A stretch of 64,000 nucleotides of DNA from Aliikangiella marina. GTDB taxonomy: Bacteria; Pseudomonadota; Gammaproteobacteria; Enterobacterales; Kangiellaceae. Both the position numbers and the translations under genes were made by a program. Shown in pieces: positions 1 through 64,000 of this stretch. The DNA lies in the NCBI RefSeq assembly GCF_007004765.1, contig NZ_VIKR01000007.1, positions 186,001 to 250,000 on the forward strand, in the 5' to 3' direction. The notes beneath the pieces are model-generated. The model saw only the letters and a program-made list of their open reading frames with translations, made no database searches and had not been told where the DNA came from. Numbering within the stretch: position 1 is the first letter of the stretch; every line of letters starts with the position of its first letter.

Positions 1-382
1 CTTCAATCGCCATATCGGGATTTTGAGTCGGCTTATTCAGATGGGTTAATATTTCCCGGGCGGTTATCGGTTTGGCTAAATAATCATCGGCACCTAACTT
101 AATCGCCTCGACCGCTGTCGAGATGCTCGCATAAGCCGTAAGCAAAATAATTGATACTTGCGAGTTAGCCTGTTTAATTGCTTGGATCCAACGTAGCCCC
201 GAATCGTCGTCTAATTTAAGGTCCAATAAAACCACTGGCTTTTTCAATTCACTGATTGTCTGTAGTGCACTCCTCGGATGGTCAAAATCATAAACTTCAC
301 ACGCGAGTTTAGTGAGGCTTCTAGTCAAAACACTTCTAAAAACCGATTCATCATCAATGACAACAACCGTCAGTCTAGTCAT
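1..382 (-). CDS. regA: RegA/PrrA-family response regulator (partial, C-terminus outside window)
   Basis: Only the receiver domain and part of the linker are visible (about 127 residues). The acidic pair is at D10-D11, the phospho-acceptor is D54 in VVLLDLKLDDDSG, the T/S switch lies in LLTAYAS, and the conserved lysine is in DYLAKP. The pattern of the LDLKL-D-SGL segment and of TAVEAIKLGADDYL is that of the short RegA/PrrA/ActR/RoxR regulators, which end in a Fis-like helix-turn-helix. That part would lie beyond position 1. The ATG at 382 overlaps the end of the kinase gene by 8 nt, so the two are probably translationally coupled. RegA-type regulators control respiration, redox and energy genes in response to quinone redox state. 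Family assignment is inferred from the receiver and the RegB partner, not from the unseen DNA-binding domain. Confidence 0.8.
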   Translation of the reverse strand, partial: MTRLTVVVIDDESVFRSVLTRSLTKLACEVYDFDHPRSALQTISELKKPVVLLDLKLDDDSGLRWIQAIKQANSQVSIILLTAYASISTAVEAIKLGADDYLAKPITAREILTHLNKPTQNPDMAIE

Positions 383-1679
383 CTAATTTCTCCTCGGTAA
401 AAACTGTAGGGTTGAGCGGTAAACGTATTTGAGTGATGGTCCCCTTGGGCAATGCTTTACTCAGATAAACTTCTCCACCAGCTCTTTGAATACTGGCATT
501 AGATAAGAACAACCCCCAACCTAAACCATCCGATTTGGTTGAATCCACCACTTGGTCTCCAATCGATTTAAGCTGTGACTCAGAGATCCCTGAACCTCGA
601 TCGATAATTTTTAGAACTAATGTTGTTGAGTCTTGGTCAACGGATAAATCGAGATGGGGATCATCAGCAGCAATACTCGCATCGGCGGAATTATCCAACA
701 AATTAAGGATGGCTTGGGTCAAGCTCGTGGTCATTGAGTAACAAAGCAGGTCAGACTGATTTAACCACTTAACGTTTAATTGAATTTGCGGCCTAAAGAC
801 TAACCATTGATTCAGTTTTTCTTCGAGCTGCACTTTCAACTGACTGGAAGACTCGGTTAATTCTTTTTCCTCACTCGAACGCCTCAATAACTGACTCTTT
901 TCACCGAGTTCTTGAATAATTACCCGGCATTTATCGATTTGTTGCTCAACTAATGAGAGTTCCTTTTGGGTCTCTTGATCGGTCGTTTCATGTTTCAAGT
1001 CGTCCACCACTATCGCCATTGTCGACAGGGGGGTTCCGAGTTGATGAGCCGCATTAGCAGACATAATTCCCAAACTGAGTACTTGCTCATCTTTCATTTG
1101 CGCAGCATGTAACCGCTGGATTTGTTTCTCTTTTTTTAAAAGCGACTGTCGTGCTAGATATCCGAAAATCACGATTAGCAAAACGGTCAAAGCAAAGTTT
1201 ACCCACATCCCTAATAAATGCAGATGGAAAGAGGCGAGAGGACTCGATTCTCCCAATTCAAAAGGTCGTTGATAAAGATTCAACAGAGAATAAAGCGCGA
1301 CTTGCACTAAAGCCAAAATAACCAGTTCTCTAAATCTGAGCATCATGGTTCCCAGCGCAACTGGCAATAATAAGAGGTAAATAAACGGATTATTCGCTCC
1401 ACCGGTGAAGTAGATGAGTCCGGCCAAGATGAGCGAGTCGAAGAAAATATGAATCATTACCTCTTTTGAAGAGATTTGCTTAGCATTCTTTAGTCGATGC
1501 CAACTGAGCAACTGAAAAAGGATCTCAAAGGTTATTAAGATAAAAATACGATGTAAGGGCAGTAGGATTTCCAAGAGTACCGTTGCAATAACCAACAAAC
1601 TTAACTGGCTGATAATCGCGACAAAGCGGACTCGATTAAGAATCCCAAGGTTTTCTAAATTGGTTGAGATGTTTTTCAC
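375..1679 (-). CDS. regB: RegB/PrrB-family redox-sensing histidine kinase
   Basis: A 434-residue membrane kinase. About six hydrophobic segments occupy residues 20-175, followed by a HisKA helix and a C-terminal HATPase domain (SDGLGWGLFLSNA). The phospho-acceptor is H212 in AAHQLGTPLST, the H-box form typical of RegB (HELGTPL). Two RegB hallmarks are visible. One is the heptapeptide GGANNPF at 93-99 in a short loop between membrane segments, matching the GGxxNPF quinone-binding motif. The other is C251 in DKCRVI, 39 residues after the histidine, matching the redox-active cysteine of Rhodobacter RegB. It is followed by and overlaps the regA-like gene, so the pair forms an operon. It should sense the redox state of the quinone pool or oxygen and phosphorylate its partner. 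The direct signal is inferred from the motifs. Confidence 0.88.
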   Translation of the reverse strand: MKNISTNLENLGILNRVRFVAIISQLSLLVIATVLLEILLPLHRIFILITFEILFQLLSWHRLKNAKQISSKEVMIHIFFDSLILAGLIYFTGGANNPFIYLLLLPVALGTMMLRFRELVILALVQVALYSLLNLYQRPFELGESSPLASFHLHLLGMWVNFALTVLLIVIFGYLARQSLLKKEKQIQRLHAAQMKDEQVLSLGIMSANAAHQLGTPLSTMAIVVDDLKHETTDQETQKELSLVEQQIDKCRVIIQELGEKSQLLRRSSEEKELTESSSQLKVQLEEKLNQWLVFRPQIQLNVKWLNQSDLLCYSMTTSLTQAILNLLDNSADASIAADDPHLDLSVDQDSTTLVLKIIDRGSGISESQLKSIGDQVVDSTKSDGLGWGLFLSNASIQRAGGEVYLSKALPKGTITQIRLPLNPTVFTEEKLDD

Positions 1680-1738
1680 AGAACTAACTTGTTTAATGAT
1701 AACGATTACATTTTAAAGAATCTCACTGAGAAAGCCAC

Positions 1739-1755
1739 TGCGACAATTAGTCGCA
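1739..1755. promoter_or_regulatory. Perfect palindrome resembling a RegA/PrrA binding site
   Basis: The sequence TGCGACAATTAGTCGCA has perfect 6-bp arms (TGCGAC / GTCGCA) around an AT-rich 5-nt spacer. It fits the GCGnC-N5-GnCGC pattern described for RegA/PrrA targets. It lies 60 bp upstream of the regB-like start and 94 bp upstream of the TonB receptor start, so it could serve either divergent gene. A weaker half-site pair (GCGGC...CGC) sits at 1788-1801. Function is inferred. Confidence 0.55.
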
Positions 1756-1848
1756 TCGCACCCCACCAACATTACGGGTAAGATCCCGCGGCGTTTTACG
1801 CAAAACAAAACACTCTGATAATGTCTTAATATTCTAAAAGAGAACCTA

Positions 1849-3933
1849 ATGACTACCCCTAAATGTAAATTCGCATCCTGTATCAGCTTAGCCTTGCTGA
1901 AAGGCTCGATTCTAGCAACTCCCACCAGCGTGCAAGCAAATAACAACACGCTCACCTCTCCGGATGGCTCAACAAAACTCGTCATCACCGGATCGCCCAT
2001 CCAGAGAAGTATTGAAGGGAGCAGCGAGCAGTTAGATGAATATGATAACCAAGCCATTATCGATGCTGGCGATCTACTCACCCGAATAGCGGGTATTTCG
2101 GCGATCAGAGCCGGAGGGCATGCTACTGACCCCGTGCTTCGAGGACAAGCGCAAACGAGAATAAATCTTTTGCAACAGGGAGCATTTTTACATGGCGCTG
2201 GACCGAATCGAATGGACTCACCCGGCGCTTACACAGAACCGTTTGGCTGGGATGAAGTACAAATCATCAAAGGTATTGAAACATTGACTCTGGGTTCCGG
2301 CGGGCCCGCCGGTAGTATTAACTTTAAACGCCATGCGCCCGAATTCGACAACGGTAATTTTTCCGGAAAGTTAATGGCCGCTTATGCTGAGGACTATTAC
2401 AAGATCGCTAGCGATCTCTCGATTGGTGATGACAGAGGTTACTTTCGCTTGGTAAGTCAAATTATGGATCAGGAGAGCTACGAGGATGGCGATGGCAACT
2501 TAACCCGTACTGCCTTCGAGACAGTTTCCAATACCTTAATCGGCGGCTATCAATTCAGCGACAACCAAGAGCTTCGGTTATCACTCATGGCAAACCGTGG
2601 CAGTGACGCGTTGTTCGCTGGCACCATGATGGATGGACCAACAACAGATATGGATGCGGCTCAGCTGATTTTTATTGATGGAGATGAACTAGCAGACAAC
2701 TACTCAGAGTACCAAATCTATTGGAATGATGCGCATCATGTGATGGATAATTTTAGTTTGCGGCAACAAACAGCGCCCATGCGCATGCTAACTGATTCTA
2801 ACTCTAAGACAACCGGTGCTAAATGGCTCAAGCGCTGGTCTACAGAACAAAGTGTGTGGCAAACGGTAATCGACTGGCAAAACATCGAAAGGGACGCGAA
2901 CCGATTCATGGGGATGATGGGTATACCAAATATTTTGCAAGCGAGAATTTGGCCTGATAATACCTTAGAAATTTTTGGTATTGCGGTAGAAAATGAATAC
3001 CGTTTTTCTGATTCAGCCAGAATTAAAGCCGGTGTTAGGTTTGATCAAGTGACGGCTGAAGCAAATGGATTATTAGACCCAACAATTGGCACGCTTTATG
3101 AGAATTATTATGGCCAAGTTCAACCCCGATCTAACGAGGATAATTGGAGTGGTTTTACTCGTTTTTATTCAATTAGTGACCAATCATTGTATTGGCTCGG
3201 CTTAAGTTCGACGGTCCGCACTGCCGATGCAACTGAACGCTATCTCGGTGCCGGTAATATCAACCCTATGATGCGTTGGATCGGTAATCCAAATATCGAT
3301 CCAGAAAGACACAACCAAATTGAACTCGGGGGTAAATGGAATTTTGCCAGCGGTTGGCATGAACTCAGCATTTACTACAATCAAGTCGATGATTTTATTT
3401 TACGCGACCGCGCTCGCATGCAGACTGATATCTTACTAATGGATGGGGCAACAATCTATCGCAATGCAGATGTAACCTTGTCCGGATTCGAATGGACTTT
3501 GCGCAGCGATATTACTGACAGCTGGTCTTTCAACGCAAACCTTGCTTATGTTAAAGGCGATAACGACGACACAAACGTCCCTTTATATCAAATTCCGCCT
3601 GTCGAAGGTTTGATTCAACTGGTTAATCACCATGCCGATTTAGCCTATTTTATTGATATCCGATTCGCTGATTCGCAAGACAAAGTCGATGATAACATGA
3701 TGACTGGCAGCGCGCTCGATGCCGGACCGTCAGATTCTTGGCAAGCAATTGATTTGAAAGCGCGTTACAACCTCAATCAATCTTGGCAAATATCAGTCGG
3801 TATCAATAATTTGTTCGATGAAACTTATGCCTACCATGTCAGTCGGGCAAACTTAGATCCGTTTAATCCTCAAGCCGTCAGAGTGAATGAACCCGGGCGA
3901 CAAGTTTGGCTGTCTATGCTTGCTAATTTTTAA
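1849..3933 (+). CDS. TonB-dependent receptor, OprC/NosA-like (putative copper receptor)
   Basis: A 694-residue outer-membrane protein with a signal peptide (cleavage likely after A30), a TonB-box-like KLVITGSP at 43-50, a plug domain at about 60-170 and a C-terminal beta-barrel ending in aromatic LSMLANF. The plug (DAGDLLTRIAGISAIRAGG, then DPVLRGQAQTRINLL and RMDSPGAY) is closest in pattern to OprC/NosA copper receptors. In OprC the copper site uses Cys and Met in a CxxxM arrangement. Here M122 is kept but the position four residues earlier is G118, so the cysteine is missing. Methionine-rich stretches (MGMMGI, NMMTGS, GTMMDG) remain. Copper is therefore a plausible substrate but not proven. 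The gene is divergent from the redox two-component pair, with a RegA-like palindrome between them. A strong terminator follows. Confidence 0.8.
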   Translation: MTTPKCKFASCISLALLKGSILATPTSVQANNNTLTSPDGSTKLVITGSPIQRSIEGSSEQLDEYDNQAIIDAGDLLTRIAGISAIRAGGHATDPVLRGQAQTRINLLQQGAFLHGAGPNRMDSPGAYTEPFGWDEVQIIKGIETLTLGSGGPAGSINFKRHAPEFDNGNFSGKLMAAYAEDYYKIASDLSIGDDRGYFRLVSQIMDQESYEDGDGNLTRTAFETVSNTLIGGYQFSDNQELRLSLMANRGSDALFAGTMMDGPTTDMDAAQLIFIDGDELADNYSEYQIYWNDAHHVMDNFSLRQQTAPMRMLTDSNSKTTGAKWLKRWSTEQSVWQTVIDWQNIERDANRFMGMMGIPNILQARIWPDNTLEIFGIAVENEYRFSDSARIKAGVRFDQVTAEANGLLDPTIGTLYENYYGQVQPRSNEDNWSGFTRFYSISDQSLYWLGLSSTVRTADATERYLGAGNINPMMRWIGNPNIDPERHNQIELGGKWNFASGWHELSIYYNQVDDFILRDRARMQTDILLMDGATIYRNADVTLSGFEWTLRSDITDSWSFNANLAYVKGDNDDTNVPLYQIPPVEGLIQLVNHHADLAYFIDIRFADSQDKVDDNMMTGSALDAGPSDSWQAIDLKARYNLNQSWQISVGINNLFDETYAYHVSRANLDPFNPQAVRVNEPGRQVWLSMLANF

Positions 3934-4006
3934 GGTAGCCGGCGTTTTTTAGCGCAACGCTAGGAAACAGATAACACTTCGAGCATAACACTGCTATCAT
4001 CGTGCA

Positions 4007-4040
4007 AAAGGGACTAGACTTCATTAGTCCCTTTGTTTTA
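4007..4040 (+). terminator. Rho-independent terminator after the TonB receptor
   Basis: Perfect 10-bp stem AAAGGGACTA / TAGTCCCTTT with an 8-nt loop, followed by GTTTTATTA. It lies 73 bp after the receptor stop and ends 13 bp before the thioesterase ATG, so the latter must have its own promoter or depend on readthrough. Confidence 0.85.
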
Positions 4041-4053
4041 TTAGGATCAAATA

Positions 4054-4539
4054 ATGTCAGATAGTCGACCTGTTAAGCGCGCCGAAGAAATGGTGAATTG
4101 GAATATCGTCTTCCCGAATCAAGCTAACCCCAGCGGAAATATGTTTGGCGGCGACGTTCTCGCTATTATGGATACTACCGCCGCGATGGCAGCCAAACGA
4201 TTTAGCGAAACCCAAGTTTCTACCGTTACGGTTGAAGCCGTTCACTTTGCCAAACCGATTATGGTTGGCGACAACATTAAAACCACCGCTAAAGTCGTGC
4301 TTGTAGGCAACACCTCAATGATGGTTAAAACTGATGTTTATCGTGATATTGGTGGTAACAAATTAATGAAATGCGTTAGTGCATTTTTAAATTTTGTGGC
4401 CTTCGATTATCAGCGAATGCCAACTCAAGTGCCAATTTTGGAGCTTCTCGAAGAAGATGAGACTGCTCACAAAATGGCACTAACGATAAAAGAGTCAGCC
4501 AAAAGGCGCCAACAAGAACTCAATGAGATTTTGGCTTAG
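4054..4539 (+). CDS. Acyl-CoA thioesterase, hotdog fold (YciA/BFIT-like)
   Basis: A 161-residue single hotdog domain. The segment NPSGNMFGGDVLAIMDTTAAMAA is the characteristic N-x-x-G-x-x-F-GG-x-x-x-x-x-D block of the YciA/acyl-CoA hydrolase family, with the catalytic aspartate in IMDTTA. VTVEAVHFAKPIMVGDNIKTTAKV is the following strand pair. These cytosolic enzymes hydrolyse acyl-CoA to free acid and CoA. The chain-length preference cannot be read from sequence. The stop codon overlaps the convergent XRE gene stop by 4 nt, with no terminator between them, so the two transcripts are expected to overlap. Confidence 0.85.
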   Translation: MSDSRPVKRAEEMVNWNIVFPNQANPSGNMFGGDVLAIMDTTAAMAAKRFSETQVSTVTVEAVHFAKPIMVGDNIKTTAKVVLVGNTSMMVKTDVYRDIGGNKLMKCVSAFLNFVAFDYQRMPTQVPILELLEEDETAHKMALTIKESAKRRQQELNEILA

Positions 4540-4748
4540 CTTTCGGCTTCTAAATAAAAAATTCTCTCAACAGGAATCTCAAAGTAATGCGATAGCTTCA
4601 ATGCGATTACAACTGAGGGTGTAAACCGGCCTGTTTCTACCGTGCTAATGGTTTTTCTTGAAACGCCAATAGCGTCAGCTAATTCTTGTTGGGAGATCTT
4701 TCGCTTACTCCGCAATTTTGCGATATTATTTTCTAATTCGCTATTCAT
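4536..4748 (-). CDS. Small XRE-family transcriptional regulator
   Basis: About 70 residues, almost entirely one helix-turn-helix: IAKLRSKRKISQQELADAIG, then VSRKTISTVETGRFTPS and a last helix ending VERIFYLEAES. The ATG at 4748 is preferred over an upstream in-frame start because it overlaps the stop of the membrane-protein gene by 8 nt (ATGAATAG). That is typical coupling in pairs of a membrane protein with a compact XRE protein. Without a sensor domain it probably acts as a simple repressor of its own operon. A four-fold 20-bp repeat array upstream of the operon is the obvious operator candidate. The physiological role is unknown. Confidence 0.85.
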   Translation of the reverse strand: MNSELENNIAKLRSKRKISQQELADAIGVSRKTISTVETGRFTPSVVIALKLSHYFEIPVERIFYLEAES

Positions 4749-5220
4749 CTTCTGCTCGCAACAGAAATAATACCGGAAGCGCATAGCTAATAAACATCAC
4801 ACCTAAAATACTCTTCGCTAAAGTACTCGCTGACACGCCTGCCATTGCCTCCGCAAATCCACCGAAATCGGACAACATCAATAAAATCAAAACAAAACAA
4901 GTCACATTAAAAGCATATTGGTAACCCTTACGGTTAATATGATTTAAAAACTCATCACTAAACTGGCCTAACCAAAATGCTCTGCGGTTAAAGGTAAATG
5001 CGCCTCTAGAAGTACGCGACAAGTAAACTAGTGTCACAATAAACAAGGCAAATACAGCAAATTGCACTATTGTTGTAATCGTTGAATTTGTTGAGACATC
5101 AGCCAATAACCAACTCCAGAAATTGAGCGTTAAGATAAAGCCAATGGAAAGCGACAATACAGCACTACTCAATAGATAATCTTGTTCTGTGTGCGGGTTT
5201 GGAGAATTGTTTGGTGACAT
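4741..5220 (-). CDS. Four-helix inner-membrane protein of unknown function, paired with XRE regulator
   Basis: A 159-residue hydrophobic protein. Four membrane segments are visible, at about 18-40, 50-66, 100-117 and 135-152. A basic cytoplasmic stretch (RTSRGAFTFNRRAFWLGQ) lies between the second and third. It starts with ATG after a good AAGGAG ribosome site 7 nt upstream. The gene overlaps the downstream XRE gene, so the pair forms a two-gene operon. I do not recognise a specific family. Membrane proteins of this size beside small XRE proteins are common in bacteria, often with undefined roles. Regulation is probably through the operator repeats 57-136 bp upstream. Confidence 0.75.
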   Translation of the reverse strand: MSPNNSPNPHTEQDYLLSSAVLSLSIGFILTLNFWSWLLADVSTNSTITTIVQFAVFALFIVTLVYLSRTSRGAFTFNRRAFWLGQFSDEFLNHINRKGYQYAFNVTCFVLILLMLSDFGGFAEAMAGVSASTLAKSILGVMFISYALPVLFLLRAEDE

Positions 5221-5276
5221 TATGGCTCCTTATTCAAAATTCCTAAAAGTCAGTTGTGGCTAATAAATTCGATATC

Positions 5277-5356
5277 TGATACCAAAAGGTTTCAAATGAT
5301 ACCTCAAATACACAAATGAAACCTTTGAGTTACAAATGATACCTATAGGTATCAAT
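5277..5356 (-). promoter_or_regulatory. Operator array: four 20-bp direct repeats upstream of the membrane protein-XRE operon
   Basis: TGATACC or TGAAACC begins at 5277, 5297, 5317 and 5337, exactly 20 bp apart (about two helical turns). The first and last units are also palindromes: imperfect TGATACC-N4-GGTTTCA at 5277-5294, and a perfect 18-bp TGATACCTATAGGTATCA at 5337-5354. The array is the most likely binding region of the XRE protein encoded in this operon, allowing cooperative binding on one DNA face. Binding is inferred. Confidence 0.7.
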
Positions 5357-5452
5357 AAAAAGCAAGAAATTTTTATTGGTTAGCGACAAATAACGTTTCT
5401 AGGATTTGAATAAAGACCGATATTTGTCTTAAATATCAGCGAATTAGCAGGA

Positions 5453-5480
5453 GTTTCGAATTTATAGTTTCGAATTTATA
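5453..5480. repeat. 14-bp tandem duplication at the 3' end of the DUF1289 gene
   Basis: GTTTCGAATTTATA occurs twice head-to-tail (5453-5466 and 5467-5480). The second copy contains the TAA stop of the DUF1289 gene, so the duplication adds only non-coding DNA. Confidence 0.8.
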
Positions 5481-5676
5481 AGGTGTGCTTTGATTTGGTT
5501 AGGTCGGATTTACGCGTCGCGCAATTATTGAGAATTTCCGTTCTCCGGCGATCATCAGCGCTATGCCATCCAGTAATTTCATCGATATGCCGATAACACC
5601 CTACACAGATATCGTTTTCGTTGAGGGTACACAAACTGATACAAGGCGATTGAATGGGAAGTTGATCTGTTGACAT
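5476..5676 (-). CDS. DUF1289 family small cysteine protein
   Basis: A 66-residue protein with the DUF1289 signature PCISLCTLNENDICVGCYRH followed by IDEITGW. Cysteines C12, C16, C24 and C27 could bind a metal or an iron-sulfur cluster, and a fifth is at C52. The family is widespread in proteobacteria and its function is not established. The gene stands alone: the operator array lies downstream and the hybrid kinase end upstream. A 14-bp duplication overlaps its stop codon. The first methionine gives the normal family length. Confidence 0.85.
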   Translation of the reverse strand: MSTDQLPIQSPCISLCTLNENDICVGCYRHIDEITGWHSADDRRRTEILNNCATRKSDLTKSKHTL

Positions 5677-5843
5677 CGTATTTTAAGTTTGACCCGAAAT
5701 AATTGCTGGAGTTTACCATTGATTTAAATCTGACCCTATAACTTACGGTGAAATTCAGCACTCTGTCTAGTTAAATACAACTTAGCTCGCTAAAAACAAC
5801 CGGTTCAAGCGAATGGGTGACTCGATAATGCTTTTTGCAGTCC

Positions 5844-8800
5844 TCATACTTGCTTCATAATGACTTCTATCGCTTGTTTCGCCTCTTGAAACTCAAAACG
5901 ACTGATCAAATCAGACAGCTCGATTAACCGATTATCACCTTGCGAGCCCTGGGCGAAGCGCTTTAGCTTCTCAAGCTCTTCTAATTCAATGAACATCGAA
6001 TCGTCTAATTTCTGTTTAATACTTTCAAGTAAACTCGCTAAAGATTCATCTGCCGTTATTTGTATTTCTGCACTTGCATCCAGATTGTCTGCTAAAAACT
6101 GATTGAAAAGCTGCAACAAAACCACCGACGATTCTTCTATTAGTTCAAATAGACGATTGGTTTCCGCTTCATTCTGAGCTTCAACCGCATTTTCCAATGC
6201 GACACACAGTTTATGCAATTTGTTGGCTGACAAGTTAGCAGCGACACCTTTTTCTGTGTGGACGATCTTTTTGAGAGTGGCAAAATCTCTCTGAGCAATC
6301 GCAGCACGAATTTGCTCTAATCGGGTAACGTGATCTTCGATAAATGATTCCACTAATCGAACCAATATCAGCGTTTGCTGTTTTACCCGTTTTAATGCAC
6401 TGGGTTGGTCCCAGTCTACGGACAGCTCCTCTTCAGCACCTTCCTTAACCCTATCATCAACCTTGACTTTCTCAAAGAAGGGAACTTCTTTTGCTTTACC
6501 TTGATGAAATACCCAGCTAACAATTTTATTGATCAATGCATCTGCATCCACCGGTTTGGTTAAGTAGTCGTTCATACCGGCTTTAATACATTTTTCTTTA
6601 TCACCTTTCATCGCCCCAGCCGTCATCGCGATGATTGGAATTGAACGATTGTTCTCACCCGCATGGCCATCTCGAATATTTTTGGTCGTTTCATACCCAT
6701 CCATTACAGGCATTTGGCAATCCATTAAAACCATGGTGTATCCAGAAGGGTTTGAGTAGCTTTGCAGTTGTTCTAACGCCAATTGACCATTAGCGGCAAC
6801 GTCGGATTCCAGTCCGGATAATTTTAAAATATCTTGAGCGACCATTTGATTGGTTCGGTTATCCTCGACAATCAGTATCGTAGTATCAGGTGGCCAATCA
6901 ATTTCGCCGTCAGCACTTAAATGATCGGTTTCTTCGCGTGCTAAAGAGTTTAAGTAATGCCGAGTCAGCAATGGTTCGGCCTCGGCTAAAGCCTCTCCAT
7001 CTTCGACGATAACATTGAGTGCATCAAACAAATCGGAGGTTGTCGCCGGCTTTGGAAAGTATCCGCTAAATCCTATTTTTGCCATACGAGCCGCGTCACC
7101 TTGAAAACTCATTGACGTCATCATGACCAATTTCATTGATTGGTAACGCTTTTCGTCTCGCAACTTTTTCCCGAGGGCAACTCCATCCATTTTTGGCATT
7201 TGATAATCGACCAAGGCAATTTTAAAATTCTGCTGTTGCTCATCTTGGAAACGTTTTTCGCAAATGGTTAAAGCTTCTTCAGCGGAACTGGCTAAAGTCA
7301 CATTTGCGCCCCAATTGAGTAGTTGCCCCTGCAAAACTTCTCGATTGGTTTTGTTGTCGTCAACGACTAATACTTCCAGATCTCGAATATCAACTCGCGG
7401 CAAGATTCTTTCCGAGCGCTTTGATTTACCAAGTTGGATGTGACAGGAAAATTCGCTCCCCATTCCTAGGGTGCTGCTCATGCTGACATCGCCCCCCATT
7501 AGGCGGCACAACCGCTTGACGATTGCTAACCCCAATCCGGTACCGCCATAATGACGAGTAGTTGAAGCATCAACCTGCTCAAATGCATTAAACAGTTTGT
7601 CTTGATCCGCCTGTTTAATGCCAATACCGGTATCTGAAACCATTAAATCTAACCGCCAATTGTCTTCATCAAGTTCAGTTAAACCGGCTTTGATTAGTAC
7701 TTCGCCTTGCTCTGTAAACTTGATCGCATTACCCACTAGGTTGGAAGCTATCTGTCTAATTCTACCGGGATCGCCAATGACACGACTCTGATTTAAACCA
7801 ACAATATCAAGAATGAGTTCTAACCCTTTATTCTGCGCTTGTTGCGCCATCCCTTCCGCAAATTCATCGAGCATCCGCCGAATATCAAAATTGATAAATT
7901 CCAGATCCATTTTATCGGCTTCTATTTTGGAAAAATCCAAAATGTCATTGATTAAAACCAATAGAGACTCAGCACTGCTTTTGGCGACCTCTGTGCGGTG
8001 TCTTTGCTCTTCAGTTAAGTGACTATTGGCTAATAATCCAAGCATTCCTAAAACACCATTCATTGGAGTTCGGATCTCATGGCTCATACTTGCAAGAAAC
8101 GCACTTTTCGCATGAATCGCTTGCTCAGCCTGATCTCTGGCAGCGATAAGCGCTTCTTCAGTGCGTTTAAAATCGGTCACATCATAATTGATCCCTGTCA
8201 GTTTAACGGGATTACCCGCTTTGTCTTTTCGAGTTAAGGCTGCAGCTTTAATATGACGGACCTCTCCGTTGGGCCATATGATCCGAAACTCATTGTCTAA
8301 GTTTTTATCTTGTGTGAGCGCCTCTTGTAATTGTCTGCCTGCTTCCTGCAAATCGTCCGGATGAACTGTTTTTGCCCAGGCTTCATAAGCCCCAGAAAAC
8401 TCTTCCGGATTAACTTTAAAAATCTTGAACATCCAATCATCCCATGTGAGTTGATTGGTATTTAAATCAAGCTCCCACATACCTAGCTCTGCCGAATCGG
8501 CCGCAAGTTGCATTCTTTCATTCGCTTTTCTCAACAACCGCTCGGACTCAACTCGCTCAGTGATATCATAATTAGTCCCTATCATTTGGATCGCGTCGCC
8601 TGCCTCATCGCGAACCACGATTGCATCCGCTTTAACGTGCCTGATCTCGCCACTGGGTAATATGACGCGGTATTCAGTATCATATTTTTTACCGCCTCGA
8701 ATAGCCTCCGCAATTTCTTCTGTTACCCGGTCGATATCATCAGGATGAACCCCTTTTTGCCAGGCTGTATTCCCATCTTTAAAAGACTCTCGGGTTAATC

Positions 8801-10367
8801 CGTACAACCGAATCATCCAATCATCCCAAACCGCTTCTCCAGACTTGATATCAAAATCCCAGATACCGATCCCCGATGAGTCTGCCGCTAGTTGCATTCG
8901 TTGGATTGCTTTTTTTGCTTGCTCTGCCGATTCAACGCGCTCGGTAATATCGTAATTAGTCCCAATCATTCTGATCGGCTCACCTTGTTCATTTCTTTCT
9001 ACAATCGCGTCGGCTTTGATATGACGAACATTGCCATTAGGGTGTCTGACTCTAAATTCCGTATTAAATTTAGACTCGCCCCGTACCGCTGCTTCGTAAT
9101 CAGCAACAGCCCGTTCAATGTCATCAGGATGGACACCTTCTTCCCAGGCTTGGATAGCGCCCTTAAAGTTTTCCCGAGTCAAACCATAAAGGCGAATCAT
9201 CCAATCATCCCAAATCAGCTCATTGGTTTTTAAATCGAGCTCCCAAATTCCAATACCCGAAGAGTCGGCCGCTAATTGCATTTTTTGGTTGGCGGCTTTC
9301 ACCTTTTTTTCAGACTCAACTAAATCAGTAATATCGTAATTGATCCCCACCATCTGCACAGGGTGACCCACTGAATCCTTAACCACCATTGAAGCGACTT
9401 TAAGATAACGAAGGTCACCGTTTGGGTGGATCACTCGGATTTCAGTATCGAATTTTGCTTCACCGCGAATGGCGGCTTTAATTTGGTTAACGCATCTATC
9501 GAGATCTTCGGGATGGATCCCTTTCGCCATCGCAGCGCGGGGATTCTCAAAGGTTTCCGCTGTTAGACCATAGAGCCTTACCATCCAATCATCCCAAGTG
9601 ACTTGCTTGGTTTTGATATCAAGCTCCCAAACACCAATTCCGGCGGAGTTAGTTGCCAGACTCATTCTGTCCGATCGACTTTTTGATTTTCTAGCTAATG
9701 AACGGATCTGCTCAAATGAGAGCTGAATCATTTTTTCTACAGGTCTAAAAATGATAAACACTTCTAGTACCAAGATAATTAAAATAAATCCGCCGAACAT
9801 GTAAATAAGGTTTTGGACCCTTTCTGTTCGTTGAATAGCGGCACTTTCGTAGTGTGTGACCATTTGGTCGAGATCAGCAAGCAACCGATTAGTATTGTCT
9901 AACTGAAACTGCGCCAACCAATCATTATTAATTTGCTGACTCGTTTGAGCCGCAGCTAGTTGTTGCGCAGCTTGGGTAAACTCAATGACTCGCTTGTCTA
10001 AATTATGGGAAGGAGAAAAATACTGCTCAAACATCAATTGGTGCGCTTCACGGTTAGTCTCACTCACCGAAACGAGTTGTTGGTGACTGCTTAACATGAG
10101 CGCTGCAGAAAATTTTAATTGTTCAGCGACCTGCGCATTCGGTTGAGCGTTTAGAAGATATTTTTGATGTTCTATCGCCAGCCGACTGACCATTTGCGAC
10201 AACATACGCTGCCGTCCAGCTAAATTCACAATACTGGCGTCTTCCGCTTTGGTCGCGATCAATTGTTGTAAAAAATAGGTAGACACGGCGACTAAAATCG
10301 CGACAAGGGCAATTGCCGCGATATAACGAGTTCTGATATTTGATAGCAGCGTCGAAGTTTTTTGCAC
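5844..10367 (-). CDS. Hybrid sensor histidine kinase: PilJ-N-like sensor, 4 PAS, HisKA, HATPase, 2 REC, Hpt
   Basis: A 1507-residue inner-membrane protein. TM1 is at about 15-36 and TM2 at 187-207. They enclose a periplasmic helical domain with GRQRMLSQ (51-58), the type-IV-pilus/nitrate-sensor-like signature seen in PilJ and NarX N-termini. Four PAS modules follow at 235-746, each exactly 128 residues. HisKA has H763 in SHEIRTPMNG. HATPase has GTGLGLAI (942-949). The receivers have D1054 (VDYQMP) and D1216 (MDCQMP), and the C-terminal Hpt has H1370 in HTEKGVAANL. All phosphorelay residues are present, so a His-Asp-His relay is likely. No cognate regulator is adjacent, although a single-domain receiver protein lies at 44.3 kb. 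The signal is unknown. Confidence 0.92.
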   Translation of the reverse strand: MQKTSTLLSNIRTRYIAAIALVAILVAVSTYFLQQLIATKAEDASIVNLAGRQRMLSQMVSRLAIEHQKYLLNAQPNAQVAEQLKFSAALMLSSHQQLVSVSETNREAHQLMFEQYFSPSHNLDKRVIEFTQAAQQLAAAQTSQQINNDWLAQFQLDNTNRLLADLDQMVTHYESAAIQRTERVQNLIYMFGGFILIILVLEVFIIFRPVEKMIQLSFEQIRSLARKSKSRSDRMSLATNSAGIGVWELDIKTKQVTWDDWMVRLYGLTAETFENPRAAMAKGIHPEDLDRCVNQIKAAIRGEAKFDTEIRVIHPNGDLRYLKVASMVVKDSVGHPVQMVGINYDITDLVESEKKVKAANQKMQLAADSSGIGIWELDLKTNELIWDDWMIRLYGLTRENFKGAIQAWEEGVHPDDIERAVADYEAAVRGESKFNTEFRVRHPNGNVRHIKADAIVERNEQGEPIRMIGTNYDITERVESAEQAKKAIQRMQLAADSSGIGIWDFDIKSGEAVWDDWMIRLYGLTRESFKDGNTAWQKGVHPDDIDRVTEEIAEAIRGGKKYDTEYRVILPSGEIRHVKADAIVVRDEAGDAIQMIGTNYDITERVESERLLRKANERMQLAADSAELGMWELDLNTNQLTWDDWMFKIFKVNPEEFSGAYEAWAKTVHPDDLQEAGRQLQEALTQDKNLDNEFRIIWPNGEVRHIKAAALTRKDKAGNPVKLTGINYDVTDFKRTEEALIAARDQAEQAIHAKSAFLASMSHEIRTPMNGVLGMLGLLANSHLTEEQRHRTEVAKSSAESLLVLINDILDFSKIEADKMDLEFINFDIRRMLDEFAEGMAQQAQNKGLELILDIVGLNQSRVIGDPGRIRQIASNLVGNAIKFTEQGEVLIKAGLTELDEDNWRLDLMVSDTGIGIKQADQDKLFNAFEQVDASTTRHYGGTGLGLAIVKRLCRLMGGDVSMSSTLGMGSEFSCHIQLGKSKRSERILPRVDIRDLEVLVVDDNKTNREVLQGQLLNWGANVTLASSAEEALTICEKRFQDEQQQNFKIALVDYQMPKMDGVALGKKLRDEKRYQSMKLVMMTSMSFQGDAARMAKIGFSGYFPKPATTSDLFDALNVIVEDGEALAEAEPLLTRHYLNSLAREETDHLSADGEIDWPPDTTILIVEDNRTNQMVAQDILKLSGLESDVAANGQLALEQLQSYSNPSGYTMVLMDCQMPVMDGYETTKNIRDGHAGENNRSIPIIAMTAGAMKGDKEKCIKAGMNDYLTKPVDADALINKIVSWVFHQGKAKEVPFFEKVKVDDRVKEGAEEELSVDWDQPSALKRVKQQTLILVRLVESFIEDHVTRLEQIRAAIAQRDFATLKKIVHTEKGVAANLSANKLHKLCVALENAVEAQNEAETNRLFELIEESSVVLLQLFNQFLADNLDASAEIQITADESLASLLESIKQKLDDSMFIELEELEKLKRFAQGSQGDNRLIELSDLISRFEFQEAKQAIEVIMKQV
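8130..9665 (-). repeat. Four tandem PAS-module repeats of exactly 384 bp
   Basis: Within the hybrid kinase, the methionines opening each module are at residues 235, 363, 491 and 619, a constant 128-residue period. The modules share phrases such as MQLAADSSGIGIW, WDDWMIRLYGLT, GVHPDDI and MIGTNYDITERVES. Modules 2 and 3 are the most alike. This points to stepwise in-frame duplication with little length drift. Confidence 0.9.
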
Positions 10368-10429
10368 TGAAAAACCCTTTACTCACAATTGATTGCAATA
10401 CCTTTTTAAAATTTGGGTAGAGCGATTTG

Positions 10430-10463
10430 GCTTGTTGTTGGCCACCGACCGCCAACAACAAGC
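10430..10463. repeat. Perfect 13-bp inverted repeat upstream of the hybrid kinase
   Basis: Arms GCTTGTTGTTGGC (10430-10442) and GCCAACAACAAGC (10451-10463) flank an 8-nt loop. It lies 63 bp upstream of the kinase ATG and about 76 bp after the peptidase stop on the same strand. No T-run follows on either strand, so it is not a typical intrinsic terminator. It could be an operator, an attenuator or an mRNA-stabilising hairpin. Confidence 0.7.
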
Positions 10464-10538
10464 ACTTGCAAGTTTCAGGCTAGTCTATTGAAATATAGAC
10501 TATTTTTGAGAAAATATTAGGATTTACGCGCAATTTCG

Positions 10539-11816
10539 TTAGTTTAACGTAGCAGGCAAACGAGGACTGGATAGCAGTTTAGCAAAGCGGGCCCAGCGGC
10601 CTTGGCGCGTTTGGTCGGGTCCCGACTCAACCCATTGTTTAACCAAATCTTTTCCCCAGTTGTAATTGATCACATAAGCGCCATAAGCATCATAGAACTT
10701 AACTCGTTGTTTGGCCTTAGCTTCACTGGCGAGGGTATATTCTTGAAGCATTTTGGCTGCCGTTTCACCATCGATTTTCCCGTTAATATATAGGCGCGCA
10801 ACTTCGTTACTCGCATAAGTTAACTGGCTCAACAGTTGTGAAACAGCGTCATATTGATCAGCAAGTTTTGGATCAAGTCCAGCTAGCGGATATAGCACGT
10901 TACGTTCAAAATCGAGTTTCTCTTTTCCAGGGAAAGCCATCTCGATTCCATAATTGGCCGATCCTTCGGCGATAAGAGACTGGGGGCTGTAAAGCGGATA
11001 CACTGAATACTCAACCCAACCTCGTTTACGATACAGGTTGTCCTCTAAAAGGGCGTTGTAAGTATGATGTCCTGGATAGCCTTCATGGCAACCCAAATCA
11101 ATTGCTCGCGATATATCAATCGGTAACTCAACATTCATTTGAATGAGCGAGAAAGCATTACCCTTATACCAGTTGTATCCACTCCAGGGTTTGTCAGTGA
11201 CAAATTCAAGTTCGAAGCTTTCGTTTTCGAGCAGCTCAATAAATTGTTTAGTTCGGTCGCGACACCCTTTAATAGCAACGTCGAACACTGTTTTGAGTTT
11301 ATCTCTCGGAATCACAAACTGGCTTTTAAATTTTTCCACTCGACGACTCAAGCTTCCATCGCCCGGCAATAATTTATCGAGTTTCGAAAGTACCTCTCGA
11401 TAGGACTTTAAATCGTTTTGGGGGGCTTGCGTTCCATAAAGCGCTTGGCTTTGTTGGTCAAAATCAAACTTAGCACTTCCCAAAAGCATCAACGCTTTTG
11501 ACGATAAAGCAGTGAGCTGTGCATCAAGATAAGCAATGCGCAGTTGAATCATCTCATCATCACTAGTGTGTTGTTTGACAACGTCTTGCACATTCTTGGC
11601 CGCTATCACGATACTTTTTAAATCGATCGCTTTTTGTTTGGCATGTTCTCTCCATGCATCTGGACCATAATAGGCATCAACATAATTGGGATCGTGCTCG
11701 CCTAAAGCCAATGCTAATTGAACATATTGTTTAGCCGCTTCATCCAGTAAAGATTCAGCTTTGCAAGGCAAGACAATTAACAACGTTAGCAGTAAAAATA
11801 AAGTCGTTTTTTTCAT
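10539..11816 (-). CDS. Secreted zinc-peptidase-like protein (HExxPGHH type, DUF885-related)
   Basis: About 425 residues. The ATG at 11816 is chosen over an in-frame GTG at 11825 because AGAGGTG sits at ribosome-site distance from it. The N-terminus MKKTTLFLLLTLLIVLPCKA is a signal peptide. The core has GCHEGYPGHHTYN, an HExxx-HH motif of the kind found in DUF885 peptidases (HExxPGHH), followed about 40 residues later by AEGSANYGIE, the likely third zinc ligand. Metallopeptidase activity in the periplasm is inferred from these residues. Substrate is unknown. Overall similarity to classical DUF885 proteins looks low, so this may be a divergent branch. It reads in the same direction as trkH, 69 bp after that gene's start region boundary, and could be independently expressed. 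Confidence 0.65.
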   Translation of the reverse strand: MKKTTLFLLLTLLIVLPCKAESLLDEAAKQYVQLALALGEHDPNYVDAYYGPDAWREHAKQKAIDLKSIVIAAKNVQDVVKQHTSDDEMIQLRIAYLDAQLTALSSKALMLLGSAKFDFDQQSQALYGTQAPQNDLKSYREVLSKLDKLLPGDGSLSRRVEKFKSQFVIPRDKLKTVFDVAIKGCRDRTKQFIELLENESFELEFVTDKPWSGYNWYKGNAFSLIQMNVELPIDISRAIDLGCHEGYPGHHTYNALLEDNLYRKRGWVEYSVYPLYSPQSLIAEGSANYGIEMAFPGKEKLDFERNVLYPLAGLDPKLADQYDAVSQLLSQLTYASNEVARLYINGKIDGETAAKMLQEYTLASEAKAKQRVKFYDAYGAYVINYNWGKDLVKQWVESGPDQTRQGRWARFAKLLSSPRLPATLN

Positions 11817-11884
11817 TATTATCACCTCTTTAGATTCAACTGTTCGGTCGCTGGTTCTAGCAATTAATTACTTACTCATTGGCG

Positions 11885-13333
11885 CTAACTACGCCAAAAA
11901 TCTGGCGTGAATAAAACCAATAATGTAAAAATTTCTAGCCGGCCAAATAACATCGCTATTGACAATACCCATTTAGATAAATCGCTAATCCCGGCATAGT
12001 TTGCAGCGACCTCACCCAATCCAGGACCAAGGTTATTCATGCAAGCAGCGACGGCTGAAAAAGCGGTGACTTGATCCAGTCCATCTGCCATTAAAATTAA
12101 CATGAAGATAAAAAACAATACCACGTAGGTTGCGAAAAATCCCCAGACGGCTTCAATTATATTTTCTGATAAAACGGTTTCACCGACGCGAATTCTAAAA
12201 AACGCATTGGGATGAATCAGCTTTTTAATCTCCCGCGCTCCCTGTTTAAATAATAGGAGAAAACGAATCACTTTAATTCCGCCACCAGTGGACCCAGCAC
12301 AGCCACCAATAAAACTGGCAAAGATTAACAACACCGGGACAAATATCGGCCAAGTCGAAAAATTCTCCGTAGCAAAGCCAGTGGTCGTCGCGATTGAAAC
12401 CGTATGAAATAATCCATCAAGGGCTGCCTCCGAAAACCCTAAACCGCCTTGAAAGACCAAAACCAGGGTGACGATTAAAGCGACTACTCCAATGATACCT
12501 AAATAAACTTTAAACTCGGGGTCCCGCTTGTAGGGATCAATACTAAGCCCCCTGACCGCCGCAAAGTGAAGCGAAAAATTAACGCCACTAATGATCATAA
12601 AAACGATACAAATTAACTCAATTTGTGAGTTGTTAAAGTAACCAATGCTCTCGTCGTGGGTTGAGAATCCACCAATCGCTACCGTAGAAAAGCTGTGGCC
12701 AATCGCATCAAAAATACTCATCCCAGCGCCCCAATAAGCCAGAGCACAGGCAATGGTTAGACCCAGATAAATATACCAAAGCGCCTTTGCCGTTCCGGCA
12801 ATTCTTGGGGTTAATTTTGAGTCTTTCACCGGTCCGGGCGTTTCCGCTCGGTAAAGCTGCATACCACCAATTCCTAGCATTGGTAAAATTGCAACCGCTA
12901 AAACAATGATCCCCATGCCACCAAGCCATTGCAGTTGCTGACGATAAAACAAAACCGAGTGTGGCAGATCATCCAAACCAACAATGACCGTCGCCCCAGT
13001 TGTTGTCAAACCGGAGAAGGATTCGAATACCGCATCGGCAAGACCAAAATTATCGATTGAGCTGAGATATAGGGGAATAGCACCAAAAAGACTGAGTACG
13101 GCCCAAAATAAAACCACCACTAAAAAACCATCGCGCGTTCTTAGTTCACCGCGAACTTTCTTACGCGGTAAAAATAAAAATAAACCGGTTACCAAACTAA
13201 TCAAAAAACCAGAGAAAAAAGCACCGCCACCACCATCACCATAAATAACCGCAACCGCCAATGGGGGAACCATCGTGATGCTGAAGATCATCAATAAGAT
13301 TCCCAATATTCGGATGATTAGTTGGCTTTGCAT
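11885..13333 (-). CDS. trkH: Trk potassium uptake membrane subunit TrkH
   Basis: A 482-residue polytopic membrane protein. Four pore-loop repeats characteristic of TrkH/KtrB are visible: SGLTTTGATV, FSTVAIGGFSTHD, VSIATTTGFATENF and ACMNNLGPGLGEV. Each has the selectivity-filter glycine. It forms the ion-conducting dimer of the Trk system, which imports K+ and is gated by the cytosolic TrkA ring. The gene follows trkA by 89 bp on the same strand, so both subunits are encoded together, here at the end of the def-fmt-rsmB-trkA run. This is the usual gammaproteobacterial arrangement. Confidence 0.96.
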   Translation of the reverse strand: MQSQLIIRILGILLMIFSITMVPPLAVAVIYGDGGGGAFFSGFLISLVTGLFLFLPRKKVRGELRTRDGFLVVVLFWAVLSLFGAIPLYLSSIDNFGLADAVFESFSGLTTTGATVIVGLDDLPHSVLFYRQQLQWLGGMGIIVLAVAILPMLGIGGMQLYRAETPGPVKDSKLTPRIAGTAKALWYIYLGLTIACALAYWGAGMSIFDAIGHSFSTVAIGGFSTHDESIGYFNNSQIELICIVFMIISGVNFSLHFAAVRGLSIDPYKRDPEFKVYLGIIGVVALIVTLVLVFQGGLGFSEAALDGLFHTVSIATTTGFATENFSTWPIFVPVLLIFASFIGGCAGSTGGGIKVIRFLLLFKQGAREIKKLIHPNAFFRIRVGETVLSENIIEAVWGFFATYVVLFFIFMLILMADGLDQVTAFSAVAACMNNLGPGLGEVAANYAGISDLSKWVLSIAMLFGRLEIFTLLVLFTPDFWRS

Positions 13334-13422
13334 AATTGGTTTAGTTGGATCTTGATTTTAATAGTTAAGTTTAAAGTTTTGGCTAACTGTTAAATGAGCG
13401 TAAATGCCGGTGTTTTTTCAAA

Positions 13423-14796
13423 CTAGAAAAACGTTAGGTCAACTTGGAATAGTTGCTCTACATCAGCCACATATTTTTTATCGACCAAAAACAAAATAAC
13501 GTGGTCATTCGACTGAATCACGATATTGTGATGGGCAATGATAACTTTTTCATCTCGGACAATGGCAGCAATCGACGTTCCTCTTGGCAGCTCGATTTCG
13601 CCAATGGCCTTACCTACGACCTTTGATGTATCTTCTGTACCGTGTGCAACAGCCTCCATTGCTTCAGCAGCGCCACGTCTTAAAGAATAAACGTTTGCAA
13701 CATCACCACGCCGTATATGAGTCAGCAAACTACTGGTCGTTGTGTGCTGGGGTGATAAAGCAATATCAATTTCATTGCCTTGCAGTAAATCCGTGTAAGC
13801 GACTCGATTGATCAACACCATGGTTTTACGGACACCTAATCTTTTGGCCAACATGGCGGACATAATGTTCGCTTCATCTTTATTGGTCACGGCGATAAAG
13901 ACATCCATATGATCAATATTTTCGTCGATCAGTAACTCTTGATTACTAGCGTCACCATGCAAAACAATCGTATTTTCTAACTCATCACTAATTGACAAAG
14001 CTCGAGTCGGATCGGCCTCAATCAGTTTCACGTGGTAATTGTCCTCGAGTGATTTTGCCAACCCTTTACCGATGTTTCCGCCGCCAGCAATCATTATGCG
14101 CTTGTAGGGGTTTTCTAACTTTTGCAGTTCGCCCATCACTTGGCGTATATGATGACTTGCAGCAATAAAAAAGACTTCATCATCGGCTTCAATGACGGTA
14201 TCACCAGTGGGCATAATCGCCTTACCACGCCTAAAGATCGCGGCGACTCGCGTCTCAATATTTGGCATATGGTCTTTGAGCGCTGAAAGCGCATTGCCGA
14301 CAAGTAAACCACCATAATACGCCTTTACTGCAACCAACCGGACTCTGCCATCAGCAAAATCCACCACCTGGAGCGCTCCCGGGTTTTCCACCAAGCGACG
14401 AATATACTTAACTACCAACAACTCTGGAGAAATAACTACGTCAACCGGTAAGTTTTTTGAGTCAAATAGTTTCTTTTCTTGAAAGTATTCGGCGCTGCGC
14501 ACTCTGGCAATTTTAGTGGGGGTTTTGAAAATTGAATAAGCGACTTGGCAGGCAATCATGTTGGTCTCATCGCTGTTGGTAACCGCTATGATCATATCGG
14601 CGTCTTCTGCGCCGGCTTGCCTAAGAATATGAGGATGAGAGCCATAGCCGATGATCGTCCGCAAATCGAGATGATCTTGCAACGCCCGTAATTTTTTAGG
14701 ATTTGTATCCACGACGGTTATATCGTTGTCTTCACCAGCCAAACTAATTGCCAATGTACCGCCAACTTGACCTGCACCAAGAATGATTATTTTCAT
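13423..14796 (-). CDS. trkA: Trk potassium uptake regulatory subunit TrkA
   Basis: A 457-residue cytosolic protein with two RCK (TrkA-N plus TrkA-C) units. The first nucleotide-binding loop is [13 protein letters not shown] at the N-terminus, with an acidic strand end in VVDTN. The second is [14 protein letters not shown] near residue 233, followed by LIEAD. These bind NAD(H)/ATP and gate TrkH. Length matches the double-RCK family of gammaproteobacteria. It lies 86 bp after rsmB and 89 bp before trkH. Confidence 0.97.
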
Positions 14797-14882
14797 TATA
14801 TGTCAATGTGTTATACAAGCTTTGTGCTTGCTGCTAACCATACACCTAATTCGTTAAAAATACCTAATCTAAATTCGTTTTA

Positions 14883-16187
14883 TCAAGACTTTTGCAAAGC
14901 GCACAAATAAAAACCATCCATTTGATATTCTCCCGGCAGAATTTGATAACCGACCGAAGCTCGCGAAGAAAGGTGTCGTGCGATGGGCTCCGGCATTACC
15001 TCAACCTTAGCAGAGTGGTTTTCTAAAAATGCTTGAACCTGCTGTTCATTTTCCGCTTTAAAAATCGAACAGGTTGCATACACGAGCCGTCCGCCTGGTT
15101 TTAATAGCGGCCAACATTTTTCCATTATGGTCTGCTGGAGACTAACTAAAGGCGCAATGTCAGTTGCTAATCTGTGCACCTTGATATCCGGATTGCGGCG
15201 AATTACGCCACTAGCGCTGCACGGCACATCAATTAATATGCGATCAAATTGCTGACCATCCCACCAGTCATCAACATGGGTGATGTCAGCAATTTTCAAT
15301 TGGCAATTCATGCCTAAACGCTCGAGTGTTTGAGAAATTTTTTCGGCGCGTTTTGCCGACATTTCTACTGCCGTTAACGCGATATCTGGCTGTCTTTGAA
15401 TGAGGTGAGTTGTTTTACCGCCCGGTGCTGAACACCCATCGAGTACCCGAAATCCGGGTTGTAAATCCATTAATTCCACTGCTAATTGAGCAGCCGCATC
15501 TTGTACGGTCACTTCACCGTCATTAAAGCCCGGTAACTGAGCAACATCCGTTGGATTCTCAAGTACCAGTCCATCCTGTGCAAGCGGGTGGGGCGCAGTG
15601 TTTACATTCAGTAAACTCAGTTTGGTTAAATATTCAGTTTTAGATGTTTTTAAATTGTTGACCCGTATCGTCATCGGCGCTTGGCGGTTGTTCTCTGCCA
15701 AAATGTTTTCGGCTTCATCTGGCCAATCTTGACGAATGCGCTTCACCATCCAACCGGGATGAGAAAACTGAAATTGAATCGACTTGGCTAGTTGAGTCTC
15801 TAAACTTTTCGCTTCTCTTTGGTAAGTCCGTAACACACCATTGACGATACCTGACGCCCAGCTTTTGTCGAGGGCTCTGGTCAGCTCCACCGATTCGCTA
15901 ATCGCGGCATGGTCGGGAATAGTAAGGTATTTCAACTGGTAAAGCCCACTAATTAAAACCATCAACACGTCGGTATCTTTTGTCCTTAAAGGCTTATTTA
16001 GTAGGTTAGTGGCTAGCGTATTCAGCTGATGGAAGAAACGCAAACTACCAAACAACAACTGCTTGGCGAGTCCTTTGTCTTTCGGATCTAGCTTGTCATC
16101 TTTTCGTGCCATAAGCTGGTTAACCGATACGCCGTCTTTGACGACTTGGGTAAGCCAGCGCACAGCCATTAATCTTGGATTAGTCAT
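14883..16187 (-). CDS. rsmB: 16S rRNA m5C967 methyltransferase RsmB
   Basis: A 434-residue protein with an N-terminal NusB-like RNA-binding domain (about 1-140) and a C-terminal SAM-dependent methyltransferase. The SAM loop is LDGCSAPGGKTTHL. The two catalytic-cysteine motifs of m5C methyltransferases are DVPCSASGV and YATCSIF. It modifies cytosine 967 of 16S rRNA. Its ATG overlaps the fmt stop by 8 nt, so it is translationally coupled to fmt. The def-fmt-rsmB-trkA order is conserved in gammaproteobacteria. Confidence 0.96.
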   Translation of the reverse strand: MTNPRLMAVRWLTQVVKDGVSVNQLMARKDDKLDPKDKGLAKQLLFGSLRFFHQLNTLATNLLNKPLRTKDTDVLMVLISGLYQLKYLTIPDHAAISESVELTRALDKSWASGIVNGVLRTYQREAKSLETQLAKSIQFQFSHPGWMVKRIRQDWPDEAENILAENNRQAPMTIRVNNLKTSKTEYLTKLSLLNVNTAPHPLAQDGLVLENPTDVAQLPGFNDGEVTVQDAAAQLAVELMDLQPGFRVLDGCSAPGGKTTHLIQRQPDIALTAVEMSAKRAEKISQTLERLGMNCQLKIADITHVDDWWDGQQFDRILIDVPCSASGVIRRNPDIKVHRLATDIAPLVSLQQTIMEKCWPLLKPGGRLVYATCSIFKAENEQQVQAFLENHSAKVEVMPEPIARHLSSRASVGYQILPGEYQMDGFYLCALQKS

Positions 16188-17139
16188 GGCGCCCTAGAAC
16201 CGGATGAGTCTCAAACCAGTCTCGGCGCGCATTAAGCAACGCCTCAGCGTTCATTGCTTTGCTGCCATCAGGTTGCAAAATTTGTAACCGCAATAACTGG
16301 CCATCTCCGCAGACTACATCGATGCCGGCTTTACTGAGCTCGACTACTGTGCCTGGCGTCTTGTTCGAAGCTTGGTCGAGCAACGCAGACTGCCAGACTC
16401 TGAGACGCTTTTCGCCAACGTAGCTAAAACACACTGGCCAAGCATTAAAGGCTCTTACTTTTCTTTCAATGGTGACGGCTGCTTGCTGCCAATCGATTTC
16501 AGCTTCTGCTTTATGAAGTTTATGCGCATAGTTTGCTGAGTCGTCATCCTGCACTTCGCCCAAATTATTTGGATTGAAATTCGCGAGAAACTGATTAATG
16601 GCTTCACCGCCAAGCTGCGCAAGTTTGTCGTGGAGACTCGAACCTGTCTCCGTTGCATCGATGGGGAGCTGTTTTACTAACAACATATTGCCTGTATCTA
16701 AGCCCTCATCCATCTGCATGATCGTAATGCCTGTGGTCTCGTCGCCCGCTTCAATTGCTCGATGGATTGGCGCTGCACCTCGCCAACGGGGAAGAATTGA
16801 GCCGTGGATATTAACGCAGCCAAATTGAGGGATATCTAATACCGCCTTGGGTAACAGTAGTCCATAAGCAACCACAACCATTAGGTCAGCGTGATAACTC
16901 GCTAATTGAGTAACTGCTGCTGGGTCTTTAAAGTTAACCGGTTGTTCTACTGGAATATCATTATCGAGTGCTAATTGTTTAACCGGTCCAGCCTGGAGCT
17001 TTTTGCCCCGTCCAGAAGGTCTGTCCGGTTGACAATAAACCGCACAAATATCGTGCCCTTCATCAATTAACGCTTTTAATGCGACAGCGGCAAATTCTGG
17101 TGTTCCAGCGAAAATAATCTTCAATTTCTGATCGCTCAT
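16180..17139 (-). CDS. fmt: Methionyl-tRNA formyltransferase
   Basis: A 319-residue protein. The formyltransferase core contains IFAGTPEFA at the N-terminus, the folate/catalytic segment NIHGSILPRWRGAAPIHRAI with the conserved N-x-H, and an aspartate in MDEGLDTG. A C-terminal OB-fold domain binds tRNA. It formylates initiator methionyl-tRNA with 10-formyl-THF before translation starts. It begins 6 bp after def on the same strand, so removal (def) and addition (fmt) of the formyl group are encoded together. Confidence 0.97.
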   Translation of the reverse strand: MSDQKLKIIFAGTPEFAAVALKALIDEGHDICAVYCQPDRPSGRGKKLQAGPVKQLALDNDIPVEQPVNFKDPAAVTQLASYHADLMVVVAYGLLLPKAVLDIPQFGCVNIHGSILPRWRGAAPIHRAIEAGDETTGITIMQMDEGLDTGNMLLVKQLPIDATETGSSLHDKLAQLGGEAINQFLANFNPNNLGEVQDDDSANYAHKLHKAEAEIDWQQAAVTIERKVRAFNAWPVCFSYVGEKRLRVWQSALLDQASNKTPGTVVELSKAGIDVVCGDGQLLRLQILQPDGSKAMNAEALLNARRDWFETHPVLGRHD

Positions 17140-17145
17140 CGAGCC

Positions 17146-17658
17146 TTACATCCTTGATTTTTTGGCCTTTTGTTCTTTTTCAAGCTTTTTGCGGATCCGT
17201 TGACGCTTGAGCGGCGAGAGGTAATCAACAAATAACTTACCTTGGGTGTGATCGAGTTCATGTTGGATACAAACTGCTAATAAACCGTCTGCATCCATTT
17301 GAAAAGGTTCACCGTTTCTATCAAGCGCCTTAATGGTTAGCTCGTCGGCACGCTCGACTTTGGCATAAACCCCCGGAAACGAAAGACAGCCTTCTTCCAT
17401 CTCCTCAACGCCCCTTAACTCAACGATCTCAGGGTTAATAAACACCAGCGGAGAGTCTTTGTCTTCTGAGACATCAATAACAAAAAGTTGTTTGTGGATG
17501 TTAACCTGGGTTGCCGCTAGGCCGATACCAGGGGCTGCGTACATGGTTTCGAACATATCGTCGATTTGTTTTTGAAGCGAATCGCCAAAATCTTCGACGG
17601 GTTTTGCCTGGTTCCTAAGTCGTTTATCAGGGTATTCAAGAATGGTTAATAATGACAT
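17146..17658 (-). CDS. def: Peptide deformylase
   Basis: A 170-residue metalloenzyme with all three family motifs: [17 protein letters not shown] (the cysteine binds metal) and QHELDH (two histidine ligands and the catalytic glutamate). It removes the N-formyl group from nascent proteins. A lysine/arginine-rich tail ([18 protein letters not shown]) is typical and may contact the ribosome. It is the first gene of a leftward run, divergent from the LysM gene. Promoters of both should lie in 17659-17835. Confidence 0.97.
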
Positions 17659-17835
17659 GAAGCGGTTAACTCTGTGACGTAAGTTCTAGTAATTTCATAA
17701 GAAATACTGCTAAGATAATGATCATACTGGAAAATTTGTTGGAATTACACTGGGTATTTCAACAAAACTTAGGCTAAAATGGCTACAATAAGTTCAAATT
17801 TTAGCCGTCAGATAATACCAAAAGGGAACAGTACA

Positions 17836-18933
17836 ATGAAAAAACTGACCATTGGCATTTTGTCTATGCTGCTTAGTTTATCAGCTTTGTGCACGAGTGC
17901 AGCAGAATTAAGACAAAACCACCCGGAATTTCACGTCGTTCAACCGGGAGATACTTTGTGGGACATTTCTGAAAAATTTCTGCTTTCTCCTTGGTTATGG
18001 CCTGAAATCTGGCACGTGAACGACCAAGTTGATAATCCTCACTTGATATTTCCAGGTGATATCATTGCTTTAGTCTACGTTGACGGCAAACCCAGAATCA
18101 CCAAAACCAATCAGATGCCTAACGGCGTGATCAAGCTGCGCCCTAAAGTGAGAGAGTTGACCGCCGATCAAGCGATTTCAACCTTACCTCTCGATGCAAT
18201 ATCACCATTTCTTACGTCGGCTCAAGTAGTCTCTGAAGAACAGCTGGATACAGCACCTTATGTGGTAGGCAGCGACAGTGACCGCTTACTTGCAGCGGAA
18301 GCGAACAAGGTATATGTGCGTGGCATACAAGATGAAGCTCCCACTAAATACACCTTTTTTAGACAGGGCCAACCTTATATCGATCCAGTAACCGGGGAAT
18401 TACTCGGCGTCGAGGCTATCCATATTGCCGAAGGATTAAAAACTCAACCGGGTGATCCATCGGTAATGCTGTTGAAAAAATCCGTTCAAGAGTTGCGCCG
18501 CGGAGACAGAGCGTGGCCGACCAATGATGAGCAACTAAGACCGGTTTACTTTCCGCATTCTCCACAAGGGTTTGAAGGCGGTCAAATCATTTCAGTCTAC
18601 GGCGGCGTGCAAATGGTCGGCCAGTTCGACATTGTGGTTATCAACCGAGGTGAACGAGAACAAATGGAAGTTGGCCATGTATTATCGATTTACCGACGCG
18701 GTGAGACAATTGTTGATGAGGTCGCTACCGAACGTCGACGAAATGATGAATCAGTCAGTACTTGGTCTAAAATCGGCGACGCAGTCACCAACAACAAGCA
18801 AGAAGTGACTTTGCCAGATGAACTCGCTGGTCGATTGATGATTTTTAGAACTTTTGAAAAAGTGAGTTTAGGTTTAGTATTGGAAGCAGAGAAAACCATT
18901 CACGTTCTAGATAAAGTCAAAATGCCTCGATAA
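17836..18933 (+). CDS. Exported LysM-domain protein
   Basis: The ATG at 17836 (AAAGGG ribosome site) gives 365 residues and a proper signal peptide (MKKLTIGILSMLLSLSALC, cleavage near SAA). An upstream in-frame start at 17779 would bury the signal peptide and is rejected. A LysM domain follows directly (FHVVQPGDTLWDISEKFL to FPGDIIALV), predicting binding to peptidoglycan. The remaining 280 residues form a conserved but uncharacterised region found in LysM proteins located next to dprA. A link to natural transformation or wall remodelling is only suggested by this neighbourhood. dprA starts 39 bp downstream. Confidence 0.9.
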   Translation: MKKLTIGILSMLLSLSALCTSAAELRQNHPEFHVVQPGDTLWDISEKFLLSPWLWPEIWHVNDQVDNPHLIFPGDIIALVYVDGKPRITKTNQMPNGVIKLRPKVRELTADQAISTLPLDAISPFLTSAQVVSEEQLDTAPYVVGSDSDRLLAAEANKVYVRGIQDEAPTKYTFFRQGQPYIDPVTGELLGVEAIHIAEGLKTQPGDPSVMLLKKSVQELRRGDRAWPTNDEQLRPVYFPHSPQGFEGGQIISVYGGVQMVGQFDIVVINRGEREQMEVGHVLSIYRRGETIVDEVATERRRNDESVSTWSKIGDAVTNNKQEVTLPDELAGRLMIFRTFEKVSLGLVLEAEKTIHVLDKVKMPR

Positions 18934-18972
18934 TTCGGGGCTTTTGCAAGCAAAACAGGCAAGGAGTGCCGG

Positions 18973-20073
18973 TTGCAACACCAAGAAATCGAGTATTTGC
19001 TCGCCCTAAGGAAAATTAAAGGCGTTGGCAAAGTTACCGCCCACAAACTCATTTGTCATTTTGGCAATGCGACAAACCTTTTTAATGCTTCTGCGGAAAG
19101 CCTCGCTGAGGCCGGCTTAAAACCCCCTATCATCGAACAACTGGTCAACCAGAGCTCAGCGTTTAGACTCGATGCGGACATCGAGTCAGCCCTTGAGTGG
19201 GTCAGCACAGCCAATCGCCACATCATTACGTTCGATTCTCCATTTTATCCACCACTACTTGCACAAACGTATGATCCGCCGCTGATACTTTTTATTATCG
19301 GAAATCCCGAGTTGCTCATCACACCTCAACTCGCCGTCGTCGGCTCAAGAAAACCCACAGTTTCCGGAATCAATCATACACAAAGCTTTTGTAGCGAATT
19401 AGCGGATTTAGGGCTCACTATCACTAGCGGGCTCGCCTCAGGAATCGATGGCGAAGCTCATCGCGCGGCACTTAATGCCGGTGGTAAAACAATTGCCGTC
19501 TGTGGCACTGGTCTCAACCGAGTTTATCCAGCGCATCACCGTGAGCTGGCACACCAGATAGCCGAAGAGGGCTTGCTAGTGTCAGAAATGCTCCCGAATG
19601 AAAAGCAAAGTGTTGCCAGTTTCCCCAACAGAAACCGGATTATTGCCGGATTGTCACTGGGCACTCTTGTCGTAGAAGCCGCAGAAAAAAGTGGGACGCT
19701 AGTAACCGCGAGACAAGCAATGGAAGCGGGGAGGGAGGTCTTTGCAATCCCCAGCTCAATCCATAATCCACTGAGTAAGGGGTGCCACCGATTGATAAAA
19801 CAAGGCGCTAAACTCACTGAATCCATCAATGATATCGTTGAGGAATTGCCCAATTTCGAACGAACATTGATTAACCAATCGACACCTGACAAACAACCGC
19901 CACTCGATTTTGAGTCGGCTGAGTTTTTAAAATGTATTGATTATGAGGTTACTAGCCTAGATACCATCGTCACTCGAAGTCGTTTGACAGTGGAAGCTGT
20001 GACCAATAAACTACTAGCATTAGAATTACAAGGCTGGGTAATTAACAGCGTCGGCGGTTATATTCGCCAATAG
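18973..20073 (+). CDS. dprA: DNA-processing protein DprA
   Basis: A 366-residue protein. The Rossmann-like domain carries VVGSRKPTVSG, GLTITSGLASGIDGEAHRAAL, TIAVCGTGLNRVYP and FPNRNRIIAGLS, the standard DprA core. A C-terminal winged-helix-like domain follows. It loads RecA on incoming single-stranded DNA during transformation. The start is TTG at 18973: AAGGAG lies 6 nt upstream and the next candidate methionine would truncate the protein. The gene sits between the LysM gene and smg, as in many gammaproteobacteria. Confidence 0.95.
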   Translation: MQHQEIEYLLALRKIKGVGKVTAHKLICHFGNATNLFNASAESLAEAGLKPPIIEQLVNQSSAFRLDADIESALEWVSTANRHIITFDSPFYPPLLAQTYDPPLILFIIGNPELLITPQLAVVGSRKPTVSGINHTQSFCSELADLGLTITSGLASGIDGEAHRAALNAGGKTIAVCGTGLNRVYPAHHRELAHQIAEEGLLVSEMLPNEKQSVASFPNRNRIIAGLSLGTLVVEAAEKSGTLVTARQAMEAGREVFAIPSSIHNPLSKGCHRLIKQGAKLTESINDIVEELPNFERTLINQSTPDKQPPLDFESAEFLKCIDYEVTSLDTIVTRSRLTVEAVTNKLLALELQGWVINSVGGYIRQ

Positions 20074-20122
20074 GGGTCGAGCAACTGACCTATCATTGAT
20101 CTCTCGATCTTTGGGGAACTAC

Positions 20123-20590
20123 ATGAAAGCAGAAGTGATGGATGTACTCTTGTATATCTTTGAGCGTTTTCAAGATGACGAATTCGTACCCATCGAAAAA
20201 GCTGAAGCATTGGTAAGCGAATTAGAAGAAGTCGGTTTTCAAACCGTCGAAATTCAATCAGCGCTCGATTGGCTTGACGGCTTAGTCGACACCAGCTCTG
20301 AAAATTTTGCACTCAAACAAGATTCAGACATCACTACTCGAATCTATCATCCCTACGAACAACATTTTCTCTCGATTCAATGCCGTGGATTTTTATATTT
20401 CCTCGAGCAAGTTGGCGTTTTGGACTCACATAGCCGCGAAGCTGTCATTGACAGGGTGCTCGCCCTCGAATCTAACAAACCAGTAGATTTAGACCAACTT
20501 AAATGGGTCGTCATGATGGTGCTGTTCAATCTGCCAGGTAAACAAGAAGCCGCAGTTTGGTTAGAAAATATGGATGCCTGTTTCCATTAG
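20123..20590 (+). CDS. smg: Smg (DUF494) family protein
   Basis: A 155-residue protein starting MKAEVMDVLLYIFERF, the family's typical opening. The ATG at 20123 is chosen over an in-frame TTG at 20096 because it gives the family length. Smg proteins sit next to dprA across gammaproteobacteria and their function is not established. The middle (DVLLYIFERFQDDEF, then FLEQVGVLDS) is conserved. In related genomes topA usually follows, but here an acyltransferase gene is encoded convergently instead, so the cluster stops at smg. Confidence 0.92.
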   Translation: MKAEVMDVLLYIFERFQDDEFVPIEKAEALVSELEEVGFQTVEIQSALDWLDGLVDTSSENFALKQDSDITTRIYHPYEQHFLSIQCRGFLYFLEQVGVLDSHSREAVIDRVLALESNKPVDLDQLKWVVMMVLFNLPGKQEAAVWLENMDACFH

Positions 20591-20657
20591 TTAACGATTG
20601 GTATTGGCCATTTAAACGACCTTGGTTCCCCACCGGTAAACTCTCTAGACAACTGAT

Positions 20658-21572
20658 TTACTTAAAGCTATATGGGTCATTACCCTCTGGCTGGCGTTTA
20701 AAGCGTTTGTAGGTCCATTGGTATTGATTGGGCCACCGATTAATAATGGATTCTAACTGGCGATTCATATCGGCATTAAAATCTTCGACATTTCTATTTC
20801 GGATCTCAAAGCTTGGTGCTTCTATATGAACGTTAAAACCCGACTGGTTTGAGTTTCGTAGGCAACAGCCAAATAACATCTCTGCGCCGGTTTTATTCAG
20901 CATTTTATGCAGCAACGTCATGGTATAGGCTTGATGACCAAAAAGCGGCGAGTAAATTCCAGCGCCCATACGCGGAACTTGGTCAGGCAAAATCATCATA
21001 ATTTTACCTTGTTTAAGCGCTCGAAACAGATTCATGATCCCCTTGGTATCTGTTGGGAAAACCTGGCCTCCAAATCGCTGCCTGGCATCAAGTACTAATT
21101 TTTCGACGCCATAGTACTTTGCTGGCTGATACATACCTATAATTCGGTAATTAAACTGCAACCAATGCCAAAAGAACTCCCAGTTACCTATGTGTGGCAC
21201 CGCCATAATCAGTGGCTTTTTTTCGTCTAAGATATTGTCGATTAAGGCGCTACCTTCCACCTGATCGAACATGTTAGCAATTTGGCTGCGACCGCCTAAC
21301 CAAGCAGTAGCAAACTCTTTGGTTAAACACGAGTTATGACGGATGCTATTCTTTAATTTTACGTTGATTGCCGCTTCATCTAAATCCGGGTAGCACATTT
21401 GGAAATTCTTGCGCATAACCTTGGTCGTACGCCAATCCAGCAAAAAGTTGGCATAAGCCGTCATTCGGCTTAACGAACGGATAAACCAACCAGGCAACCA
21501 GTGAGTTATGCGGATCATTCCGGTGATAGTCCAACCGGATTGTTGCTTTTTCTTTTTTTTGGGCTTACTCAA
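20658..21572 (-). CDS. LpxL/LpxM-type lauroyl/myristoyl acyltransferase-like protein
   Basis: A 304-residue membrane-associated protein of the lysophospholipid acyltransferase superfamily. The HX4E catalytic motif of the LpxL branch is visible in PHIGNWEFF. ILPDQVPRMGAGIYSPLFG matches the later conserved block (D-x-x-P...G..v.FFG). The lysine-rich start (KPKKKKKQ) and an adjacent hydrophobic stretch suggest attachment to the inner membrane. Such enzymes add secondary acyl chains to lipid A, but some homologues act on other lipids, so the exact acceptor is unresolved. It is convergent with smg. Confidence 0.8.
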   Translation of the reverse strand: MSKPKKKKKQQSGWTITGMIRITHWLPGWFIRSLSRMTAYANFLLDWRTTKVMRKNFQMCYPDLDEAAINVKLKNSIRHNSCLTKEFATAWLGGRSQIANMFDQVEGSALIDNILDEKKPLIMAVPHIGNWEFFWHWLQFNYRIIGMYQPAKYYGVEKLVLDARQRFGGQVFPTDTKGIMNLFRALKQGKIMMILPDQVPRMGAGIYSPLFGHQAYTMTLLHKMLNKTGAEMLFGCCLRNSNQSGFNVHIEAPSFEIRNRNVEDFNADMNRQLESIINRWPNQYQWTYKRFKRQPEGNDPYSFK

Positions 21573-21625
21573 ATCTATTTACCGCACTTTTTTGATGACG
21601 TTATATTCGATAATTTAATGATAGC

Positions 21626-22456
21626 TTACTGGCTTTCTCGCTTTGCAAGCATCGCTTTAATCTCATTAAGCTCAAGATGAAGCGCTTCAATTTGTGCTCG
21701 ACTTGCCGGTTCGCCGCCTTCTTGAGTCTCACCGTGGGAATCTGCACGGTGCTTTTCATGTTCTTGAGACATCACTTCAAGAATTGTCCCCACCATCATA
21801 TTGAGAAAAATAAATGCTGTCAGGAAAATAAACGATAAATAATAAATCCAGCTAATTGGATAAAATTCCATCGTTTCATACATTACATCAGTCCAATCTT
21901 CGAATGTCGCTACCCGGAACAAGGTCAGCATTGATATCGAAACATCACCCCAAAGTTTCTCGTTAATGTGATTAAACAACATACTTCCAACGGCAGCATA
22001 GATGTAAAAAATAACGAACATGAGTAAGGCAATATAGCCCATCTGAGGAATTGCCCGAAGCAGCGCATTAATCAGCATACGGAGTTCGGGAATGATAGAG
22101 ACTAAACGCAATACTCTGAAAACCCTGAGTAAACGCGCAAGTAACACCCCTGAGCCACCATCTGGAATCAAGCTACCGATGACAATGATCGTATCGAAAA
22201 TGTTCCATCCTGAGGAGAAAAATTTACGCGCGTTATTGATTGCGAGAAAGCGAATAGTAATTTCAATAACGAAAAATATCGTAATAGAAAAATCTAAAAT
22301 TTGGAGAATACCAACCGCTTTTTCTGGTAACTCATGTGTCTTTGCACCGATCAAAAGGGCCGATAAAACAATAACTAAGATCACTACCGTTTGGAAAAGC
22401 TTACTATTGTTTAGCTTCTCCATTTTTCCCAACAAATTTTGCCAAATAGTTGCCAT
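21626..22456 (-). CDS. Voltage-gated-type cation channel (BacNav-like) with acidic TFEDWTD filter
   Basis: About 276 residues. The ATG at 22456 is preferred to a TTG at 22471. Six membrane segments are visible. S4 has arginines every third residue (RLLRVFRVLRL, R108, R111, R114, R117). The pore loop TFEDWTD (184-190) is followed by S6 (FIFLTAFIFLNMMVGTILEVM). After a hydrophilic linker, SRAQIEALHLELNEIKAMLA forms a C-terminal coiled coil, which makes tetramers in BacNav channels. The filter aligns with TLESWSM of sodium-selective NavAb, but has acids at positions 178 and 181 as well as 177, like the engineered calcium channel CavAb (TLDDWSD). Calcium preference is therefore predicted. The gene is monocistronic. 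Confidence 0.85.
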   Translation of the reverse strand: MATIWQNLLGKMEKLNNSKLFQTVVILVIVLSALLIGAKTHELPEKAVGILQILDFSITIFFVIEITIRFLAINNARKFFSSGWNIFDTIIVIGSLIPDGGSGVLLARLLRVFRVLRLVSIIPELRMLINALLRAIPQMGYIALLMFVIFYIYAAVGSMLFNHINEKLWGDVSISMLTLFRVATFEDWTDVMYETMEFYPISWIYYLSFIFLTAFIFLNMMVGTILEVMSQEHEKHRADSHGETQEGGEPASRAQIEALHLELNEIKAMLAKRESQ

Positions 22457-22551
22457 AGCCGTGTTACCCAAGCTCTTGAGGCCAGAAAAAGTGCGATGAT
22501 AATCAAATTCGCCATACAGCGCAAAATTTCGACAAACTTAATTGGCATAAA

Positions 22552-22581
22552 AAAACGGCTGACAAATCGGTCAGCCGTTTT
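22552..22581 (-). terminator. Rho-independent terminator after the DUF2884 gene
   Basis: Perfect 12-bp stem AAAACGGCTGAC / GTCAGCCGTTTT with a 6-nt loop and T-runs on both sides, so it may work in both directions. It sits 23 bp after the DUF2884 stop. Confidence 0.85.
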
Positions 22582-22603
22582 AAATCTTGAATTGATCTAT
22601 TAA

Positions 22604-23395
22604 CTAATCGCTAAAACTCAAATTAGTGAAGTTTAAGTTACCGTCGCCATCTGTGTCGAAAACACCATTGGTTGGATAACCGTCAATGCCTTCGAGTTGC
22701 GTATCAAATTTTTCCAGGATCGCTAAATCACCACATAGCGCTTCCGCTTTCACTTCAATATCTTTTGCGTTATCAGTGACATAGGTTTCTATGTCCCGTT
22801 CTAAGTTCTCCATACGAAACTCAAAATCTTCAAGTTCTTCGCTGTCGCCTGAAAAAACCGCTGACAACACATTACTCACAATTTGGCCTGAGTATTTGGA
22901 AACAGCGGTTTCGATTGCTTCCTCAAACTCTTCGTCAAACGCTTCCTTGAAGGATACTTCCAACGCTTCTGAATTAAAGCTCTTTGGCGTTATATTCGCC
23001 TTGATCTTTTCAGTGACTTCTTCGATTGGTTTGATAAGCTCATTCTGCATGTCCATGTCATCGCCAAACAATGAAGTCATGACCACAGTCGTCGCTTTCA
23101 ACCCAAGCTCAGCGCCTTCGACGGCGATCTCTGCAATTTTAGGGACCATTGCTTTGGTGTTTTCTCGCAAAGCCTCAGCCGCTTCTCGTTGCTCGTCAGT
23201 CAGCTCAACTTTTTCGTCATTAATTAGTAACTCGTCACCAACAAAGGCGATTGTCTCTCCACTCTTCTTGGCAAATACCACCTCATTTTCCTCAACCGTA
23301 ACATCGTAATTTGTTGAGAAACGACATTCACTGTCGTGTGCCTGAGCGCTACCCATTGCCCCCAAGAGCGCCAAGGTTAATAACGTTTTCTTCAT
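22604..23395 (-). CDS. YggN-like (DUF2884) periplasmic protein with C-terminal calcium-loop-like motif
   Basis: The ATG at 23395, with GGAGGAA just upstream, gives 263 residues and a clean signal peptide (MKKTLLTLALLGAMGSAQA). The pattern C-x5-YDVTVEENEVVF...LLINDEKVELTDEQREA fits the YggN/DUF2884 family, whose function is unknown. The mature protein is very acidic. Close to the C-terminus, FDTDGDGNLNF (about 246-256) resembles a calcium-binding DxDxDG loop. I do not know this from the family core, so it may be a lineage-specific addition. A strong terminator follows. Confidence 0.8.
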   Translation of the reverse strand: MKKTLLTLALLGAMGSAQAHDSECRFSTNYDVTVEENEVVFAKKSGETIAFVGDELLINDEKVELTDEQREAAEALRENTKAMVPKIAEIAVEGAELGLKATTVVMTSLFGDDMDMQNELIKPIEEVTEKIKANITPKSFNSEALEVSFKEAFDEEFEEAIETAVSKYSGQIVSNVLSAVFSGDSEELEDFEFRMENLERDIETYVTDNAKDIEVKAEALCGDLAILEKFDTQLEGIDGYPTNGVFDTDGDGNLNFTNLSFSD

Positions 23396-23543
23396 TGCTT
23401 CCTCCAAATAATCGCTAGCAAAACCAGCCCCAAACACTGGCAACACTAATCATGTCGCTCAGGTTAACCAGAAAGTTTGGATAGTTTTAGCGACGGATGT
23501 AAGAATTTGTGTCAGTTTACTGATTTTCTATTCCTTAAGACAT

Positions 23544-23569
23544 AAAAAAAGGGTGAAACATCACCCTTT
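23544..23569 (-). terminator. Rho-independent terminator after the dsbA-like gene
   Basis: Stem AAAGGGTGA / TCACCCTTT with a 4-nt AACA loop, followed on the minus strand by seven T residues. It begins 29 bp after the dsbA-like stop. Confidence 0.85.
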
Positions 23570-23597
23570 CATTTTGTCCTTTCTCTATTAACTGACT

Positions 23598-24233
23598 TTA
23601 TTGAGCGGCGCTAGCAGCCTTATTCACTCCAGATAACTCAATAATAGCCTGTTCGATTTTTGGGTAAGTACCGATCTTTGCGTTATCAAGTTTGTATTTT
23701 TTATTGACCAATAAAGTTGGCGTCTTCATGACACGGTTTTTCATCGCATACTGTCGAGAAGTACGCAGTTGAGTATTTAACCAGTATGATTTTGCCACAT
23801 CGTCATAGGCTTTTTCACTAACACCTAATGAAACGAAGAAAGCTTTCATATCGTCTTCACCTTTTAATGGTCGTTTTTCCACGTGAATTCGATGGAATAG
23901 TTTGCTATGACTTTTATCCAAAACACCGAGTTTTTCGCCAATAAAATAAGCCTTAACATAGATCTTCCACGCTGGATTGAGCTCTAACGGGACCATTTTA
24001 ACGGGGATATTGGGATTTTTAGATTTGAAATCGCTCATAAACGCTTCGATCGAATAACACGCGCCACAAGCATAATTGAAAAACTCTTCCAGCAATGGCT
24101 CTTCAGTACCTTTAGGAGTCGTCACTTCGTAGTGCTCTCCAGCAACAAACTGACTTTGAGCTGCCAAAACAGGTAAGCCTGATGCTGCTGCCCATAAACC
24201 CGATGCTAGAACCAAGCCTTTAATTAACTTCAT
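23598..24233 (-). CDS. dsbA: DsbA-family thiol:disulfide interchange protein (CGAC active site)
   Basis: The ATG at 24233 has a GAGGAT ribosome site and gives 211 residues with a signal peptide (MKLIKGLVLASGLWAAASGLPVLA). The thioredoxin-fold active site is FFNYACGACYSIE (C56, C59), and the cis-proline loop is MKTPTLLV. The family normally has CPHC. CGAC lacks the histidine that makes DsbA so oxidising, so the redox potential is probably less extreme. The remaining layout (helical insertion, length) is DsbA-like rather than DsbC or DsbG. It should act in the periplasm. DsbB is not in this window. Confidence 0.85.
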   Translation of the reverse strand: MKLIKGLVLASGLWAAASGLPVLAAQSQFVAGEHYEVTTPKGTEEPLLEEFFNYACGACYSIEAFMSDFKSKNPNIPVKMVPLELNPAWKIYVKAYFIGEKLGVLDKSHSKLFHRIHVEKRPLKGEDDMKAFFVSLGVSEKAYDDVAKSYWLNTQLRTSRQYAMKNRVMKTPTLLVNKKYKLDNAKIGTYPKIEQAIIELSGVNKAASAAQ

Positions 24234-24481
24234 AATATCCTCAATACTTTTTAATCTAAATTTGTTCGTTAGTCTTATTGTGTTCATCACCCAACAGCAG
24301 ATTCGCTTATTTGAGTGATTCACCGTCGCCGTTCTCGGCTAAAAAATTGGCTTATATACTAAATAAACTCTGCCGGCATTACCAGATTCAAGGGCAAGAT
24401 TTCGTTACCTGCCGAGACCTTAAGTCGATAAACCCGATATGCCTAATGAAATATGAGACTGCTAAGGCGATAATTGGTTCG

Positions 24482-25483
24482 CTAACCACGGTACTCTTTT
24501 GGTGATAAGCCTGTCCACAACTTGAACGCTCTGGAAAAAGCCGCAGGCTCGGAAAAACCCAATTGCTGCGATATTTGAGAAACCGATGTTTTGCGGTTAC
24601 TGAGTAAATTGATAGCAAGATCGCGTCGAATATGATCTTTAATCTTTTGAAAGCTTGCTCCCTCGGTGACCAGTTTTCGGCGTAATGTCCGCGAGGTGAG
24701 ATGAAGTTTTTCCGCCACTTGTTCCATTGATATATCTGCAGGACTGTCTGCTTGCTCAAGAAGTAGGGCCACTCTTTGAGTGTAAACCGCGTGATACTCT
24801 TGACGTAAAAACCAATCAAGGGGCGCGCGGCGCATATAGTCTCTCAGTTCTCTTGGTGTTCGAACAACCTCGGCGTCTAACCAAGGTCTCGCAAAACTGA
24901 ATCCACATTGCGCATGATCAAACTCAGCACGGCACGGATACATCAACCGATATTCCGAGAAGTGTCTCGGTTTGGAGTAATCAAACAATATGCCTTTCAA
25001 CGGAATTCGTTGACCAATTAACCAGCTCGGAAACCGATGAAACAACAATAACAAAAATTCACGCAAAGCGTTGTCTTTATCGCGGTGAGGGGTATGTAGT
25101 TTCATGGTGAATTCGGCTTGATCACCATCAACAGTAAACTTGAGATCTAAAGCATCGTTAACCAAGTTATAAAAGTTGGTTAAGTGTCGGTACACCGATC
25201 GCAGCTTCTGATAGTGAACGGCTTGTTTCGCCATTAAAGTGAAAACACCATATCTCACTGGAGTCTTTGCCATTCCCAGAAATTCATCATCCGCGTATAT
25301 CCACATGGTTTGCATAAGACGACTAAACTGAATAGGAGTAATTCGAATATCAGGTTTATCAATCAGTTTTGCATCGATGTTTGCAGTTTCTAACAATTGG
25401 TTGGTGTTAAGACCTAGCTTTTCAGCAGAACGCAAAATCGTATGGACAAAATGAATCGCTATCGTGTGATGGTGGGTTTTCAT
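24482..25483 (-). CDS. AraC-family transcriptional regulator
   Basis: About 333 residues. The N-terminal ligand-binding domain is of the OruR/ArgR-like type ("arabinose-binding" Arabinose_bd), with NTNQLLETANID near residue 25. The C-terminal HTH_18 contains SMEQVAEKLHLTSRTLRRKL and QISQQLGFSEPAAFSRAFKLWTG. The ATG at 25483 is chosen over a TTG at 25492. It is divergently transcribed from an acyl-CoA dehydrogenase gene across 190 bp that contain a palindrome, so it is the natural candidate regulator of that gene. The ligand, perhaps a fatty acid or acyl derivative, is unknown. Confidence 0.88.
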   Translation of the reverse strand: MKTHHHTIAIHFVHTILRSAEKLGLNTNQLLETANIDAKLIDKPDIRITPIQFSRLMQTMWIYADDEFLGMAKTPVRYGVFTLMAKQAVHYQKLRSVYRHLTNFYNLVNDALDLKFTVDGDQAEFTMKLHTPHRDKDNALREFLLLLFHRFPSWLIGQRIPLKGILFDYSKPRHFSEYRLMYPCRAEFDHAQCGFSFARPWLDAEVVRTPRELRDYMRRAPLDWFLRQEYHAVYTQRVALLLEQADSPADISMEQVAEKLHLTSRTLRRKLVTEGASFQKIKDHIRRDLAINLLSNRKTSVSQISQQLGFSEPAAFSRAFKLWTGLSPKEYRG

Positions 25484-25604
25484 ATCTAACAATGATCTAT
25501 GTATTCTCAGCCTGATTAATATTGTCCTGACCGAATAAGTCTCGATTTATGGCTAGAATTTAGCATATTTTGTTATTGCTGTCCGATTATATCAATTATT
25601 GGAC

Positions 25605-25625
25605 TGATTTGGTTATTCCAAATCA
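25605..25625. promoter_or_regulatory. Palindromic operator candidate in the AraC/acyl-CoA dehydrogenase intergenic region
   Basis: Perfect 8-bp arms TGATTTGG / CCAAATCA with a 5-nt spacer, ending 48 bp before the dehydrogenase ATG. A second, imperfect dyad (GTCCGAT / ATTGGAC, 25581-25604) abuts it. A perfect dyad suits a dimeric repressor such as a TetR- or FadR-type protein better than AraC proteins, which normally bind direct repeats. Confidence 0.5.
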
Positions 25626-25672
25626 CGACCACAGAAGGTTTAATTGACCGGTTAAATTATTGAGGAATTATC

Positions 25673-27454
25673 ATGAGTGCATATACCCACCCCCACAATG
25701 ATGCCGACTTTGTTTTTGAGCATATTGTGGAGTTTAATCAGCTTTGCCAACAGGCTGGATTAGAAGACATTAATACCGAATTATCATCGGCGATTCTTAC
25801 TGAAGCTGCCAAACTTGGTACCGATGTATTAGCGCCACTGAATTGGGAGGGTGATCAAAACGGTACCTCCATGACCGAAAAAGGTGTTCAAGAATCTCCA
25901 GGATTCGCCGAGGCTTATCAGCAGTTTGTTGAAAGTGGCTGGCCTTCGCTGACTGCAGCAGAAGCGTTTGGTGGTCAAAACCTTCCGCACGTGATGGGAA
26001 CTGCCGTTAATGAAGTTTGGCATACCTCCAACCTCGCTTTTGCGCTTTGTCCCATGCTCACTCATGGAGCAATCTCATCTCTCACCAATCACGGTTCAAA
26101 GGAGATGCAGGACACTTGGTTGCCTAATATGATCAATGGTACTTGGACTGGCACCATGAATTTAACTGAACCAAGTGCGGGTACCGACCTCGCAGCGGTT
26201 AAAACTAAAGCGGTCCCTAACGGCGATCACTATTTAATCTCAGGACAAAAAATATTTATTACCTGGGGCGATCACCAAATGACGGAAAATATCGTCCATT
26301 TAGTTCTCGCAAGAACCCCTGATGCACCGGCCGGTGTTAAGGGTATTTCTTTATTTATCGTTCCTAAATTCATGTTGGACGAAGCCGGTAATACCACAGA
26401 CAAACAAAACGATGTGAAATGTATCTCGACAGAACACAAACTGGGTATTCATGCTAGCCCAACTTGTACCATGAGTTTCGGCGACAACGGCGGGGCTGTT
26501 GGTTATTTGGTCGGCGAGGAAAACAAAGGTTTGTCGTACATGTTCACCATGATGAATCATGCGCGCCAAGATGTTGGATTGCAAGGTTTAGCAATATCTG
26601 AGCGCTCTTATCAGCAAGCACGCGATTACGCAAAAGAGCGAGTTCAGGGCACCAATAAAGACGGTTCTCGTTTTACTATCATTAACTTCCCTGATGTGAG
26701 ACGTATGTTGATGCTTATGAAAGCCGGCACAGAAGCTATGCGAGCGCTGTCATACTATGCGTCAGCAGAAATTGACCGTTCTCATTTTGCCGCTGACGAT
26801 AGCGCCAAGGTCAAACACCATAATCGTGTTGAATTGATGACTCCGATTGTCAAAGGTTGGCTAACAGAGTTTGCCCAAGAGCTTACTTATCTCGGAACTC
26901 AAATCCATGGCGGTATGGGCTTTGTCGAAGAAACAGGTTCCGCACAACATTATCGTGATGCGCGTATTTTAACGATCTATGAGGGAACCACAGGTATCCA
27001 AGCCCTTGACTTGGTGGGTCGAAAAACCTTGGTTAACGGCGGCGAATTTTTACAAGATCTACTCAACGATATTGCAGAAACGGCTGAAGCGTTAAAGGCA
27101 TCTGATAAATTCGCGAGTCACGCAGCAAAATTATCGAGTGCGCTCGATAAAGCCGCTCAAGCTCGACAATGGTTACTAGACAATGCGAAAGAAGATCGCT
27201 CTGCAGCAGGAGCTATCAGTGTCAATATGATGATGATGATGGGCTTCTTGTGCGGCGGTTGGATGATGGGCAAGTCAGCAATTAAAGCAGATAAATTGTT
27301 AGCCGCTGGCGAAGGCCATGAGGACTTCTTGAAAGCTAAGCTTATCACCTGCCAGTTCTACTTTGACCATTTGTTGCCTCGTGTCGATGGTTATTTTGCC
27401 GTGATTCAAAATGGTGGCGAAAGCATGATGGCAATGCCAGAAGATAGCTTCTAG
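25673..27454 (+). CDS. Acyl-CoA dehydrogenase (FadE/DmdC-like, with C-terminal extension)
   Basis: A 593-residue flavoenzyme. The acyl-CoA dehydrogenase core carries TGTMNLTEPSAGTDLAAVKTKA and KIFITWGDH (FAD and substrate region), then QIHGGMGFVEETG. The catalytic glutamate is in ILTIYEGTTGIQALDLVGRK. The final 130 residues form the extra domain found in the 590-residue branch that includes 3-methylmercaptopropionyl-CoA dehydrogenases (DmdC) and related long-chain enzymes. It oxidises acyl-CoA to enoyl-CoA, with electrons passing to ETF. The ATG has GAGGAA upstream. Substrate length cannot be read from sequence. The divergent AraC gene probably regulates it. Confidence 0.9.
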   Translation: MSAYTHPHNDADFVFEHIVEFNQLCQQAGLEDINTELSSAILTEAAKLGTDVLAPLNWEGDQNGTSMTEKGVQESPGFAEAYQQFVESGWPSLTAAEAFGGQNLPHVMGTAVNEVWHTSNLAFALCPMLTHGAISSLTNHGSKEMQDTWLPNMINGTWTGTMNLTEPSAGTDLAAVKTKAVPNGDHYLISGQKIFITWGDHQMTENIVHLVLARTPDAPAGVKGISLFIVPKFMLDEAGNTTDKQNDVKCISTEHKLGIHASPTCTMSFGDNGGAVGYLVGEENKGLSYMFTMMNHARQDVGLQGLAISERSYQQARDYAKERVQGTNKDGSRFTIINFPDVRRMLMLMKAGTEAMRALSYYASAEIDRSHFAADDSAKVKHHNRVELMTPIVKGWLTEFAQELTYLGTQIHGGMGFVEETGSAQHYRDARILTIYEGTTGIQALDLVGRKTLVNGGEFLQDLLNDIAETAEALKASDKFASHAAKLSSALDKAAQARQWLLDNAKEDRSAAGAISVNMMMMMGFLCGGWMMGKSAIKADKLLAAGEGHEDFLKAKLITCQFYFDHLLPRVDGYFAVIQNGGESMMAMPEDSF

Positions 27455-27479
27455 AAAGCGAACTTCTCTTAGGAAAATA

Positions 27480-27512
27480 AAAACCCCGGTAACCAAACAC
27501 TACCGGGGTTTT
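27480..27512. terminator. Bidirectional terminator between the acyl-CoA dehydrogenase and glmS
   Basis: Perfect 12-bp stem AAAACCCCGGTA / TACCGGGGTTTT with a 9-nt loop and T-runs on both sides, located between two convergent genes. Confidence 0.9.
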
Positions 27513-27521
27513 TTATGGGAT

Positions 27522-27572
27522 AGTACAGAGATAATGACAGTACTAAGATAACGATAGTACTGAGATAACTTA
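27522..27572. repeat. Three tandem 17-bp repeats at the glmS stop codon
   Basis: AGTACAGAGATAATGAC, AGTACTAAGATAACGAT and AGTACTGAGATAACTTA follow each other with a 17-bp period (27522, 27539, 27556). The last copy includes the glmS TAA stop. The function is unknown. Confidence 0.8.
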
Positions 27573-29402
27573 TTCTACCGTAACCGACTTCGCCAGATTT
27601 CGCGGTTGGTCGACATCTGTTCCGCGAATAACCGCAACATGATACGACAATAACTGGAGCGGCACAGTAAAGATAATTGGCGCTGTATAATGACTTTTGG
27701 CGCTACAGTGAATGATCTTTATGCCATCATTCTCGTTAATTTCGCTCTCTTTATCAGCAAAGACATACAGCTGACCACCTCGAGCACGCACTTCTTCCAT
27801 ATTTGATTTTAGTTTCTCTACTAAATCATTATTGGGCGCAACAACAACAATCGGCATGTCTTGATCAATGAGTGCGAGCGGTCCGTGTTTTAGTTCACCC
27901 GCAGCATAAGCTTCGGCATGAATATAAGAGATTTCTTTGAGTTTGAGTGCACCTTCCATTGCAATAGGGTATTGCTCACCACGGCCAAGGAACAGGGTAT
28001 GCTCTTTTTCGGTAAACTCTTCAGAAATATCTTCAATCGTTTTATCCATCGCCAAAGCTTCATTAATTTCCGAAGGAATTTGACGTAATTGATCGACAAT
28101 ACTGGCAATCTCTTCGGCAGGTAATGTCTGCTTTGACTGGGCCATCGCGGTAGCCAACATTAACAAACCTGTTAATTGGGTGGTGAAAGCTTTTGTTGAG
28201 GCGACGCCAATCTCTGCACCGGCGCGAGTCATAAATGCCATATCAGACTCTCTAACGAGCGACGACCCAGGCACGTTACATATGGTCAAACTCGCCATAA
28301 AACCTTGCTCTTTGGCAAGTCTTAAGGCCGCAAGGGTGTCAGCAGTTTCACCCGACTGAGAAATACTAATAAATAATGAGTCGGGTACCACAACCGATTT
28401 ACGATAACGGTATTCACTCGCGATTTCGACCTGACAAGGGATCTGAACCATTGCCTCAATCCAATATTTAGCAACCATTGCAGCATGATAACTGGTGCCA
28501 CACGCAATAATCTGGACAGATTTAACCTTGGTCAATAATTCAGGCGCTTTATTACCAAAAGATTCAACAACGACCGAATCATTGGTCAAGCGACCCTCTA
28601 AAGTATTGGAGATCGACGTCGGTTGCTCAAAAATTTCCTTCATCATAAAGTGACGGAATTGACCTTTGTCACCGGCATCATGTTGGACACTCGACTCTTC
28701 AAAATCTCGCTCAACTAACGCACCATTCGCATCTAAAATACGCACCTCTCGACGAGAGACTTCAGCCACTTCACCTTCTTCTAAAAACATAAATTGGCGT
28801 GTAACAGGAAGCAGCGCTAACTGATCAGACGCAATAAACATCTCACCAATGCCTTTACCTAACACAAGCGGACTTCCAGAACGAGCGACAACAAGTTGCT
28901 CTGGGTTCTGCTGGTCCATAACAACGGTACCATAGGCTCCTTCTAACAATTGCGTTGCTTTAAGTACCGCTTCGAGTAACGATTCGGTCGTCTTACGCTC
29001 GCGCTCAATAAGGTGCGCCATAACTTCAGTATCAGTATCAGAACTAAATGCATAGCCTTGAGACTTTAATTCTTCGCGTAACACTTCATAATTTTCGATA
29101 ATCCCATTATGCACAATCGCAATTCGATCATTCGAAAAGTGGGGGTGTGCATTATTTTCATTGGGTTCGCCATGAGTTGCCCAACGGGTATGAGCAATAC
29201 CGATATTCCCATCGATAGGCGCTTCTTCCATTGCTTTTTGTAGTTCAGCAACTTTACCCACTCTCCTTAAGCGCGCGATTTGCCCCTCGCTGATGACCGC
29301 TAAGCCCGCAGAGTCGTATCCTCGGTACTCAAGGCGTCTTAATCCTTCAATTAAGATTTCAGCAATATCCCTTTGCGCCACTGCGCCTACAATTCCACAC
29401 AT
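27570..29402 (-). CDS. glmS: Glutamine-fructose-6-phosphate aminotransferase GlmS
   Basis: A 610-residue enzyme starting [12 protein letters not shown], with Cys2 as the glutaminase nucleophile (class II amidotransferase domain, 1-230). Two SIS isomerase domains follow ([34 protein letters not shown], and [18 protein letters not shown]). It makes glucosamine-6-phosphate, the first committed step to UDP-GlcNAc for peptidoglycan and LPS. It starts 21 bp after glmU, so the two probably form an operon. The C-terminus [13 protein letters not shown] is the standard ending. No glmS ribozyme was recognised upstream. Confidence 0.98.
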
Positions 29403-29423
29403 TTTCTTCGTTTACTCCTTGAG

Positions 29424-30800
29424 CTACTTCTTTTTGGTTGGTCTTTTCCAACCTTCAATATGTTTTTGCTTAACTCGGCTGATACAAAGCATATCGTCAT
29501 CAACGTCGCCGGTGACCGTTGTACCAGCGCCGACGGTGACATTGTTACCGATCTTAACCGGCGCAACTAGCTGGCTATCGGAACCAATAAAAGCATCATC
29601 GCCTATCTCGGTTAAATGTTTGTTCGCACCGTCGTAATTGCAAGTTATCGTACCCGCACCAACGTTCACTCGTTTACCAATTTCACTGTTACCGAGGTAA
29701 GCTAAGTGACCCGCTTTAGTCCCTTCACCAATAACTGACTTCTTGAGTTCGACAAAGTTGCCTATATGCGAGTCATTATGCAGGTGGGTGCCTTCTCTTA
29801 AGCGTGCAAATGGACCGACTGAACAGTCGTTATCAACTATAGCGCCTTCGATCACGGTATTTGGCTTTATCACAACATTTTCGCCGATGGTACAATCTTT
29901 CAAGTAAACATTGGGACCAATTTGAGCGCCTTCTTTTATTACAACGCGACCTTCAATCACGCAATTTATATCGATTACAATGTCACTCTCACAACTCAGC
30001 GTACCACGCAAATCAAAGCGTGTGGGGTCCATAAAAGTAACACCGCCTGCCATAAGCTGTTTGGCCATTTCAATTTGCCAAACGCGCTCGAGCTCGGCCA
30101 ATTGAGCTAACGTATTGATACCTTCGACTTCAAAAAGCGCTAGTGGTTGAGCGGTGGTTACTTGTTGTCCGTCAGCGACGGCCATTGCAATAATATCGGT
30201 TAAGTAATATTCGCCCTGAGCGTTGTTATTATTCAGCTGTCCAATCCACTGTTTTAACTGGGTTGAGTTACAACACATAATGCCAGTATTCACTTCATTG
30301 ATATTCAATTGCTCTGGACTTGCATCTTTATGCTCAACAATACCAGTTACCTGGTTTTGACTATCTCGGGTGATTCGACCATAACCGGTCGGATCGTCTA
30401 ATAGACAAGTCATTAAAGCGATCCCTCTTGGATCTTCTCTTTGAATATCAATAAGTTGTGATAATGTATCATGATGCGTTAAAGGGACATCACCGTATAG
30501 AATAAGCGTCGGTGTATCATCAATTAAACCATCAAGTGCCATCTTCACCGCATGCCCAGTGCCTAACTGTTCAGTTTGTTCGACGAAAGACAACTCGATT
30601 TTTTCACCAACGACAGTTTGACGGACCCGATCACCACCATGACCAACAACCAAATGACAATGCTGAGCCCCCATAGAGCGACAATTATCGATGACATGTT
30701 GAACGAGAGGCTTACCGGCTAATTTGTGAAGAACTTTGGGTAATTTAGACTTCATCCGGCTTCCTTTGCCGGCAGCAAGAATAATAACTTGGATATCCAT
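29424..30800 (-). CDS. glmU: Bifunctional UDP-GlcNAc pyrophosphorylase / GlcN-1-P acetyltransferase GlmU
   Basis: A 458-residue enzyme. The N-terminal uridyltransferase domain has IILAAGKGSRMKSKLPKVLH. The C-terminal left-handed beta-helix is built from hexapeptide repeats and contains the acetyltransferase site (HIGNFVELKKS, NYDGANKH). It provides UDP-GlcNAc. In most gammaproteobacteria glmU directly follows atpC, but here a 4.2-kb islet with two unusual genes separates them. Expression is leftward with glmS. Confidence 0.98.
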   Translation of the reverse strand: MDIQVIILAAGKGSRMKSKLPKVLHKLAGKPLVQHVIDNCRSMGAQHCHLVVGHGGDRVRQTVVGEKIELSFVEQTEQLGTGHAVKMALDGLIDDTPTLILYGDVPLTHHDTLSQLIDIQREDPRGIALMTCLLDDPTGYGRITRDSQNQVTGIVEHKDASPEQLNINEVNTGIMCCNSTQLKQWIGQLNNNNAQGEYYLTDIIAMAVADGQQVTTAQPLALFEVEGINTLAQLAELERVWQIEMAKQLMAGGVTFMDPTRFDLRGTLSCESDIVIDINCVIEGRVVIKEGAQIGPNVYLKDCTIGENVVIKPNTVIEGAIVDNDCSVGPFARLREGTHLHNDSHIGNFVELKKSVIGEGTKAGHLAYLGNSEIGKRVNVGAGTITCNYDGANKHLTEIGDDAFIGSDSQLVAPVKIGNNVTVGAGTTVTGDVDDDMLCISRVKQKHIEGWKRPTKKK

Positions 30801-31052
30801 TCTTAAGCTAAATCCATAAAAATTGAATCAAGTGTCGTATTTTACGCAGATCATCCAGTGAGATAAACCTTTCAGATCAATATTAAACGCTTATATCGGT
30901 TAAGTTTGGCTCGCTTTCATCGATTTGTCATTTTTAAATACCGGCAGCCGATCGATTAAGCCGTTACTGGGGAGGTAACTGATTTATTATAGGTTATACT
31001 AGTAAATCGCGACGATATCTCAATCTATTTTAGCAAACCAAGGACCTTTGCT

Positions 31053-32954
31053 ATGCTGATTTCATTAAATAGGTGGTTATTAGCTTTTTTAGTAAGTGCT
31101 GTATTAATCACATTAAAGCCCGTATCTAATCTGGCTCTGGCTGCTGAAGTCCACACCTCTGAAACTGTGTGGGCTTTTGCAGACTCTCACGGGGATTACC
31201 AAGAATTAACCAAGCTCCTCAAAACAGCTGAAATAATCGACGAAGACAATAATTGGCGTGCTGGTAAATCGATTCTAGTTTCCACGGGTGATGTACTGGA
31301 CCGTGGACCGGGCCCTCGCAAGATTTTCGACTTACTGATAAAGCTCGAGCAACAGGCTACAGAAGCAGGCGGTAAACTGCTTTTTTCTCTAGGTAATCAT
31401 GAAGTCATGATTCTCGTTGGCGATCTGCGTTATGTCGCACCTGCAGAATATGCTGAGTTCGAAGAAGATGAAACCGAAGCTTTGAGAGACCAATATTTTG
31501 AACGTTTCGTCAACTATCACCAAACTAAGCTCCGCAAAGAACAAAAAAATTCACGCCTAAAGATAGATAAGAAAAAGGTCCGCATAAAATTCGATGAAGC
31601 ATTTCCGAAGGGTTATTTCGCGCGTTATGAAGCATTTTCCCCACAAGGTAAATACGGAAAATGGTTGTTAAACAAGGATTTTATTAACAAAGTTAACGAT
31701 AGACTTTTTACCCATGGTGGGTTGTCGCCAGAACTAGTTGGTAAAACCTTAAACGAGGTGAATGCACAACTAAAAGGCGAGTTATTAACCTATGTCAATG
31801 CTTGGCACGATCTATTATCGGACGGCTCACTCACTCATGGCATTCCGTTTCGCCAAAGAGCAAAGAGCATAATCAACCAAAAAGAAGAATTTGTGACTCA
31901 GTTTAACAGCCAGGAAAATGCTTTTCTCTTTTCAACCCAAAGCCCCACTTGGTATCGTGGCGCGATTTATTGCCATCCTTTTTATGAAAATGAGTCGTTG
32001 CGAAATATCCTCGCTAGCTTTGACGCCAAACAAGTATTACTAGGTCATTCGGTTACCCCGACTCGGCGAGTCAATCAAAGGTTAAACAATCAAGCCATTC
32101 TAATGGATACCGGCATGTTGGGCGATGTGTACGGGGGCAGCGGTAATATTATTCAAATTATCGACGACAAACTATCAGTGTTAAATTCTTCGGGAGAAGT
32201 CTATCAGCCTGAAACCGCTTATCACACGGCAATAAATTATCCAACCAACCTAAGCCACGATGAATTAGTCAAACTCTTGGAAACGAAAGAAGCTGACAAA
32301 ACCGAAAAACTCAAGACCGGAATCACACGACCGTCTCGATTAACCTTCAATGTAAATGGCAATAAAATACGCGCGTTATCAAAGTACATTGACGACAGTC
32401 CAAATTTGCAAAATGAACGCAAACGAAAGCCTGAAGATATGTATGCCGACCGCTATCATAATGATATTGCCGCTTACCGTTTGAGCGAGCTGATGGGGTT
32501 CAAACTTGTTCCTATCTCAACCACTAGACCGATGGATGAGGGTAGAGGATTGGTTCAATACTGGGTTGAAAATTCCTACACCGAGTACGAGGCCAATGAA
32601 AAAGGCTGGGCATATGACGGACATTGTAGTTATGAAGCACAAATGAATATGATGCGAGTATTTGATCTGTTAATTCATAACTTCGACCGAAATCCAACGA
32701 ATATTTTAATCGAAGAAAACCAAGGCCAGCTTGTCTGGATTGATCATTCCCGTAGTTTTTCGTTTAGACGGAAATTACCGAGAGAAATCGATCGCTCGAA
32801 CATTAAACTTACTCCAGAAGTTAGAAAAGCGCTTACCGAGCTGACTAAAGATAAAGTAAAAAAATCAATGGGGGATTTACTCAATCGAAATCAGATTAAT
32901 GCGCTGATGAAAAGACGAGACTTAATTTTAAACCTTGATCCGTTAGATGATTAA
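31053..32954 (+). CDS. Exported fusion: Shewanella-like metallophosphatase plus HipA/Fam20/PI4K-like kinase domain
   Basis: A 633-residue protein with an N-terminal signal peptide (about 1-31). Residues 38-375 are a calcineurin-like phosphoesterase of the Shewanella-like phosphatase type. All metal motifs are present: D44-x-H46, GD80VLDRG, GNHE (114-117), H221 and H332. Residues 428-625 form a second domain: probable lysine K444 (RALSKYI), NDIAAYRLSELMGFKLVP (470-487), GLVQYWVE, then catalytic-type HNFDRNPTNILI (D545, N550) and metal-type WIDHSRSF (D564). That pattern matches the HipA/Fam20/phosphatidylinositol-kinase-like fold seen in bacterial proteins, with a full set of active-site residues. 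The protein could therefore add and remove phosphate outside the cytoplasm. Both activities are inferred. A strong terminator follows. Confidence 0.75.
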   Translation: MLISLNRWLLAFLVSAVLITLKPVSNLALAAEVHTSETVWAFADSHGDYQELTKLLKTAEIIDEDNNWRAGKSILVSTGDVLDRGPGPRKIFDLLIKLEQQATEAGGKLLFSLGNHEVMILVGDLRYVAPAEYAEFEEDETEALRDQYFERFVNYHQTKLRKEQKNSRLKIDKKKVRIKFDEAFPKGYFARYEAFSPQGKYGKWLLNKDFINKVNDRLFTHGGLSPELVGKTLNEVNAQLKGELLTYVNAWHDLLSDGSLTHGIPFRQRAKSIINQKEEFVTQFNSQENAFLFSTQSPTWYRGAIYCHPFYENESLRNILASFDAKQVLLGHSVTPTRRVNQRLNNQAILMDTGMLGDVYGGSGNIIQIIDDKLSVLNSSGEVYQPETAYHTAINYPTNLSHDELVKLLETKEADKTEKLKTGITRPSRLTFNVNGNKIRALSKYIDDSPNLQNERKRKPEDMYADRYHNDIAAYRLSELMGFKLVPISTTRPMDEGRGLVQYWVENSYTEYEANEKGWAYDGHCSYEAQMNMMRVFDLLIHNFDRNPTNILIEENQGQLVWIDHSRSFSFRRKLPREIDRSNIKLTPEVRKALTELTKDKVKKSMGDLLNRNQINALMKRRDLILNLDPLDD

Positions 32955-32960
32955 AACAAA

Positions 32961-32996
32961 ACGGCGATCAGGTGAGCCTGATCGCCGTCTTGTTTT
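32961..32996. terminator. Bidirectional terminator between the phosphatase-kinase gene and the transporter gene
   Basis: Perfect 12-bp stem ACGGCGATCAGG / CCTGATCGCCGT with a TGAG loop, followed by CTTGTTTTGG on the plus strand and by TTTTGTTTTAA on the minus strand, between convergent genes. Confidence 0.88.
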
Positions 32997-33010
32997 GGAT
33001 TTGCTGTTTT

Positions 33011-34675
33011 TTAAATTCTTTCTAAATGAGGACTCATGGGTAAAGAGTCAGACCAGCGAACATCAAACTCAACTTCACATCCCAACTCATCAGCATCTGT
33101 CACTCGCAATTTCAATTTCAATTCACCACTTGTTCCTTTTGGTGGATGAAAGGTGATGTGAAGGTTGTGTTTATCAAAAACAATCCATTCAGGTAGCTTA
33201 GTATTTTGCACCGTGGTTAAGAAATAACGCAGTGCATCGCCTGGATCGGGATCATAGAAAAGATCCTCTGGAATTTTACTGCGCATCCGAAAACCAGAAC
33301 TTAGCTCAAAGTTTGCTATTTCACCGATAATTTGCGGCGCATTGCCGGTCTGACTATCTTCATAATCGCGACCATAAGTCTTAGAAATTTTGTAGCAAAT
33401 CAATAACATCAATGCCGATAGCGCCAAATTAAGCCACACAAACTCCATCGTTTCCCAATTAAAAGAATTAAGCCCTACGTAGATAACGCCAAACTGAAGT
33501 AGATCGCCTAAACGCCAAACAAAGGTATCGATGGTTGTTTTTGCCAGGTATTTATCGTCCCTATCCAAGGGTAAGTACAACGCATTGCGAGTCGTATTAG
33601 CAATGGAGTAACTCGCTGAATTTTCAGCAATCATGGTTAAAAACGCGACGATAAAAATCGGGACTAACGCAAGCAATCCGTAACCCAAAATCATCACCAC
33701 TGGGAGTATAAGTACGCTACCCTTGATGCCTATCCATCGAAATAAACGGGCAACAAGAAACGTTTGCAACAAAAAACCGAGGGAGCTAACCCAAGTGTAA
33801 TAGGTTGAATAATAACGAGTAATTAAATCTGCTTCCGATAGGTTCGGACTGGTTGCGGCAATCGCTGCGGCGGTGTCTTTAACATAGGAGGCAAAAATAA
33901 ACTCTCCAGTTGTATTAATCCAATTCATTAAAAGTACAAAAGCAGCGACATAAATAAGATACTTTTTACTAAAAATTAATCGGAATCCTTCGAGCGCGGA
34001 AATATGCTCTTCTTGGTCTTCAACATCAATTTTGTGGTTTTTAGACTCTTCCGGTAACTTTAATTCTGCACGCATTGATAAGTAGGTAGCGCCTACCAGA
34101 CAAATAACCGCAGCAAATAACACTGAGTTAATACCCGCTTGTCCATAAACCCAATCAGCAGAAAGCGATCCAAACCAGGCCCCTAATGTGGCTCCAATCA
34201 TAATGGGAGGAAAAAGCCTTTGTCCCGTTTTTTGATTCATTAAATCCGCACAATAAGACCAAAAGTGGGAAACTAAGAGAACACCGTAAATACTCTGCCA
34301 AACATAAAACACCATCGGGGTTTTGATATCTATGGCGATTAATCCCAGGAAAATCAGAATATTAACAAAGAAAAATCCATTCACCATGACGGTCAGTCCA
34401 TAGCGATGAGACTTATCTTGGTAATGCTTATAGAAGATACCGTAAACAAAGACGACGAAACCGATAGTTAGTGCAGAAATGGCGTTGGCCAAACTCTTGT
34501 CCATCGCTGAGCCGTTGGTTAGGATAAGTGTTTCGCGAACGACTTTTAACAGATAATGAGAATAAAGCAGGAAGAAAGCGTTGCCAATCAACATCCAGGT
34601 TGAAGGACCTTCACCTGGTCGGATGCGGGTTGCTACTGATAGAAGTTTTTCCCCAAAATGCAGTCGATTAGCCAT
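33011..34675 (-). CDS. NTP/NDP-exchanger-like MFS transporter with C-terminal CADG-like beta domain
   Basis: A 554-residue protein. Residues 1-435 hold about 11-12 hydrophobic segments. The pattern (FFLLYSHYLLKVVRETLIL near the N-terminus, IANTTRNALYLPLDRDDKYLAKTTIDTF later) is typical of ATP/ADP-carrier-like MFS proteins of free-living bacteria. Residues 450-545 form a soluble beta-sandwich-like domain: FRMRSKIPEDLFYDPDPGD, then LRYFLTTV, LPEWIVFD and LKLKLRVTDADELGCEVEFDV. This is the cadherin/dystroglycan-like (CADG or He_PIG) pattern, normally found outside the cell, and I do not know it fused to this transporter family. Transported substrate is unknown. No signal sequence is visible. Confidence 0.72.
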   Translation of the reverse strand: MANRLHFGEKLLSVATRIRPGEGPSTWMLIGNAFFLLYSHYLLKVVRETLILTNGSAMDKSLANAISALTIGFVVFVYGIFYKHYQDKSHRYGLTVMVNGFFFVNILIFLGLIAIDIKTPMVFYVWQSIYGVLLVSHFWSYCADLMNQKTGQRLFPPIMIGATLGAWFGSLSADWVYGQAGINSVLFAAVICLVGATYLSMRAELKLPEESKNHKIDVEDQEEHISALEGFRLIFSKKYLIYVAAFVLLMNWINTTGEFIFASYVKDTAAAIAATSPNLSEADLITRYYSTYYTWVSSLGFLLQTFLVARLFRWIGIKGSVLILPVVMILGYGLLALVPIFIVAFLTMIAENSASYSIANTTRNALYLPLDRDDKYLAKTTIDTFVWRLGDLLQFGVIYVGLNSFNWETMEFVWLNLALSALMLLICYKISKTYGRDYEDSQTGNAPQIIGEIANFELSSGFRMRSKIPEDLFYDPDPGDALRYFLTTVQNTKLPEWIVFDKHNLHITFHPPKGTSGELKLKLRVTDADELGCEVEFDVRWSDSLPMSPHLERI

Positions 34676-34777
34676 TATCGTCCTTTTTTTGCGTGGATTT
34701 TAAGATTTTAGCAGAAGTAGGGCGATAAGATACCCCAAATTTGTGTGGGAGATGTTACCTAAAAGTAACCTAAAGTG

Positions 34778-34918
34778 TTATTTGATCAGTACGGTTTTTT
34801 CGCACTGTTGGCTGGTCGTTTGAAAGTCGCTTTTAGCGGGTAACGTCAATACAAAAACCATGCACATAACAATGCTTGCTATGAATGCCATTAATGGTTT
34901 TAAGAAGGTGAGCTTCAT
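34778..34918 (-). CDS. Possible small membrane protein (46 aa)
   Basis: An ATG at 34918 opens a 46-codon frame with one hydrophobic span (LMAFIASIVMCMVFVLTL) followed by a short polar tail with one cysteine (TTSQQCEKTVLIK). No clear ribosome site is visible upstream. It lies between atpC and the transporter gene, within the 408-bp stretch 34676-35083, where otherwise only the atp terminator is seen. Real expression is uncertain. Confidence 0.4.
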   Translation of the reverse strand: MKLTFLKPLMAFIASIVMCMVFVLTLPAKSDFQTTSQQCEKTVLIK

Positions 34919-35031
34919 CGTGTAGACGCTATAATCATCAATTGTTTAATAAATAGACGATCAAACGATGATTTTGGTTTGCATTAACCCTAAAAAAACA
35001 ATTTGGCGGGAATGATTTGATTTAAATGGAC

Positions 35032-35055
35032 AAAAAAAGCGGCCTAAGCCGCTTT
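35032..35055 (-). terminator. Rho-independent terminator of the atp operon
   Basis: Stem AAAGCGGC / GCCGCTTT with a CTAA loop. On the minus strand it ends in a run of T. It is 28 bp after the atpC stop. Confidence 0.85.
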
Positions 35056-35083
35056 CTTCATTCTGTATCGACCAAAGCGAAAC

Positions 35084-35512
35084 TTATTTGCCGACTTTTT
35101 TGCGGATTGCTTGAATTGTTCTCAGCTGAGCGACCGCTTCAGCTAATTCAACAGCTGCTTCAGCGTATTCAATTTCTGAACTCTGATCGGCCATTGCTGC
35201 TTCTGCTGCTTCTTTCGCTGCAATAGCAGCCGCTTCATCAACATCATCAGCTCGTGCCGCCGTATCCGCCAAAATCGTGGTTACGTGTGGCTGAACTTCA
35301 AGCGTTCCACCAGACACATAATAAAGTTCTACATTTCCATCATGGTCAGTTACTTTTACTGTTCCAGGCTTCAAAGACGTGAGCAATGGGGCATGTCCTG
35401 GGACAATCCCTAACTCTCCTAATTCACCAGTGGCAACAAGTGAATCGACAGTGCCAGAGAAGATCGACTTCTCAGCACTAACGATATCTAAATGAAATGT
35501 ATACATATCCAA
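35084..35512 (-). CDS. atpC: ATP synthase F1 subunit epsilon
   Basis: A 142-residue protein with the N-terminal beta-sandwich (FHLDIVSAEKSIFSGTVDSLVATGELGELGIVPGHAPLLT) and a C-terminal alanine-rich helical hairpin that inhibits hydrolysis. It is part of the central stalk. It follows atpD by 45 bp and is the last gene of the operon, before a clear terminator. The downstream glmU that usually comes next is displaced by an islet. Confidence 0.97.
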   Translation of the reverse strand: MDMYTFHLDIVSAEKSIFSGTVDSLVATGELGELGIVPGHAPLLTSLKPGTVKVTDHDGNVELYYVSGGTLEVQPHVTTILADTAARADDVDEAAAIAAKEAAEAAMADQSSEIEYAEAAVELAEAVAQLRTIQAIRKKVGK

Positions 35513-35557
35513 TTTCCTATGCTCGAGAGCTTGTAGTTAATATTAACTACAACCAAC

Positions 35558-36949
<1,392 letters not shown>

Positions 36950-37000
36950 TTAATTTTTAATCTTTAAAATTCTTTAACTAATCTCACAATGACGAGTGCG

Positions 37001-37861
37001 CTATACAGCAGCTGCACCACCAATAATCTCGGAGATTTCCTGGGTAATAGCCGCTTGACGTGCTTTGTTGTATATCAACTGTAAGTCGTCAATGATATCG
37101 CCAGCGTTATCAGTTGCTGCTTTCATCGCAACCATTCTTGACGCTTGCTCACAAGCGACATTATCTACAACGCCTTGATAGACTTGTGATTCGATATAAC
37201 GGACTAGTAATACGTCTAATAGCTCTTTAGCATCTGGTTCGTAAATATAATCCCAGTGATGTTTTAATTCGTCTTCTTCTTGCTTTTCAACGGGCAATAA
37301 TTGGCGAACTCTTGGCTCTTGAGTCATGGTGTTAACAAACTCGTTGTGAACCAAATAAAGTCTATCAATTCGACCTTCATCAAATGCATCTAACATGACT
37401 TTAACCGTACCGATTAAATCAGTAACTGTTGGTGTATCACCTAAGCCTGAAGTTTTAGCGACAACATTGCCACCAAAACGATTAAAGAAAGCCGCTGCTT
37501 TAGAGCCAATCAAACATAAGTCGAGTTCGACTTCTTTCTCTTGCCAATCTTGCATTGACTTTAATGCGCTTTTGAAAAGGTTAGTATTTAAGCCACCACA
37601 TAAGCCACGGTCAGTTGAAACAACAATGAATCCAACCCGTTTTACTTCGCGCTCAATAATATAAGGGTGCTTATACTCAGTGTGCCCCATTGCCAAGTGA
37701 CCGATTACACCGCGGATTTTCTCGGCATAAGGCTTGGTTGCTTCCATACGATCCTGCGCTTTACGCATTTTACTCGCAGCAACCATTTCCATTGCACTGG
37801 TAATTTTCTGAGTATTTTTAATACTTCCAATCTTGGTACGAATTTCTTTTCCGACCGCCAT
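37001..37861 (-). CDS. atpG: ATP synthase F1 subunit gamma
   Basis: A 286-residue rotor subunit. The N-terminal helix ([26 protein letters not shown]) and the C-terminal helix ([20 protein letters not shown]-like ending) form the coiled coil inside the F1 hexamer. The central region has [15 protein letters not shown]. It follows atpA by 75 bp, which hold an intercistronic hairpin. Confidence 0.97.
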
Positions 37862-37901
37862 AGACTGTTCCAGTAATTAGTTAAATTAATATTCTTTTAA
37901 A

Positions 37902-37929
37902 GTCCCCTCTCCCTAGGAGGAAGAGGGAC
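37902..37929 (-). other. Intercistronic hairpin between atpA and atpG
   Basis: Arms GTCCCCTCT and AGAGGGAC, with one bulged base, enclose an 11-nt loop containing CCTAGG. It lies 41 bp upstream of the atpG ATG. No T-run follows, so it is more likely an RNA processing or stability element than a terminator. Confidence 0.5.
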
Positions 37930-37936
37930 ACAAATA

Positions 37937-39484
37937 CTACCAAGTAGCAGTTTCTTTGAACTTGTTGATAGCCGCATCAAGCTCAGCTTCGATATCTTTA
38001 TCGTAGCCGCCACTTTCGTTGATTTTGGCCATTAACGATTGCTCGTTACTGTTCATGTGATCTTGTAATGCTGCTTCAAAGTCTAAGATTTTGCTCAACT
38101 CAACATCTTTCAAGTGACCTTTCTCAGCAGCAAACAATGATACCGCCATTTGCGCTACTGACATTGGCGCATATTGGTTTTGCTTCATTAATTCAGTCAC
38201 GCGTTGACCATGTTCCAACTGCTCACGAGTTGCGTCATCAAGATCCGATGCGAACTGCGCGAACGCTGCTAGCTCACGATATTGAGCAAGTGCTAATCGA
38301 ACACCACCACCCAATTTCTTAACAACTTTGGTCTGTGCAGAACCACCAACACGTGATACTGAAAGACCAGCGTTAACCGCAGGACGAATACCAGCATTGA
38401 ATAAATCAGTTTCTAGGAAGATCTGACCGTCAGTGATAGAGATTACGTTTGTCGGTACGAAAGCCGATACGTCACCCGCTTGCGTTTCGATAATCGGAAG
38501 TGCAGTTAAAGAACCTGTTTGACCTTTAACTTTTCCATCGGTGATTTTCTCAACATGCTCTGCATTGATTCTTGCAGCACGCTCAAGAAGACGTGAATGC
38601 AAGTAGAATACGTCACCAGGATAGGCTTCACGACCTGGAGGACGACGAAGCAATAATGAGATTTGACGATATGCCCAAGCTTGCTTGGTTAAATCATCAT
38701 AAACGATTAGCGCATCTTCACCATTGTCTCGGAAGTATTCTCCCATAGTACAACCAGCGAAAGGTGCGATAAATTGTAGTGCCGCAGAGTCAGAAGCCGA
38801 TGCAGCAACAACAATAGTGTTCGCCATTGCGCCGTGCTCTTCTAGCTTGCGTACGATGTTTGCAATCGTCGACGCTTTTTGACCAATCGCAACATAAACA
38901 CAGCGAATACCCGTGTCTTTTTGGTTGATGATTGCGTCGATTGCTAATGCTGTTTTACCCGTTTGACGGTCACCGATAATCAACTCACGTTGACCACGAC
39001 CGACTGGAATCATCGCATCAACAGACTTATAGCCAGTTTGTACTGGTTGGTCTACCGATTGACGAGAGATTACACCAGGAGCAACTTTTTCTACTGGAGA
39101 ATAAGTAGCACCTTCAATAGGGCCTTTACCGTCGATTGGATTACCCAAAGCGTCAACAACACGGCCAAGCATACATTCGCCAGTCGGTACTTCAAGAATA
39201 CGACCGGTACATTTTGCTTTTTGACCTTCAACGATGTCTGAGTAGTCACCAAGCACTACCGCACCCACTGAATCGCGCTCAAGGTTAAGTGCCAAACCGT
39301 ATTTACCGCCTGGCAATTCAATCATTTCACCTTGCATTACTTCTGCAAGACCATGAATTTTTAAGATACCGTCAGATACGCTTACGATGGTACCTTCATT
39401 GCGGGCTTCAGAAACAACTTCAAAATCATTGATGCGTTGTCTGATTAGCTCGCTAATTTCTGATGGATTCAGTTGCACGCTCAT
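37937..39484 (-). CDS. atpA: ATP synthase F1 subunit alpha
   Basis: A 515-residue subunit. The P-loop is [47 protein letters not shown] and [17 protein letters not shown] are characteristic. It forms the non-catalytic nucleotide-binding part of the F1 head. It lies 17 bp after atpH, on the minus strand of the operon. Confidence 0.98.
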
Positions 39485-39500
39485 GCTCTGTGTTCCTTTA

Positions 39501-40037
39501 TTATACGTTTAAAGTATCAGACAGCTTGGTTAGCTTTCCGCGAACCGAACCGTCGATGACTAAATCTTCTGCTTGAATAATCAAACCACCCAAAATGTCG
39601 CCATCAACTTCGACGTCAACTTCAACTTCACGACCTAATTTCGCCGCTAGCTTCTCTTTAATTTGGGTAATTTGCTGCTCATTTAACTCTGTTGCTGAAG
39701 TGACATGCGCTTCGACGGTTTTTTCAAACTCGCTGCGCAAGAAATTAAATAACACTTCAATTTCAGGTAAAGCCAGTAGACGACCGTTCTGTGCTAAAAG
39801 CTTGATAAAGTTGGTGCCGTTCGCATCCAATCTATCTTCACACACTTTTAACATCGCGTCTCGTTGGTCTTCCTTAGTAAAATGAGGGCTTGTTAATAGC
39901 TGTTGCATCGACTCATCGCTCACTACCTGAGACGCGAAGCCAATCATATCTGACCATTCAGCCAGTTTTTTAGCTTCTAAAGCGAACTCAAACGCAGCTT
40001 TGGCGTATGGTCGAGCTAGGGTTGTTAATTCAGCCAT
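39501..40037 (-). CDS. atpH: ATP synthase F1 subunit delta
   Basis: A 178-residue peripheral-stalk subunit. The N-terminal helical domain starts [19 protein letters not shown], and the C-terminal part ends [27 protein letters not shown]. It joins F1 to the b-subunit dimer. It follows atpF by 20 bp. Confidence 0.96.
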
Positions 40038-40057
40038 GGGCCACCTTCATTTATTGA

Positions 40058-40528
40058 TTAAAGTTCAGCAACTAATTTGTCAAGAATGTCTGCTTGTGCA
40101 GATGCATCGATATTGCGTTGAAGAATTTTCTCTGCGCCAGCAACTGCTAATACAGATACTTGCTTACGCAACTCTTCACGTGCTCGATGGACTTCTTGTT
40201 CGATTTCAGCTTGTGCACCGGCTTTAATTTTATCTGCTTCTGCACGCGCGTCATCTTTTGCTGAATCTACGATTTCAGCGTGACGCTTTTTAGCTTGATC
40301 GAGTAGCTCAGCCGCTTTTTCTTTGGCTTCTCGCATGGTTTCCGCAGCTTTCTTCTGAGCCAGCTCTAAATCTTGCTGGCTACGATCGGCTGCAGCTAAC
40401 CCTTCAGCGATTTTTTCTTGACGTTCAGTAATCGCTTCATCTAGCAAAGGCCAAATGTATTTCATAGTGAACCAAACGAATACGATCATCGCAAACGTTT
40501 GGCCAAATAGGGTTGCATTAAAATCCAC
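40058..40528 (-). CDS. atpF: ATP synthase Fo subunit b
   Basis: A 156-residue subunit with one N-terminal membrane helix ([22 protein letters not shown]) and a long charged coiled coil ([26 protein letters not shown]...), forming the peripheral stalk. Length is typical of the gammaproteobacterial b subunit. It follows atpE by 45 bp. Confidence 0.97.
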
Positions 40529-40573
40529 GGCAATCTCCTCTTAATAGTCGGTTAATGAAAAGACTCGGGATGA

Positions 40574-40852
<279 letters not shown>

Positions 40853-40904
40853 CTAATTAGGAATAGTTAAGTTTAAAGTTAAAATTATTTAAGTTAATTT
40901 TTAA

Positions 40905-41741
<837 letters not shown>

Positions 41742-41751
41742 TTAAGTCGAT

Positions 41752-42132
41752 CTAGTTCGTTTTGATAATGACGGGCGCTAACCATTGACCTAGCAACCCA
41801 ATCACAAATCCAATCAAGACATAAACCTCAAATCCCGGTAAAAATTTAAAGGCCGCCACCATAAGTGCTGCCGATAATACGATTTTGACCGTTTCACCAA
41901 AGTAAAAAGCACGAACAACCTGTTTGCTGCGTTGTGCTCCGGACTTGGAAAATGCCTTATAAACGAAGAAACTATTCGCAAGGAATATAGCGCCTCCGCC
42001 CGATAGCAATGCTAGTGCTACCTTCAATTCTTTCAAAAGCCCAATTGCCGCCGCAACCATAATGATGATTGCTTGTATCAATAGCAGCTTTTTAGCTTGC
42101 TGATGTCCTCGTTGGATCAAAGCTTGACTCAT
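41752..42132 (-). CDS. atpI: ATP synthase accessory protein AtpI
   Basis: A 126-residue protein with four hydrophobic helices (LLLIQAIIIMVAAAIGLL, LALLSGGGAIFLANSFF, IVLSAALMVAAFKFL, VYVLIGFVIGLLGQWLAPVI). AtpI is the first gene of the operon. It assists assembly or c-ring formation and is not always essential. A strong promoter lies 126-154 bp upstream. Confidence 0.9.
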   Translation of the reverse strand: MSQALIQRGHQQAKKLLLIQAIIIMVAAAIGLLKELKVALALLSGGGAIFLANSFFVYKAFSKSGAQRSKQVVRAFYFGETVKIVLSAALMVAAFKFLPGFEVYVLIGFVIGLLGQWLAPVIIKTN

Positions 42133-42257
42133 TGTGCGAACTTATTTGAAATCAGTTGCCTAAAATTGTGTTTCGCATTATCCAATCGAAGAATATGGAT
42201 GACCCTTGCTGCAGTGCTTTACTACGGGCAAAAAACAACCACCTAAATGCGGCGCAA

Positions 42258-42286
42258 ATTATAGTGATCAATGCCTCTATAAGCAA
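42258..42286 (-). promoter_or_regulatory. Probable sigma-70 promoter of the atp operon
   Basis: On the minus strand TTGCTT, a 17-bp spacer and a perfect TATAAT are present. Transcription would begin about 7 bp further left and leave a leader of about 115 nt before atpI. The stretch 42133-42492 (360 bp) holds no gene. It contains this promoter and presumably the promoter of the rightward hydrolase gene. Confidence 0.65.
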
Positions 42287-42492
42287 GTGATCGATCGGCT
42301 TAATTCAAGGCAAATTCTGTAATCCATCGAACAAACCTTATGCATATCATCGGTCTATCCTGAGGTTTAATTCATCAGCTAATCTCGCAAGATTATAACT
42401 TGCTGTTATTTAAGGAAATGTTACATTTTCGATTGGTCGTCATCAGGTGATTCACAGTAGAGTGTGATTTTTACCAGAAGGGAAAAAAAACG

Positions 42493-43521
42493 ATGAAAAA
42501 TAGATTAATTCTATTATTTATGCTGAGTTCGTGGTTTATATCAGATGTTTTCGCGGAGCATCAAAGCAGATACATGGAAATTAATGGCCATAAATTACAA
42601 ATCACCGAATGGTATTCCTCATCTCATAACCGGCAGCCCACCACCAATGACCCCAAACTTAGTACGGTTTTACTCCTTTCTGGACCGACCGATAACTGGA
42701 ATTCTGACTCTGCTTGGTTTGCTCGATTAGCCCCCAAACTTGCCAAGCATTACCGGGTCGTGGCAATTGACCGAGCGGGCCAACAAACCGATAATCCCAA
42801 TGCCCCCCTTGGCTATATTCAATTCGGTAAAGATCTTCAACAGTTGATCCCCAAACTAGCGATCAAAAAAATGCATATCATTGGGTTTGCGAGCGCTAAT
42901 ATTGCCATCAATCAGTTATTGTCAGGCACGCTTAGCACCGAAACCTTGTCGATCACCTTAATTGATCCGGACGTGCTGCTACCATACTCAATTAACCGCT
43001 ATAAATCAGATGCTAAGCCTTTTAAAGATAATCTTGAAAAATACATCGAATATATTGGTGCTGGTAAATACGCGGCCCGGGCTAAACAAAAGAATGACAC
43101 TGAATATAAGCACCTGCAGTCAATCAATGCAAAGGATCCCGAGACGGATTGGCGTTATGTCGAGAAAACATTTCAATCTCGATTATCGATTATCAGCTTG
43201 CAAAATCTATTTAAAGAAATCGCGCGTTACGGTGAGGATTTAGATATCGCAGCCAAGCAGACATTGCCTAAAGACATACCATTAGTGGTTTTCGATACCG
43301 ATTTTGAGGATAACTATATTGCTCAAACTGAGAAAGACGCTGATAAGCAAGGTTTACGACGCTGGAAGGCGGAGGCCGCCAAGTTTTATCAACAGTTAGC
43401 AGATGAGTCAGTCAACGGTCAATACATTCATCTCGACAGCAAAGAACATTTGTTACCTTTTTCTGATCCTGACCAACTGATAGCAACGATTCAGCGACTT
43501 AATGACCGAGCCTCTCAATAG
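42493..43521 (+). CDS. Exported alpha/beta-hydrolase-like protein with a degenerate nucleophile elbow
   Basis: A 342-residue protein with a signal peptide (MKNRLILLFMLSSWFISDVFA). The alpha/beta-hydrolase pattern is visible: LLLSGPTDNW for the oxyanion region, YRVVAIDRAGQQTDNP, and IIGFASANIAINQLL at the nucleophile-elbow position. Where the family has G-x-S-x-G, this protein has G131-F-A133-S134-A. The nucleophile position is alanine, with a serine one residue later. Late acid and histidine candidates are VVFDTDFED and KEHLLPF. It may be catalytically inactive or use S134. Its 3' end overlaps the AlkD-like gene by 20 nt if the latter uses its first ATG. Confidence 0.65.
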   Translation: MKNRLILLFMLSSWFISDVFAEHQSRYMEINGHKLQITEWYSSSHNRQPTTNDPKLSTVLLLSGPTDNWNSDSAWFARLAPKLAKHYRVVAIDRAGQQTDNPNAPLGYIQFGKDLQQLIPKLAIKKMHIIGFASANIAINQLLSGTLSTETLSITLIDPDVLLPYSINRYKSDAKPFKDNLEKYIEYIGAGKYAARAKQKNDTEYKHLQSINAKDPETDWRYVEKTFQSRLSIISLQNLFKEIARYGEDLDIAAKQTLPKDIPLVVFDTDFEDNYIAQTEKDADKQGLRRWKAEAAKFYQQLADESVNGQYIHLDSKEHLLPFSDPDQLIATIQRLNDRASQ

Positions 43522-44224
43522 CATGGAATCTGAAATACTTAAATCGCTGCACAACTTGGCTAATCACGCGTTAGCTCAGTCAGCCAGCGGTTTTTTTAAG
43601 ACTGAACCGGGCGGCTATGGAGAAGGTGACCAATTTATCGGGATCAGAGTGCCGGTTATTCGTCAGCAAGTTAAGCAATTTAAACCCGTTCCTTTATCCG
43701 TTTGTGAAAAACTGCTTAGTTCTCCATTCCACGAAGTTCGAATGTTTGCGCTACTCGCTATGGTCGAGATTTTTAATTGCAAAAAAAACGACAGGAGGAC
43801 AGCAGTTTACCAAAGCTATATGGCTAATTTACGGTACATCAATAACTGGGATTTGGTCGATTGTGCCTGTTATAAAATAGTCGGTCCTTTTCTTGAAGAT
43901 AAACCCCGCGATGTGCTTTATCAGTTGGCCCAGTCTAACAATCTTTGGGAACGACGGATTGCCATCGTTGCAACCTATCACTTTATCAAGGCAGGGGATT
44001 TTAAAGATACCCTCGCGATTGCAAACTTATTACAAAATGATCACCATGATCTGATTCACAAAGCTGTGGGCTGGATGCTCAAATTGGTCGGTCAACAAAA
44101 TGAGTCTTGTTTACTCGACTATCTTAAGCCGCGATATGGTGACATGCCGCGAACTTTATTACGTACCGCAATAGAAAAACTCCCAGGACAGTTAAGGCAA
44201 GACCTCCTCAATAATAAGTTTTGA
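43502..44224 (+). CDS. AlkD-family DNA alkylation repair glycosylase
   Basis: A 240-residue all-helical HEAT-like repeat protein. Family landmarks are GGYGEGDQFIGIRVPVIR, INNWDLVDCACY (with the tryptophan and aspartate of the alkylpurine-binding site), NLWERRIAIVATYHFI and LIHKAVGWMLK. AlkD enzymes excise bulky or positively charged alkylated purines such as N3- and N7-alkyl adducts. Either ATG 43502, overlapping the previous gene, or ATG 43523, just after its stop, may be used. Neither has a strong ribosome site. It is co-directional with the hydrolase gene and may be coupled to it. Confidence 0.88.
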   Translation: MTEPLNSMESEILKSLHNLANHALAQSASGFFKTEPGGYGEGDQFIGIRVPVIRQQVKQFKPVPLSVCEKLLSSPFHEVRMFALLAMVEIFNCKKNDRRTAVYQSYMANLRYINNWDLVDCACYKIVGPFLEDKPRDVLYQLAQSNNLWERRIAIVATYHFIKAGDFKDTLAIANLLQNDHHDLIHKAVGWMLKLVGQQNESCLLDYLKPRYGDMPRTLLRTAIEKLPGQLRQDLLNNKF

Positions 44225-44323
44225 GCCGATTTACTGGCAATACGCCAATAAATATCTAAGCTTAGAGTTAATGATGAATAATCTCATCAATCATTGACTA
44301 ACAAGAAAATAACCACGGCCATT

Positions 44324-44743
44324 ATGAGTATTTTGACCACAGACACCCAAGAACCGATAGCAGCTAGCAAAGCGAAAGTCCTTGTCGCTGATGACGAAGG
44401 CACAATGAGACAGATGCTCCAAGCGATATTAGAAGAAGTCGGTTTTACCGATATCACAGCGACGAAAGAGGGTGACTCGACACTCAAAAAACTACTCGAT
44501 GAGCACTATGATCTGATTGTCTGTGATTGGGATATGCCTGGTGCCACCGGCAATGAAATTTTAAAACAGGTGAGAAAATCTGAGTTAAATAAAGATATTA
44601 CCTTTTTTATGTGTACCGGTAATTCGAGCGCCGAAGCGGTCAAAGAAGCAATCCAAGCCGGCGTGTCCAACTATATCGTTAAACCAATCAATACAGACAC
44701 AATGATTGAAAAACTCTCCTTCTATTTTGAGCTGTATACCTGA
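44324..44743 (+). CDS. Single-domain response regulator (CheY-like)
   Basis: About 139 residues, using ATG 44324 rather than the in-frame TTG at 44294. One receiver domain: VLVADDEGTMRQML (acid pair), DLIVCDWDMPGATGNE (phospho-acceptor in CDWDMP), FMCTGNSS (switch threonine) and NYIVKPI (lysine). There is no output domain, so it should act by protein-protein contact or as a phosphate intermediate. No kinase or flagellar gene is adjacent. The orphan hybrid kinase at 5.8-10.4 kb is a conceivable but unsupported partner. Confidence 0.88.
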   Translation: MSILTTDTQEPIAASKAKVLVADDEGTMRQMLQAILEEVGFTDITATKEGDSTLKKLLDEHYDLIVCDWDMPGATGNEILKQVRKSELNKDITFFMCTGNSSAEAVKEAIQAGVSNYIVKPINTDTMIEKLSFYFELYT

Positions 44744-44889
44744 AACAACTCCATCGACTTTTCTTTCAATCCCTTCACCCTCGACCACAGATTGGTTTTA
44801 ACCAAGAAATTCTGTTTTTTATAAAAACCTTGTAAGATTTCTGACCGCTCGCACGTCAACCTTATGAGAACGACGTAAGGAGAAGGACA

Positions 44890-45426
44890 TTGGATCCCAT
44901 TTTGGTCAAAAACAAAATTGCTGAACTCGCCAAAATCCACGGTAGGTTGGTATTTAACACCGCTTACCGAGTGATTGGTGATATTCAACGAGCGGAGGAT
45001 ATTACACAAGATATCTTCATCAAATTATTTAGCAACAGAGCGTTACTTGAAGGCAACGTGAGGAATTGGGCTGCTTACTTAACCACTTTAACAACCCGAA
45101 CTTCACTTGATCTTTTACGCAAACTCAAAGTGCGTCATGAAGATAATAATCGACAAGCATATGAGCCAACTGAAGCAATAGACACAACGCTTAACCCTGA
45201 ACAGCAATTTTCATTAAACCAGGATATCGAAGTTTTTCGACATCATCTCTCTGAGCTTTCATCCCAAGAGGCCCAAGTAATCATTCTACGCTTTCTCCAT
45301 GAATTCACTTATCAGGAAATTGCCGAACAACTCGAGATTAGTTCGAGTCTAGTTGGCGTGACACTGAAACGTGGCATAGAAAAAATTAATCTGAAAGTGG
45401 CTAACCCCCAATTAGCAGGAGCTTAA
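44890..45426 (+). CDS. ECF RNA polymerase sigma factor
   Basis: A 178-residue sigma factor with region 2 (VFNTAYRVIGDIQRAEDITQDIFIKLF) and region 4 (LSSQEAQVIILRFLHEFTYQEIAEQLEISSSLVGVTLKRGIEKI), and no domain 1 or 3. The start is TTG at 44890, with AAGGAG 7 nt upstream. The next gene begins one base after its stop and encodes a membrane protein with a soluble N-terminus, as in sigma/anti-sigma pairs. It probably controls an envelope stress or similar regulon. The group cannot be identified more exactly. Confidence 0.9.
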   Translation: MDPILVKNKIAELAKIHGRLVFNTAYRVIGDIQRAEDITQDIFIKLFSNRALLEGNVRNWAAYLTTLTTRTSLDLLRKLKVRHEDNNRQAYEPTEAIDTTLNPEQQFSLNQDIEVFRHHLSELSSQEAQVIILRFLHEFTYQEIAEQLEISSSLVGVTLKRGIEKINLKVANPQLAGA

Positions 45427-45427
45427 A

Positions 45428-46321
45428 ATGAATCAGAACCAACCACTTGATCCTAAACTGGACAGCACATTGCAACAAATGAAAGCACTTGAACCTGATG
45501 AAGCGACCTACCAAGCAATGGAAGATAGGCTATTGAGTGCAATCGAACAACACGCTCACAGTCACTCAAATATTGAAAACGATACCACGGATGCAAATCA
45601 GCGTACTTTTTTCGAAGTATTCAAAGCGATATTTCAGCCGCAAAGGATTCTCGCGGGAGGTCTTGCAACCTTAGCATTTGTAGTTTCGAGCTTACTTTTA
45701 TTTACCTCTAACACGCAATCGGCGTTTGCCCAGGTGATTAGTCACCTGCAAAATATTAATACAATGCAATACCAAGCTAATATGATTGCTAACGGTAACC
45801 CGTTAATGTCTTTAAAAGTTTTGTATAAAACACCTGATAAAGTCCGCGTGGAAACCACACCTGCAAGCCAAACAGACCAGCATAACCCTGCCGGCGCGCA
45901 AATGATTAATATTATTCACTCTCAACACGGTAAGGGATTAACTTTGATCCCCGCTCAAAAGTTCGCGATACCTTTTGCTTTCTCGGTCGATAAAGCCGCA
46001 CAGTCAATTGAACAGAATCCTTTACACTGGTTTGAATTAGCAAAAGAATTCAAGGGCGAGGCTGAATATCTTGGAACCGACGTCGTTAATGCACAAAATG
46101 TTGAAGGGTTTCGATTTGCGAACAATGATATTGTTATATCTATATGGGCAAATACTGAGACTAATATGCCAGTAAGGTTTGCGATGTCCAGTGATAACGG
46201 GGGCGACCAACCAATATTCACGATGCAAGCAGACCTGGAACTTAACATTTCGATTGAGGAGTCTCTATTCTCACTCGAAATACCCGCTGATTACACCTTG
46301 GTCGGCGAGGACAAGGATTAA
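45428..46321 (+). CDS. Putative membrane anti-sigma factor with LolA/RseB-like periplasmic domain
   Basis: A 297-residue protein. A 70-residue cytoplasmic part (possible sigma-binding helix PDEATYQAMEDRLLSAIEQHAH) is followed by one membrane helix at about 74-93 (ILAGGLATLAFVVSSLLLFT). The periplasmic part (TMQYQANMIANGNPLMSLKVLYKTPDKVRVE...) has the strand pattern of LolA/RseB-type lipid-binding folds, ending DLELNISIEESLFSLEIPADY. It starts one base after the sigma-factor stop. It fuses features that in E. coli are split between RseA and RseB. The function is inferred from position and topology. Confidence 0.65.
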   Translation: MNQNQPLDPKLDSTLQQMKALEPDEATYQAMEDRLLSAIEQHAHSHSNIENDTTDANQRTFFEVFKAIFQPQRILAGGLATLAFVVSSLLLFTSNTQSAFAQVISHLQNINTMQYQANMIANGNPLMSLKVLYKTPDKVRVETTPASQTDQHNPAGAQMINIIHSQHGKGLTLIPAQKFAIPFAFSVDKAAQSIEQNPLHWFELAKEFKGEAEYLGTDVVNAQNVEGFRFANNDIVISIWANTETNMPVRFAMSSDNGGDQPIFTMQADLELNISIEESLFSLEIPADYTLVGEDKD

Positions 46322-46359
46322 ATACCAGAGCGATTGGAGTATTTAATGTCGTGCGATTA

Positions 46360-46386
46360 AAAAGGGAGCAATCGCTCCCTTTTTTA
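46360..46386. terminator. Bidirectional terminator between the sigma operon and the reductase gene
   Basis: Stem AAAAGGGAGC / GCTCCCTTTT with an AATC loop and T-runs on both strands, between convergent genes. Confidence 0.85.
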
Positions 46387-46397
46387 AATTGAAAGGC

Positions 46398-47498
46398 TTA
46401 GATATCAAGCTCTACATCCGACTCAATATGTGTCGTGCAAGTCAAAATGTATCCTTCATCGCGGCGATCTTCATGTAAGCCAATTTCATTAGCAGATTTT
46501 GTTTCGCCGGTTAGTTTCTTCACTTGGCAGGCACCACAATTTCCAGCTCGGCACGCTGACTCTATAGCGATTCCCTCTGCTTCAATGCGTTCTAACAGGA
46601 TTTCATTCGCTTCAACATCCACTATCTTACCGGTTTTTTTAAAAGTCAGTTGAAATGGACCTTTAGTTTCCGCGGTTACCGTTTTTTCAGCTTCTGCTTT
46701 TAATGCGGCTACTTTGGCTTTTTTCTTACCGCCTGGATCGAAAGTTTCATCATGGTAGTTAGCCATATCAAAACCCAACTCTGCCAAACAGGATTTAACT
46801 TGCGCCATAAAACCATCAGGCCCGCAACAAAAAACAGTGCGTTCATTGAGATCCGGTACCATATCACTCAAGGTCGTTGCGTTTATTCGGCCTCGACGAC
46901 CTAACCAGTTTTCGCTCAACCCTGGCTGGGTCAAAATAACCTCTGCCGCAAACTGATGATATTGGTGATCCAACAAGCCAATTTCTCGACGAAAAATAAT
47001 ATCTTGGGTTGAACGCGCCCAATTTAAAAACTGGATGTTTTTATCGGCCGCTTGATCACACCAAAAACGCGCCATCGACATCATCGGCGTAATACCTGAA
47101 CCCGCGGAAATCAGTAACACTTTTTCCGATTGAATATCAAAACAATTAAACCTGCCAGCTGGGCCACGTAACTCTAACTCACTACCAATCGAAATATTGG
47201 CGTGTAGCCATGGCGAAACCGAGCCAGCTGGGTCTAACTTGATGGTCAAATCCAAGAGGTGAGGGCGTGTCGGCGACGAAGCGATCGTATATGACCGGTT
47301 GTGTTTCTCACCATCAATCTCTAACTGTATTCCAATAAACTGTCCTGGTTTAAAATGGAATAGATGTTGCGGCTCCGCTCTAAACTGAAAAGTTTTAACA
47401 TCGTGGGTTTCTTGAATGACATTTACGCACACCGCTTTTGTCTTACGGGTTGACCATGACTCGAGGGCTTGAAGTTGATTGAGATCGGTAATTAACAT
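46398..47498 (-). CDS. Hcr-like NADH oxidoreductase (FAD/NAD domain plus C-terminal 2Fe-2S ferredoxin)
   Basis: ATG 47498 gives 366 residues. The FAD domain has HNRSYTIASSPTRP, the NAD(P)-binding domain has LLISAGSGITPMMSMAR, and VFCCGPDGFM is the usual late motif. The C-terminal plant-type ferredoxin domain has CRAGNCGACQVKKL and a distant cysteine in LTCTTH (C-x4-C-x2-C-n-C). Homologues include hybrid-cluster-protein reductase Hcr and PaaE- or VanB-like reductases. It transfers electrons from NAD(P)H to a partner, which is not adjacent here. Confidence 0.85.
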   Translation of the reverse strand: MLITDLNQLQALESWSTRKTKAVCVNVIQETHDVKTFQFRAEPQHLFHFKPGQFIGIQLEIDGEKHNRSYTIASSPTRPHLLDLTIKLDPAGSVSPWLHANISIGSELELRGPAGRFNCFDIQSEKVLLISAGSGITPMMSMARFWCDQAADKNIQFLNWARSTQDIIFRREIGLLDHQYHQFAAEVILTQPGLSENWLGRRGRINATTLSDMVPDLNERTVFCCGPDGFMAQVKSCLAELGFDMANYHDETFDPGGKKKAKVAALKAEAEKTVTAETKGPFQLTFKKTGKIVDVEANEILLERIEAEGIAIESACRAGNCGACQVKKLTGETKSANEIGLHEDRRDEGYILTCTTHIESDVELDI

Positions 47499-47616
47499 GA
47501 TTATTAAGTTTAATTTAAAGGACTCAGTAACAAACAAAGAGTCCCTATAATTGATGAATACGAATTGAAGAGTTGCTTATTCGGTGGCTAAAGCCATCAT
47601 TTGACCATCACACAGA

Positions 47617-48498
47617 CTAAAGCTGCTCGATCCCCATGTGTCGTAAAATTCCATCGAGCTCATCTAAACTATTGTACTGAATAGCAATTTTACCTTTGCC
47701 TTTTGCACCATGCTGAATGTCGATAGTTGCACCCAGTTTATCCGCAATTGTTCGTTCCAACTGTTCAATATGAGGATCGACTTTATTTTCCTTGGCGTTA
47801 GCTTTTACGGGAGAAAGGTGCTTACGGACCAGCTTTTCAGTTTCGCGTACCGTTAGGTCTTTAGCGACAACCGTTCTGGCGACCAAGGTTTGTTCTTCAT
47901 TTCCTAACGATAACAATGCTCTAGCATGTCCCATTTCCAAATCACCTCGCTCAAGCATGACTCGGCATGGTTCCGTTAATGTGAGTAATCTTAGGAGGTT
48001 GGTGACAGTCGTACGACTTTTGCCGACTGCATCTGCTGTTTGCTGGTGAGTCAGACTAAACTCTTGCATCAAACGCTGAAGCGCCGTTGCTTCTTCCATC
48101 GCATTAAGATCTTCGCGTTGAATATTCTCAATCAGCGCCATCGCGATGGCCGCTTCATCAGGGATCTCTTTGACTAAAACCGGAATTTCATCGAGTTGAG
48201 CTAGCTGCGAAGCTCGCCAACGTCGCTCTCCAGCAATGATTTCATACTTGTCTTTTCCAACAGAGCGAACAACTACCGGTTGAATGACACCTTGCGCTTT
48301 GATTGAGTTAGCCAACTCTTCCAGCGCTTCGTCGGTCATAATTTTACGCGGCTGATACTGTCCAGGTTGGAGCATTTCTACTGGTAGCTTGCGGAGTTCG
48401 CCTTTTGGAATGCTCGATTCGGTTGAATCTCCGGTTTCTCCCGCCTTTGGCTTGCTGAGGAAAGCGTCTAACGGTGAACGGCCCAGTTTTTTCTTCAT
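47617..48498 (-). CDS. parB: Chromosome-partitioning protein ParB
   Basis: A 293-residue CTP-dependent DNA clamp. The N-terminal half includes VRSVGKDKYEIIAGERRWRASQL, the CTP-binding region (GERRWRA). The central helix-turn-helix is SLTHQQTADAVGKSRTTVTNLLRLL, and a C-terminal dimerisation domain follows. It binds parS sites, two of which lie in recF at 61.3 and 61.9 kb. It follows parA by 70 bp. Confidence 0.97.
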   Translation of the reverse strand: MKKKLGRSPLDAFLSKPKAGETGDSTESSIPKGELRKLPVEMLQPGQYQPRKIMTDEALEELANSIKAQGVIQPVVVRSVGKDKYEIIAGERRWRASQLAQLDEIPVLVKEIPDEAAIAMALIENIQREDLNAMEEATALQRLMQEFSLTHQQTADAVGKSRTTVTNLLRLLTLTEPCRVMLERGDLEMGHARALLSLGNEEQTLVARTVVAKDLTVRETEKLVRKHLSPVKANAKENKVDPHIEQLERTIADKLGATIDIQHGAKGKGKIAIQYNSLDELDGILRHMGIEQL

Positions 48499-48568
48499 GA
48501 AGTTTCTCGATTAAAAATATTGCTAGTCGTAAAGGCGCTAAAGCGAGCCTCTTTTATTATTGAGTATT

Positions 48569-49351
48569 CTACGCTGACTCAGCGTAAGCTTCCTGACGGC
48601 GGATCATTTCACCGGCAAGCGCTAAGTAAGCTTTTGCGCCCCGTGACAATCGATCATAAAGTAACGCGGGGAGGCCATATGACGGAGCTTCCGCTAATCG
48701 AACATTACGAGGAATCACCGTACGGTAGACTTTCTCGCCGAAATGCTCGTGGAGCTGGCCCGATACTTCTACCGCTAGACGGTTTCTCGGGTCATACATC
48801 GTTCTTAAAATTCCCTCAATTTCCAGTTCTGGATTGACGTGTTCGGTAATTTGCTGGACGGTTTGTAATAAAGCGCTCAATCCTTCCAAAGCATAATATT
48901 CGCATTGCATCGGTATCATTACGCTATTCGCTGCGACTAACGCATTAACCGTTAAAATACTGAGCGAAGGCGGGCAATCAATAAAGATGTAATCGAACTC
49001 TTCGACTAAGGGAGCAAGGGCATCTTTGAGGCGAGACTCTTTACTATCAGCATTTAATAGATGCGCTTCTGCCGCCGCCAAATCAGAGTTAGCGGGTAAC
49101 ACATAAATTCCGGCTTGTTCCGCGTTAATCATACATTCGCGCGCGCTTTTCTCACCCAAAAGCACATCCAGAACTTGAAGCTCTAATTCATCTTTATCCA
49201 CACCGCAACCGCTGCTGGCATTACCTTGCGGATCCATATCAACCAGAAGAACCTTGCGTTTTGTCGCAGCAAGCGAAGCAGCAATATTAATACTGCTGGT
49301 TGTTTTGCCAACGCCACCTTTTTGATTGGTTACTGCGATGATTTTTCCCAC
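48569..49351 (-). CDS. parA: Chromosome-partitioning ATPase ParA
   Basis: A 260-residue Walker-type ATPase with a deviant P-loop NQKGGVGKTTSSINIA at the N-terminus, VLLVDMDPQGNASSG and FIDCPPSLSILTVNAL. It acts with ParB to segregate the origin region. It is 70 bp upstream of parB and follows rsmG with a 209-bp gap (49352-49560) in which nothing is recognised. Confidence 0.97.
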   Translation of the reverse strand: MGKIIAVTNQKGGVGKTTSSINIAASLAATKRKVLLVDMDPQGNASSGCGVDKDELELQVLDVLLGEKSARECMINAEQAGIYVLPANSDLAAAEAHLLNADSKESRLKDALAPLVEEFDYIFIDCPPSLSILTVNALVAANSVMIPMQCEYYALEGLSALLQTVQQITEHVNPELEIEGILRTMYDPRNRLAVEVSGQLHEHFGEKVYRTVIPRNVRLAEAPSYGLPALLYDRLSRGAKAYLALAGEMIRRQEAYAESA

Positions 49352-49560
49352 AAGATACCTCTAATTATTTACCGGTCTATATTCTTTAAGTTCGCCAATT
49401 GACGGTATGGTGTCTACTAAAGTAAGGCTAACATTTTGAATTCAATAAAATTTTAAAAACTCTGCTGTTTTCTAGCGCTTTATTATCGGTTGTTCTACGC
49501 GCTCACCCAGTGCTGTAATCTCAGGGCGAGCGATCCATTATAGATTGATCGACACAGGGA

Positions 49561-50205
49561 TCAACGGTTTCCTCGTTTCAATTCGATTAAACATCGATCA
49601 GCTTGTACGCCGGGAACGACTAACTCCGTAACGCCAACTTGTTCCACCCATTCCGGCAATTCGGCCACTTCGTCTTCTAAGTACGCCCCCTTCATCGCCA
49701 TCCATCGGCCATCATCACTAAGTAAGTGCTCGCTTAACTTCACCATATCCGCTAACGAAGCAAAAGCTCGAGATACGATTGCATCATATTTCTGGTTTTC
49801 ATCGCTGTTTATTTGATGTTGTTCAACTCGGCTATGCCAGGCAGTAACATTAGTTAATCCTAAATGGTGGATCTGTTGTCGAATAAAGCGGACTTTTTTA
49901 CTATTGCTATCAAGTAAATGGAAAGTTTGCTCCGGTAGCGCTATGGCAAGTGGCAGCCCGGGGAATCCAGGTCCGGTGCCGACATCCAGCGTTTTCGAAA
50001 ACGACCAGTGTGGCACTATCGATAAACTATCAAGCAAATGAAGTTTGAGTGCTTCTTCTTCATCTTTAATCGCTGTCAGATTGTAAGTACTATTCCATTT
50101 AAGGAGCTGACTCAATAACTCCGCCAACTGATCAACTTGGTTCGATTCAAGATTAAGCCCCAAAGTCGCGATCCCTTGGTTAAGCAGATCAATAGATTTC
50201 AACAT
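49561..50205 (-). CDS. rsmG: 16S rRNA m7G527 methyltransferase RsmG
   Basis: A 214-residue SAM-dependent methyltransferase with LDVGTGPGFPGLPLAIA as the SAM loop, LLDSNSKKVRFIRQ and IVSRAFASLADMV as following motifs. It methylates G527 of 16S rRNA. Its start is 12 bp after mnmG, in the conserved mnmG-rsmG-parA-parB order. Confidence 0.96.
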   Translation of the reverse strand: MLKSIDLLNQGIATLGLNLESNQVDQLAELLSQLLKWNSTYNLTAIKDEEEALKLHLLDSLSIVPHWSFSKTLDVGTGPGFPGLPLAIALPEQTFHLLDSNSKKVRFIRQQIHHLGLTNVTAWHSRVEQHQINSDENQKYDAIVSRAFASLADMVKLSEHLLSDDGRWMAMKGAYLEDEVAELPEWVEQVGVTELVVPGVQADRCLIELKRGNR

Positions 50206-50217
50206 ATTCCTTAAAAC

Positions 50218-52110
50218 CTAAGCTTGCTTAGCCAATTTTACTTTGTGCTTTTTAATCGTAATCAGCAACATTGATATCGCCGCCGGCGTTACCCCCGATA
50301 TTCGACTTGCCTGGCCAATGGTTTCCGGTTGCGCGGTTTCTAGCTTTTGCACAATCTCTGCCGATAATCCGCCAATGGTTTTATAGTCTATCGAGGCTGG
50401 AATCGGCATATTCAATTGTTTCTTATTCCGGGCGATTTCGTCTTTCTGGCGATCTATATATCCGGCATATTTCGCCTGAATTTCAACTTGCTCCTTCACA
50501 TCGTCAGAAACTGATTCTCCAATGCTATCAACACTTTCTTCAATCAACCGATAGTTTAATTGCGGACGTTTTAATAGGTCCATTAAGCTATATTCTCTGC
50601 TGAGCGGTTTGTCTAAATGCGCGTTTAATTTAGTTGCGGCCTCTGAATTGGATTGAATCCAGGTTGAGCGCATGATTTGTAACTCTCGCTCAATCGACTC
50701 TCGCTTCTCAGCAGTGACTTTCCACTGACTGTCACTCAACAATCCCATTTGATGAGCTTTTTCTGCTAACCGCAGATCGGCATTATCTTCTCGTAGAATG
50801 AGACGATATTCAGCGCGAGACGTGAACATTCGGTAAGGTTCTTGAGTTCCACGTGTTACTAAGTCGTCGATCATCACCCCCATATAGGAATCTTCCCGAC
50901 TCGGCCCCCAAGCTTCTTCACCAAAAACTTTAAGCGCCGCATTTAATCCAGCAACTAATCCTTGCGCTGCAGCCTCTTCATATCCCGTGGTACCATTGAT
51001 TTGACCGGCAAAGAATAAGCCGTCTATGTGTTTGGTCTCGAGTGAAGCTTTTAGCTCGCGCGGATCAAAATAATCATATTCAATCGCATATCCGGGACGA
51101 GTGATATGCGCATTTTCAAATCCCTTAATCGAGCGAACGAACTCCATTTGTACATCAAAAGGCAAACTCGTTGAAATCCCATTGGGGTAGACCTCGTGAG
51201 TGTTCAGTCCTTCCGGTTCAATAAAAATCTGATGGGAATCTCGCTCAGCAAAACGAGTCACTTTGTCTTCAATCGAAGGACAATATCGGGGACCGACACC
51301 CTCGATAACGCCGCTAAACATGGGTGAACGATCTAAGCCACTGTTGATAATGTCATGCGTATTCGAGTTAGTGTGAGTTATATAGCAAGGTATCTGTCTC
51401 GGGTGTTGAGATGCATTACCAGTAAATGAAAAAACCGGCACGGGCGTATCACCGTGTTGCTCCTCCAAACCGTCGAAGTTAATGCTTCTTCCATCTATGC
51501 GTGGTGGTGTTCCGGTTTTAAGTCGCTCGACGCGAAACGGTAACTCCCTCAATCGCTGTGACAAACCAACTGACGGCGGATCGCCCGCGCGACCACCAGA
51601 ATAATTTGATAAGCCGATATGAATTTTGCCGTCTAAAAAAGTTCCAGCGGTCAAAACCACCGTTTTAGCATTAAAGCGCAATCCCATTTGAGTCATCACG
51701 CCGACCACTTTGTCGTTTTCAATAATCAAATCATCAACCGCTTGCTGAAATAACTTCAAGTTAGGTTGGTTCTCTAAAACTTCTCTCACAAAATTCTTGT
51801 ACAAAGTTCTATCGGCTTGAGCACGGGTCGCTCTAACGGCGGGCCCTTTACTGGCATTGAGTTTTCGGAAATGAATGCCGGCATGATCGATCGCTTTAGC
51901 CATCACACCGCCCATAGCATCGACTTCCTTAACGAGATGACCTTTGCCGATGCCGCCGATTGCTGGGTTACAACTCATTTGACCCAAAGTCTCGATATTG
52001 TGAGTAACCAATAATGTGCTGGCACCCTTACGTGCAGAAGCTAGGGCCGCTTCCGTACCAGCATGGCCTCCACCAACCACTATCACATCAAAACTTTCAT
52101 CAAATAACAT
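50218..52110 (-). CDS. mnmG: tRNA uridine 5-carboxymethylaminomethyl modification enzyme MnmG
   Basis: A 630-residue FAD protein. The dinucleotide loop is [43 protein letters not shown] and [17 protein letters not shown] are family blocks, and YCPSIEDKV is present. A C-terminal helical domain contacts MnmE. With MnmE it installs cmnm5U34 in tRNAs. Here it is separated from mnmE by an unknown membrane-protein gene reading the other way. Confidence 0.98.
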
Positions 52111-52200
52111 GCTTTGTACCGCTGAATCTAAAAAGGAGGGGGATCTTACCTAAAAGTGGCTAATAAATGAACGATCTTTGTTAGGAAATTTGAGACTTTT

Positions 52201-53529
52201 ATGCCAAACTTCTCGCGCAATAAGGTTTATAGTGCCATTATTGAGCTATCCTATGGATTTTACAGGAAAAATGTTCCTTTAATCGACATCTTAATGAACA
52301 GAATTAAAGCTAAAAAAATGGTCAAAAAAGTCTTGCGGATGCTTTTCCTCGCAGGAATGGCCGTTTACCTTGGTTTTATCTGGTATGTCAATCGTAGCGT
52401 CGATCAATTCTTCGACAGAATGAGTAATAATTTCGACATTGAATACGGTCGAGCCTGGGCCGATTTAAGTGGTAATTTGTACATTAGCGAAATTGAGTTT
52501 TATGAAGAAGGCGAATATCCAGTGGTCACAGTTGGAAGTCTTCATGCAGACTTTGACTCAACAAGCAATCTTATCGATTTGTCTGAATACGCAGCATATC
52601 AAGTGTTCCCACCTAAGCTAAACCTGACAGTAGAAGCAGTCCAAACCAGCGACACTTTTATGTTATTTTCTCGATTGAAAAAGCTAAATTTGCCTTTTAA
52701 CACCGAAATCATACCTGACGCCTGTAAAAATATTCTCACTCAAACGCCTGCTGCAGTCGGATTTAATGGCGAAGCAGAATTTAAATATGACTACAACAAC
52801 CGTCAGTTCCTATTTGATATCAACGTCGACACCATTGCTTTGGCAGATTTAAACGTTAAAGGGCTGATCAGTGATATTGAGAATGAGATATTCATGTCGG
52901 GCTTTTTAGAACAAATCGAATTTCAGATAAACGATTTTGTCTGGTTACAACAAGCTCTTAATCGCTGCCGAGAAACAACCGGACAATCAGAGATAGGACA
53001 GTTGGCGAGGACTTTCGTCAGTCAACTCAATCAAGTGGCTAACGACAATCACTATGTGCTGAGTAATAATTTGGTGAATCAATATCGTGATTTCATCAAC
53101 CTACCCGAGCGAATTAGCCTTGCTTTTTCACCAGCAATCGACCAATCCTGGCAGAGTATTCAAAAACTGCCGCTCCACGAAATTACTCAAAAATCGACAA
53201 TTACCCTGGGCTTAAACCAGTCTGAGGTCGACAAACTAATCGCCTCTGTCGATTACTTAGGTTTTGAACGGGACCGTAAAACCCAAGAAGAAGAGTCTAC
53301 ACCGGTCGCAACGACCAGTTATCTGCCCGTGAACTATCAGGGATTACGACGTTTTATCGGCAGCCAAGTCATACTACATTTTAAAAATCGCAAGCAAGTC
53401 GGTGGCGAAATTGCTCGCTTAACGCCGAAAAGAATCTTTCTAAGTGAATATAAATTTGGTGGAAGATCTGTTTTACCGTATAACTTTACAGATATTAGTT
53501 TTATTGAGTTAGATAATGGTAATCGATAG
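52201..53529 (+). CDS. Single-pass membrane protein with C-terminal Sm-like (SH3-type) beta domain, unknown function
   Basis: Up to 442 residues. Several starts are possible (ATG 52201, 52294 or 52318), and the last two place the membrane helix (VLRMLFLAGMAVYLGFIWYV) near the N-terminus. The middle 300 residues form an unrecognised, largely beta region outside the membrane. The last 64 residues (GLRRFIGSQVILHFKNRKQVGG, then PYNFTDISFIEL) have the strand order of an Sm-like or SH3-like barrel. I do not recognise a named family. It lies between mnmG and mnmE, on the opposite strand to both, and converges with mnmE. Confidence 0.75.
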   Translation: MPNFSRNKVYSAIIELSYGFYRKNVPLIDILMNRIKAKKMVKKVLRMLFLAGMAVYLGFIWYVNRSVDQFFDRMSNNFDIEYGRAWADLSGNLYISEIEFYEEGEYPVVTVGSLHADFDSTSNLIDLSEYAAYQVFPPKLNLTVEAVQTSDTFMLFSRLKKLNLPFNTEIIPDACKNILTQTPAAVGFNGEAEFKYDYNNRQFLFDINVDTIALADLNVKGLISDIENEIFMSGFLEQIEFQINDFVWLQQALNRCRETTGQSEIGQLARTFVSQLNQVANDNHYVLSNNLVNQYRDFINLPERISLAFSPAIDQSWQSIQKLPLHEITQKSTITLGLNQSEVDKLIASVDYLGFERDRKTQEEESTPVATTSYLPVNYQGLRRFIGSQVILHFKNRKQVGGEIARLTPKRIFLSEYKFGGRSVLPYNFTDISFIELDNGNR

Positions 53530-53563
53530 GACTTATAACAGAACAAATAAAACTAATTAACGG

Positions 53564-54931
53564 CTACTTACCGATACAGAAGCTCGAAAATATCTTCCCT
53601 AGTAAGTCATCGGACGTGAACTCGCCGGTAATTTCGTTCAAACAATCTTGGGTTAATTTTAGCTCTTCAGCCAATATTTCACCCGCAGCCATTTCCGTTA
53701 ATTGCTCAAACCCCGTCCTTAAATGCGCTTGTGCTCGCTGCATCGCGTCGATATGCCGACGCCGAGCCATGAATGTTCCCGACTCTGATGCTTGATAGCC
53801 GACCACATCTTTTAAGTGTGTCTTGAGTAACCCCAACCCATCGCCATTGCTAGCAGACAGGGTGACAACAACCTCAGAGTCGGTTGCCTGAAGTTCAGGT
53901 GCTTGGTTAGTCAAATCGCACTTGTTCTTCACGAGAGTTATCGGTGGTAGGTGAATTGCGGGGTCGATGTATTGTTTTATTTCTTGGGCGACTTGGTTGA
54001 TTTCACCATCGGTGGAATCAACCACCAACAACACTCTGTCCGCTTGTTCAATTTCTTTTGAGGCACGGGCGATGCCAATTTGTTCCACTTTATCCGTTGC
54101 TTGTCGCAAACCAGCAGTATCAATAATGTGCAAAGGTAATCCATCAATACTAATTTGCTCCGATAGTACATCGCGTGTTGTTCCAGCAATATCAGTGACA
54201 ATGGCTGACTCTCTGCCGGATAACGCGTTTAGCAAACTCGATTTGCCAGCGTTTGGCTTGCCAGCAATGACAACCTTCATTCCCTCTCTCAGGAGACTGC
54301 CTTGATGCGCATTGGTTAATAATTTATCCACCAACTCTTGGATTTCCTTGAGTTGGGAAGTAACTTTGTCATCAGCCAGAAAATCTATCTCTTCATCGGG
54401 AAAATCTATTGCGGCCTCTACATACATTCGCAGATAGACGACTTTCTCAACTATTTCATTAATTCGCTCAGAGAATTCTCCGGTTAACGAGCGCAGTGCA
54501 GAGCGCGCTGCTTGTCTCGATCCGCTATCAATCAAATCTGCGATTGCCTCGGCCTGTGCTAAATCTAACTTATCGTTATAAAACGCTCTCTCGGAGAATT
54601 CACCTGGCTTGGCAAGTTGGACCCCACATTGAAGAATATTTTCCAGTATTAGGTCCATAACGACAGGGCCGCCATGTCCTTGAAACTCCAGCACATCTTC
54701 ACCGGTGAAAGAATTCGGATTTTCAAAAAATAGGGCTATCCCTTGATCGAGTTGAGTACCTTGTAAATCAAAGAAAGGGAGGTAATTAGCGTATCGCGGC
54801 TTAAGGGGCTTTCCCAAGATTTTTTGTGCGACTTGTTGGCAAAGAGGGCCAGAGACTCGAATGATAGATACGCCGCCTTTTCCCGGAGGAGTCGCTAAAG
54901 CGGCGATTGTGGTTTGTCTGGGCTCAGTCAT
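53564..54931 (-). CDS. mnmE: tRNA modification GTPase MnmE
   Basis: A 455-residue protein. The N-terminal folate-binding domain ([17 protein letters not shown]) is followed by a helical domain and an inserted G domain with [27 protein letters not shown] and NKCDL. The C-terminus FCIGK carries the conserved cysteine. It works with MnmG. It is 28 bp after yidC in the yidD-yidC-mnmE order. Confidence 0.98.
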
Positions 54932-54959
54932 TTAGCTTACTCGAGCAAACACCAAAGTG

Positions 54960-56684
54960 TTACTTACCTTTGGCTAAGTTTTTCGCTTCTTGCTCTTTAT
55001 TAAATTGGTTAGTGATATACAACTGCTGAGCAATTGAGATCAAGTTATTCATTAACCAGTAAAGCACCAGACCAGCAGGGAAGAAGACAAAGAAAACCGT
55101 CATAAATACGGGCATCATTTGAAAAATCTTCTGCTGCATTGGATCCATCGTTGGCGAAGTCGGCTGCATTTTTTGCATCAGGTACATACTCGCGCCCATT
55201 AACAATGGCAGAACCCAGTAAGGATCTTTAACCGCTAGATCATCTATCCACAACATAAATGGGGCGTGGCGAAGCTCGACACTTTCCATGAGTACCCAAT
55301 AGAGCGCGATAAATACCGGCATTTGAACTAAAAGCGGGAAACAGCCACCCAGTGGGTTTACTTTCTCTTTTTTGTACAATTCCATCATTTTCATTGAGAA
55401 TTGCTGACGGTCATCGCCATATCGCTCCTTCATTGCGGTTAATTTGGGTTGAAGTAACCGCATTTTGGCAAATGAACGATATTGGGCGCGTGCTAAAGGA
55501 TATAACAACATTTTTATCGCAAACGTTACCAATATAATCGCAACCCCCCAGTTGATCACAAATCCTTGGAAGAAAAGTAGTAGGAAGAAAATTGGTTGTC
55601 CAATCCACCACAAAAAGCCGTAATCAACGGTTAATTCTAATCCATCCGCTATTTGCTCTAATTCTGCCTGAATTTTCGGTCCGACATAAAAAGTCGCCGC
55701 GTATTCACCAGTTTGACCAGGCTCTATCCACTGCCAATCCTGGGTAATGCGTATTTGAACTAAACCTGATTTTCCGAGGTTATCTGTTGTTGTATCAATT
55801 TTATTCACATCATTGTTGCGAGGCACCCAAGCGGAGACAAAGTAATGTTGCAACATCGCGACCCAACCACCCTGGGTTTGGGTATTGAGATCAGCCTCTT
55901 GAAGATCCTCAAAATCATATTTTTCGTATTTAGATTCTTCTGTTGAGTAAGCTGGGCCAATGTAAGAAGTCATACCGATCCCCTCAGACTTTTGCCCTTC
56001 TGGCTCGCGCATGTCACGTTTCAACGCAGTAAACATTCGATTTGCTATCTTTTCACCACTTTGATTATTAACCAAATACTTCACTTCAACATTATATTTC
56101 GCGCGGGAGAAGGTATAACGTTTGGTATAAACAACGCCTTTCGCGTTAGTCCAAGTTAAATCCACATCGATTGAGTCATCGCCCTCAGTCAACTCATAAT
56201 TACGCTGCGACGAATCAAAGATAGCAACATTACCGGGAAAGTTCGGCGCATTTTCACCATAAAGACCCGATAAAGCTTCGTAAACTCGGCCATTTCGGTT
56301 CTCTAAGATATTGATCGGTTGAGAGTTTTCTTCCAACGTTTCTTTGTAATTCAATAGCTCGGCTGAAACTAGATCGCCTTGAACGGGATTAATGGTAACC
56401 CGAAGTACATCGGTGGTTACCATAATAAGCGCTCGGTTATTCGTATTGCTCGGCTTAATCTCTGGAGTTGATGATGAAGTAGGCAACTCGCCTGCAATAT
56501 CATCAGTCGATGAGGATGAAGCCACCGGATCAGCAGTTGTTGGAATCGTTGTTGGCGTGTTAAGTGAAGAGACTATAGGCGCTTTCTCCACCGGAGGGGG
56601 CGCATTGTATTCTTGCCACTCCAAATAAAGCAAAAACGTCAGTACTGCAAAAGCAATAAATAAAAAGGTACGGGCGGATTCCAT
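54960..56684 (-). CDS. yidC: Membrane protein insertase YidC
   Basis: A 574-residue protein. TM1 is at the N-terminus (FLFIAFAVLTFLLYLEW), followed by a large periplasmic beta-sandwich domain and then the five-helix insertase core with VNPLGGCFPLLVQMPVFIALYWVL and MPVFMTVFFVFFPAGLVLYWLMNN. It inserts membrane proteins such as the ATP synthase c subunit. It follows yidD by 15 bp. Confidence 0.98.
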   Translation of the reverse strand: MESARTFLFIAFAVLTFLLYLEWQEYNAPPPVEKAPIVSSLNTPTTIPTTADPVASSSSTDDIAGELPTSSSTPEIKPSNTNNRALIMVTTDVLRVTINPVQGDLVSAELLNYKETLEENSQPINILENRNGRVYEALSGLYGENAPNFPGNVAIFDSSQRNYELTEGDDSIDVDLTWTNAKGVVYTKRYTFSRAKYNVEVKYLVNNQSGEKIANRMFTALKRDMREPEGQKSEGIGMTSYIGPAYSTEESKYEKYDFEDLQEADLNTQTQGGWVAMLQHYFVSAWVPRNNDVNKIDTTTDNLGKSGLVQIRITQDWQWIEPGQTGEYAATFYVGPKIQAELEQIADGLELTVDYGFLWWIGQPIFFLLLFFQGFVINWGVAIILVTFAIKMLLYPLARAQYRSFAKMRLLQPKLTAMKERYGDDRQQFSMKMMELYKKEKVNPLGGCFPLLVQMPVFIALYWVLMESVELRHAPFMLWIDDLAVKDPYWVLPLLMGASMYLMQKMQPTSPTMDPMQQKIFQMMPVFMTVFFVFFPAGLVLYWLMNNLISIAQQLYITNQFNKEQEAKNLAKGK

Positions 56685-56699
56685 AATATTAGTTTTCTC

Positions 56700-56939
56700 T
56701 TAATGATGCTTATGCTGGCATTGATGGGTGGGAGGCACAGGATCGATTCCTCCTGGATTTAGCGGATGACAACGACCAATGCGCTTAATCATCAGCCATG
56801 ATCCCTTCATACTACCGTGGGTTTGTATAGCTTCAATCGCATAACTGGAACAAGTTGGATAGAAACGACAGGATCCGCCAATAAACTTACTCAAAGTTTT
56901 TTGGTACAGCTTGATAAAACCTATCAGGATTGTCTGCAT
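56700..56939 (-). CDS. yidD: Membrane protein insertion efficiency factor YidD
   Basis: A 79-residue protein with the YidD core [31 protein letters not shown] and [10 protein letters not shown]. Its ATG overlaps the 3' end of rnpA by 16 nt. It lies between rnpA and yidC as in other gammaproteobacteria. Confidence 0.96.
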
Positions 56940-57289
56940 TTTCTTCGGAATCTATCGAATAAATTGTCACGATGACGGATTATATCTGTTTTAGGTAATA
57001 CAGCAATATCCCGCCGGGTAAGAATAACCAAGTCGTAAGAATTCAGTGTAGACTGTTGTAGCCTAAAACCTTCCCGAAGAATCCTTTTTACATAATTGCG
57101 TTGATAGGCGAATCGTAGATTTTTCTTTGCTATGACCAACCCAAGACGCGGATGTCCTAGTTGATTCTCTCTCGCCAGGAGGGTAAAGGCTCGATTATTG
57201 ACTTTAAACGCTTGATCAAAGACGTGACTAAAATCTTTAGCGCTTAAAAGACGAAGCTCTTGTTGGAAACCGAAGGATGGCGTATTCAT
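56924..57289 (-). CDS. rnpA: Ribonuclease P protein component RnpA
   Basis: ATG 57289 gives 121 residues. The RNR motif region is [17 protein letters not shown], and [10 protein letters not shown] precedes it. It helps the RNA subunit of RNase P cleave pre-tRNA. A TTG start at 57295 is possible but less likely. It follows rpmH by 61 bp. Confidence 0.95.
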
Positions 57290-57350
57290 CCACAATTCTC
57301 AACAAGAGCAACAAATTCTTTTAAATAGCAATAAAGCAGCTATCGAGTAA

Positions 57351-57485
57351 TTAAGCGCTAAGACGCTTACGACCTTTCGCTCTGCGACGGTTGATTACTT
57401 GACGACCATTTTTAGTTGCCATACGTGCACGAAAACCGTGACGACGCTTACGCTTTAAAGTGCTAGGCTGAAATGTACGTTTCAT
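57351..57485 (-). CDS. rpmH: 50S ribosomal protein L34
   Basis: A 44-residue protein ([18 protein letters not shown], then [10 protein letters not shown]) with the typical basic composition and conserved length. It is the first gene of the leftward rpmH-rnpA-yidD-yidC-mnmE run and borders oriC. Confidence 0.98.
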
Positions 57486-57731
57486 CAGTCTATCCGTTAT
57501 CAGTTAATGTTAATCAAGGCGGGCATATTCGGTAACAGCCTGCTCCAAGGGGCGCAAATTCTATGTCATCCAAAATATAGTGTCAACGCCTTTTGTGGCT
57601 ACATTTTAGACTAATTGAGCAAATCCGCTCAATGTGATTTATCAAACCTTAAATATGATCACTATATATATGGATACGGTTAGCCTTTTACCACTATATG
57701 TTCTATTTATGATAAGTTTAGCGGTACGGTT

Positions 57732-57740
57732 TGTGGATAA
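57732..57740 (-). promoter_or_regulatory. DnaA box (perfect)
   Basis: TGTGGATAA is the complement of the consensus TTATCCACA. Confidence 0.85.
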
Positions 57741-57849
57741 GTGAAATTCCTAAAATATTTTACAAAAGTTAGTAAAATAACGATTATGGTTAAAATTGAA
57801 CCGATGATGCTAAAAAGTACAAGCAACCTAAGTAACTTTAGATTAAAAG

Positions 57850-57858
57850 TTATCTACA
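57850..57858 (+). promoter_or_regulatory. DnaA box (one mismatch)
   Basis: TTATCTACA differs from the consensus at one base. Confidence 0.6.
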
Positions 57859-57922
57859 AGCCTAAAATAATAATAATAAATAAAAAGATCTTATTATTAT
57901 AGATATTAGTCAAGCTATATTC

Positions 57923-57931
57923 TGTGGGTAA
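57923..57931 (-). promoter_or_regulatory. DnaA box (one mismatch)
   Basis: TGTGGGTAA is the complement of TTACCCACA, one base from consensus. Confidence 0.6.
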
Positions 57932-58188
57932 GTCATTTTTATTGAATAAAAACAGTAATTTATTCGGTTTATAAGTATGTTTAAAAGGACCGAAAAAGGT
58001 CGTTATAAAACGTGATCAAACCTGTACAAAAGAAGAATAATTTAAGATTAAAAAGATAATCACACATTTTTATACAATTAGTTAACAAGGAAAGCGCAAA
58101 TAACGGTAAAAAAGCAAATTCTTGACCAATTTTTCCCCGGATAGAAAATACGACTAAAGTAGGACATTTAAAATTTATTTTCGAAATC

Positions 58189-58197
58189 TGTGGATCA
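58189..58197 (-). promoter_or_regulatory. DnaA box (one mismatch)
   Basis: TGTGGATCA is one base from the consensus complement and overlaps a GATC site. Confidence 0.5.
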
Positions 58198-58315
58198 ATT
58201 TTTTAATTCGATCTAAAATTCTCAACTCTTTCACAATAAATCTAAAAGACAACAGTAAGTGTGAAAGATTACTTGCCCTAAAAAACAGTCAAACAAAAAT
58301 ATTTATTAATTGCAG

Positions 58316-59689
58316 ATGTGGAATAAGTGTCAAAGATATCTCCAGGATGAGTTGCCGCCAACGGAATTCAGTACCTGGATCCGTCCACTAAAAGCCACAC
58401 TCGAAAATCAGCAACTTCACATTAAAGCACCTAACCGCTTTGTACTCGACTGGGTAAGAGAAAAATATCTACCAAGAATTCGCGAAATACTCGCTACCGA
58501 AGGTGACGATCCAATTCAAATACAACTAGGTATAGTTTCAGTTAATCCACTTTATGAAACTAAAGAAAATAACAATACCCCAGTTAATAGAATTAATAAA
58601 CCTCAGACACCAACGACACCAGTTGAGCCTCACAGCAACAACACCAATGTCGTCACTGATAATACTCGTAAAGGTAATTTAAATAGAAATTTCACTTTCG
58701 ATAGTTTTGTTCAAGGTAAGAGTAATCAACTGGCTATGGCCGCCGCTAAGCAAGTCGCTCAAAATCCAGGAACTGCCTACAACCCTTTATTTATCTATGG
58801 CGGAGTAGGGCTAGGTAAAACCCATTTGATGCAGGCTGTTGGTAATCAGATTTTAGCGAATAAACCAGAAGGTAAGGTAGTGTACTTACATTCAGAACGG
58901 TTTGTCGCCGATATGGTTAAAGCACTACAAACTAATTCGATAGAAAAGTTTAAACGGTTCTACCGAAGTGTCGATGCGCTGTTTATTGATGATATTCAAT
59001 TTTTCGCAAATAAAGAGCGCTCCCAAGAAGAGTTTTTTCATACGTTTAATGCATTACTTGAAGGAAATCAACAAGTTATACTAACATGTGATCGTTATCC
59101 ACGAGAGATTGACGGGGTTGAAGAGCGTTTGAAATCGCGATTTGGGTGGGGCTTAACCGTGTCAATCGACCCACCTGAGCTAGAGACACGAGTTGCCATT
59201 TTGATCTCTAAAGCGGAAGAATCAGGTATAGAGTTACCTCACGAGGTCGCATTTTTTATCGCAAAGCGTATTCGATCAAATGTCAGAGAATTAGAAGGTG
59301 CACTCAAGCGAGTAATAGCGAACGCTCAGTTCACTGGTAAAGAAATAACTGTAGAGTTTGTTAAAGATGCACTAAGAGATCTTATAGCGGCACAAGACAA
59401 ACAAGTTAGTATTGAAAATATACAAAAGACGGTCGCTGAGTATTATAAAATCAAAGTGTCTGATTTATTATCTAAGCGAAGAAATCGCTCAATAGCAAGA
59501 CCAAGACAACTAGCAATGTCGCTTGCGAAAGAGCTGACTAATCATAGCCTTCCAGAAATAGGCGAAGCGTTCGGCGGCAAGGACCATACAACCGTGTTAC
59601 ACGCCTGTCGAAAAGTAAAATCCTTAAAAGAAGAATCGCAAGATATCAATGAGGATTACACTAATTTAATGAGAACATTATCAAGTTAA
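58316..59689 (+). CDS. dnaA: Replication initiator DnaA
   Basis: About 457 residues starting [20 protein letters not shown] (domain I). A TTG six bases upstream is the only other in-frame start, because a TAA precedes it. The AAA+ domain has [14 protein letters not shown] (Walker A) and [10 protein letters not shown] (Walker B). Domain IV ends with [16 protein letters not shown], which reads the DnaA boxes. It sits directly right of oriC. Confidence 0.98.
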
Positions 59690-59722
59690 AGGGCGATAAA
59701 CCCATAATAGGAGCTAATAACG

Positions 59723-60829
59723 ATGAAATTTTCGGTTAGTAAAGATGATTTAGTTACACCTTTGCAACTGGTTTCTGGTGCTGTAGAAAAGCGCCAAACG
59801 TTACCTGTACTTGGTAATTTACTGTTAAAAGTTAACGATGGGGTATTGGTGATTACGGCAACCGATCTCGAGATTGAAATGGCCGTTAATATTGCGCTTG
59901 AAGGCGAGTATATCGAAGGGGATATCACAGTACCTGCGCGCAAGTTTGTTGATATTTGTAAGAGCCTATCAGGACAAAATCCTATCAATGTTTCTCTCGA
60001 TGAAAATCGTTTAAAGGTATCCTCAGGAAGAAGTAAGTTTTCGCTTTCGACAATCGCTGCGCAAGAATTTCCCAACATTGAAGAAGCAATGTTTAACCTC
60101 AAGTTAAACATCGATTCGCTAGAGTTAAAGAGTCTATTCGATAAGACTCAGTTTGCAATGGCGCATCAAGACGTCAGATATTATCTTAACGGAATGTTGC
60201 TCGAGCTTAATGGTGACAAGCTCTCTTCAGTAGCAACCGACGGCCACCGTCTAGCATTAGCGACGTTAAAACTTGATGAAAAGGTCAATGATGAGCTTAT
60301 TCAAGCTATCGTTCCCCGCAAAGGCATACTCGAAGCAGGTAAACTACTGTCTTCAGCACAAGACTCCTGTGTTTTAGAAATGAGTAATAATCACATGAGA
60401 ATTACGCTAGGGCAGTATGTATTCACCTCAAAGCTTATCGACGGGCGATTCCCCGACTACGATAAAGTCTTACCCAAAAACTCTCAACGATTGTTGGTTG
60501 CTGAAAAAGATAGATTAAAAGACGCATTTTCGAGGGCGTCGATTTTGTGTAATGAAAAGTTTAGAGGGGTTCGTCTAAATATTAATGCCAATAAGCTTTG
60601 CATACACGCAAACAACCCAGAGCAAGAAGAAGCTGAAATAGAGCTTGATGTCGATTACAACGACGAAGATTTAGAAATTGGCTTCAATGTTGGCTACCTC
60701 CTTGATGCGCTCAACGTTATCCGGTCCGAAAATGTCCGGTTTAATCTTGGTGATGCCAATAGTAGTGTGCTCATTGAAAATGCTGATTCAGACGATTGTT
60801 TGTATGTCGTAATGCCGATGAGACTATAG
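59723..60829 (+). CDS. dnaN: DNA polymerase III beta sliding clamp
   Basis: A 368-residue ring subunit with three repeated clamp folds (MKFSVSKDDLVTPLQLVSGAVEKRQTLPVLGNLLL at the N-terminus, the usual VMPMRL at the C-terminus). It starts 33 bp after dnaA and is followed by recF after 22 bp. Confidence 0.98.
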   Translation: MKFSVSKDDLVTPLQLVSGAVEKRQTLPVLGNLLLKVNDGVLVITATDLEIEMAVNIALEGEYIEGDITVPARKFVDICKSLSGQNPINVSLDENRLKVSSGRSKFSLSTIAAQEFPNIEEAMFNLKLNIDSLELKSLFDKTQFAMAHQDVRYYLNGMLLELNGDKLSSVATDGHRLALATLKLDEKVNDELIQAIVPRKGILEAGKLLSSAQDSCVLEMSNNHMRITLGQYVFTSKLIDGRFPDYDKVLPKNSQRLLVAEKDRLKDAFSRASILCNEKFRGVRLNINANKLCIHANNPEQEEAEIELDVDYNDEDLEIGFNVGYLLDALNVIRSENVRFNLGDANSSVLIENADSDDCLYVVMPMRL

Positions 60830-60851
60830 GTACTGCTAGTACAAACATTCA

Positions 60852-61973
60852 ATGTATTTAAAGCACTTTAAATGCCAAGGGGTACGTAATTTAAGTACTT
60901 GCCAGTTCGATTTATCGTCGCAACTCAACGTGTTTTTTGGCGATAACGGCGCGGGTAAATCAAGCATATTAGAGGCTATCGGTTTAGTAACATCCGGGCG
61001 TTCTTTTAGAACTAGTCGCTTAGAGTTTGTGGTTAATGAAGCTATTGATAGTTTTTCTGTTTTTGCTGGATCTGATGACGGCCAAAGGTTTGGCTTGGGA
61101 TACTTCAAGAAAGACAAAAAAAAGGCGATAAAGATAAATGGAGAGGTCGTTAACAGCCTATCCAAACTTACTCAGTATTACCCAACGCAAGTTTTAAGTC
61201 CCGAAAGTTACCACCTGATAGATTCTGGTCCCGGTGAGAGACGAAAATACTTAGATTGGTGTTTGTTCCACGTGGAACATATGTTTCATCCCGTCTGGAA
61301 ATCGTACTCGAGCATCTTAAAGCAAAGAAATGCATTACTCAGAAGTGCGAAAGGTAAGCTTATTCCAGAGATCGAAACGCAACTTGATATATGGGATAAG
61401 CAATTATGTGAGGCCGCCGAAGCGATTTCAGAGTATAGAAGGGACGTATTAAAGCAACTATCCCTTGCGTTAGAGTCAATTCTTCAAAGCTTAACTGTAG
61501 ATTTTAGTAAATTGATTTCGCTTGAGTATTACCCCGGATACTCGAACGACCTCAAAGCGAAATTATTAGATAACCGGTTACTAGATATTAAATCTGGTAA
61601 TACTCGCGCTGGACCTCATAAAGCTGATTTAAGAATAAAGATAGAAGGGCATCTCGCCAAGGATTATTTATCAAGAGGCCAAAAAAAGGTATTAATTAAC
61701 CTGTTGTATTTAGCTCAAACATTGCTGCTTAAAAATGCGACCGGTAAGGATAGTCTCTTTATAATTGATGACTTTACTTCGGAATTGGATAACGATAATC
61801 AACAGGCTTTATTAACTACCTTGTTCCAGCAAGAGAATGTGCAAATTATTGTTTCTTGTTTGCATCTAGACTCACTCAACTGGTTGAAAACAAGGTATAA
61901 TATGGCTCATATGTTTCACGTGAAACATGGAACAATCGAACAGTTTCACAACACTTCAAGTGAGCACTCTTAA
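60852..61973 (+). CDS. recF: DNA repair ATPase RecF
   Basis: A 373-residue SMC-like ATPase with FGDNGAGKSSILEAIGLVTSGRSFR (Walker A), LSRGQKKVLINLLYLAQ (signature) and LFIIDDFTSELD (Walker B). It helps load RecA at gaps. It carries two parS sites in its reading frame, at 61264 and 61912, with the second near the C-terminus (MFHVKHG). Confidence 0.97.
   Translation: MYLKHFKCQGVRNLSTCQFDLSSQLNVFFGDNGAGKSSILEAIGLVTSGRSFRTSRLEFVVNEAIDSFSVFAGSDDGQRFGLGYFKKDKKKAIKINGEVVNSLSKLTQYYPTQVLSPESYHLIDSGPGERRKYLDWCLFHVEHMFHPVWKSYSSILKQRNALLRSAKGKLIPEIETQLDIWDKQLCEAAEAISEYRRDVLKQLSLALESILQSLTVDFSKLISLEYYPGYSNDLKAKLLDNRLLDIKSGNTRAGPHKADLRIKIEGHLAKDYLSRGQKKVLINLLYLAQTLLLKNATGKDSLFIIDDFTSELDNDNQQALLTTLFQQENVQIIVSCLHLDSLNWLKTRYNMAHMFHVKHGTIEQFHNTSSEHS
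61264..61279. promoter_or_regulatory. parS site 1 (inside recF)
   Basis: TGTTCCACGTGGAACA is a perfect 16-bp palindrome matching the ParB site TGTTNCACGTGNAACA. It reads as FHVEH in recF. Confidence 0.9.
61912..61927. promoter_or_regulatory. parS site 2 (inside recF)
   Basis: TGTTTCACGTGAAACA is the exact consensus parS palindrome and reads as FHVKH in the recF tail. Confidence 0.95.
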
Positions 61974-62056
61974 ATCGAATGTGGTTGAATATAATCACTA
62001 AAGATGCGTGTGCTTTACGAACAAGAATTGAGAAGAAATAGAAGGTAGATCACTGA

Positions 62057-64000
<1,944 letters not shown>

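Follow-up and report, generated by a model that had tools for sequence, protein, structure and literature searches.

A phosphatase-kinase fusion and its carrier-like neighbour

The window (the whole stretch of DNA analysed here, 64,000 nucleotides of Aliikangiella marina, Kangiellaceae; GCF_007004765.1, NZ_VIKR01000007.1:186,001-250,000, forward strand) holds on its plus strand, at 31053..32954, an open reading frame that runs from an ATG for 633 amino acids plus a stop. Its product, P0001, is a phosphatase-kinase fusion that is probably exported. The N-terminus looks to the eye like a Sec signal peptide, probably residues 1-31 (31053..31145, plus strand), with cleavage guessed to fall after LALAA. 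An earlier, sequence-only reading of this DNA had claimed such a peptide, and the family agrees: among 84 members from the best 80 of at least 541 relatives, 81 have an N-terminal stretch of 12 residues with a Kyte-Doolittle mean of at least 1.5, and the three below this threshold (L081, L095 and L117) may have mis-called starts.

Residues of about 38-355 (31164..32117, plus strand) form a Shewanella-like PPP metallophosphatase domain. The Pfam Metallophos profile matches residues 38-335 over its gathering score (E 1.1e-11), the solved stand-alone Shewanella phosphatase matches P0001 in sequence at E 1.1e-31, and 2z72 is the best Foldseek match for the phosphatase part of the full model (E 3.7e-21). 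As in the Shewanella-like (Shelph/SLP) enzyme 1v73/2z72, all seven metal and catalytic residues are present (D44, H46, D80, N115, H116, H221 and H332), and the complete site of this type that had been read from the letters stands. The motifs are ADSHG (D-x-H-G), GDVLDRG (GDxxDRG) and GNHE, joined by H221 and H332, and the stretches GDxxDRG, GNHE and WYRG are common to P0001 and the Shewanella enzyme. The domain is also distantly ApaH-like. At residues 351-354 stands MDTG, a D-T-G with Met in first place; (I/L/V)D(S/T)G is a motif of bacterial-like PPPs (PMC2887360). We predict a bimetal PPP phosphatase, and it enters the main explanation below as such.

The C-terminal domain, residues 388-633 as modelled (32214..32951, plus strand), is confidently predicted to fold as an atypical kinase, nearest to Fam20 and then to PI4K type II. 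Alignment and profile comparison place the predicted ATP-binding lysine at Lys444 (32382..32384), the catalytic loop at D545-R546 to N550 (32685..32702) and the predicted metal-binding, DFG-like aspartate at Asp564 (32742..32744), all on the plus strand; K444, D545, N550 and D564 were confirmed in P0001, as were the seven phosphatase residues. Modelled alone, the domain reached a pLDDT of 92.3 and a pTM of 0.91. In Foldseek searches the full model matched 4kqb, a Golgi casein kinase of the Fam20 family (E 4.8e-8), and the kinase model matched Fam20C (DrFam20C1; E 1.2e-8, TMq 0.62), hydra Fam20 (TMq 0.67), PI4K-IIalpha (E 5.5e-7) and PI3K-type kinases. The sequence-only reading had named a kinase-like fold beforehand as one of the points on which this half depended, and that fold is what the model contains. 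In profile comparisons with solved chains, Fam20A (E 1.9e-10) and Fam20B (E 1.3e-9) come first, followed by Fam20C (E 2.7e-5), and PI4K-II is marginal (E 0.06). Among family profiles, PI3_PI4_kinase (PF00454) passes over residues 492-600 (E 6.7e-8, 33.2 bits against a gathering score of 27.1), Fam20C (PF06702) falls below its own (17.1 against 26.8 bits), and the best NCBIfam match, TIGR03843 (the SCO1664 family), lies far below its cut-off (52.4 against 172.4 bits). The earlier label for the domain was HipA/Fam20/PI4K, of which the Fam20 and PI4K parts hold. HipA as nearest kin was rejected, with the HipA_2/HipA-like profile (PF20613) at 18.7 bits against a gathering score of 27 and HipA absent among the best 50 of 1347 Foldseek matches.

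P0001 resembles Fam20A/B/C in fold, in its probable secretion and in a matching helix with AAY/AAF and LDR, yet it is bacterial and fused to a phosphatase. Since its catalytic loop reads DRxxxN (DRNPTN) where Fam20A and Fam20B have DRHHYE, we do not call the domain a Fam20 member. With PI4K type II it shares the Pfam pass and the fold match, and unlike that family it is probably exported. FAM20 has been counted among eukaryote- or Metazoa-specific clusters (PMC9758233), and in a paper on bacterial pseudokinases (PMC12599244) Fam20 appears in the references only. P0001 has Ser478 (codon 32484-32486) at a position that is Asp in 81 of 84 members (best 80 of at least 541 relatives), most kinase-dead copies included.

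Modelled whole by AlphaFold2 with 83 relatives, P0001 reached a pLDDT of 94.0 and a pTM of 0.91. A phosphatase-kinase fusion in one frame was the central claim of the sequence-only reading, and it is confirmed, with every named residue in place and both Pfam domains over cut-off. These Pfam scores, the match to a solved phosphatase and the constant presence of the kinase domain in long open frames argue that the fusion is not a product of chance. The kinase domain occurs in 22 of 61 related genomes (its own included), and because all 26 matches sit in open frames of 571-669 amino acids, no stand-alone copy was seen among them; full-length matches to P0001 in related genomes are 33-39% identical.

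The only cysteines of P0001 are Cys307 (31971..31973, plus strand), in a short insertion after the phosphatase WYRG, and Cys525 (32625..32627, plus strand), in the kinase domain. They come and go together: 79 of 84 members have both and 5 have neither (best 80 of at least 541 relatives), the latter all labelled Acidobacteria or their kin; on the tree the co-occurrence amounts to one change only. Both are kept in all 80 fusions sampled from the G226 family. Unlike P0001, the solved Shewanella enzyme and all six stand-alone relatives lack Cys307 and have no kinase domain, and five of the six have a gap at that position. One near-invariant cysteine per domain suggests, as the simplest reading, an inter-domain disulfide C307-C525.

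Beside the fusion, on the minus strand at 33011..34675, lies a gene for an ADP/ATP-carrier (NTT/TLC)-like transporter of 554 amino acids with a C-terminal Ig-like (He_PIG) domain; its profile and its neighbourhood make it our proposed supplier of ATP. Its likeness to the NTT carriers (TLC, PF03219) of free-living bacteria is seen in its family profile (A5), which matches the solved ADP,ATP carriers 9j3n (E 3e-13) and 9j3j (E 1.5e-6). The window's own carrier scores below the cut-off of TIGR00769 (31 bits, E 1.3e-7, against 387.2) and gives no match to Pfam TLC (PF03219) up to E 1. Thirteen other carrier neighbours of fusions divide into 9 over PF03219 (L039, L043, L045, L048, L065, L074, L110, L116, there as NTT-HEAT-cNBD, and L117) and 4 under it (L041, L049, L059 and L075). 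Two acidobacterial loci, L116 and L117, have an NTT-HEAT-cNBD carrier, another known architecture, 1.3-1.6 kb from a fusion that is KDND in one and KDDD in the other. In L042, L048, L052, L058 and L073, mostly Halieaceae, two consecutive carrier-like genes, a short and a long one, adjoin the fusion. He_PIG is over its Pfam cut-off at residues of about 453-531 of the window carrier, and the family profile of this domain also matches alpha-dystroglycan (E 4e-6).

The window carrier differs from those NTTs in this added Ig-like domain. It also adjoins the gene of a probably exported kinase, a context without counterpart in the main text of PMC5381601, where the word kinase occurs 0 times. According to that source NTTs are broadly distributed in free-living bacteria, all but three of those characterised belong to a single clade, and what fused NTTs do is not known (PMC5381601).

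Which active sites survive in the family

A scan of 84,980 species, each represented by a single genome, used one phosphatase motif and one kinase motif, a pair of patterns that leaves copies with both halves dead unfindable. At least 541 relatives of any architecture were found, and the best 80 loci were kept; these hold 83 fusions and make up, with P0001, the 84-sequence set. The taxonomic search proposed in the sequence-only reading has yielded at least 83 more fusions, from Gammaproteobacteria and Acidobacteriota. The genome of A. marina has a second one, L037 (G000:C2:537432-539174), which is 38-39% identical, has an intact kinase site and stands without an adjacent carrier. A divergent fusion, L111, comes from a MAG labelled Klebsiella pneumoniae, a label that may be a binning or naming error. 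The kinase domain is present in 79 of 107 genomes of the G226 family, and the counts are 4 of 53 in the family of G390 and, in a class-wide sample that is too sparse, 3 of 369 genomes (own included). One scan of viral contigs, with a single protein as query, found no viral relatives.

The phosphatase is nearly always intact and the kinase often is not. In the 84-sequence set (best 80 of at least 541 relatives) the seven phosphatase residues are all kept in 82 members and K444/D545/N550/D564 in 38; both sites are intact in 36, the phosphatase only in 46 and the kinase only in 2. Since 46 of 84 keep the phosphatase and fail the kinase test, the kinase/phosphatase switch proposed in the sequence-only reading cannot be every member's job. 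The four-residue test is strict, and activity may survive in part of these 46, for example in two KDDD members. The G226 family keeps all seven phosphatase residues in 80 of 80 fusions and all four kinase residues in 0 of 80 (80 of 96 places sampled); this sample shares some genes with the 84-sequence set, so the two sets of counts are not to be added.

Two members have a dead phosphatase (L075:11524 and L064:4339), and both retain all four kinase residues. Their loci, L075 from Aliikangiella sp. G2MR2-5 and L064 from a Kangiellaceae MAG, consist of a phosphatase-intact, kinase-dead copy, then the carrier, then the phosphatase-dead, kinase-intact copy; at a third double locus, L074, both copies are intact. 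The complementary pairs suggest that both activities are needed but that one chain need not have both. On the tree the two dead phosphatases group together, on very long branches that make their position unsure, and both pairs may stem from a single evolutionary event.

The manner in which the kinase residues are lost bears on what the intact copies do. The four are kept or lost together, nearly all-or-none: four remain in 38 members, three in 3, two in 3, one in 19 and none in 21 of the 84 (best 80 of at least 541 relatives). This lends indirect support to the clustering of K444, D545 and D564 on which the sequence-only reading had also made the kinase half depend. The count of 38 compares with a mean of 7.7 and a maximum of 15 in 2000 shuffles, from which shared ancestry is not removed. 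(Alignment A2 omits degenerate copies, and the invariance of the kinase residues within it is no evidence.) A tree inferred from the phosphatase columns alone requires a minimum of 8 changes of kinase state, of which 3 are forced by well-supported branches. D538, N543 and R546 (DNR) follow another course, being kept in 82 of 84 members (best 80 of at least 541), dead copies included, and in the G226 family, with R546 in 80 and D538-N543 in 78 of 80 sampled fusions. One could suppose that in every member the domain binds nucleotide to regulate the phosphatase, with intact residues that bind ATP but carry out no phosphotransfer. The 46 members that fail the strict test and the persistence of DNR in dead copies would suit such a role, as would the precedent of Fam20A, an ATP-binding pseudokinase that partners Fam20C and binds ATP without catalysis (PMC7948968). 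Yet the joint retention or loss of the four predicted catalytic residues, and the pairing of a kinase-dead with a kinase-intact copy in two double loci, suggest selection for catalysis, and we regard a purely regulatory domain as unlikely, if still a serious contender. We prefer to read the intact copies as active kinases; where the residues are gone, as in many lineages, the domain has probably been retained as a lobe of the phosphatase, with a regulatory or structural role.

Carrier adjacency and kinase state

The commonest neighbour of the fusion is ADP/ATP-carrier-like, found within four ORFs at 24 of 78 loci, window included (best 80 of at least 541); 3 further loci, where gene calls missed the anchor, were left out of this count. 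A GMC oxidoreductase, a Na:dicarboxylate symporter, an alcohol dehydrogenase and other neighbours look like lineage background, and beside the Kangiella fusions stand genes whose products we take to be ClpX and Lon.

Carriers tend to accompany intact kinases. Where the kinase is intact a carrier lies within 3 kb at 22 of 37 loci, and where it is not, at 2 of 44 (short flanks included; best 80 of at least 541; Fisher p 5e-8, ignoring phylogeny), which makes it doubtful that the protein is self-contained, as the sequence-only reading had it. Counted per gene, with 9 of 84 short-flank rows dropped, the figures are 23 of 36 intact against 4 of 39 not intact (same set), and two of those 4 genes are the kinase-dead partners of the complementary pairs. 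A tree-aware test found 3 independent pairs on well-supported branches, in which the carrier changed the same way as the kinase 2.4 times on average and the opposite way 0.1 times; with so few independent events the result is not significant (median p 0.5, range 0.25-1).

The association is sharper for close carriers, defined by a match of E below 1e-100. Of the 40 genomes of the window's family, some of which are incomplete, those whose kinase is intact have a close carrier, no more than 158 bp away, in 17 of 17 cases; those with degenerate kinases only (G428, G010, G014 and G020) have one in 0 of 4 cases, and those with no kinase-domain match in 0 of 19. Among the 61 related genomes, 18 of the 19 whose kinase is intact have a close carrier, each with a copy at a distance of 18-158 bp from a fusion. 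The one that lacks it is G039, and in G001 and G005 a further copy lies at another place. The order of the close pair varies, the carrier being upstream, downstream, convergent or sandwiched, which argues against mere inherited synteny.

Other observations blur the pattern. No carrier lies within 3 kb at 15 of 37 intact-kinase loci (best 80 of at least 541), several of which, L044, L054, L057, L061 and L063 among them, have full 8-kb flanks, and a carrier does adjoin the fusion at the kinase-degenerate loci L110 and L117. Intact or not, the kinase is often accompanied in its genome by distant carrier paralogs (E about 1e-45 to 1e-66). The G226 family, whose 80 sampled fusions all fail the kinase test, fits the pattern as far as close carriers go: one of its 107 genomes has such a carrier (G490, on a contig other than its fusion's), and seven more genomes have intermediate carriers (E 2e-93 to 4e-100), which in the three that also have a fusion (G438, G463 and G480) lie on another contig. 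At E 1e-20, 98 of these 107 genomes have a carrier match, and in at least 21 the contig of the kinase-dead fusion also has a distant carrier, 12-31 kb away (e.g., G454:C64, G469:C1 and G226:C7). Carriers are thus not absent from kinase-dead genomes, and this conserved synteny, for which we have no explanation, counts against the supply of ATP by the carrier that we propose below.

ATP supply outside the cytoplasm

To our knowledge the periplasm normally contains no ATP, and the ATP source of an exported bacterial kinase is an open problem. Our best reading of the locus, a tentative one that falls just short of what we would call probable, is an extracytoplasmic kinase/phosphatase supplied with ATP by its own carrier. 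The fusion would work in the periplasm or anchored in the envelope, its two domains opposed in action and probably tied together by the disulfide C307-C525. Its NTT-like neighbour would bring ATP into the periplasm, probably in exchange for the ADP that the kinase makes. The kinase would phosphorylate a target in the cell envelope, whether protein, sugar or lipid; the phosphatase would take off that phosphate or a related one, and the balance between the two would follow the ATP supply. The direct basis for this mechanism is the fusion, the predicted folds, the catalytic residues, the cysteine pair, the adjacency of the carrier and its tracking of kinase state in the counts; from these we infer the export of P0001, the disulfide, both activities, transport and its direction, and the existence of a target. 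Our confidence is limited by the 15 carrier-less intact loci, the paralog in the same genome, the distant carriers of kinase-dead genomes and shared ancestry. Ser478, the position of the window carrier below TIGR00769 and outside TLC, and the description of characterised NTTs as uptake systems (PMC5381601) also count against ATP supply.

Uptake is the starting point of a second alternative, periplasmic nucleotide salvage, in which the ApaH-like phosphatase would cut extracellular nucleotides, the carrier would import the products and the kinase-like half would sense nucleotide. The phosphatase's distant likeness to ApaH, the nucleotide uptake of characterised NTTs (PMC5381601) and the distant carriers in 98 of 107 genomes of the kinase-dead G226 family would all fit. 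The phosphatase residues, however, are kept in 82 of 84 members (best 80 of at least 541) and in 80 of 80 G226-family fusions, while 0 of 4 kinase-degenerate genomes of the window's family and 1 of 107 genomes of the G226 family have the close carrier. It is the kinase, not the phosphatase, that the close carrier goes with; this is our main argument for ATP supply over salvage, which we consider decidedly unlikely. That the fusion instead regulates the adjacent transporter by phosphorylation and dephosphorylation, for example of its Ig-like domain, would accord with the adjacency and with the Ig-like domain at the C-terminus of several carriers, and is improbable given that in G030, G032 and G034, where the match of the adjacent carrier frame (451-457 amino acids) ends before the Ig-like part, the pair persists.

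The reading in which the carrier feeds the kinase can be extended to a three-part system, an ATP-exporting ADP/ATP carrier and an exported, disulfide-tethered kinase-phosphatase chain, with the adjacent carrier lost where the kinase dies. We think of this full form as possible rather than probable. If true, it would explain one kind of uncharacterised NTT in free-living bacteria and would be a convergent parallel to the arrangement in the Golgi, where Fam20 kinases work with imported ATP. In other words, the locus hints at how bacteria might power phosphorylation outside the cytoplasm. Besides the source of ATP there is the question of what free-living bacteria need nucleotide carriers for, and the gene pair makes both testable together. 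Among the matches listed we found no paper that treats this fusion or an NTT next to an exported kinase, which is weak evidence of absence. The family is itself a natural experiment, with kinase-intact, kinase-dead and complementary half-dead copies, so that the role of each half could be separated with natural proteins. In placing opposed activities (predicted here) in one polypeptide, P0001 resembles HPr kinase, AceK and PFK-2/FBPase-2, which are cytosolic and built from other domains.
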